Source of the DNA: a virus
Length of the DNA: 30,777 bases
Strand: one strand, 5' to 3'
IMG/VR virus record: IMGVR_UViG_3300046000_004551
Coordinates: 1-30,777 of that record
Positions 1 to 30,777 of this stretch are shown piece after piece. The notes beneath the pieces were generated by a model, which saw only the letters and a program-made list of their open reading frames with translations, was not told where the DNA came from and made no database searches. Positions within the stretch are counted from its first letter, which is position 1. Each line of letters begins with the position of its first letter. The translations under genes were made by a program, and so were the position numbers.

Positions 1-374
1 CTGCCGCCAGCCCAAACCTCTGTCACATCGCCATCAACGCCAATCGTCACACGACGAACGCGCCAAGCGGCTGCACTTTCGAGCGAACCAACCAGTGCCT
101 CTCCACGATAAAGGAGGCTGTTTGATATGAAGTCCACTCGTTTTGAATACATCATTTCATCTTCACTTATTCCTGGGGCACCGTCTGCGCCATCTGCGCC
201 GGCAGCACCAGTGGTTCCTGGTATGCCTTGAATCCCTTGATCGCCCTGAATGCCCTGTGGCCCTGGCGAACCTGAACCTATTCCTGGCGGGCCAGGTGGC
301 CCGCGTTCTGCTACCGCTATGACCTCAAATTCATCCTGAATAACGATGAAGAATGGATCTTCATTCAGAGCCAT
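1..374 (-). CDS. Collagen-like tail fibre/appendage protein, C-terminus cut by window edge
   Basis: The start codon is the ATG at 374-372. The reading frame is open to position 1, so the C-terminus is missing. Translation by hand gives a short N-terminal segment (MALNEDPFFIVIQDEFEVIA), then a run of about 14 Gly-X-Y triplets beginning GPPGPPGIG and ending GADGAPG, then a globular-looking segment (SEDEMMYSKRVDFIS, ending near VTEVWAGG). Collagen-like triplets are common trimerising stalks in phage tail fibres. The ATG overlaps the stop of the upstream gene as TAATG, so the two are probably translationally coupled. This is the third collagen-like protein in the left 4 kb. The C-terminal domain that would reveal its target lies outside the window. 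Confidence 0.8.
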   Translation of the reverse strand, partial: MALNEDPFFIVIQDEFEVIAVAERGPPGPPGIGSGSPGPQGIQGDQGIQGIPGTTGAAGADGADGAPGISEDEMMYSKRVDFISNSLLYRGEALVGSLESAAAWRVRRVTIGVDGDVTEVWAGG

Positions 375-721
375 TATTGAGTGACACCCGGCGAGCGCGT
401 GACCTTCCCTTGAAGAAAGCGAATTTGAACAAGGGCTGGATCAATGATAATTAGGTCGTAAACGGCGGTCGTGAACGTCAGCGCATTGATAATCGATTGC
501 GGAATCTGAATGTCGATAACGCCGTTCACAGTCCCTAGCGTTATGTATCCATTCAAAATTGTGGCATCGACCAGCAACGAACCGCCTGCCGCAGAACGAA
601 CCTGTAACTTGGCTGTATAACCTGTAAGGTTTACTGGCTTCCGGTTCTTGTCCATCCAGATAAGCCGCATCTTGAATGTCGAGTTCTGTTCAAAGACGAG
701 GTTTTTGGTCGCTGCTGGCAT
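374..721 (-). CDS. Small beta-sandwich structural protein, probably baseplate/fibre associated
   Basis: A 115-residue protein. It begins with a polar strand (NLVFEQNSTFKMRLIW), followed by NLTGYTAKLQVRS, TLGTVNGVIDIQIP and AVYDLIIIDP, ending in VTRSPGVT. This resembles small Ig-like phage proteins encoded near tail fibres, which carry LTGYTA and VYDLEL-like strands; that assignment rests on memory of the family, not on a search. The function is not established: an adaptor between fibre and tail tip is one possibility. It follows a 68-nt gap that holds a promoter-like sequence and a palindromic site, and its stop overlaps the start of the collagen-like gene downstream. Confidence 0.6.
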   Translation of the reverse strand: MPAATKNLVFEQNSTFKMRLIWMDKNRKPVNLTGYTAKLQVRSAAGGSLLVDATILNGYITLGTVNGVIDIQIPQSIINALTFTTAVYDLIIIDPALVQIRFLQGKVTRSPGVTQ

Positions 722-748
722 AATCTTGAGTCCATAAAGGTTGCCCTG

Positions 749-777
749 AGCATAGCAGTTATGAGGCCAAAAGACAA
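749..777 (-). promoter_or_regulatory. Candidate sigma70-like promoter for the 374-721 gene
   Basis: On the minus strand TTGTCT (777-772) is followed, after 17 nt, by TATGCT (754-749). The -10 hexamer is preceded by TGC, an extended -10 element. The first two T residues of the -35 are the last two bases of the palindrome at 776-791, the same geometry as at the plus-strand promoter near 2000. Confidence 0.5.
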
Positions 778-791
778 GTCAGCGGTGACTT
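776..791. repeat. Palindromic site, copy 1 of the AAGTCA-N4-TGACTT family
   Basis: AAGTCA GCGG TGACTT, with both half-sites perfect. It lies in the gap between the cupin-like gene and the 374-721 gene, overlapping the cupin stop codon and abutting a candidate -35. Likely a protein-binding operator. Confidence 0.75.
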
Positions 792-1389
792 ATATCTCAG
801 ACCGAACAATCGCCTCAAAACTCAGGTAAACGGCTGGTTTGTCGCCACTTTGGATCTTGTAAGTTTCCCAGGCATCTAGGACGAAAACATCGCCTTGCTG
901 AAGGGTCTGTCCTACTTGGGGCGCTGTGATCTTCATTGACCCCTCTACCAGAACGCAGAAATGAGGCACCGGCCCTGTCTCAACATCAACCTTTGCACTT
1001 CTGCTCAGATGCTTTGAAGCGAAGCCAGGGTCGTTCGGGGTGTGTCTGACTACCAGATTGGTCGTATGGATGCGCTGGTGGGCTTCTTGCGCCCTCCCAT
1101 GACCTTCTACAACACCCCCGAAGCATCGCTGCCCACGAAACCCATGACGTAGGAAGATAACCGATGTGCCGGTAACGACCTGTAAGGTAGATAAGGCCGG
1201 GGAAGTGAAATACTCCCCCTCCTGATGTTCGACACCTTGGCTGATTAGGGTGCCGGTAATGACATACCCGTAAGCTGTGGCATGGGCAGGGACTTTTAGG
1301 ACACTATCCCCCGCCACAATACAGTCAACAGGGAAGGATTGTTCCAGGGGTGATAGGGCGCCGGCGCTACCTGACTTAATGACTTCCAT
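790..1389 (-). CDS. Cupin-fold protein, probably with two cupin-like halves
   Basis: A 199-residue protein. The C-terminal half (about residues 140-195) reads as a cupin barrel: HFCVLVEGSMKI, then QQGDVFVLDAWETYKIQSGD, then VYLSFEA. The N-terminal half (about 25-85) has a parallel pattern (VPAHATAYGYVITGTLI, EGEYFTSP, TGTSVIFLRHGFRG), so it may be a bicupin. Cupins include dioxygenases, sugar epimerases and simple binding domains, and I see no clear complete metal-binding set that would pick one. It lies among fibre genes and shares a TAATG overlap with the upstream gene. Fibre modification, carbohydrate binding or a structural role are all possible. A non-enzymatic beta-barrel structural protein is the main alternative. 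Confidence 0.6.
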   Translation of the reverse strand: MEVIKSGSAGALSPLEQSFPVDCIVAGDSVLKVPAHATAYGYVITGTLISQGVEHQEGEYFTSPALSTLQVVTGTSVIFLRHGFRGQRCFGGVVEGHGRAQEAHQRIHTTNLVVRHTPNDPGFASKHLSRSAKVDVETGPVPHFCVLVEGSMKITAPQVGQTLQQGDVFVLDAWETYKIQSGDKPAVYLSFEAIVRSEI

Positions 1390-1724
1390 TAGCCGAGCAA
1401 ATCGTATTTGGTCTTGAAGATCGCCTTGATCTGAGCCGGGGTTCGACCCGAAACTTCAGCGATAACCAAACCCATCGCCTTTGTCACCCGATCAATCTTG
1501 TCCATATTGGACGCATCGGTCTGCTCGAAAACCGGCTTGTCGATGAAGGTATTTGGCGGGACATGAAGCTGACCAGGCAGAACTGTGACGCCTTCTGGAA
1601 TCTCAACAATCAGCCGGCGCTTCATGAACCGTTCAGGGATGGAGTCCAGGCCGGTGATGATGCCCATAACTTCACTGGTGTCAGGACGCACATCGGCATA
1701 GAACTTACTTGGGTCTAGGTTCAT
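1389..1724 (-). CDS. Small protein of unknown function in the fibre region
   Basis: A 111-residue protein with no recognised domain. It has a proline-containing middle (EIPEGVTVLPGQLHVPPNTF) and a helical C-terminus (NMDKIDRVTKAMGLVIAEVSG). There is no signal peptide or membrane segment. It overlaps the upstream 61-residue gene by 4 nt (ATGA) and the downstream cupin gene as TAATG, so all three are probably co-translated. Size and position fit a fibre accessory or assembly factor, but that is inference only. Confidence 0.6.
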   Translation of the reverse strand: MNLDPSKFYADVRPDTSEVMGIITGLDSIPERFMKRRLIVEIPEGVTVLPGQLHVPPNTFIDKPVFEQTDASNMDKIDRVTKAMGLVIAEVSGRTPAQIKAIFKTKYDLLG

Positions 1725-1906
1725 GCGGCGCTATCCTTTTCGTCCCTGATGGCAATTTCGGCCTTCAGATCGGCGTTGTCAGCCATGATGCAGGTTAGGG
1801 CCGCGTTGGATGCAGCCAGCTTCATGAGCGCCTCATCACGCTGCTTGGTCACTTCATTGAAAAGTGCCTCTTGGAACTTCGACAGTTGCGGTTCTTGCTG
1901 TGCCAT
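1721..1906 (-). CDS. Small coiled-coil protein
   Basis: A 61-residue, mainly helical, charged protein. The stretch from about residue 8 to 58 (FQEALFNEVTKQRDEALMK and onward) has heptad-like spacing of hydrophobic residues. A good ribosome site (CGGAG) lies about 9 nt upstream of the ATG at 1906-1904. It is the first gene of the three-gene run down to the cupin gene, and behind it is a 152-nt gap with two palindromic sites. Function is unknown; small coiled coils in this position can be fibre chaperones or spacers. Confidence 0.6.
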   Translation of the reverse strand: MAQQEPQLSKFQEALFNEVTKQRDEALMKLAASNAALTCIMADNADLKAEIAIRDEKDSAA

Positions 1907-1924
1907 TTTATTGCTCCGTTGTGT

Positions 1925-1940
1925 AAGTCACCAGTGATTA
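1925..1940. repeat. Palindromic site, copy 2
   Basis: AAGTCA CCAG TGATTA; the left half is perfect and the right half degenerate. A TATAAT on the minus strand (1942-1937) overlaps it, directly upstream of the 1721-1906 gene, but I find no good -35 for that hexamer. Confidence 0.6.
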
Positions 1941-1983
1941 TACCCCCGAATTGCCAAAACATCCATTAAATCAATGAGGCAAT

Positions 1984-1999
1984 AAGTCACCGATTACTT
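1984..1999. repeat. Palindromic site, copy 3, abutting the plus-strand promoter
   Basis: AAGTCA CCGA TTACTT. Its last two bases are the first two of the -35 hexamer of the plus-strand promoter, so a bound protein would touch the -35 region. Confidence 0.7.
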
Positions 2000-2025
2000 G
2001 CTTTTTAGTATAAGTTAAGTATAAT
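1998..2025 (+). promoter_or_regulatory. Sigma70 promoter for the plus-strand repeat-protein gene
   Basis: TTGCTT (1998-2003), a 16-nt spacer, then a consensus TATAAT (2020-2025) on the plus strand. The predicted start is near 2032, about 27 nt before the ATG. The surrounding sequence is AT-rich compared with the flanking genes. Confidence 0.75.
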
Positions 2026-2058
2026 GGGAGTGCAACTCAACTTTTTAAAGGAATGAAA

Positions 2059-2262
2059 ATGAACCAAGAGATCAAGACCCCTTCAGCGGCACCAGAGGGC
2101 GGCGAAACAAATGCAGTAGATAAGGTTACTGACGGCACTGGCGCGAGCCAACCCGTGTTCCCTTCTTCAGCTCCCGAAGGCGGCGAAACAAATGCCGTTG
2201 ACAAGGTAACTGATGGAACCGGCGCCGAACAACCGGTGTTCCCGTCCAGCGCAGCAGAGTAA
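2059..2262 (+). CDS. Small tandem-repeat protein, independently transcribed (moron-like)
   Basis: The only gene on the plus strand. I chose the ATG at 2059 because AAAGGA (2047-2052) is 6 nt upstream; the in-frame ATG at 2053 abuts that site. The 67-residue product is an acidic, Gly/Pro-rich protein made of two copies of a 27-28-residue unit (core APEGGETNAVDKVTDGTGA) plus a short tail. The two copies are nearly identical in protein but differ at many third codon positions (for example GCA/GCC, GTA/GTT, GAT/GAC), so selection has kept the amino-acid repeat. There is no signal peptide, Cys or membrane segment. It has its own promoter and terminator between convergent fibre genes, as expected of a moron. 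Function is unknown. Confidence 0.75.
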   Translation: MNQEIKTPSAAPEGGETNAVDKVTDGTGASQPVFPSSAPEGGETNAVDKVTDGTGAEQPVFPSSAAE

Positions 2263-2283
2263 TTTTTCTTCGGCGTGCAATTG

Positions 2284-2313
2284 AAACAGGCCCATTCGGG
2301 CCTGTTTTCTTTT
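2284..2313 (+). terminator. Intrinsic terminator of the plus-strand gene
   Basis: A perfect 10-bp stem, AAACAGGCCC (2284-2293) and GGGCCTGTTT (2298-2307), with loop ATTC, followed by CTTTT. It lies 22 nt after the plus-strand stop codon. Read on the minus strand the stem is the same but the U tract is poor, so it should act mainly on plus-strand transcripts. Confidence 0.85.
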
Positions 2314-2331
2314 GTGCCTACCTTTTGATTA

Positions 2332-3210
2332 TCAGCTCGGAAGTTTCTTTTTTCTATTGAGCAGATTGCGGACACGCTGTTTCATTCTGGTCACCCACGT
2401 TACCCCGACAGAATATGGCTGCTGCGGGAAACCATCAGCTAACAGACCGCCATCAATCTCATAGACACCACACTCCGTATAAAGCCCAAACAACGGCGTG
2501 TAGTAATCCAGACAGAACGGGAACAGTTCCTCTACCTTGTGACTGTTAAAAAGATAGTCACCTTGCTTCATACGGTGGATGAACTCAACCGGAACAACAC
2601 CGCCAGCCACAGGAACCTTGTTGGCAAAGTTCGTGTTGTCGTTGATGATCTGGATATATTTCCCTAACCGAATCTGTGCATACAGTGCCGGCTCAGGAGC
2701 GCCCCACTGCCCGTTTTCCATCATGAACATGTGGTCACCAATTACAGTGACGCCGTTCAGTATCCAGCCAAGGCGACCGTGCGGGATATTCCTGTGAAGG
2801 CCAATAACCTTGGTTGCACCATACGGCCCACCGCTGACCATATCGCCAATGCGGATCTCCTGAATCTGTTTGACTGACCCATCTGCCATAACCATGAGGG
2901 TGCCAAACAGGAAGCAACAATCACCACCGCCCGGATCAACAGGATCAGGAGGAGCGCCAGGCCCTTGTTCGCCAGGTGGCCCCGGAGGGCCAGGTGGCCC
3001 GGTCGGGCCGGTCGAACCAGTTGGGCCTGTCGAACCAGTTGGGCCGGTTGCCCCGAGTGCGCCACGGAAGTTTACAACCACATCTGAAGCGTTCTTGCCG
3101 TAGATCAGACCGTTGACGAAATCCAAGGCGATCTCGCCTTGAACCAATGAACCAGCGGTAGGAGCGCCACCACCAGCCATTTTTCGCTTGAATAAAATTG
3201 AAATTGCCAC
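2332..3210 (-). CDS. Collagen-like tail appendage protein with a Hedgehog/intein (Hint) domain
   Basis: 292 residues, GTG start at 3210-3208 with AAAGGG upstream. Residues 1-50 are an attachment-like module (LVQGEIALDF, LIYGKNASDVVV) shared with the next gene upstream. Residues 52-86 are Gly-X-Y triplets including GPPGPPGPP. From Cys98/Cys99 the sequence matches the start of a Hint domain: CFLFGTLMVMADGSVKQIQ, then IGDMV (block A), then TVIGDHMFMMENGQW around His160 (block B type). The C-terminal half (VYEIDGGLLADGF) fits the last Hint strands, but the terminal His-Asn and a following nucleophile needed for splicing are not seen. Hint domains perform an N-S acyl shift at the first Cys and can cleave. 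Self-processing of the fibre is possible; a degenerate structural Hint is the alternative. Confidence 0.75.
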   Translation of the reverse strand: MAISILFKRKMAGGGAPTAGSLVQGEIALDFVNGLIYGKNASDVVVNFRGALGATGPTGSTGPTGSTGPTGPPGPPGPPGEQGPGAPPDPVDPGGGDCCFLFGTLMVMADGSVKQIQEIRIGDMVSGGPYGATKVIGLHRNIPHGRLGWILNGVTVIGDHMFMMENGQWGAPEPALYAQIRLGKYIQIINDNTNFANKVPVAGGVVPVEFIHRMKQGDYLFNSHKVEELFPFCLDYYTPLFGLYTECGVYEIDGGLLADGFPQQPYSVGVTWVTRMKQRVRNLLNRKKKLPS

Positions 3211-3220
3211 TTGAACCCTT

Positions 3221-3236
3221 TAGTTATTGGTGACTT
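3221..3236. repeat. Palindromic site, copy 4
   Basis: TAGTTA TTGG TGACTT; the right half is perfect and the left degenerate. It lies between the two collagen-like genes, just before the ribosome site of the Hint-domain gene. A TATAAT on the minus strand (3250-3245) is 8 nt upstream, without a convincing -35. Confidence 0.55.
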
Positions 3237-3267
3237 ATCTTTACATTATAGCCAGGAAGTCCGTTAA

Positions 3268-3525
3268 TTATCCTGGTGCCCCTGTGGGGCCTGGTGGCCC
3301 AGGGGGGCCGGCAGGCCCTGTTGGGCCTAGCGGCCCGGTCGGGCCGAGTGCCCCGGTCGGGCCGGTTGCGCCTTGTGTGGTGAACTGAACAACGGCATTT
3401 GAAGCATTCTTGCCGTAGATTCGAGCATTTGCAAAATCCAGAGCAAGCTCACCCTGAACCAGATCACCGGCTACGGGTGCGCCGCCACCAGACATTTTTC
3501 GTTTAAGTAATAGTGTGATTGCCAT
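3268..3525 (-). CDS. Short collagen-like protein, paralogue of the Hint-domain protein N-terminus
   Basis: 85 residues. Residues 1-48 are closely similar to the start of the 2332-3210 product (MAI, LLKRKM, GGGAP, LVQGE, ALDF, IYGKNAS, VV, F in the same order). A run of about 11 Gly-X-Y triplets (GATGPTGALGP to GAPG) follows and the protein ends there, with no C-terminal domain. GGAGGT overlaps the stop of the upstream 2OG oxygenase and serves this start 8 nt later, so the pair is translationally coupled. It may be a minimal trimeric spike, a truncated copy of its neighbour, or a partner that trimerises with it. The clean stop and strong ribosome site favour a functional gene. Confidence 0.75.
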   Translation of the reverse strand: MAITLLLKRKMSGGGAPVAGDLVQGELALDFANARIYGKNASNAVVQFTTQGATGPTGALGPTGPLGPTGPAGPPGPPGPTGAPG

Positions 3526-3528
3526 TTC

Positions 3529-4110
3529 TTACCTCCAATATGGGCCTTCCATCCATGCGACAAGGGTGTGTCGAACACCCTTTGTTACAGGCGTTACGCG
3601 ATGCCGGAATAGACTTGGGAACACAAGCATTGCACCCTGCTTTTTGAATTCAATACCAGGCGGCGGATAAGCTTCCAGTTCAAAGTCACCGCCTTCATAA
3701 GATTCAGGATCAGAAAGCTGTAAAACTGCCGACAGCTTTCTATGAGTCGTCGTGCTGCGTTCCCGATTGTGGTCGCTGAAGAAAACGTCATGATGCCAAT
3801 CAAAGTGACCTAGCTCGGAGCTTTCATACGTTGTGAACTGTAGCGGCGGCAGATAGTTGATATCCAGGCCAAAAACATTTCGATTGGCTTTTCTGATCCT
3901 GTGTTCGATCAATTCATGAACGGGCTTAAATTCCTCATTTCTGCCACTTAACCAGCGAACCTGAGAGCGCCGAGCAGTCTGATTGATTTTTCCACCACCA
4001 GTTGTTCCTTCTTTTGGCGGTATTTGCAATGCCAAGTTGATAATCTCCGCGCAAGTTGCTTTATCAATGAGATTGCTCTCATTAGCCCACAGTTGCCATT
4101 CTGCTTTCAT
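3529..4110 (-). CDS. 2-oxoglutarate/Fe(II)-dependent oxygenase, prolyl-4-hydroxylase-like
   Basis: 193 residues. The double-stranded beta-helix signature is complete: an HxD metal motif (His106-x-Asp108, in FDWHHD), a distal His170 (FPSLFRHRV) and the 2-oxoglutarate-binding Arg180 (KGVRHTLVAW). YEGGDFELEAYPPPG and GAMLVFPS between them are typical of the P4H/PKHD hydroxylase group. Such enzymes use O2, Fe(II) and 2-oxoglutarate to hydroxylate Pro, Lys, Asp or small substrates. It overlaps the upstream fibre gene (ATGA) and sits 3 nt before a collagen-like gene, so hydroxylation of GPP-rich fibre stalks is an attractive inference. The substrate is unproven. Confidence in the family is high. 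Confidence 0.88.
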   Translation of the reverse strand: MKAEWQLWANESNLIDKATCAEIINLALQIPPKEGTTGGGKINQTARRSQVRWLSGRNEEFKPVHELIEHRIRKANRNVFGLDINYLPPLQFTTYESSELGHFDWHHDVFFSDHNRERSTTTHRKLSAVLQLSDPESYEGGDFELEAYPPPGIEFKKQGAMLVFPSLFRHRVTPVTKGVRHTLVAWMEGPYWR

Positions 4111-5195
4111 GCGTAAGTTCCCCCTTCGACGGTTCCGGTTGTTGGTGTTCCTATAGGGCCACCCTCATAAACTAAGGTGGCACTTGCATTTGGTAATGTG
4201 AATGTTTTCAGTGAGGTTGCCGGGCCAGAGAAAGCCATGAATCCGTTTCCCGTTCCCCCATTGGCACCAAGAAGAATACCGCTGATATGAGTTTGTAGAC
4301 CGACCTTGCCCCATGCCGAAATAACCCCTGCACCAGACGATAGGAGAACGTTGTTTACCGCAGCCGCGACCAGCTTTCCTAGAACGTTGGTGCCGGTTGC
4401 GTGGACAATATCGCCAGTGGTGTAGGTGGTCATATTGGTGCCGCCATTTGCAATCGGGGCGATACCGGAAATGTGCGTGGTCATATCGACCTTGGCCCAG
4501 GACGGGTTGGTGCCTGAGATTAGAACGTTACCTGCCGCAGCAGCAGCCAGTGCAGCTATCGTGTTTAAGGCACTTGCATACAGCAATGTGCCTGCGGCCA
4601 TAGTTGCAAGCCCTGTCCCGCCGAGGGTTGGGGCTAATGTGCCCTGAACCGCTATAGATGCGCCACTTAGGTTGACCTTGCCCCATGCCGGCAGCACACC
4701 TATCCCGCCAGAAGTCAGAACACTCCCAACCGCAACATCTGGAATTTTCTGTAAATTCGTTGTCGTATTGGCAGCAAGAATATCGCCAACGGCATAAACA
4801 GTTTGCCCTGTGCCGCCGAGGATCGCCGTAACGGTCGCCAGGGTTGTCGCCAGGGTGACGTTTGCCGAGCCATCAAGACCGCCCGACGTGCCCGTGATAG
4901 GCCCGGTAAGCTGAATGGTCTTGGTTGCGGCCCATTTCGTTGAGGTTGCCGCATTCCCTGTAATGGCAATGGCATATCCCGTAGCCGATTCCACCCATGT
5001 CGCGCCGTTATATCGCTGGAATACCGCACCGCCAACCGTGGTGGTGTTCAACCGGCTGGCATTGGTCGGGATATTGGTATCAGATCCAAAGTAGACAGGA
5101 TCGAGCATCCCGGCAATAGAAACGTCCCTGTTCTTGAGATAAGCCAGGAAGTTCGTGTAGGTGTCACTTAGGGTAGGTAAAGCAAAGTCAGTCAT
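4107..5195 (-). CDS. Tail fibre protein, lambda Stf-like repeats
   Basis: 362 residues. The N-terminal third ends in the side-tail-fibre pattern AIAITGNAATSTKWAATKT, then TGPITGTSGGLDGSANVTL. The rest is an imperfect repeat of about 40-50 residues with units such as GGTGLATMAAGTLLYAS, then VLISGTNPSWAKVDMTTHISG. These are trimeric beta-helical shaft sequences in lambda-like side tail fibres. The C-terminus is short (GGPIGTPTTGTVEGGTYA) with no receptor domain or chaperone-like domain seen. The AGGAG 11 nt before the ATG (5195) overlaps the end of the J-like gene. The start codon sits inside a palindromic site. It probably receives its tip from one of the downstream appendage proteins. Confidence 0.8.
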   Translation of the reverse strand: MTDFALPTLSDTYTNFLAYLKNRDVSIAGMLDPVYFGSDTNIPTNASRLNTTTVGGAVFQRYNGATWVESATGYAIAITGNAATSTKWAATKTIQLTGPITGTSGGLDGSANVTLATTLATVTAILGGTGQTVYAVGDILAANTTTNLQKIPDVAVGSVLTSGGIGVLPAWGKVNLSGASIAVQGTLAPTLGGTGLATMAAGTLLYASALNTIAALAAAAAGNVLISGTNPSWAKVDMTTHISGIAPIANGGTNMTTYTTGDIVHATGTNVLGKLVAAAVNNVLLSSGAGVISAWGKVGLQTHISGILLGANGGTGNGFMAFSGPATSLKTFTLPNASATLVYEGGPIGTPTTGTVEGGTYA

Positions 5196-5200
5196 GACTT
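5185..5200. repeat. Palindromic site, copy 5, over a start codon
   Basis: AAGTCA GTCA TGACTT, both half-sites perfect. It covers the start codon of the fibre gene. Confidence 0.7.
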
Positions 5201-5230
5201 ATTATACTCCTGTAATATTCCAAGATGCAA
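5201..5230 (-). promoter_or_regulatory. Candidate promoter for the tail fibre gene
   Basis: On the minus strand a consensus TATAAT (5206-5201) directly abuts the palindrome at 5185-5200; TTGCAT (5230-5225) lies 18 nt further upstream. The -35 is weak. Here the palindrome covers the expected transcription start, a repressor-like position. Confidence 0.35.
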
Positions 5231-8200
5231 GGCCAGAAACGCGGGCGCCTGTGGCTCTGTCCCAAAGGTAAAGCTCGACCTGATTCGGGTTTGCGCTGTT
5301 GTAATCATAGGTCGCAATGACCGGTGTCGTGCCTTCTGGCGTTACGGTGATACTTCTTACATCAACAAAGGTAATGGCAAAGGTAACAAGGGTTCCTGTT
5401 GCGTCACCCGCAACGCAGGATTTTGAACCCGAATCACTGATTAGCTTCACATCCAGCTTGACCGTCAATTGCAGTTCTTTAACTAGCTGATTGCCACCCG
5501 TGCTTGCAAAGTCCAGCGTCACCTTGACGTAGCGGAAATTCAATGCAAAGACACTGGAAACATTTGCGTAATTTGTCCAACTGTCGCCTATATTTAGCTT
5601 AATGCTGATCGTGGATCTCACATTCACTGCACCAAGGAGATTTAACCTGTTGAAGATCAGGCTGATCTTGGTAGATGGGATTGTTACGCCATAGTCGATC
5701 ACTTCGACATACTGACCCTTGCTTTGGGTAGGTGCCATGCTGTTCGTAAAGCCAGCATCGATCAGCGATTGTGGCGTAATGAAGGTGATTGCTGAAGCTA
5801 CTGACTTCACATAGCCTGGGATATCACCAGCCGCATTTACTGGAACAAGCTGACCACCCCATACATGGATGCCGTTGGAAATATTGCCCAAGTAGGATAA
5901 GTTGCCAGAGCCGTCACGAACCCTGATGCCGACATATCCCAAAACGGTCGCCGCAGCGCACTTACCCGAAACAGCGGCCCTGAACCAGCCGTTACCAAGA
6001 TCCGTAAGCTCTGACTTCAATGCGGTGCCCGTGCCAATTACAGTCGCCGCACTAATTGTCTTGGCTGTTAAATCAAAGGTTGCATACGCACCATGCGTCC
6101 AGCCACCTTCCATAAATACAATGTCACCCTTTGTGCGCTCTGCGGCATAGAAGAAGCAGGCAGCGGCATAAGGTGCATTGGCTACAATCGTGACTGCATC
6201 TGAATTATGCGTATGTTGTGAGGTAACGGCAGTTTCAACGAGTTTTGTGGCAACGCTCGTCCCTGAAGGATCGGCACGACTGTTCACAACGGCGGTCAGG
6301 GCAGCTACGTTCCAGTCAGCACCGGCCATTAGTTCGCTGCCAAGAAGGATGTTTCCATTCTTGGTAAAGTGTTCCTCGAAAGTCTGGTTTGGATCAACCG
6401 CACCATACAGTCCAAACACTTCTGTCAGGTCGTTTCGGCCATCAAGCGTTGTTTGAGTCCATGTAGGCGCACCAACCAAAGTCAGGTGATTGGTATTTTC
6501 AGTGTCGTCATTGACGGTAATGCCCGTGCTTTCACTGAAGTTCCATGCACCCACAATTGATGTTTCATCCCGATAGATGCCGCGATAATGCTCAAGGATT
6601 TCGGTGTCGGTAATGCGACGCTTGTAGACTCGGCACGGGCCTAGCTGCCCTTTCATCGTATAAGTTGGTGATCCAGCTAGACGCCCAACAAAGAACGCAC
6701 CAGCGCCTTGATCCATCGCGCCTGCCGCCACCGTGGTCGCTTGGTTCACGCCATCAAAAGCAATCTGAACGCCGTTTGCTGCATCCCAACGGCCAATAAT
6801 GTGCATCCATGTGTTGTATCGTCCCGCAGGCGGTGCATATGCAGCCTGTTTTGTGCTTCCGGCAGTCTTTGCTACACAAATAATTTGCGTTCCCGTGCCA
6901 TAGATTTCAAAGCAGGTATTGGTCACGCCACCGACAGATTTGTCCATGAAACCGGTGGTGGCGTCGCCAGCAAAGTCATTCTTGATCCAGCACTCGAACG
7001 TGATGCCGGTAATGCCGCTGTCCAGATCAGTGATAGACGCAACGCTGCCATACTTGGTGTCGGCGTCAATGTTCAGGGCATACTTGTTTGGAGAATGTCT
7101 TGTGACTTTGGATTGTGTGGTGCTGTCAAATTCAGAAGCCTGTTGATCGAACAAAACATAGTCAGGCGGTTGTGACACTTCGGCGGCGGTTGAACTCTCG
7201 GTTCCAAAATTGCCAGCAGCATCAACCGGTCTAACCCAATAGATATAGGTTCCTGATTCTGTTTCAAAGATAGCTGAGAAACGCCCGCCTACCGTTCCGA
7301 TCATCGATGCGGTAGCAAAGACGGTGCCTTTGTAAACTTCGTAGTGCTTGATCGGTAGTGAACCAACGGATTCAGTCCAGCGCAGCAGAACGTTGTTGTC
7401 GATGACCTGTGAGGTAATAACCGGTGCGTTCGGTGAGGTAATGGTTAATGAGTCGTTGGCTGTCTTTGCCCCCACTGTTCCGTTCTGGTTGTAGGCGGCA
7501 ACCCAAAATATACGGAGTCCAGACCAGGCGGCAATACCCCTGAGCGTTGTTCCCTTTACTCGACCAAGACTAACGCCTGCATCAAAGCTCGCTCCATGTC
7601 TGACTTCATATTCTTCGATAGGCAGAACTGATGCGGCGGCTGTCCAGGTCAGAACAAAGTCAACGCTATCCAGAACGGCATCAACCATCGATGGCGCGGC
7701 TGGTATTGTCACGTTGTAAGGAACAGATGTGATCGCACCGAGATTGCCGGCTGTATCGCGTGAAGCAAGCCAGAATGAGCGCGAACCTGTCCAGTCAATC
7801 GGAATGCGATAGCTCAGGCTGGAAGTCTTGATGACGCTAACAGAAGCTCCGTCAGTGAAGCTGGTGCCATGACGAATTTCATATTCCGCAACCGGCAAAG
7901 AACCTACAACTGGCGGAGGCTTTGACCAAATAACTTCCAGCTTGAGGGCGACAGGTAGTGCCGAAGTTAGTATCGGCGCAGTGTGTGCGATGACCGTGAA
8001 TGGGACACTGGCCTCTGCACCTAAATTATTGGCAACATCATAAGCTGCGACCGTAAAGGTTCTCAGCCCCACCCAATCCACTTTCACTGAAACACGGTCG
8101 CCCTTAACCCGTTCAACAAGGGTCGTGCCATACTTAACGATGTAATCTTTGATATCTAGGCTTGATGTAGGAATAAGCCATGAGATTGTCAGATTTTCGG

Positions 8201-10670
8201 TTTCAACTCCATTGACGAGATTGGTTGCAATAACGCCCGTAGGTGCCGCAGGTATAGTTACGCCGACGACCTGATTGGTTGCCGGGCCTTCATTGTTTGC
8301 CAGATCAACCGGCGCAACAGAAAACGTTTCGTTACCACCCCATGTCACGATATCGGAGAACGTCGTGCTGTCATGGTTGTATAAGAACGTGCCATTCTTT
8401 CTGATGACATAGTGCTTAGTGGGATAGCTACCGACTACAGCGCCCCAAGTAAGTGTGAAATTGGAACCCGCCACGATAGGGGTTGCAATTGTCACCACCC
8501 CAGGAGCGGCCACAACAACTGATAGCGGCGCTGCGTTGAGACTTTCATTACCAGAGGTATCAACCGCCTTGATCTTGTAGGCGTAAGTGCCTGGTGTCGT
8601 GAATGGTCGTAGCGCACGATTGTCGTTGCCCGTATAAACCACGGTTCCAGTGGCCCAATCTATACCGATCTTGACGATGTAGTTGTTGAAGTCCACATCG
8701 GTAACGTGGTTCCATGTCAGCGATGTGCCGGTTGCGATGTGACCATAAGCAAATCCCGTTACGTCCTGGGGAGGCGCTGTCTTACCGACGACGGTATGTG
8801 TGATTGTTGGTGCCGAGGTTTCAGGTGCGCTGGCCCCTACCATGTCGGTTGCAACGACCTTGAAAATCAGTTCATCGCCGGTATCCGCCTCAACCATAGC
8901 GCGGTCAAAATGAGCGGTTACAAACTCGAATGCTCCGCCATTGCGCGAAACGTAAACCCTGGAATTTTTGTAGCTACTTTGAGTTGATGTGAAATAAACA
9001 GTTACTTCGGAACGAATGTTGCCAGTAAGAACAACCAGAATTTCTTTAACATCATTGATCGTGGCATGGGTAACAGTTGAATCAAGGTTACTAAAATTAA
9101 CAACTGGCGCAGGAATCGAATTCAGATCGTAAACGGAGTCGTTGTATTCAATCGCAGTAATGTCTCTGCGGTATTCATGGCTTCCGCTAATCGTTTTGAT
9201 ACGGAATGGTTTCTTGACCTTATCGACCGGGCCATACATCCAGTTTGAGAACTGAGCGGGTGCAGCAGAGAACGGCGTTATGACAGATATCTCGGTCACT
9301 TCTATTGGAGAAACTGTCGTATTGAGAACATCGCGTTCTTCAATAACGTCGGTATCCCAAAGTGTGTAAGCCTGACCATTTGATAGGCCAACCGAATCCT
9401 CAAGAATCACACCGTAGTTTGCACCGGCTGTGAACACGGACAGCACACGCTTGTCCAGACCATTAGCTTTCAGGCGCTTGATGTTCGAGGAACCGTCATA
9501 GCCGGCCAAGATGATTGAGTCACCGATGACTGAGGTGATGCTGCCAGAGAAACGCTGAATGGCATCAAAGAACGCAAGAGCCTTGTAAGAGACACCTGGC
9601 GACATTGGAACAGGTCTATCAAGGTTCAGGGCTGAAGCTGAGTCAAGGGACTCGATACGGCCACCGTAACCCCATTGAGGCATGTCATGCTGCACATAGA
9701 TAACGCTACCTACCGTGGCTGCAATCGCCTCAATAGGCGCACCAAACTCAACTGTCTGTAGAACATAACGGTTTAGGTTGAGTTGGAATACCCCTTCTTT
9801 GTGCGCTTGCTCCTTGTTATCTACCCCTACCAAAGTGATGTTTGCGCTACGTGAAGGCGATCCATTTGTGAGAGCAATAGGATCATAGACCTTGATACTG
9901 TTCTTCTTGTAGTTGTCCATCTTGTCGAAGTAGGAAACCTCGATTTCATTGGCACGTTCTGTAACCGGCAACCAGCTTTGCTTGAAGGTTCCTTTAATGA
10001 TGTTGCCGACCGAGAACATTTGGACTGCAACTTCGGCTTTCTCGATGACTACGCTATAACGGGTGCCCATGTTGACGATCTGAGCATGGCCGGCGCGGAA
10101 TACATACTGCATGGCATCCCAAAGATTCGATTGGGACTCAATAATGCCGTTGAATGTAAGCCCTTCACTGTCGCAATGAGCGGCCCATTCCTTCCATTTA
10201 TCCATATCGATACGGGTGTCTAACATTCCGCCCCCGTATCTTGAATGCGTCATCATGTCCAGCGTAATCCAGGCAGGATTTGCACTGGCTTGATATCGCC
10301 ATACCAGACCATCCCAAACACGGATATAGCGACCGTGGCTTAGGTATGTGACTTTTGGTGGCCCATTTAGTTGGTCTGTCAGTTGGATCTTCAGACCGAG
10401 AAGCGCAGTGTGCTTGTAGGATACGTCGTCAGTGATAATCTCATTTATATCAGACACATATACTGTGTCCGAAACATAATCACCAGGATCATCAGCCAGC
10501 ACCCGCTTGATACGAATCTCGTAGACCGCTTCTTCCAGCACCGGGGACATGAAGGATTTACGAACAGCCGCACGCGAACGATCCGACATTTGAACAGTCG
10601 GGCCGTAGATCGGAACTTGAACGTCACGACATTCGGTGTAGCTGGTATAGGTTTGCGGTTGACCGGCCAT
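5202..10670 (-). CDS. J: Tail tip / host-specificity protein, lambda gpJ-like
   Basis: 1822 residues. About residues 1-520 match the gpJ core (YEIRIKRVLADDPGDYVSD, then SYKHTALLGLKIQL, then NPAWITLDMMTHSRYGGG). Residues about 520-1170 hold several fibronectin type III-like modules (units ending SVPFTV, SLTI and similar, with APxxxxA linkers). Residues about 1168-1377 are a LamG/concanavalin-like domain (FECWIKNDF, WMHIIGRWDA, YTMKGQLGPCRVYKR). A jelly-roll CBM-like domain spans about 1433-1593, and a C-terminal beta-rich part follows. The protein sits at the tail tip and contacts the host receptor. It lacks the usual gpJ N-terminus, which is encoded in the upstream gene; the two genes overlap as TAATG. 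Confidence 0.9.
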   Translation of the reverse strand: MAGQPQTYTSYTECRDVQVPIYGPTVQMSDRSRAAVRKSFMSPVLEEAVYEIRIKRVLADDPGDYVSDTVYVSDINEIITDDVSYKHTALLGLKIQLTDQLNGPPKVTYLSHGRYIRVWDGLVWRYQASANPAWITLDMMTHSRYGGGMLDTRIDMDKWKEWAAHCDSEGLTFNGIIESQSNLWDAMQYVFRAGHAQIVNMGTRYSVVIEKAEVAVQMFSVGNIIKGTFKQSWLPVTERANEIEVSYFDKMDNYKKNSIKVYDPIALTNGSPSRSANITLVGVDNKEQAHKEGVFQLNLNRYVLQTVEFGAPIEAIAATVGSVIYVQHDMPQWGYGGRIESLDSASALNLDRPVPMSPGVSYKALAFFDAIQRFSGSITSVIGDSIILAGYDGSSNIKRLKANGLDKRVLSVFTAGANYGVILEDSVGLSNGQAYTLWDTDVIEERDVLNTTVSPIEVTEISVITPFSAAPAQFSNWMYGPVDKVKKPFRIKTISGSHEYRRDITAIEYNDSVYDLNSIPAPVVNFSNLDSTVTHATINDVKEILVVLTGNIRSEVTVYFTSTQSSYKNSRVYVSRNGGAFEFVTAHFDRAMVEADTGDELIFKVVATDMVGASAPETSAPTITHTVVGKTAPPQDVTGFAYGHIATGTSLTWNHVTDVDFNNYIVKIGIDWATGTVVYTGNDNRALRPFTTPGTYAYKIKAVDTSGNESLNAAPLSVVVAAPGVVTIATPIVAGSNFTLTWGAVVGSYPTKHYVIRKNGTFLYNHDSTTFSDIVTWGGNETFSVAPVDLANNEGPATNQVVGVTIPAAPTGVIATNLVNGVETENLTISWLIPTSSLDIKDYIVKYGTTLVERVKGDRVSVKVDWVGLRTFTVAAYDVANNLGAEASVPFTVIAHTAPILTSALPVALKLEVIWSKPPPVVGSLPVAEYEIRHGTSFTDGASVSVIKTSSLSYRIPIDWTGSRSFWLASRDTAGNLGAITSVPYNVTIPAAPSMVDAVLDSVDFVLTWTAAASVLPIEEYEVRHGASFDAGVSLGRVKGTTLRGIAAWSGLRIFWVAAYNQNGTVGAKTANDSLTITSPNAPVITSQVIDNNVLLRWTESVGSLPIKHYEVYKGTVFATASMIGTVGGRFSAIFETESGTYIYWVRPVDAAGNFGTESSTAAEVSQPPDYVLFDQQASEFDSTTQSKVTRHSPNKYALNIDADTKYGSVASITDLDSGITGITFECWIKNDFAGDATTGFMDKSVGGVTNTCFEIYGTGTQIICVAKTAGSTKQAAYAPPAGRYNTWMHIIGRWDAANGVQIAFDGVNQATTVAAGAMDQGAGAFFVGRLAGSPTYTMKGQLGPCRVYKRRITDTEILEHYRGIYRDETSIVGAWNFSESTGITVNDDTENTNHLTLVGAPTWTQTTLDGRNDLTEVFGLYGAVDPNQTFEEHFTKNGNILLGSELMAGADWNVAALTAVVNSRADPSGTSVATKLVETAVTSQHTHNSDAVTIVANAPYAAACFFYAAERTKGDIVFMEGGWTHGAYATFDLTAKTISAATVIGTGTALKSELTDLGNGWFRAAVSGKCAAATVLGYVGIRVRDGSGNLSYLGNISNGIHVWGGQLVPVNAAGDIPGYVKSVASAITFITPQSLIDAGFTNSMAPTQSKGQYVEVIDYGVTIPSTKISLIFNRLNLLGAVNVRSTISIKLNIGDSWTNYANVSSVFALNFRYVKVTLDFASTGGNQLVKELQLTVKLDVKLISDSGSKSCVAGDATGTLVTFAITFVDVRSITVTPEGTTPVIATYDYNSANPNQVELYLWDRATGARVSGLASWNITGV
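9517..9532. repeat. Palindromic site, intragenic copy in the J-like gene
   Basis: GAGTCA CCGA TGACTG; the inner AGTCA-N4-TGACT is perfect. It lies within coding sequence (SVIGDS), so it could be chance, but perfect 10-base matches should be rare in a window of this size. Confidence 0.35.
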
Positions 10671-11743
10671 TAGTCGTCGCTCATTTGATCTGGTTCACTA
10701 AAGGTTGTGCATTCCTGCACAGTGTTATAGCCAATGATGCCGTTCGTATCAGTCAGTTGCGTCCATGCAACGTCACCAACCTTGCGGTATTCGATGATGA
10801 AATCGACTGTCTTGCCACTGGTTGCACCTGTATTCGTATCCACTTCATATAGTCCGCTTGGAGCCACCATATCGACACGAAACTTATCTACTTCCTGGGA
10901 AGTGGTGTAATTCACATAGGAGTCATGTGCGGTAATAAGATTGATACTGTGCGGCTCTACTTGGTCATCAAACCAAGGGATAAGCGGTTGAACATCGCCG
11001 CCAAGTCTTGTGAGAACTTCGTAGTTGGAGAAGTTGGTGATCGGCTGATCGTTCAGTTGAATGTCAGTGATGTTGGCAATTGGCCCTTCCCCGGCTACAA
11101 ATAGCATGTAAAGAACCTGCGTGTTGCCTACGTTCTGCACATAAAAGTTCGCCAGGTTTCCGCCCATACGGAATGTCCCGTAGCAAACTGGAACCGGGAT
11201 ACCTTCTGTTGCTGAGTTCTTAGCGCCATCAACGCCATAGCTTTGTGAGTTTGCAAGATCATCTCTGGCGGTCGCTTGTTCTTTTTGGGCCGGTTTGATC
11301 GGTAGCAAGGCGTTGACTAACATACTGCCGGCGATGGTTATACCCGCCATCGCCCAAGTCCCTGCCGCAGTTAATGTAGTTATCCCTGCTGCCGAGGTTA
11401 CGCCCATTCCGACAGGGCCAAACTCAACAAGCAGACCTGGCGCATACACGGCAATAGCGATCATTGCCACAATACGAAGAATGCTCTTGCCACCACCGCC
11501 ACCGCCTAATGGCACCGGACAGATAACCAAGTCATCTTCCAGCAGCAGACGGGTTGTGGCGAAGTTTTCTGGCATCACCACCTTGCCGGAAACAGACACC
11601 ACAATCTCATTGGTATGCAGCGGCGAGTATGGGAAGTAGTCAGCCAGGGTCTTGCCGGCCTGCCATTCCAGGCTCTCATAAACCCGTTCACGCGGATCAA
11701 ACGGATTCAACAGCCGAATAACTTGCATCTGATTACCCGACAT
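10670..11743 (-). CDS. I: Tail assembly protein: gpI-like region fused to the N-terminus of gpJ
   Basis: I prefer the ATG at 11743-11741 because GGGGG precedes it by about 10 nt. An in-frame start at 11791 would overlap the upstream gene by 59 nt, and the ATG at 11728 is also possible. The first ~85 residues resemble a ubiquitin-like domain. They are followed by hydrophobic Gly/Ala-rich segments (SILRIVAMIAIAVYAPGLLV and a second near TWAMAGITIAGSMLVNALL), as in lambda gpI. Then GIPVPVCYGTFRMGGN matches the gpI end, and VLYMLFVAGEGPIANITDIQ matches the start of gpJ. So the I/J boundary of lambda lies inside this protein, and the remaining J is in the next gene. Confidence 0.75.
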   Translation of the reverse strand: MSGNQMQVIRLLNPFDPRERVYESLEWQAGKTLADYFPYSPLHTNEIVVSVSGKVVMPENFATTRLLLEDDLVICPVPLGGGGGGKSILRIVAMIAIAVYAPGLLVEFGPVGMGVTSAAGITTLTAAGTWAMAGITIAGSMLVNALLPIKPAQKEQATARDDLANSQSYGVDGAKNSATEGIPVPVCYGTFRMGGNLANFYVQNVGNTQVLYMLFVAGEGPIANITDIQLNDQPITNFSNYEVLTRLGGDVQPLIPWFDDQVEPHSINLITAHDSYVNYTTSQEVDKFRVDMVAPSGLYEVDTNTGATSGKTVDFIIEYRKVGDVAWTQLTDTNGIIGYNTVQECTTFSEPDQMSDD

Positions 11744-12101
11744 AGCGGTAGAACCCCCGAATGCGTGGCTTCCAGATATCAAGACGTTCAATCGTTACCC
11801 CGCCCGACCCTTCCCATGAGTGGATCATGCGGTTCTTGTCGATCATGTAACCGACATGGGTATTGCCTGGGATTCGCAGCAAGACAGATGCACCCTCTGA
11901 CTGCTCACACTGCCCCCAAAGATGTAGCTGTAGGGCAAACAACGCGGTTATACGGGTGCCATCGGTCGGGCTGGTGTAGTCAGGTATATCTTTACCCTGG
12001 CGACGCTGTAGCTCTTTCAGCAGCCCATAGCAGTCAAAGTGGCTAGGTCCACGACCACCATATTGAAACGGGACGCCAATTAGGTCTTGAAAATCAAGCA
12101 T
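11733..12101 (-). CDS. K: NlpC/P60-type tail peptidase, lambda gpK-like
   Basis: 122 residues. The catalytic Cys lies in HFDCYGLLKEL and the catalytic His in NTHVGYMIDKNRMIHSW, with GVPFQYGGRGP before the Cys, all as expected of NlpC/P60 endopeptidases that cleave peptidoglycan stem peptides. The lambda gpK homologue has an extra N-terminal JAMM/Mov34 domain, which is absent here, so this is the single-domain version. It lies between the gpL-like and gpI-like genes in the standard lambda order and overlaps both neighbours slightly. It is probably virion-associated and helps at assembly or at DNA entry. Confidence 0.88.
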   Translation of the reverse strand: MLDFQDLIGVPFQYGGRGPSHFDCYGLLKELQRRQGKDIPDYTSPTDGTRITALFALQLHLWGQCEQSEGASVLLRIPGNTHVGYMIDKNRMIHSWEGSGGVTIERLDIWKPRIRGFYRYVG

Positions 12102-13923
12102 ATTTGTTGTTTGAGTTGTTCAACCCCGGAAATCCACCGAAGTTGACCGAGTTGTTATGAGAAGCACAGCCGTTGTCGCCTTGTAGCGTCAGGTCACAGG
12201 TTGTCTTTGGGTATCCTGCGTCGTAGACGATGGATGCCGGGGAACCGCCTGACGTTGCAACAGTCCATAAGTCACCGGTGACTGATGATACACCAGTTAA
12301 GGAGCCAACGGTAATATCTCTTGCATCAAAGCTGCCAACAATCGCCCCGTCCACATCATTGCGTAGTTCTGCCAGATATACGTCGCCGGCCATCAACTCT
12401 GTGGCGCCCACACCCCTTGACGCGACCTCAAGGATCCCTGTGCCCACAAAAATGCCACCTACGCTTGTCGTGGTTACATTGGTGCCCAATTGCGTCCAGG
12501 TGATGCCATCGTCAGATACGAAGAACTGTGAGACTGACGTTGATTGTGTCCAAGTCCAGCGTATCCACTTGATCGTCCCGTTTGCCGCACCGACCGCCAC
12601 TGTCGAAGCGGCGTTGATGAAGTCACTCCCTAACATGGAAATGTTGACGTTGATCGTGCCATCCGTATTGATTGCCATGAAAAATGAACGATTGTTGGCG
12701 GTCACATCCCACTTGGACATGATTTGCGAACGCGCTACGGGCGTCCAGTCGGTCATTCTTACCTTGGCGCGAACGTCGATGTTGCCCTTCTTCGTCACGC
12801 CGGTAGTGGTCTTGAGATATGGCAACAGCACGTTCGAACGTTGCACCCGCATCCAACCATATGTCGCTGAACCTACGGCAACCGCATTATCTGCTCCGCT
12901 CTTTGTAGCGGCTGTTGCGCCATAAAGCTGAACGAGCAAGGTCACATTGCCGGTTGTGTTGTTGGTTATACTCCCCGAAACTAGCCAGTTATAAGTGTCG
13001 TAACTAACGACCGTGCAAACGGCAGCATTCGTGCCATCCAGGGCATAGCGCATATTTACACTGACTGGTGTGCCACCCTGCAATGAGAAGTTGGCCCCGG
13101 CACGGTGCGTTGCTGCTAGGTCTTTTCTGACCAGAAAGGCGAGCTTGTATGTTGCGCCATCATTGGGCACCGTCATTGCATACTGTCTGCCTTCAAAGAA
13201 CCCTGCACTATCGTCAGTCAGTGTGTCCATCGTCAGGTTGCCATTCGGATCAGCGAAGGCATTTGAAGTTACTGTGCTGCTTGAAAGATCCGTCCATAAG
13301 GCCAGATCCTCAGAGTAACCAATCCAGTTTTGGGCGGGGTTCAGGTTGACTGAATCTGGCGCCCAGGCATAGTTCCCCGCCGTGCCTGGTGAGACTAAAT
13401 GCTGAATGTCGCGGTAGCCGCACGACGAACCCTTGTAGCGGAACTGACAGAACCGCTTGGTCTGCCGGCGACGTGGGAATGGCAGAGCAAGGGTGTTTTC
13501 GGCACCAAGCGTAAACTGCGCGGTGTAATCACTGGCAGTGGCGTTGGTAATTTCAAAGTATTCAACGATCTCAGGCGGTTGAGTCAGGTCACCATGATTA
13601 ATCACCATCATCTTGACCATAAACCCTATACCGCCGTTATAGGCTTGCATACGGGCTTGCACGGCGCGACTGTGATCCTGAATAGTCATGGACACTTGCG
13701 GCATCGTCCCTGACTCAGATTTGAAACCTACATCAAAGGCTGCGGCTGTATAGATGTGGCCGTTGTAGGTGATATCTTCGGTGTTACGAACCAGATAGAG
13801 AGTCTCTGCCGTGAGTCCGGTGGCCGGGTTGATGACTGCGATATCGAGACAAACCAGGAATGGCTGATCTGAACTAAGGTTCCCTTTCTCGATTGAAGTT
13901 AAAACTGATAAAGGCTTGGTCAT
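12094..13923 (-). CDS. L: Tail tip protein gpL-like, with a ~390-residue carbohydrate-binding insertion
   Basis: 609 residues. The N-terminal ~170 residues are gpL-like and include the Cys pair RFCQFRYKGSSCGY (Cys159, Cys168). The C-terminus has the second pair (TTCDLTLQGDNGC; Cys576, Cys586) followed by VNFGGFPGL, matching the end of lambda gpL, whose Cys cluster binds an Fe-S centre. In lambda these halves are about 20 residues apart. Here about 390 residues intervene: a jelly-roll CBM-like domain (YSEDLALWTDLSSS, LTDDSAGFF) and a LamG-like domain (DVRAKVRMTDW, IKWIRWTWTQ, VYLAELRND). The same pair of domain types occurs in the J-like protein. The function is presumably tail tip assembly plus glycan binding displayed from the hub. 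Confidence 0.88.
   Translation of the reverse strand: MTKPLSVLTSIEKGNLSSDQPFLVCLDIAVINPATGLTAETLYLVRNTEDITYNGHIYTAAAFDVGFKSESGTMPQVSMTIQDHSRAVQARMQAYNGGIGFMVKMMVINHGDLTQPPEIVEYFEITNATASDYTAQFTLGAENTLALPFPRRRQTKRFCQFRYKGSSCGYRDIQHLVSPGTAGNYAWAPDSVNLNPAQNWIGYSEDLALWTDLSSSTVTSNAFADPNGNLTMDTLTDDSAGFFEGRQYAMTVPNDGATYKLAFLVRKDLAATHRAGANFSLQGGTPVSVNMRYALDGTNAAVCTVVSYDTYNWLVSGSITNNTTGNVTLLVQLYGATAATKSGADNAVAVGSATYGWMRVQRSNVLLPYLKTTTGVTKKGNIDVRAKVRMTDWTPVARSQIMSKWDVTANNRSFFMAINTDGTINVNISMLGSDFINAASTVAVGAANGTIKWIRWTWTQSTSVSQFFVSDDGITWTQLGTNVTTTSVGGIFVGTGILEVASRGVGATELMAGDVYLAELRNDVDGAIVGSFDARDITVGSLTGVSSVTGDLWTVATSGGSPASIVYDAGYPKTTCDLTLQGDNGCASHNNSVNFGGFPGLNNSNNKYA
12269..12284. repeat. Palindromic site, intragenic copy in the gpL-like gene
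   Basis: AAGTCA CCGG TGACTG, inside the inserted lectin-like part of the gpL gene, encoding SVTGDL. The inner AGTCACCGGTGACT is a perfect 14-bp palindrome. It is about 170 nt upstream of the gpK-like start. Confidence 0.45.
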
Positions 13924-14279
13924 ACTTGCTCTAGTGAGAAGGTCACATTCCAGTGATGAACGTTGCCGATGCCTGCATATTTATAGTTCAATGGGCCACC
14001 GGTGAATCGAACCACAATGACTGCGAGGGTTACGGGGTCTGTCCAGTTAAATTGCAAGCTACCGCCTCTGACGCTTGTCCAGAACGCATCCAGAAGGGCT
14101 TTGTCGGCTGTCCCGATACGGGTGAAGCCTGTTTTGTAAGTCTTGCGTGGCGTGCGTGTATGACGAGGGCGTGAGGACACATATCCGCCCTCAAGTTCTG
14201 TGCGAACCACTGGATCTTCGGATTGAACCTCGTATAAGGAAGAATCCTGACCTTCTGCGAGTGTCGGGAAGTCGGCCAT
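13920..14279 (-). CDS. M: Minor tail protein, lambda gpM-like
   Basis: 119 residues. It has the compact gpM-type pattern: an N-terminal PTLAEGQDSS, SRPRHTRTPRKTYKTGFTRI, DAFWTSVRGGSLQFNWTDP, and a final HHWNVTFSLEQV strand. gpM forms part of the tail tip between the tape measure and gpL. Its position directly after the tape measure gene (TAATG overlap at 14279) and directly before the gpL-like gene (ATGA overlap at 13920) is the lambda order and is the strongest evidence. Confidence 0.8.
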   Translation of the reverse strand: MADFPTLAEGQDSSLYEVQSEDPVVRTELEGGYVSSRPRHTRTPRKTYKTGFTRIGTADKALLDAFWTSVRGGSLQFNWTDPVTLAVIVVRFTGGPLNYKYAGIGNVHHWNVTFSLEQV

Positions 14280-17200
14280 TAGGTCATCGCCCCTTTCACA
14301 CCGTCACGGAAGGAACCTGGCCGACTCATGGCTGACAGCACTACGTCGAGAATCATCTTTTCACCGTCAAAACGCGCACCGCCCTGTTGTTGGGCACTTA
14401 CCGGAGTGCCCGATTGGTTGATTACGTTGATCTGCACATTCCCTGCCCCGCCCTTCATGGTTACGGGGATGGTCTTGCCATCGGGTAGCGGCACATAGGC
14501 TTCGTTCATGCGACCCTCACCGAACATCGCCATCTGAGGGCTGTTGGCAATACCACCGGACGAATACATGTTCAGAGGCATTCTGCCGGCACTGGTCATA
14601 ATCCCGCCGTTAGCAAAGCCAGCAGGCATTGGGAACATGCTGTTCATCATGTCGAGACTTCCTGCTGAAGCTGCTGCCGAAACAGTTGGGCCTGCCCCGC
14701 CCCCACCTAGCACGGCTTTTCCGATAGTCCCTAGTAGACCGGACAGCGGAGCGGCCAGGCTTTGACGAAGCTGAATGCGAAGAATGTCGGCAAGGATGCT
14801 TTCGACAAGAGACTTGAATTCGAACTTGCCGGTCTTGGCAAAGTTGACGATTGCCTCAACACCATCGTTCGCCCATTTCGCAGTCGCATCACCCATCGCC
14901 TTGGCAGAATCTTTCCAATCCTCCGCCATCTTTTCCATTGGCGTTCTCATGTTCAGACGGTGCTGCTCGGCCATTTGCTCACGCTTTACCTGCGCTTGAG
15001 CCTGCAATGCAGTGATTTCTACGTCTTTTGAACCTTCCTTGTTGTATTGCTGAAGGCTGCGGATCTTTCCTTGAATTTCTTCGTCAGACTTCTTTACCGC
15101 ATTTGCAAAGGCGAGTTCTTTTTGTTGAGCTTCAGTGCCAATGAAATTGCCGATCATCAACTCGGCGTTCTGTTCCATCAACGACTTGGTAAAGTTCTGA
15201 ACGTTGATCGTGGCTTGGGTCAGAAGTGCAGTATTTGCAAGTTCATCAAACTTCATCGCCTTCTTAGCTTCGTCACTCAGGCCAGAACCTAATGCGGCGT
15301 AAGCGCCCGCCAGTGAACGAAGGTTGCTGGCTTGTTCTGGCAGGTTCGAATTCAGACGTTCGCTGGACTCACCAAGTTCTAAATCAAGGTCGGCTTGGTC
15401 TTTTGTTAGGATATTGATTGCACGTTTTTGCTCTGCAATCTCCATCAATTTAGTTTGTGCAGTGATTAGCTTTTGGGCGCGAGCATCATCTTCGCCAGGT
15501 GTAGTCGCCTTGCCGTGCTTATCCTCGTCATCCCATTTCTTAGCGGCGATCTCTGCATAAATATCTTGAGCAATCGCATTACGCTTTGCCGCGAAGGTGT
15601 TCACGCCCTCTTGAACGTTGTCCAGGAGCCTCTGAGCCTTGGCAACTTCACCCTCTGCAAGTAGGACTGCCTTGGTCAGAGGGTCTTTAGCCTCAAGCTC
15701 ACCACGCGAAGCTGCCGTCCCTTTTCCCTTACCTTTGCCGGCACTAAAGTCGGTGGTGCCGAGAAGTGAATTTGCGTCCTTGCTGTTAATAAGTTCACGG
15801 CCAAAGATAGCGGTAAGCTCGCGCTCTCTTGCCGTGGCAATCGCAATTTCTTTTGCCGCAGAAGCACTTATAACGCCGTCGTTCGCTCTTGCTGTTTCCC
15901 GTGCATCGGAGCGCAATGTCGCAAGTTGCTGGCGCGACTCAAGCATGTTCTTTCTGGCATTTTCGAACTGAGCGACGATAGTGGCCTTGTCACTGCCGAC
16001 AACCTTTTCACGAATCTCTTTTTCGATTCGCTCAATTTCGGCAGGACTCTTGGCATCAGCAATTCTTCTTTTTCTTTCTTCTTCATGAAGAACGCGCTGC
16101 GCCTCATACCCTTTAACGATTTCGCGGTTTTGCTTGTCGGTCGATTCTTGGATGGAAGTTACCGCACGTTCCGCTGCGGTTTTGATTACCGTCCCTTGAA
16201 TCTTGTCCCTGTCAGCCTCTAGCTTTTGAATATTGGCAAGACTTGCTGCAATATCAGCTTCAACATCCTTGATCTTGTTGGCGCGACCGGTGCCATCTTT
16301 TGCAGGCGAACCCTTGGATAAACGATCAAGACTTTCTCTGTCCGTTTTTAGTTTTTTATTCTGTCTTTCGATTGCGCTATTTAGCGCATCCAGGTCGCCC
16401 TGATCGCCCGTGCCTTCAGTCGCATTTCTGGTCGCTTTCTTTATTGCATTTTCGGCACTGTTCCCCCACAAGTCCCATGCGATAGCGCCCAAACTGAGAG
16501 CGGTTAAAATGATACCTAGCGGCCCTGTTAGAAGGCTCATTCCTATACTTGTAGTTCTTGCGACTGTTGCTGCTCTTGCAAGGGCTGCGGCTTCGGCATT
16601 AATCAGCGCGATTCTTTCGCGGATCATGTTTGCTTGTGCAAGGTGATGCAGGCGTGATGCGTTGGTTACAAACTGACCTGTAGCATTTCGTCTAGCCGCA
16701 TACAACTGTTCTTGAACGGCTGCTTCTCCTTCAAGAACCATTCTTTGACGTGTCAGAGTTTGATGAACTAATGCGCTTTTTAGATACGCCGCCTCAACTG
16801 TAGCTGCTTGAGCCTTTGTTGATGCCGCCCATGTTGCACCAAGAACCTTCATGCCATTAAAGGTTGCGGCAATAATTGTGAAGATTTTATTGGCACCCCA
16901 TACTGCAAGGATCGCAGTAGCGACTGCACCTATCTCTGTTTTAAATTCGTAAAGACCTTTAACAACGTCGGCAGTTAATGTGACAATCGTTGTGAGGGCG
17001 CGACCAAGCTCAACCGCCGCTGCGCGTCCTGTATCACTATCAAGCGCCTGGTTTACATCGGTTACGATTTTCTTCATAGCGTTGGCAAATCCTGCCGTCG
17101 CTACTTGGTTTTCGAACAGTGCGAATTGAGTTTTTAGTCGGGCCATTGCGCCGACCCAGGTATCCATCATCTCTTGGGCTGAACCGGCATTTCTTGCTTG

Positions 17201-17920
17201 CATCACAAGGGCGAATCTACGCAGGGCGCCATCTGATTTCACTTCGCCCTTGGAGATATGTTCAACCAATTTACCCATCGACAAGCCCATGCTGTCTGCC
17301 ATCATTCTCATGGCATTAGGCACAGCTTCGCCCAACTGCTGACGAAGTTCTTCCATGCTGATTACGCCCTTACCTGCCATCTGCTGAATAGCTACAGATG
17401 CGCGGTGCAGGGTTTCAGAAGTCCCGCCGAAGCGAGCAACTGAGTCGATCAGAGCCTTGAATGATCCGTCCATTGGATCAAGGCCGGCAGACTTCATCTT
17501 CACAAACGAATCAGAAAGCGCCTTAACATCGAACGGCGCGTTCAGTGAGGTCTGGATAATGAACTTGGTGTTTGATAGAGCTTCGGCCTTGCGTGTCGCG
17601 TCGTCCGTAGCTTTGCTCAAGCCTTCCATCAGCTTTGTCATCCGTTCCAGTTCGCCACTGGTTTTCAGGATGTGCTGTGGGAGTTGCAGGAATACGTTGT
17701 AGAAGTCCAGAATGGCAAAACGCGCCATACCAAAGAATTGGACAGCATGACGAAAACTGGTCGTCATACTGGTCATGTGCTTTTCAAGGCGTTGCACAGA
17801 CTGCCCTGTGCGATCTGCACGGGATTGGAACGCTGATAGTTCTCTGGCGGCATTTTTGACACGAACCGTATAGTCCCTGTCATCAAAGCTCAGAGTGATT
17901 CTGATATCGCCGTCAGCCAT
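14279..17920 (-). CDS. Tape measure protein
   Basis: 1213 residues, the second largest gene, as expected of a tape measure. Residues about 80-250 match the tape-measure N-terminal domain (NAPFDVKALSDSFVKMKSAG, MAGKGVISMEELRQQLGEA). A hydrophobic segment lies near residues 465-490 (LLTGPLGIILTALSLGAIAW). Long charged helical stretches run from about 500 to 1000. The C-terminus has the usual Gly-rich signature (MFPMPAGFANGGIMTSAG, MFGEGRMNEAYVPLPDGKT). It sets tail length during assembly and is ejected ahead of DNA. AAGGA lies 11 nt before the ATG. At about 1.5 Angstrom per residue its length predicts a tail near 180 nm; this is a rule of thumb, not a measurement. Confidence 0.95.
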   Translation of the reverse strand: MADGDIRITLSFDDRDYTVRVKNAARELSAFQSRADRTGQSVQRLEKHMTSMTTSFRHAVQFFGMARFAILDFYNVFLQLPQHILKTSGELERMTKLMEGLSKATDDATRKAEALSNTKFIIQTSLNAPFDVKALSDSFVKMKSAGLDPMDGSFKALIDSVARFGGTSETLHRASVAIQQMAGKGVISMEELRQQLGEAVPNAMRMMADSMGLSMGKLVEHISKGEVKSDGALRRFALVMQARNAGSAQEMMDTWVGAMARLKTQFALFENQVATAGFANAMKKIVTDVNQALDSDTGRAAAVELGRALTTIVTLTADVVKGLYEFKTEIGAVATAILAVWGANKIFTIIAATFNGMKVLGATWAASTKAQAATVEAAYLKSALVHQTLTRQRMVLEGEAAVQEQLYAARRNATGQFVTNASRLHHLAQANMIRERIALINAEAAALARAATVARTTSIGMSLLTGPLGIILTALSLGAIAWDLWGNSAENAIKKATRNATEGTGDQGDLDALNSAIERQNKKLKTDRESLDRLSKGSPAKDGTGRANKIKDVEADIAASLANIQKLEADRDKIQGTVIKTAAERAVTSIQESTDKQNREIVKGYEAQRVLHEEERKRRIADAKSPAEIERIEKEIREKVVGSDKATIVAQFENARKNMLESRQQLATLRSDARETARANDGVISASAAKEIAIATARERELTAIFGRELINSKDANSLLGTTDFSAGKGKGKGTAASRGELEAKDPLTKAVLLAEGEVAKAQRLLDNVQEGVNTFAAKRNAIAQDIYAEIAAKKWDDEDKHGKATTPGEDDARAQKLITAQTKLMEIAEQKRAINILTKDQADLDLELGESSERLNSNLPEQASNLRSLAGAYAALGSGLSDEAKKAMKFDELANTALLTQATINVQNFTKSLMEQNAELMIGNFIGTEAQQKELAFANAVKKSDEEIQGKIRSLQQYNKEGSKDVEITALQAQAQVKREQMAEQHRLNMRTPMEKMAEDWKDSAKAMGDATAKWANDGVEAIVNFAKTGKFEFKSLVESILADILRIQLRQSLAAPLSGLLGTIGKAVLGGGGAGPTVSAAASAGSLDMMNSMFPMPAGFANGGIMTSAGRMPLNMYSSGGIANSPQMAMFGEGRMNEAYVPLPDGKTIPVTMKGGAGNVQINVINQSGTPVSAQQQGGARFDGEKMILDVVLSAMSRPGSFRDGVKGAMT

Positions 17921-17937
17921 TTAGAGCAGTCCTTGAA

Positions 17938-18186
17938 TCATAGTAGGGTTCTTAGTGCTTCAAATCCGGCATGGTCACGTTCAGCCGAAATCATTTTGGA
18001 TTCAGTAATTACCTCGCCCATTTCAAGAGCCAGGTGTTCCCGATATTTGGTCATCCCCTCTGTAGATTGAACGTTCGCGTGAACGCTCAGAGTCCGCATA
18101 TCCTGTTCAGCACGGACACGGTTGATGGTGTAGTTCAAGAACCAAAACGTAGTGATCGGAAGATCCATTACCTCCCGATAAGACAT
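17938..18186 (-). CDS. T: T extension of the tail assembly chaperone (distal frame)
   Basis: The frame is open upstream of the ATG at 18186 as far as 18249, where it meets the slippery site at the end of the G frame. The 21 codons before the ATG encode VEAIEAIDFGFTFCRVSHFYG, so the natural product is most likely the frameshifted G-T fusion and not an independent protein. The 82 residues (MSYREVMDLPITTFWFLNY and on) match the T domains of other tail chaperones, which bind the tape measure. Independent initiation at 18186 cannot be excluded: GGAG occurs in the preceding codons only at poor spacing. Confidence 0.8.
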   Translation of the reverse strand: MSYREVMDLPITTFWFLNYTINRVRAEQDMRTLSVHANVQSTEGMTKYREHLALEMGEVITESKMISAERDHAGFEALRTLL

Positions 18187-18572
18187 GCCATAAAAGTGAC
18201 TAACTCGGCAGAACGTAAAGCCGAAGTCAATCGCTTCAATGGCCTCTACTTTTTTTCTTCACCTTCAGGGGTTACCTTGACGCTTGGAGATTCGTCCAGT
18301 TCACCTTGAACGAAGCGAACGATAATCAGCAGCTTGTCCAGGCTCAGTGCGGTCAGGGTGTTGCGTTCAATGCTCGGAATTGATCGCATAATCATGCTGA
18401 CCGTGGCTTCCATCTGAACGCCTTGGTTCTTCTCGTCCTTCAGACGTTCAGCTTCCTTGGTTGTGGCGATGAAGTTCTCCACAGTCAGGTCGTCAATTGG
18501 ATACTCTTTGCCACTGAGCGTAAGAATGCGATTGGGTGCAGCGATTGCATCGATATTGAGAACTTTTGCCAC
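17938..18572 (-). CDS. GT: G-T frameshift fusion, tail assembly chaperone
   Basis: The predicted product of programmed -1 frameshifting. At the end of the G frame the minus strand reads GAA GAA AAA AAG TAG. The heptamer A AAA AAG (18255-18249) is a canonical slippery sequence. A -1 slip avoids the TAG and continues GTA GAG GCC ATT in the T frame to the stop at 17938. The product has 108 G residues plus 103 T residues, about 211 in all. In lambda and many siphoviruses G and GT act together to load the tube protein along the tape measure. Position between tube and tape measure genes agrees. Confidence 0.85.
18246..18572 (-). CDS. G: Tail assembly chaperone, G product
   Basis: 108 residues, GTG start at 18572-18570 with AAGGAG 8 nt upstream. 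The sequence (LTLSGKEYPIDDLTVENFI, then a helical SLDKLLIIVRFVQGEL) is of the tail-chaperone type that directs tube polymerisation. The C-terminus is charged (VTPEGEEKK) and carries the A AAA AAG slippery heptamer on its last codons. The gene follows the major tail protein after a 94-nt gap with a palindromic site and a GC-rich hairpin. Confidence 0.85.
   Translation of the reverse strand: MAKVLNIDAIAAPNRILTLSGKEYPIDDLTVENFIATTKEAERLKDEKNQGVQMEATVSMIMRSIPSIERNTLTALSLDKLLIIVRFVQGELDESPSVKVTPEGEEKK
18249..18255 (-). promoter_or_regulatory. Programmed -1 ribosomal frameshift site, A AAA AAG
   Basis: The heptamer is in the correct phase for X XXY YYZ slippage, directly before the G stop codon TAG (18248-18246). 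The -1 frame is open from here to 17938. I see no obvious downstream pseudoknot. Confidence 0.85.
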
Positions 18573-18595
18573 GTTTCCATCTCCTTAAAGTCATT

Positions 18596-18613
18596 CCCCG
18601 CCAGGAGGCGGGG
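18596..18613 (-). other. GC-rich hairpin between tail tube and chaperone genes
   Basis: CCCCGCC (18596-18602), loop AGGA, GGCGGGG (18607-18613): a perfect 7-bp GC stem. On the minus-strand transcript it is followed by AATGACTTT, so there is no proper U tract. It may stabilise the 3' end of tube mRNA, slow transcription, or be a weak terminator that lowers expression of the chaperone. Confidence 0.5.
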
Positions 18614-18644
18614 ATATGAGTTTGCTAATCTTGAATCCCCTACT

Positions 18645-18660
18645 ACGTCACAGGTGACTT
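18645..18660. repeat. Palindromic site, copy 6
   Basis: ACGTCA CAGG TGACTT, in the gap between the tail tube gene and the G gene. I find no clear promoter hexamers beside it. Confidence 0.65.
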
Positions 18661-18666
18661 ACTGCA

Positions 18667-19530
18667 TTACACCGCAGTCGGATCGCCTACTGAATACAGC
18701 TTGCCGGTAGTTGAGTTCGGGTATCCGGTGAATTCGACGTTGTAGATACGTTCATCTTCCAGCTTGTAGGCGAAATTCAGAGCGCCGGCAGTAGCTGCAA
18801 GAGGGATGATGAAGTCGTCTGACTTGTCTGAAGCCAGCTTGTTGGTTGGGTGCAGACGCAGTTCCTTGGCGATCAGCAACAGATCGGTGCCAACGCTGTT
18901 GGTAACGTCAACACGCTTTTTGGTTGCATCGGCGCCAGAAGCAAACGCTGTAGCGGCAGTGGCCCAGGTTCCAAGTGTTGAAGTTGTGTAGCTGTTTCCT
19001 TCGACACCCTTGATATCGGCAGTCAACGTCAGAACCGTGGCGCTCGATGTAGCCGTAAGCAGAGCCAGGTTGATATCGGTCGATGCGTTAATCATGGCAG
19101 AAAGGCTTGCCAGTGATACCGTCAGGGAAGCACCAAGGTTGAATTCGTTGTTCGCCGCGATAGCTGTTGGGCTGGTCTTGGCGGTAACGGTTGTGCCGTT
19201 GATGATAAGGGTCTGACCGTTCGTGCAGTTGGTGCCACCACTCGGGGTGTATGTCGCAACCGCAGCAACGCCACCGGTGGAGATCAGCGTGGCACCAGGC
19301 ATGATGCGAACCATGTTTTCCAGGGTTGTCTCGGCCATCGGAACCTTCGCCATCACGTCACGACCGATGATGGTTTGGCTGATCGCGCTCTTGCCAAACT
19401 GATCGACGTTCACTTCATGCGTTTCGGTTTGAACAGTGACTTCAACGCCACCTTGGGTGTATCCCAGGTCAACGCCATCGAAGAAAACTTGGCAAACACC
19501 AAGTTTCACATTGCGGGTATCTGAAGCCAT
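18667..19530 (-). CDS. Major tail (tube) protein
   Basis: 287 residues. The N-terminus (VKLGVCQVFFDGVDLGYTQG, then GVEVTVQTETHEVNVDQFG) is a typical tail tube beta-sandwich start. Residues about 95-205 (TYTPSGGTNCTNGQTLIIN, DIKGVEGNSYTT, ATAFASGA) look like an inserted Ser/Thr/Ala-rich beta domain. Tube folding resumes with the C-terminal KLEDERIYNVEFTGYPN. So the tube surface probably carries an extra domain. AAAGGA is upstream of the ATG at 19530. It precedes the G/T chaperone genes, as in lambda. Confidence 0.9.
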   Translation of the reverse strand: MASDTRNVKLGVCQVFFDGVDLGYTQGGVEVTVQTETHEVNVDQFGKSAISQTIIGRDVMAKVPMAETTLENMVRIMPGATLISTGGVAAVATYTPSGGTNCTNGQTLIINGTTVTAKTSPTAIAANNEFNLGASLTVSLASLSAMINASTDINLALLTATSSATVLTLTADIKGVEGNSYTTSTLGTWATAATAFASGADATKKRVDVTNSVGTDLLLIAKELRLHPTNKLASDKSDDFIIPLAATAGALNFAYKLEDERIYNVEFTGYPNSTTGKLYSVGDPTAV

Positions 19531-19567
19531 TTGAGTTCCTTTTTGCGGTTAAAGCACAACGTAAGAT

Positions 19568-19583
19568 AAGTCAGTAATGACGT
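19568..19583. repeat. Palindromic site, copy 7
   Basis: AAGTCA GTAA TGACGT; the left half is perfect and the right has one mismatch. It lies between the tail terminator gene and the tail tube gene, 4 nt past the terminator-gene stop. Confidence 0.65.
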
Positions 19584-19586
19584 ATC

Positions 19587-19970
19587 CTACACGATATTGT
19601 AAGCAACGTCAATTTGAGTTACGAACTCCGTGATGTTGCCGGGAGACAGCGGATAGGAGAATGGCAGGCTTCGGGGTCGCATATTGTGAATATCCATGTT
19701 CCCGTAGATTGCCCGTGTGTTGATGGTCAGGGCCAGGATCGCCGCCTCTATAAGGGCTTCCCCGTCCTGAAACTTGACTGCCCGAACGATTAGCTGGAAG
19801 TCGGTCTTGTGAAATCCTGGCAGGTAATGGTTGATCTTGGTGCCGGAAAACCCGTCACGAAGCAGAATACCCTCCTTCACGTCACCCGGCATGAAGTTGA
19901 TGAAGATGTTTCTTTTGATGGTTCCAACCCCGGCATCTTCAAGAATCTGCGCTACTGAATCGAGTTTCAT
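19587..19970 (-). CDS. Tail terminator protein (minor capsid 3/gpU-like)
   Basis: 127 residues. The pattern GILLRDGFSGTKINHYLPGF followed by TDFQLIVRAVKFQDGEAL is characteristic of the small proteins annotated as phage minor capsid protein 3 or tail completion protein. The tail terminator caps the tube and joins it to the head connector. It overlaps the upstream HK97-gp10-like gene by 4 nt (ATGA) and precedes the tube gene, the usual order. Confidence 0.75.
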   Translation of the reverse strand: MKLDSVAQILEDAGVGTIKRNIFINFMPGDVKEGILLRDGFSGTKINHYLPGFHKTDFQLIVRAVKFQDGEALIEAAILALTINTRAIYGNMDIHNMRPRSLPFSYPLSPGNITEFVTQIDVAYNIV

Positions 19971-20422
19971 CGTCTTTTCTTCCCTACGTTATTGGCAATC
20001 TGCTGTGCTTTCAAGTAGATAGCCGCCTTATGTTCCAGAACCGCCCGTTGCATGAATCGTCCACCAATCTGTCCACCGGATACCTTTTTCGATAAGTCAC
20101 CGAGCTTGTAGCCGCCAGATCCAAATGGCTTAAGAGCGACGTTCAAGATCGCCCCGTAATACATGACAGACTTGCCGAGTTCGTCGGTAGCGTTCGGGTC
20201 AATATCCACCACAACCTCGGTTCGCCCATTCTCGCCCCTCTGCGGGTTGGCCCTGATCGCCTCCCGTAGATCACCATGCTCGATAGGCGCCATCTCTTTT
20301 GCAGTATCGGCAATCAGTTCGGCGCTTTGCTCAAGATGACGCGCCATGTTCTTGACCGTGCGTTCGCCGGTCTGCTGAAGCATGATAATGGTGTCTCTGA
20401 CCCCTATGGTAACGAGCTTCAT
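19967..20422 (-). CDS. HK97 gp10-like head-tail connector/neck protein
   Basis: I chose the ATG at 20422-20420, which gives a 4-nt ATGA overlap with the upstream gene; a start at 20443 would give a 25-nt overlap. The product is 151 residues. It has the helical then beta pattern of HK97-gp10-like proteins: ARHLEQSAELIADTAKEMAP, IEHGDLREAI, then VVVDIDPN, YYGAILNVALKPFG, and a C-terminal ALEHKA-type helix (RAVLEHKAAIYLKAQQI). The ribosome site is weak, consistent with coupling. Confidence 0.75.
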   Translation of the reverse strand: MKLVTIGVRDTIIMLQQTGERTVKNMARHLEQSAELIADTAKEMAPIEHGDLREAIRANPQRGENGRTEVVVDIDPNATDELGKSVMYYGAILNVALKPFGSGGYKLGDLSKKVSGGQIGGRFMQRAVLEHKAAIYLKAQQIANNVGKKRR

Positions 20423-20757
20423 ACCCAAATCTCGAAGCCACATTCCAGATGATCGAGCATTCCTGAAGCGGTATATTGTTGGCGGATTGACTTGGTTTTC
20501 AGTTCCAGGCCACCAATAACGACCTTATCATCGATCTTGATAACGCTTTTTGGCATCATGAGTAGGGTCGATACGGCCAGGCGTTCGTCGGCATACGCCC
20601 GTGAAGCCTGCTGGTCGGCACGAACGCTTGTGTGCTGCTCAATAGCTTGGAGCTTAACGATAGCGCATTTTTCTGTAACAAACAGATCAAAGCGTTGTTG
20701 ACCATATTCGTCATAGCTGCATTTGGCAGCAATCTGGCATCTGTTAGGGAAGATCAT
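20419..20757 (-). CDS. Probable head closure/head-tail connector protein
   Basis: 112 residues, mostly beta, starting CQIAAKCSYDEYGQQRFDL and ending MLDHLECGFEIWV. It has no strong family motif that I can name with certainty. Its size, beta-rich composition and its position between the minor head gene and the HK97-gp10-like gene fit a head-closure (stopper) protein. It abuts the upstream gene exactly (20757/20758). Confidence 0.55.
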   Translation of the reverse strand: MIFPNRCQIAAKCSYDEYGQQRFDLFVTEKCAIVKLQAIEQHTSVRADQQASRAYADERLAVSTLLMMPKSVIKIDDKVVIGGLELKTKSIRQQYTASGMLDHLECGFEIWV

Positions 20758-21501
20758 TTAAATACCCACGGAAGCACTGCTGTTGGGATGATAAATTTCA
20801 TCCTGAATATCGACGTATTTGGGATAACCTGCGGTTTCCCCGCTGATACTGAATCGTAGACCGTGGTTATCGTGCCCAGGATCGCTGTAGACGACTTCCG
20901 CGAGGTCTGAACCGACCGACACCCTCCCAAACAGGAAGGACTCAACGTAGACCTTCAGAAGAAAGTGTCGAGCAAGGGTGCGGACATAGACTGAGCTACT
21001 CCACTGACGACCCGATCGGTCAGCTTGCAGGAACTTCAGATCATTGATCTTGCCCCGGCGAGCCTGAATCAGGGCGCCGACGTTCGACTTCCCCCGCATG
21101 GTCTGAATGCCGACCTGTAGGGCGATTCGGTGCAGGGCTTTCATGACCGTGGCGCTATCTCGGAATTGCATCCCGATAATCTCGCTGAACATCAGGTGAT
21201 GTTCTTCCTGAATCATGTCGTCCAGATGGGTGCGTTTTTCGCTATCTAACTTGGCCTTGGCAGCATCCAGGGCATTGTTCGTCAGAATTAAGGTCGAGTT
21301 CTTCAGGGCAGTCGATGCCGTAGAGATGAAGTTCACGGTCGCATCATGGAGCTTCTGCTCAAGCAGACGCCTCGCAGCCGGCGAGGTTGGCGTGCTTGTA
21401 TCGGTGATCCTGGCGAAATTGGCTACATGGGATGAAAGCATGAAGTCATATTCACGCATCACCCCTTCCGCCATAGCGTCGAGGCGACTGTTCAGATCCA
21501 T
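20758..21501 (-). CDS. Putative minor head/head morphogenesis protein
   Basis: 247 residues. About residues 1-150 are helical (RRLLEQKLHDATVNFIST, KLDSEKRTHLDDMIQEEHHL). The C-terminal part reads VYSDPGHDNHGLRFSISG, YPKYVDIQ, EIYHPNSS. This recalls the end of minor capsid 2/MuF-type proteins, where a Gly-His-rich region is followed by HPNCRH, but here the Cys/His positions are replaced (HPNSSAS). So it may be a MuF relative that has lost the conserved end, or an unrelated protein. It lies among the head completion genes. Confidence 0.5.
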   Translation of the reverse strand: MDLNSRLDAMAEGVMREYDFMLSSHVANFARITDTSTPTSPAARRLLEQKLHDATVNFISTASTALKNSTLILTNNALDAAKAKLDSEKRTHLDDMIQEEHHLMFSEIIGMQFRDSATVMKALHRIALQVGIQTMRGKSNVGALIQARRGKINDLKFLQADRSGRQWSSSVYVRTLARHFLLKVYVESFLFGRVSVGSDLAEVVYSDPGHDNHGLRFSISGETAGYPKYVDIQDEIYHPNSSASVGI

Positions 21502-22325
21502 TACTGGTAGCCTGTTATACCGCCATCAGTGATCGGGCCACCGGCACGACCGATACGGACACGATTGGTTGTATATTTTGCCAAGGTCAGAATTGCTTTG
21601 CGACATACCGGCAGTTCCAGGGCCTTGCGAATCTTGTAGGTTTCTGAGGACTCCCCTACCCGCTTCGTTGTAATCCCGGCACGGCGAATCTCGTCACTCG
21701 GATCACCACCAAGGATGAAATCGGCCTCAAGAATCTGTGCACGACGCAGGCAAACCCTGAATTCTACGGGCAGCGCCAGATATTCAGTTTGCGTCAGACC
21801 AGTAATATCGGAGACACCAAAGCTCGGCTCCACTACATTCTGTAGCGAATCAAATGCGTAGCGGAACCTTATGGGTGCCATATTCAGACGCGCTTGGATA
21901 AGAGCCGTGATGCGCTCTGGTTTTGTTGAGTTTTGCCAGCCTGGGATGCCAGGAATGTCATAGGCTCCCAAAAGGGCTGTGGCGTAGTTCTGAAAGGAGT
22001 TGACCCCTTCTGTAAGCATCTGCTCCGCTTCGATGAAATACTCATGCGAGAGCTTTACGGTGCCTTCGTCGGTGGTCAGAATCAGTTCAATGATCCGTAG
22101 CTGACGGGCTACGCCTGTTGTCAGGACGTTACTTATTCCCGGCACGATCACAAGGGCATTCGCATCGCCGGCAGCAAACCCCACTACCGGAGTCGATGCG
22201 ACCAGGACTGCCTCGGCTTGGTCGATAACGCGATAGCTCGCGGCAGAGGCAACGATCAGATCGCCGTCCGTATCAATTAGTGCAATTTCAGCCGTTACCG
22301 ACTGCCCGCCGAGATATGCCTGCAT
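21501..22325 (-). CDS. Head-tail adaptor protein with an N-terminal beta domain
   Basis: 274 residues. Residues about 1-100 look like an Ig-like beta sandwich (SVTAEIALIDTDGDLIV, IIELILTTDEGTVKLSHEYF). Residues about 100-260 are helical (QARLNMAPIRFRYA, EFRVCLRRAQILEADFIL, YKIRKALELPVCRKAILTLA), as expected of connector adaptors that bind under the portal. AAGGTG lies upstream of the ATG at 22325. Its place just after the capsid region fits. Confidence 0.6.
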   Translation of the reverse strand: MQAYLGGQSVTAEIALIDTDGDLIVASAASYRVIDQAEAVLVASTPVVGFAAGDANALVIVPGISNVLTTGVARQLRIIELILTTDEGTVKLSHEYFIEAEQMLTEGVNSFQNYATALLGAYDIPGIPGWQNSTKPERITALIQARLNMAPIRFRYAFDSLQNVVEPSFGVSDITGLTQTEYLALPVEFRVCLRRAQILEADFILGGDPSDEIRRAGITTKRVGESSETYKIRKALELPVCRKAILTLAKYTTNRVRIGRAGGPITDGGITGYQ

Positions 22326-22327
22326 AA

Positions 22328-22807
22328 TTACACCTTGGTTGTTACATCCTGGTTGCCTTGAGTGTCATCTACCGCGACCTTGCCAGAGAGAATCTGGTCG
22401 ATCAGACCTTTGATGCTTGTGCCTTTCAGTCCAAGAGGATCTGAAAGAACTCGAATTCCAGCAATTCCCCTGGCATCTGCCAAGGCTTCCAGCTTCTCAC
22501 GGTTCCAGGCCACCGGTGCTTCGACCTTTGGAGCCTCTGGATTTGCCTTCGCTATTGCTCTTTGCTGATCCGCGACCGTGGTTAGCCTGGTGAACTCAGG
22601 CGGCACCGACATAGGGATGCCAACATCATTCCAATCGACCATATGGCTCATTGGATCTTGACCATCTTCTGTTGTGCAAGGAACTAGCGTTCCCATGCGC
22701 CGGCCATCTAGGGCTGAAACGTCGTCTGTTGACAGTCCATCAACAAATGTCAAAACACCAAATGCCCCCGTAAAGTCGGCATACACACCTGCAAGTTTGA
22801 TCTTCAT
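22328..22807 (-). CDS. Small head protein with a C-terminal SAP/LEM-like motif
   Basis: I chose the ATG at 22807-22805, with AGGAG about 8 nt upstream; a longer in-frame start at 22837 would run through a terminator hairpin. The product is 159 residues. The N-terminal part (MKIKLAGVYADFTGAFG, LSTDDVSALDGRRMGTLVP) is beta-rich. The C-terminus (WNREKLEALADARGIAGIRV, then SIKGLIDQIL) has the short helix-extended-helix look of SAP/LEM-type or Rho-N-type motifs seen in small phage head proteins. The function is unknown; it follows the capsid gene and terminator. Confidence 0.6.
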   Translation of the reverse strand: MKIKLAGVYADFTGAFGVLTFVDGLSTDDVSALDGRRMGTLVPCTTEDGQDPMSHMVDWNDVGIPMSVPPEFTRLTTVADQQRAIAKANPEAPKVEAPVAWNREKLEALADARGIAGIRVLSDPLGLKGTSIKGLIDQILSGKVAVDDTQGNQDVTTKV

Positions 22808-22826
22808 ACATTCTCCTGTAGTAATG

Positions 22827-22857
22827 AAAAAGGGCACGGCTTTTGACCGTGCCCTTT
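22827..22857 (-). terminator. Intrinsic terminator after the major capsid gene
   Basis: An 11-bp stem, AAAGGGCACGG (22829-22839) with CCGTGCCCTTT (22847-22857), and a 7-nt loop. On the minus-strand transcript the stem ends in a UUUUU run. It lies between the capsid stop (22895) and the next start (22807). It would set a steep expression drop after the capsid gene unless read through. Confidence 0.85.
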
Positions 22858-22872
22858 CTGCGGCTTAAGGTT

Positions 22873-22888
22873 CAGTCACAGGTGACTG
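22873..22888. repeat. Palindromic site, copy 8
   Basis: CAGTCA CAGG TGACTG, in which CAGTCAC and GTGACTG are perfect inverted halves. It lies between the capsid stop codon and the terminator hairpin. Confidence 0.65.
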
Positions 22889-22894
22889 ATTTTC

Positions 22895-23845
22895 TTAGCT
22901 GTTTGTTACGCCTGACAGACGGGCCAGCGAACGTGTGGATTTCAGCGCAAGGCCGCAATACCACTTCAGACGGATGCGATCAGCATCTTTGTTCTGAACT
23001 GTTCCCACGTTTTCGACGCGGATACCGGCGCTGTCGCCACCATACAGACCATGTAGGCCATCGGCCTCGTTCATGCGAACGGCGTAAACCGAACACGCGG
23101 TTGACACGCCACCCTGGACTTCAGCACCGCTCAGGAAGTCGTTCTTGAGGATCGGCACACCGTTATGCGTCAGCATCGGTTTCCCGAAGGCAGGCATCAT
23201 CAGCATTCCGGCATCGTTACCACCGGCAGCACGAACCAGAGCGCGGAACGCACGGATAGTTCCCGAACGCATCACGATTGCATCGGCACCATTCGGCACC
23301 ATGTCGAGCAGCTTGTCCAGAAGATCCAGGCGAAGGGCGCCGCCGTTGGATGTATTCGAAGCAGTGTCAGCAATGAATTCTTGCCCTGCTACGCACAGTT
23401 CACCAAGGCCGTCGAATTCTTTCGAGTTCGAAGTTGCATTGCCGGTTGCCAGCTTGACGTGGTATTGACGACCCACGGCTTTGGCTTTCTTGCTGATCTG
23501 AATTGCGAGTTGGTCGTTGCTGTCCGATTCGGTTTCTTGAACGAACTTGTCAACGTCAACGTCACCAGCCAGAACGCGCAGGCGAGTCGTGATTTCCACG
23601 AACGGCACTGCACCTTCAACAACGGTGTCGGCGGAGGCCGGGTCGATGAAGGTCGGCAGGCCAGCACCAGTGGTGATGTTGTTTTCTGCGACTTCACTTT
23701 CACGGTGATACACGTAAGCCTTGCTGTTCACGCGAGAGAACGGCAGCACGGCAAACATTTCGTCTTTTTCGATGATTTCATCGATGATGCCGGCAACCAT
23801 CTGGTTGTTCGATAGTTTGTCGGCTTCTGCTTTAAGTAGTGCCAT
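22895..23845 (-). CDS. Major capsid protein
   Basis: 316 residues, of HK97-fold type. Typical features are an N-terminal helix (ADKLSNNQMVAGIIDEIIEK), an E-loop-like region (FSRVNSKAYVYHRESEVAEN, TGAGLPTFIDPASA), GTIRAFRALVRAAGG, and a C-terminal VYAVRMNEADGLHGLYGG followed by RLKWYCGLALKS. AAAGGA lies 7 nt upstream of the ATG. It follows the scaffold gene and precedes a terminator, the usual place for the most strongly expressed gene. No separate prohead protease gene is visible nearby. Confidence 0.9.
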   Translation of the reverse strand: MALLKAEADKLSNNQMVAGIIDEIIEKDEMFAVLPFSRVNSKAYVYHRESEVAENNITTGAGLPTFIDPASADTVVEGAVPFVEITTRLRVLAGDVDVDKFVQETESDSNDQLAIQISKKAKAVGRQYHVKLATGNATSNSKEFDGLGELCVAGQEFIADTASNTSNGGALRLDLLDKLLDMVPNGADAIVMRSGTIRAFRALVRAAGGNDAGMLMMPAFGKPMLTHNGVPILKNDFLSGAEVQGGVSTACSVYAVRMNEADGLHGLYGGDSAGIRVENVGTVQNKDADRIRLKWYCGLALKSTRSLARLSGVTNS

Positions 23846-23883
23846 TGCTGTGTCCTTTTACGGAAGTTAAACTGAAATTAAGT

Positions 23884-23899
23884 AAGTCACTGGTGAGTA
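23884..23899. repeat. Palindromic site, copy 9, at the capsid promoter
   Basis: AAGTCA CTGG TGAGTA. It directly abuts a good minus-strand -10 (23904-23899) ahead of the capsid gene, so it would cover the transcription start, a repressor-like position. Confidence 0.65.
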
Positions 23900-23927
23900 A
23901 TATAACACAACCAGGCTTATTTGCCAA
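23899..23927 (-). promoter_or_regulatory. Sigma70-like promoter for the major capsid gene
   Basis: On the minus strand TTGGCA (23927-23922), a 17-nt spacer and TATATT (23904-23899), each five of six to consensus. It starts within the last codons of the scaffold gene and reads into the capsid gene. Confidence 0.65.
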
Positions 23928-24822
23928 TACCTTTCGCAAGACCCGCTGCAATCTTGCTTAAGCCACTGCCTTTTGCTGCACCACTACCTGCTGCAAGAGC
24001 CGCTGCCGCTGCTGCTGCGGTCGCTGCTGCTGCCGCTGCCGCTGCTGCCGCTGCTGAACCGCCAGAACCCGACTTCGACTTCGACTTCAGAAGTTGGTCA
24101 CGATCTGAATCCGCTTCTACGATCTTGGTCATCGCATCATCGAATGCCAGGGCGTTGCCAGAGGCATCGACTAGCGGGGTGCGGTCGCTTGCACCAGCCG
24201 GCTTGTCAAAGCCCGTTACCACGCCATCTTTGAATTCGAAGTGCCCACCGTAAATCACCCGTGCCTTGTTGGGCGTGAGGGTCAGTGCTTCGGTCACAAA
24301 CTTCGAAGTCCCGAACGCATTGCCGACAGTCAGCTCGGCAATTTGCGATACCAGTGCTGATTTGGCGGTATTCGCGGCTTCCAGTTGTGTGACCAGTGTT
24401 GCTTTTTCTTTTCCGTGGGTATCTGCCATCTGAACCTTCAGGCGTTCCCAATCACCCTTCGCTACCAGCGATGCTTCATCGGCAATACGCTTCGCTTCAG
24501 CCAGGGCACGAATTTCGGTCGCGTCCAGACCATCGAATTGCTTGAGCTTTGCTTCCAGTGCGACTTTTGCTTCGTTTGCGGCCTGAAGTGCGGCTTTCTT
24601 TTCCATCACTTCTTTGAGCAGTTTCGCCTCGGCGTCACTCGGCTTGTCTTTTCCGGCTGCGGCAAGTGCGGCTGCGGCTGCTTCATCTGCAATCACTTTT
24701 GCGGCTGCGGCTGCTTCATCTGCAACACGCTTTGTTTCGGCTTCTGCTGCGGCAACTGCTGCTGCGGCTTGTGCTGCTTGTTGTGCTGCGAGTTCTGCTG
24801 CAATTTTCTCTTGCGGTGTCAT
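23917..24822 (-). CDS. Scaffold protein, Ala-rich
   Basis: 301 residues. The N-terminal ~65 residues are an Ala/Glu/Lys coiled-coil-like repeat (ADEAAAAAKVIADEAAAAA). A charged helix follows to about residue 165. A more globular part lies at about 165-240 (VGNAFGTSKFVTEALTLTPN, KARVIYGGHFEFKDGVVTGF). A Ser-Gly-Lys linker then leads to a stretch of some 30 residues that are nearly all Ala, ending KGSGLSKIAAGLAKGIGK. Helical, low-complexity composition and the place between portal and capsid are typical of scaffolds. AAAGGA precedes the ATG. The poly-Ala codons (GCA, GCC, GCT, GCG mixed) argue against simple slippage. Confidence 0.75.
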   Translation of the reverse strand: MTPQEKIAAELAAQQAAQAAAAVAAAEAETKRVADEAAAAAKVIADEAAAAALAAAGKDKPSDAEAKLLKEVMEKKAALQAANEAKVALEAKLKQFDGLDATEIRALAEAKRIADEASLVAKGDWERLKVQMADTHGKEKATLVTQLEAANTAKSALVSQIAELTVGNAFGTSKFVTEALTLTPNKARVIYGGHFEFKDGVVTGFDKPAGASDRTPLVDASGNALAFDDAMTKIVEADSDRDQLLKSKSKSGSGGSAAAAAAAAAAATAAAAAAALAAGSGAAKGSGLSKIAAGLAKGIGK

Positions 24823-24837
24823 AATATTTCCTTTAGT

Positions 24838-24881
24838 AGCCAGTCACTTGGCTGATAGTTCACGGGGCGAGTCACTTCGCC
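24838..24881. repeat. Two small hairpins with an identical GTCACT loop
   Basis: AGCCA-GTCACT-TGGCT (24838-24853) and GGCGA-GTCACT-TCGCC (24866-24881). The stems differ and the loop is the same. They lie in the 75-nt gap between portal and scaffold genes, where full copies of the palindrome are missing. GTCACT is itself the half-site of the palindrome family. Confidence 0.5.
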
Positions 24882-24897
24882 TAAAGTCCTGCTCTTA

Positions 24898-26421
24898 CTA
24901 CTTTGCTGCTGGCTTCGGCTTCTGCAAACTCGCAGCAACCTTGCCTGGCTTACCATTGCTCGACATACCTGTTAGGGGGTCGATCTTTGGAGGCCAACTC
25001 TTTAGTTCCGCCTGCATCTTCGATTTCAGATCCTCGGCAAGTTTGGGGAACAGCTTGTCGATGACCGCATCCATCTGAGTGCGTCGAACCGTGTCAGGAG
25101 CTTCAATCAGGAGTAGCTGAGTGGCGATTTCAAACTCGTCATACAGGCCACGAACATCGAAGTTGTCTGGATATAAAACCAGGCGAACGTCGTCCTCAAT
25201 TTCTTCACCATTCCATAGAGCGACCAGATAGACCAGCCTGTTCTCAATGGTTTCGAGCGCATCAGCTTTTGATGCCAGAAGCGAATTGACCCTTTCGAAG
25301 TCATATGCTTTGGCAACGCCAGAAGAATTGTCGATACCAAGAGCGTTATCTTCCTTGGTGCGTTCACCGGCCAGGCCGACCGTGTGATAAATCTCGTTGA
25401 TGATTTTGTTAATCACCTTCAAGATAATTTCTGCCTGCTTTACGTCAGGCGACAGGTAAAACGGCTGAGTTCCATCTTCGCCGTCATACATGAAAATACG
25501 TTTGGTTCCGAGTTCCAGAACCTTGTCATAAGCGTTGTCACCCGGCAGCATTCCTTGCGCCGGCATAGCAAGCTGAGAGAAGCTCTGGTCTTGGATGATC
25601 GCGTCCAGGTTCGACAGATAGTTCGATACCGCACGGTCAAGATAGGCAACGTCATCGATCAGGGATGGTGACGAATAGAGTTCTTCGGAAACCACGTTGT
25701 CCGCTGCAAAGACCGGAACCACACCTAGCGTGTGCGGGACTAGCGGGCCTGCAAGAACGTCATATTCCTTACCGTCGCTACCTGCCTTTGGAATAATGGT
25801 GAACAGTTGCCAGCTTGCGCGTGTCCATAGACGGAATCGATTGACGATAATGCCCGATGAAAAGAATGGGTCGGCATCCTCACGAACGACTTCATGTAGC
25901 AGAATCCAGTTCAGTTGACCCTTGTCGTCATAACTCATGTCCAGGGCCGCTTGGGGCGGGACAGCATATGCAAAAGTCTTGGTATCAGATTCTTTTTCGT
26001 CAGCAACAGATTCCACAGATGCGTCGTTCGTGTTGTCAACGACGATCCAGATTCGACCATAGATGGAGGTCAGGTTCGAGATGCGGCGGGAAAAGTCTTT
26101 GACCGGCAAGCCGCGCAGGGTCGAGTCTTTCCAGAAGTGCTTTACGCTTTCGGGGGCGCGGGATTCGTCACGCACCACTTCCATCTTGAATAGGTATTTA
26201 TCAACCAGATCAACCACTTCCTTCGTGTGGTTGAAACGATAAGCGCGTTTCAGGCGATCTGCATGTTCCTTGTCACCCTCTTTCAGGTAACGGAAGATGT
26301 TTTCCTTGAACCAGTCGCGCCCACCCTCGTAACAGCTTTTCAGGAAGTCCCAATGCTTCGCCCGATCCACATATTCTGGATGGCGACGGTTGACTAGGGC
26401 TTTAAGCTGTTTTTGATCCAT
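24898..26421 (-). CDS. Portal protein
   Basis: 507 residues. Portal-type sequence: LVNRRHPEYVDRAKHWDFLK at the start, GIIVNRFRLWTRASWQLFTI, VPHTLGVVPVFAADN, VAYLDRAVSNYLSNLDAII followed by QDQSFSQLAMPAQG, and a helical C-terminal EIILKVINKIINEIYHTVGL. Twelve copies form the DNA channel at the unique capsid vertex and bind the terminase. The position after the large terminase and the length both fit. The ribosome site before the ATG at 26421 is weak, and a palindromic site lies in the short upstream gap. Confidence 0.88.
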   Translation of the reverse strand: MDQKQLKALVNRRHPEYVDRAKHWDFLKSCYEGGRDWFKENIFRYLKEGDKEHADRLKRAYRFNHTKEVVDLVDKYLFKMEVVRDESRAPESVKHFWKDSTLRGLPVKDFSRRISNLTSIYGRIWIVVDNTNDASVESVADEKESDTKTFAYAVPPQAALDMSYDDKGQLNWILLHEVVREDADPFFSSGIIVNRFRLWTRASWQLFTIIPKAGSDGKEYDVLAGPLVPHTLGVVPVFAADNVVSEELYSSPSLIDDVAYLDRAVSNYLSNLDAIIQDQSFSQLAMPAQGMLPGDNAYDKVLELGTKRIFMYDGEDGTQPFYLSPDVKQAEIILKVINKIINEIYHTVGLAGERTKEDNALGIDNSSGVAKAYDFERVNSLLASKADALETIENRLVYLVALWNGEEIEDDVRLVLYPDNFDVRGLYDEFEIATQLLLIEAPDTVRRTQMDAVIDKLFPKLAEDLKSKMQAELKSWPPKIDPLTGMSSNGKPGKVAASLQKPKPAAK

Positions 26422-26433
26422 AAGTTTTCGAGT

Positions 26434-26449
26434 ATGTCACAAGTGACTT
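26434..26449. repeat. Palindromic site, copy 10
   Basis: ATGTCA CAAG TGACTT, between the large terminase stop (26461) and the portal start (26421). No clear promoter hexamers adjoin it. Confidence 0.65.
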
Positions 26450-26460
26450 ACATTTGCAAG

Positions 26461-27741
26461 TTAGATTGAGATGCCAGCAATTTCGATCTTACGGACAGGG
26501 AACATGTATTCAATGGGATATCCCACGGCATCAGTCATATGCTCCATGTCACCGGCCTTGTCGATCTCGCGGGTGTTCTTTTTGTAAATTGTCTGCTCTA
26601 AGGACTGAATATTTGCTTCGCAGGACTCGTTTACACGCATCCTGATGGTTCCATCACCCGTTTTAAGCATACGGTTGACCGAGTTCACCCTGTCGGCAAT
26701 CATGGGCGTTCTACGGTGGAATTTCTGACGTTTGAACCCGCGCTCCCGAAAGATATCCAGGTCAGACTCGCCACGGGCATGTTGCTTGGTGTTTCCGTTC
26801 GGGTCAGGGAACAGGGTGATCCTGGCTTGGTGACGCCAGTATTTGCGCTCAAGCTCGTCGCAGACCTCCTCGGTATTCGACCCCTTTAGAACGATCTCGT
26901 CCACAATCCAGACATCACCGTTCTCTTGCGGCTGCATAATCGAACTGGACATTGGATCTAAGTTGAAGTCCTGCCCCACCCATATATCCAGGTTTGGGTT
27001 GAACGGATACTTGCCGACATGCTCTTTGCGCTCGAAGGCGTGGTAGACCCGACCAGACATGGTTTCGAATGAAGCCATGAATTCCTGGTTAAAGTCCTTG
27101 ATGTTCATATCCCGCTTGGCAGCTTCGATCTCCGACTCAGGGATGAACGGGCTGGTAATCGTCGGGAACTGCCAGGAGTTCCAGATACCCTGATCGCGGT
27201 TGTTGTTGTCCTGACCGTTCATATAAAGGTCATACAAGAAGTTGTATGACTTCGGAGTTCCGATGAACAGCACATGTCCGGCCGTAGACGCCAGGGTTGG
27301 GCGCAGAACCTTGTCCCATGCCTCCGGGTTAATATCCTGCACTTCGTCCAGCACCAAGAAGTGAATACCGACGCCACGAAGCGAGTCAGGATTATCGGCG
27401 CCTTTCAGCTCAATCTTTGTCTCGTTGATAAGCTCGATCTGCATGTTGGTGATGTTGATGCTCTTGATCCACTTGCGCGGTATCGACTGCATCAACTCCG
27501 GCCACATAATCTGTTTCGCCATCCGATAGGACGGGGCGACATACCAGATCAGCCGGCGCGGTTGGCCGGCGTATTGAATCAGACTGACCTTGGCTAGTTG
27601 GGTCTTACCCCAACGACGCCCCGCCACCACTACTCGGAACCGACGTGGGTCACGAAAGACCTCCATCTGCTTCTTGTGCAGAAACAGACCTTCCGGCTTG
27701 GTGATGATGCCTGGGCGACCGGCTACAGCGATGGTTGGCAT
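26461..27741 (-). CDS. terL: Large terminase subunit (ATPase/nuclease)
   Basis: 426 residues. The ATPase domain has Walker A GRRWGKT (residues 41-47), Walker B LVLDE (129-133) followed by VQDINPE, and a motif III region (LFIGTPKSYNFL). The RNase H-like nuclease part shows IWVGQDFNLDPMSS, a central acidic strand (VWIVDEI) and a final HMTDAVGYPIEY that supplies the last acidic residue. It packages DNA into the prohead and cuts the concatemer. It overlaps the small terminase gene as TAATG at 27741. Confidence 0.95.
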   Translation of the reverse strand: MPTIAVAGRPGIITKPEGLFLHKKQMEVFRDPRRFRVVVAGRRWGKTQLAKVSLIQYAGQPRRLIWYVAPSYRMAKQIMWPELMQSIPRKWIKSINITNMQIELINETKIELKGADNPDSLRGVGIHFLVLDEVQDINPEAWDKVLRPTLASTAGHVLFIGTPKSYNFLYDLYMNGQDNNNRDQGIWNSWQFPTITSPFIPESEIEAAKRDMNIKDFNQEFMASFETMSGRVYHAFERKEHVGKYPFNPNLDIWVGQDFNLDPMSSSIMQPQENGDVWIVDEIVLKGSNTEEVCDELERKYWRHQARITLFPDPNGNTKQHARGESDLDIFRERGFKRQKFHRRTPMIADRVNSVNRMLKTGDGTIRMRVNESCEANIQSLEQTIYKKNTREIDKAGDMEHMTDAVGYPIEYMFPVRKIEIAGISI

Positions 27742-28355
27742 TATTTCTTGATGCGGGTCATCTCAGCATCAATAGCCGCAGCAACCTCATCCATCGGGTT
27801 GGTGACTTTATTGGCTTGCTGGATTTCCATGATCTGTTCATCGCTGACGACATGGATACCGAGGGTCGGCAACGGCTTGTCGGCTGGATCGCCTTCTTTA
27901 TCCATTCCGAGTGCGCGTTCACGAATCTTCTGGGAGGTTGCGAGAGCCTGTGCAGCCACCAGCATTGACCGATACGAGTCGAATCCTTTTGCCTGACTGA
28001 GCTTCTCGTCATGGCACCGACGCATTTCGAGACTAATCAGCTTTTGGATCGTTCGACTCAGGGTGTAGTTTTCTTCCTGGGTTTCTTTGACCCTTGTGGC
28101 CTTGACTGCCATATCTGCAAGATCAGCCTGCTCAACCGCTGCTCGCACTGCATCTGCGGCATTTGGTTTCTTGCAGCCCCTTACAATTCCGGCGTCTTTG
28201 ATGAATTTACGGATAGCTGAACTGCTTCGACCCATCCTGGCACAGAGATTTTCGATAGTTACTTCACCGACTTCCCATAGATCGGTAATATCCCTTCTTT
28301 CTTCAGGGGTAAGTAACTTTGTCTTGGCTACTGCTTTGGGTGTCTTTGTTGGCAT
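27741..28355 (-). CDS. terS: Small terminase subunit
   Basis: 204 residues from the ATG at 28355. An in-frame TTG at 28397 would place an intrinsic terminator inside the gene, so I reject it. The N-terminal DNA-binding part is helix-turn-helix-like (TPEERRDITDLWEVGEVTIE, NLCARMGRSSSAIRKFIKDA). Long helices follow (EENYTLSRTIQKLISLEMRR, FDSYRSMLVAAQALATSQKI), then a C-terminal terminase-binding-like tail. It recognises the packaging site. No Shine-Dalgarno sequence precedes the ATG; the leader reads TTTTACCTAACCGAT, which is odd for an operon-leading gene. Confidence 0.8.
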   Translation of the reverse strand: MPTKTPKAVAKTKLLTPEERRDITDLWEVGEVTIENLCARMGRSSSAIRKFIKDAGIVRGCKKPNAADAVRAAVEQADLADMAVKATRVKETQEENYTLSRTIQKLISLEMRRCHDEKLSQAKGFDSYRSMLVAAQALATSQKIRERALGMDKEGDPADKPLPTLGIHVVSDEQIMEIQQANKVTNPMDEVAAAIDAEMTRIKK

Positions 28356-28366
28356 ATCGGTTAGGT

Positions 28367-28395
28367 AAAAAAAAAGGCCGCAAGGGGTAGCGGCC
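28367..28395 (-). terminator. Intrinsic terminator just upstream of terS
   Basis: GGCCGC (28376-28381), loop of 8, GCGGCC (28390-28395): a perfect 6-bp GC stem. On the minus-strand transcript it is followed by nine U residues. It ends 12 nt before the terS start codon, so transcripts reaching the late genes must either read through it or start within a few bases. A lambda tR'-like, antitermination-controlled terminator is a good hypothesis. Confidence 0.88.
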
Positions 28396-28422
28396 AATCG
28401 GAGAAACTTTGTAAGCCGCTAC

Positions 28423-28451
28423 AGCTTATTACAAAATCATACATAAGTCAA
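28423..28451 (-). promoter_or_regulatory. Candidate late promoter upstream of the terS terminator
   Basis: On the minus strand TTGACT (28451-28446, five of six to consensus), a 17-nt spacer, and TAAGCT (28428-28423), a poor -10. The -35 overlaps a palindromic site. The predicted start lies about 20 nt before the terminator stem. The strong -35 with weak -10 suggests need for an activator. Confidence 0.4.
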
Positions 28452-28460
28452 TCGTTACTT
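28445..28460. repeat. Palindromic site, copy 11, over the candidate late -35
   Basis: AAGTCA ATCG TTACTT. It overlaps the minus-strand TTGACT, so a bound protein would act on the candidate late promoter. Confidence 0.6.
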
Positions 28461-28499
28461 ACTTTTCATTTCTCATTTAAACCTTTCATATGTTTGCAT

Positions 28500-28526
28500 A
28501 AGTTAAACTGTTAAACAGTTATACTT
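28500..28526. repeat. Interrupted inverted repeat, candidate operator
   Basis: AAGT-TA-AACTGTT-A-AACAGTT-AT-ACTT: two arms of 7 bp (28506-28512 and 28514-28520) around a single A, plus outer 4-bp arms (28500-28503 and 28523-28526). It is distinct from the AAGTCA family. Possible binding site for a dimeric regulator such as the winged-helix protein next door, or for the terminase. Confidence 0.5.
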
Positions 28527-28538
28527 CATTAATGACTT
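28523..28538. repeat. Palindromic site, degenerate copy 12
   Basis: ACTTCA TTAA TGACTT; the right half is perfect and the left poor. It overlaps ATGACT (28532-28537), which has TATATC 17 nt downstream on the plus strand, a weak promoter-like pair. Confidence 0.4.
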
Positions 28539-28597
28539 ATGTTTTAAGAAAGTGTATATCTAAAGGGAAAAACAAAAAAGCACAAGGAGGTTTTTTG

Positions 28598-28657
28598 GTG
28601 GATCTTTTCCTCCCAAGAGAACTCTCGGTGACCAAGAATCCTCGGTTCCTTAATTAA
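28598..28657 (+). CDS. Possible 19-residue leader peptide on the plus strand
   Basis: A GTG at 28598 follows a perfect AAGGAGG (28584-28590) by 7 nt and opens 19 codons (MDLFLPRELSVTKNPRFLN) before TAA at 28655-28657. A weak plus-strand promoter-like pair lies upstream (28532-28560). The coding stretch contains the two stem-loops at 28613-28646. It could be a leader peptide, part of a small RNA, or a chance arrangement, and nothing follows it on this strand. Low confidence. Confidence 0.2.
   Translation: MDLFLPRELSVTKNPRFLN
28613..28646 (-). other. Pair of adjacent similar stem-loops after the winged-helix gene
   Basis: On the minus-strand transcript ACCGAG-GAUU-CUUGGU (28646-28631) is followed by CCGAGAG-UU-CUCUUGG (28628-28613). 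Both share the ACCGAG/CUUGG arms with G-U pairs that work only in minus-strand RNA. No U tract follows, so this is not a simple terminator. It may be a 3'-end structure, a protein-binding RNA or a duplicated site. Confidence 0.4.
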
Positions 28658-28995
28658 ACTGTAAGAACTGGCGGAAATGAAACACCTTCGGTAAGAACTG
28701 GTTCTTCTACGGTTCCGAGGATCTTGGAAGTAACGATTGTTTTTGCCAGGTCGGTGGGAACAATTAACACCCTTCTTCTGTTGCGACGGTTCTCATGCTC
28801 TCCGCGATAGACCAGGCCACGCTTCATCAAGGCTCGGATCGAGAATTGAATGCTTTGTTTGCTTGGGGCGTATGACAGCCTTTCGATTAGCTGGTCAAGG
28901 TCGCACGCAATCAGCGTGCCTGCTGAGTTGAATCCGTTGCCACGGATCAAGACCTTTAGGGTTTCGATCTGTTTGTCGGTCAGTTTAGTGTTCAT
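28654..28995 (-). CDS. Winged-helix DNA-binding protein, candidate late regulator
   Basis: 113 residues. The pattern TDKQIETLKVLIRG, SKQSIQFSIRALMKRGLVYRG, then a basic wing ENRRNRRRVLIVPT matches a MarR/ArsR-like winged helix. The C-terminal ~25 residues are extended. AAAGGAAG precedes the ATG at 28995 with good spacing, and the start overlaps the end of the GNAT gene by 11 nt. It is the last gene before the control region of the late operon and is a natural candidate to bind the palindromes or the 28500-28526 repeat. That link is inference. Confidence 0.65.
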   Translation of the reverse strand: MNTKLTDKQIETLKVLIRGNGFNSAGTLIACDLDQLIERLSYAPSKQSIQFSIRALMKRGLVYRGEHENRRNRRRVLIVPTDLAKTIVTSKILGTVEEPVLTEGVSFPPVLTV

Positions 28996-29893
28996 TTGTT
29001 GCTTCCTTTAGTAAATCAAGTCGCAATGGCTCACATGGCCCTTGCAGGTCAAATGCCAAAAGCGGAATACGTTCCGGCAGTTCAATACCAACGTCCGGGT
29101 TCTGCCACACTGCGTAAATGGTGGAACCGAATACAAGCTGCTGTGTTTGTTTCAGGAGATACCCGATTTCCATCGCCTCTACCCTGTTCGTCCCGTTCAG
29201 GCGGTTGTCGCCCGACTTCTCCATGGACGAGTGGTGGTAATAGAACTCCCGAAGCTCTTTGAGAACACGCTCGCGGATAGCGTCAGGAAGGGCTTTAAGC
29301 TCTGCCAAGATCGCCACATAGTCGTATGCAGGGGATACGAAGTTGCGACCGAAAAACTTCAGCCCTGACTCTAAGGCACTTGCATGCTTGGGCTTAACGA
29401 ACCGCATCCCCGCTTTGATACTGAACGGGTTGTATCGGCTCATTGAGCTTCGGGATTCGACATATCGAAAACCCATCTGCCGGTAGCCGAGGTTCTTGAA
29501 CCGGTAGGCGATGCCGGCGCCGCGATACATCGTGTCCAGAACTGTTCGGCTGGAAAGGATTACGTTCTTGTTGAGCCATTTCATTCTCATTTGGTTAATC
29601 ATGCGGTTGTCCCGACCGCCTTGATTGGGGCAAAGGTGCGGGAAAACCTGATTACGGCCACTGTCCAGAGGCTTTGGCACCGTGAACACCATGACCCCAA
29701 TCGTTTGTCCATGCAGGACACATCGGGAGTAACGCGGACCAATTCCCAAGTTGGATGACTTGTAATGAAGCTCGGAGAGTTGTTTCCAATCCGCCAGGGT
29801 GCCGCGCTCGACGTAGATATCTTTCAGGAGCGAGAGACTGTGGGAACCGGCGTTAGGGTCACGATTGATTTCAATTTCTGGATTCAGATACAT
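28985..29893 (-). CDS. GNAT-fold protein, related to the acetyltransferase part of COG2401 / Mom-like
   Basis: 302 residues. A GNAT core is visible at about residues 30-170: strands VLHGQTIGVMVFTVP, then a loop with NQMRMKWL, then VILSSRTVLDTMYRGAGIAYRF. YRGAGIA is the pyrophosphate-binding loop of motif A (R-x-x-G-x-A type). RYNPFSIKAGMRFVKP follows. The C-terminal ~130 residues are helical and unassigned. GNAT proteins usually transfer acyl groups from acyl-CoA; phage Mu Mom is a GNAT-fold DNA-modifying enzyme. The nearby ABC ATPase suggests a split COG2401-like pair. Substrate unknown. Confidence 0.65.
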   Translation of the reverse strand: MYLNPEIEINRDPNAGSHSLSLLKDIYVERGTLADWKQLSELHYKSSNLGIGPRYSRCVLHGQTIGVMVFTVPKPLDSGRNQVFPHLCPNQGGRDNRMINQMRMKWLNKNVILSSRTVLDTMYRGAGIAYRFKNLGYRQMGFRYVESRSSMSRYNPFSIKAGMRFVKPKHASALESGLKFFGRNFVSPAYDYVAILAELKALPDAIRERVLKELREFYYHHSSMEKSGDNRLNGTNRVEAMEIGYLLKQTQQLVFGSTIYAVWQNPDVGIELPERIPLLAFDLQGPCEPLRLDLLKEATNEH

Positions 29894-30090
29894 AACTTCG
29901 TTTTTTCTGCGGCCAGTTCGCGCTGCAACCGCATAATCGTCTGCACCTGTTGCGACATATATGCTTCTTGTTCAAGAAATAGCCCATTCAGAAGCTCTAG
30001 GTGAACCTGAGTCAACGCCACAGGTTCATCTGCTACCGCGCACCCTTCTAAAGCAAGCAAGAGCACTAAGATCGCTATAGCCCGTTTCAC
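29884..30090 (-). CDS. Small lipoprotein
   Basis: 68 residues, GTG start at 30090-30088. A signal peptide (KRAIAILVLLLALEGC) ends in a lipobox-like LEGC, so Cys17 would be lipidated. The mature part is about 50 residues, largely helical (TQVHLELLNGLFLEQEAYMS, VQTIMRLQRELAAEKTK), possibly a short coiled coil. It overlaps the upstream 31-residue gene (GTGA) and the downstream GNAT gene by 10 nt. The size resembles an outer-membrane spanin (Rz1), but the Pro-rich segment usual there is missing and there is no Rz-type partner. An exclusion lipoprotein is another option. Confidence 0.65.
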   Translation of the reverse strand: MKRAIAILVLLLALEGCAVADEPVALTQVHLELLNGLFLEQEAYMSQQVQTIMRLQRELAAEKTKLCI

Positions 30091-30182
30091 AAGACACCTA
30101 TCTTCAGGAGCAGCCAGATAAGAAACCCCATGCCATTCACATAAAGGATGTTGGCGATAAAGAGCATGTCAATCATGTTCAT
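30087..30182 (-). CDS. 31-residue single-span membrane peptide
   Basis: Translated by hand: ATG at 30182-30180, stop TGA at 30089-30087. The product (MNMIDMLFIANILYVNGMGF then LIWLLLKIGVL) is almost wholly hydrophobic and should span the membrane once. Its ATG overlaps the ATPase stop as TAATG, and its stop overlaps the lipoprotein GTG start. GAGAG lies 7 nt upstream. Tight coupling on both sides argues that it is a real gene. Possible roles are a small holin-like or toxin-like peptide, or a partner of the lipoprotein. Confidence 0.55.
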   Translation of the reverse strand: MNMIDMLFIANILYVNGMGFLIWLLLKIGVL

Positions 30183-30777
30183 TACATGGCTCTCAGCAGC
30201 AAACCGTTGACCTGATCGCGGGTCAGAGAATCGGTTCCAGCGGTCAGAGAGGCGGTTTTCATGATCTCGACTTCGAGCTTTTCGCGGTAACGCTTGTCGA
30301 TGTAGAGATTTGGCGACAGATCCTTCACCATGTCCGTGTGCGTTGTCGCAACGATTACGGTTGTGCCGAGCTTTCGTGCTGTTTTCTGGATTGAATAGGC
30401 GATCACCTTCGCTGCGGTGCGGTCAAGAACCGCCATAAACTCGTCAGCCACCCACACGTCGGCTTCGCTCTCGATAGCCTTGGCAAGGCGGAAGCGGTAA
30501 CGTTGGCCGTCCGACAGTTCGCCAGGCTTTCTGATGAACAGATAGGCATCGTTGAGGCCGGCGATTGATAGTAGGCGTAGAGCATCATTGGTGTTCTTTC
30601 CAATCTGGTCGATAAGGGGTAGGTCAGGCTGAAGAACCACGTTGTCCAGGTTCATGACAGACATGCCGCGCTCACCCATCTGGCGTTCCAGGTCACGCAG
30701 TAGCAATGACTTGCCGCTGCCTGATTGACCGGTGATGTAGACAACATCGCCTGGGTTGACCTCCAAGATCAGGTTGT
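30182..30777 (-). CDS. ABC-type ATPase, N-terminus cut by window edge
   Basis: About 198 residues are visible; the frame is open to the right edge (NLILEVNPGDVV), so the true start lies outside. Walker A is GQSGSGKS, the signature motif is ELSDGQRYRFRLAKAI, Walker B is VWVADEFMAVLD, and the H-loop is ATTHTDM. It has no membrane domain, and no permease gene is visible. The closing residues (LTRDQVNGLLLRAM) are followed directly by the membrane peptide. The short spacing between motifs and the nearby GNAT gene suggest a COG2401-like ATPase and not a transporter. Such ATPases may act on nucleic acid. Function not established. Confidence 0.8.
   Translation of the reverse strand, partial: NLILEVNPGDVVYITGQSGSGKSLLLRDLERQMGERGMSVMNLDNVVLQPDLPLIDQIGKNTNDALRLLSIAGLNDAYLFIRKPGELSDGQRYRFRLAKAIESEADVWVADEFMAVLDRTAAKVIAYSIQKTARKLGTTVIVATTHTDMVKDLSPNLYIDKRYREKLEVEIMKTASLTAGTDSLTRDQVNGLLLRAM

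Follow-up and report, generated by a model that had tools for sequence, protein, structure and literature searches.

A gene in the tail module of an uncultured siphophage encodes a collagen-like stalk that runs into a predicted Hint domain, and this Hint domain is genuine, beyond chance, with fold and layout well supported by profile matches and a structural model. Most likely it serves as a C-terminal module that either cuts itself off the stalk or caps it, and we give roughly even chances to the reading in which the gene combines a tail-fibre stalk with a C-terminal Hint autoprocessing module, reduced to residues of the Hedgehog type. The combination of a collagen stalk with a reduced Hint is new, and the fibre-Hint layout as such is already found in cultured phages, where it is barely described.

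The gene lies in a 30,777-nt window (the whole stretch of DNA that was analysed, an IMG/VR virus record), which by its sequence comes from a siphophage related to Nickievirus and carries the structural module. Its TerL is 61.7% identical to that of Pseudomonas phage hairong, and its gene order matches that of Pseudomonas phage nickie, placing the collagen-Hint gene in the tail module (Table 1). Behind the J-like gene follow, in order, a fibre gene, a 2OG-Fe(II) oxygenase gene, an 85-aa collagen-like gene and the collagen-Hint gene, and past the latter a cupin-like gene, an LtfC/BppU-like gene and a third collagen-like gene. A motif search of the J-gene relatives of this phage (L137-L161; L numbers denote fetched loci) found neither collagen nor Hint, so the collagen-Hint module looks accessory. 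On the strand opposite to the collagen-Hint gene, a 67-aa ORF with two 27-codon repeats (2059-2262, +) precedes a terminator-like hairpin (2283-2308).

Table 1. Features of the collagen-Hint gene and its neighbourhood, in window coordinates
Feature	Position	Strand	Basis
Third collagen-like gene, truncated at the contig end; preceded by the cupin-like and LtfC/BppU_N-like genes	3-374	-	
Collagen-Hint gene (292 aa), from GTG at 3210 to stop at 2332	2332..3210	-	ORF, codon use
Tail-fibre N-terminal domain, aa 1-48	3067..3210	-	tblastn to T4-like gp37 fibres, 6x3m
Gly-X-Y collagen-like stalk, aa 49-86	2953..3066	-	Pfam Collagen 3.8e-5
Pro/Gly-rich linker, aa 87-98, ending DPGGGDC	2917..2952	-	sequence
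Cys98-Cys99, predicted acyl-shift junction; Cys99 is Hint Cys1	2914..2919	-	VIA alignment
Hint domain, about aa 99-260	2431..2916	-	profiles, alignment, predicted structure
Block B, Ile157 to His160	2731..2742	-	cluster counts
Asp259-Gly260 in place of intein His-Asn; block G lost	2431..2436	-	structural alignment
Basic C-terminal tail, aa 261-292, low-confidence helix	2335..2430	-	predicted structure
Paralogue, 85 aa, N-terminal domain and collagen, no Hint	3268..3525	-	70% identity, 64 aa, 2e-27
PKHD-type 2OG-Fe(II) oxygenase	3529..4110	-	PF13640 9.6e-14; PiuC 4e-9
J-like gene	10670..5202	-	

Domain order and predicted fold

The collagen-Hint frame has an AAAGGG ribosome-binding-like site just before its GTG, and its codon use is that of phage late genes (CAI 0.73, against 0.56 and 0.63 when the frame is shifted). 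The first 48 residues match N-terminal parts of T4-like gp37 distal fibres (tblastn, best 2e-3), and phage hyaluronidase 6x3m matches aa 3-81, collagen part included (1.2e-5); the Gly-X-Y run thus stands behind a fibre attachment domain within a tail module, as in phage collagen-like tail fibres. The Pro/Gly linker, comparable to the Gly-rich linkers that precede many phage C-terminal Hints, runs into CFLFGTLMVMADGS. All the pieces named in the preliminary description are present, namely the Gly-X-Y run, Cys98-Cys99, FLFGTLMVMADGS, IGDMV and, with His160, TVIGDH.

By profile, the C-terminal part matches Hom_end_hint (PF05203) with an E value of 2e-5, at 25.1 bits against a curated cut-off of 32.1 and over the N-terminal 43 positions only, and Vint (PF14623) weakly (0.017; 15.4 bits, under the curated cut-off of 27, which the Hint of the related tail fibre L163 passes at 28.1 bits). 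PI-SceI was matched by sequence in the PDB (7e-4), and both this match and that to Hom_end_hint begin at aa 96-99. An AlphaFold2 model, built on 39 aligned Hint domains (38 from fetched loci plus that of the window), has a mean pLDDT of 79, exceeding 90 across most of the N-terminal half. Its best structural match is BIL2 of Tetrahymena BUBL1 (Foldseek 2e-7, VIA Z 18.7), alongside a C. thermocellum BIL (Z 16.9), inteins (Z 13-17) and Hedgehog 1at0 (Z 15.0). The predicted structure is a Hint beta-fold with pseudo-two-fold symmetry, matching inteins, BIL domains and Hedgehog at Z 13-19 over about 116-138 residues. In the VIA alignments Cys99 (model residue 7) superposes on the catalytic Cys1 of inteins and on Cys258 of Hedgehog, while Gly260 (model residue 168) aligns with the final residue of several inteins. 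The earlier proposal that a Hint domain ends the stalk is borne out by the Hom_end_hint match and this fold, with Cys99 at the position of the active cysteine. A self-cleaving fibre chaperone of the Peptidase_S74 type was also considered; no S74 profile matched, and the C-terminal domain is predicted to fold as a Hint.

Catalytic residues kept and lost

Block A is kept, with Cys99 at position 1, and block B reads V-I-G-D-H, keeping His160 but placing Ile157 where Thr or Ser is usual. The block-B His is present in 110 of 111 viral and 62 of 63 cellular clusters, a conservation independent of the pattern by which the relatives were selected; conservation of Cys1 is not independent evidence, because the Cys belonged to that pattern. 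Three residues before the His, 109 of the 111 viral clusters have Thr, Ser or Ala, and none has Ile. As had been claimed, there is no His-Asn splicing end, its place being taken by Asp259-Gly260-Phe261, so that Asn cyclisation is impossible. With Cys1 and the block-B His kept and block G lost, only the first step of the Hedgehog type, the N-S acyl shift, is possible, and Hedgehog itself performs that shift only (PMC7664689). Judged from these residues, the protein perhaps forms a thioester at 98/99 by an N-S acyl shift slowed by Ile157, and the change from Thr to Ile could lower the rate of the step, restrict it to certain conditions or mean that activity is gone. The comparison with Hedgehog made at the outset is thus apt as regards Cys1, the block-B His and the missing block G, and Ile157, which went unmentioned there, cautions against pressing it further.

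The collagen-Hint protein shares with the Hedgehog autoprocessing domain (1at0) the fold, Cys1, the block-B His and the absence of block G, but has Ile for Thr, a collagen stalk rather than a signalling domain, and, with just 32 residues after the Hint, no sterol-recognition region as in the Hog domain. Assignment as an intein was rejected, since the C-terminal Asn and the +1 nucleophile are absent. Splicing of two exteins is unlikely, only a 32-aa tail following the Hint and the Asn being missing. Assignment as a BIL domain was likewise rejected, the best structural match notwithstanding: BILs retain a C-terminal His-Asn, whereas the collagen-Hint protein has Asp-Gly.

These likenesses bear on a reading we hold improbable, in which the thioester is handed to an amine or alcohol of another virion protein or of the cell surface, leaving the stalk covalently attached. 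BIL2, the closest solved fold, forms isopeptide bonds to lysine (PMC8616854), Hedgehog autoprocessing attaches cholesterol (PMC7664689), and a C-terminal position on tail-tip proteins would fit; yet no acceptor is visible within the window, the C-terminal Asn of BIL2 is missing, and nothing after the Hint resembles the sterol-recognition region.

Hint domains at the ends of other phage proteins

Relatives were gathered by pattern scans of IMG/VR and a single one of genome contigs. The Hint domains that stand at or close to the C-terminus of phage proteins form a large and varied class, whose carriers include a tail fibre (L163; phrog_8469, 9.6e-29), a virion structural protein (L116), a DUF4815 protein (L046) and lambda gpI-like tail assembly proteins with C-terminal Hints (L165:2143-3447, 5e-38; L198:11-1192, 5e-50). 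Many lack block G and end like I-x-I-x-G-x-x-F-T/S-D-Y/F. In the tree, the window Hint pairs with that of L163 (IMGVR_UViG_3300047558_000261; support 0.91), which comes after NCNCNCACDCCC and terminates in VDGF, the DGF end being common to the clade of L163, JWF and 2-1. Like the collagen-Hint protein, L163 is a tail fibre with a C-terminal Hint, a Cys-rich junction and DGF for HN; it differs in having no collagen, in its (Asn-Cys)n linker and in keeping the block-B Thr.

Cultured Achromobacter phages JWF and 2-1 (WKV22028) also carry tail-fibre-Hint fusions, and JWF gp28, a T4 gp36-like fibre, is already annotated as a 'Hom_end-associated Hint family protein'. Both fibre genes lie two genes past the J/hub gene, and their proteins share with the window's the C-terminal Hint and DGF end, but have the Hint joined through an (Asn-Cys)n linker to a T4 gp36-like fibre, not collagen, and keep the block-B Ser. 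Providencia phage PSTNGR1 offers a shorter case of the layout. An (Asn-Cys)n linker, e.g. NCNCDCNCSC, stands directly before Hint Cys1 in the fibres L163, L092, L323, L324 and L327. Other arrangements include tandem Hint pairs (L014, L025, L094, L095, L166, L169 and others), the first with an HN end and the second without block G, and a 2466-aa phage protein (L007:3-7400) with four head-to-tail Hints, each HNK end abutting the next CF, the array standing just before a DPLAQTF motif.

In JWF, 2-1 and L324 the Hint is under purifying selection (dN/dS about 0.3, 0.1 and 0.3 in three pairs), with values similar to or lower than those of the fibre part. Such selection in the JWF clade weighs against the Hint being a decaying, functionless intein or Hint remnant fused to the stalk by accident, as do the open frame with phage-like codon use, the retained core motifs and the recurrence of equally reduced Hints across many phages. 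We regard this reading as very improbable, its divergent residues and single sighting in about 350 loci speaking for it.

The layout had been thought uncharacterised, which stands only in part: C-terminal Hints are frequent on tail proteins of uncultured phages and JWF gp28 is annotated, but no second gene with collagen and Hint was found in the roughly 350 loci, leaving the window's as the sole such pairing. Nor was a close homologue of the gene found: IMG/VR pattern scans with the window Hint alone and with its N-terminal domain gave no confirmed relative, and tblastn of phage records gave five weak matches, mostly to helicase/ATPase-type genes, the best (4e-5) covering block A only. A literature search returned no paper on Hint domains ending phage tail proteins; the phage literature found concerns inteins in terminase or ribonucleotide reductase genes.

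The junction and a possible maturation of the stalk

Junctions were counted on sequences clustered at 70% identity. Of 47 clusters of viral C-terminal Hints, 30 have Gly directly before Cys1, compared with 1 of 19 cellular C-terminal clusters (P 9e-6) and 15 of 63 viral Hints with more sequence after them (P 3e-5); this Gly lay outside the search pattern, and the P values ignore the phylogenetic relatedness of the clusters. The enrichment argues for selection on the putative scissile bond in phage C-terminal Hints. The -1 residue of Hedgehog is likewise Gly, and a Gly there suits thioester chemistry and so counts toward autoprocessing in phage C-terminal Hints. In the collagen-Hint protein itself, positions -5 to -1 read GGGDC.

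Were the chemistry lost, the domain could remain on the fibre as a trimer nucleator, a cap or a receptor-binding tip. C-terminal fibre domains are frequently folding or adhesion modules, and Ile157, the loss of block G, the added basic tail and the well-preserved core of the fold all suit such a role. A purely structural domain, however, needs neither Cys99 nor His160, and a Gly-Cys junction appears to be selected throughout the phage family; we consider this explanation unlikely, if the most serious of the alternatives.

Autoprocessing is preferred because the fold and Cys1 register fit and block A and His160 are invariant among relatives, because the carriers are tail proteins, because purifying selection acts on the Hint of JWF, 2-1 and L324, because Gly before Cys1 is enriched in phage C-terminal Hints, and because a 70%-identical Hint-less paralogue has the expected product architecture. 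Against it stand Ile157, in place of the Thr or Ser that aids the acyl shift, and the Cys rather than Gly at -1. The Hint would turn the Cys98-Cys99 peptide bond into a thioester by N-S acyl shift, and hydrolysis, or a small or protein nucleophile, would then separate a stalk of about 98 aa from a Hint part of about 194 aa. Release would probably come after chain association and triple-helix formation, the Hint potentially serving as a disposable C-terminal propeptide. More broadly, it is conceivable, though we rate it below an even chance, that in many uncultured phages the tail-tip proteins, the collagen stalk among them, mature through a built-in Hedgehog-like reaction that takes place at a Gly-Cys or Cys-Cys junction and trims or chemically caps the end of the fibre once it has trimerised. 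Phages would thereby have an equivalent of the collagen C-propeptide that requires no protease.

If the Hint is active, phage virion assembly would finish or attach tail fibres by protein-splicing chemistry, and self-removing, thiol-inducible collagen stalks would become usable tools; cultured JWF and 2-1 make the fibre-Hint question testable now. Even an inert Hint would leave a large, uncharacterised class of tail-tip proteins with C-terminal Hints that merits annotation.

The mature stalk would look like the neighbouring 85-aa paralogue, whose identity to the collagen-Hint protein covers the head together with the first triplets of the collagen; the paralogue terminates where its own collagen ends, and it resembles the product expected once the Hint is released. 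A search of the fetched loci for Hint-less homologues of Hint-bearing fibres found such a tail-fibre pair only in the window, everything else it returned being terminase inteins of the ordinary kind or, in a few cases, partial matches. Directly upstream of the two collagen-like genes lies that for the PKHD-type oxygenase, which may hydroxylate the neighbouring collagens.
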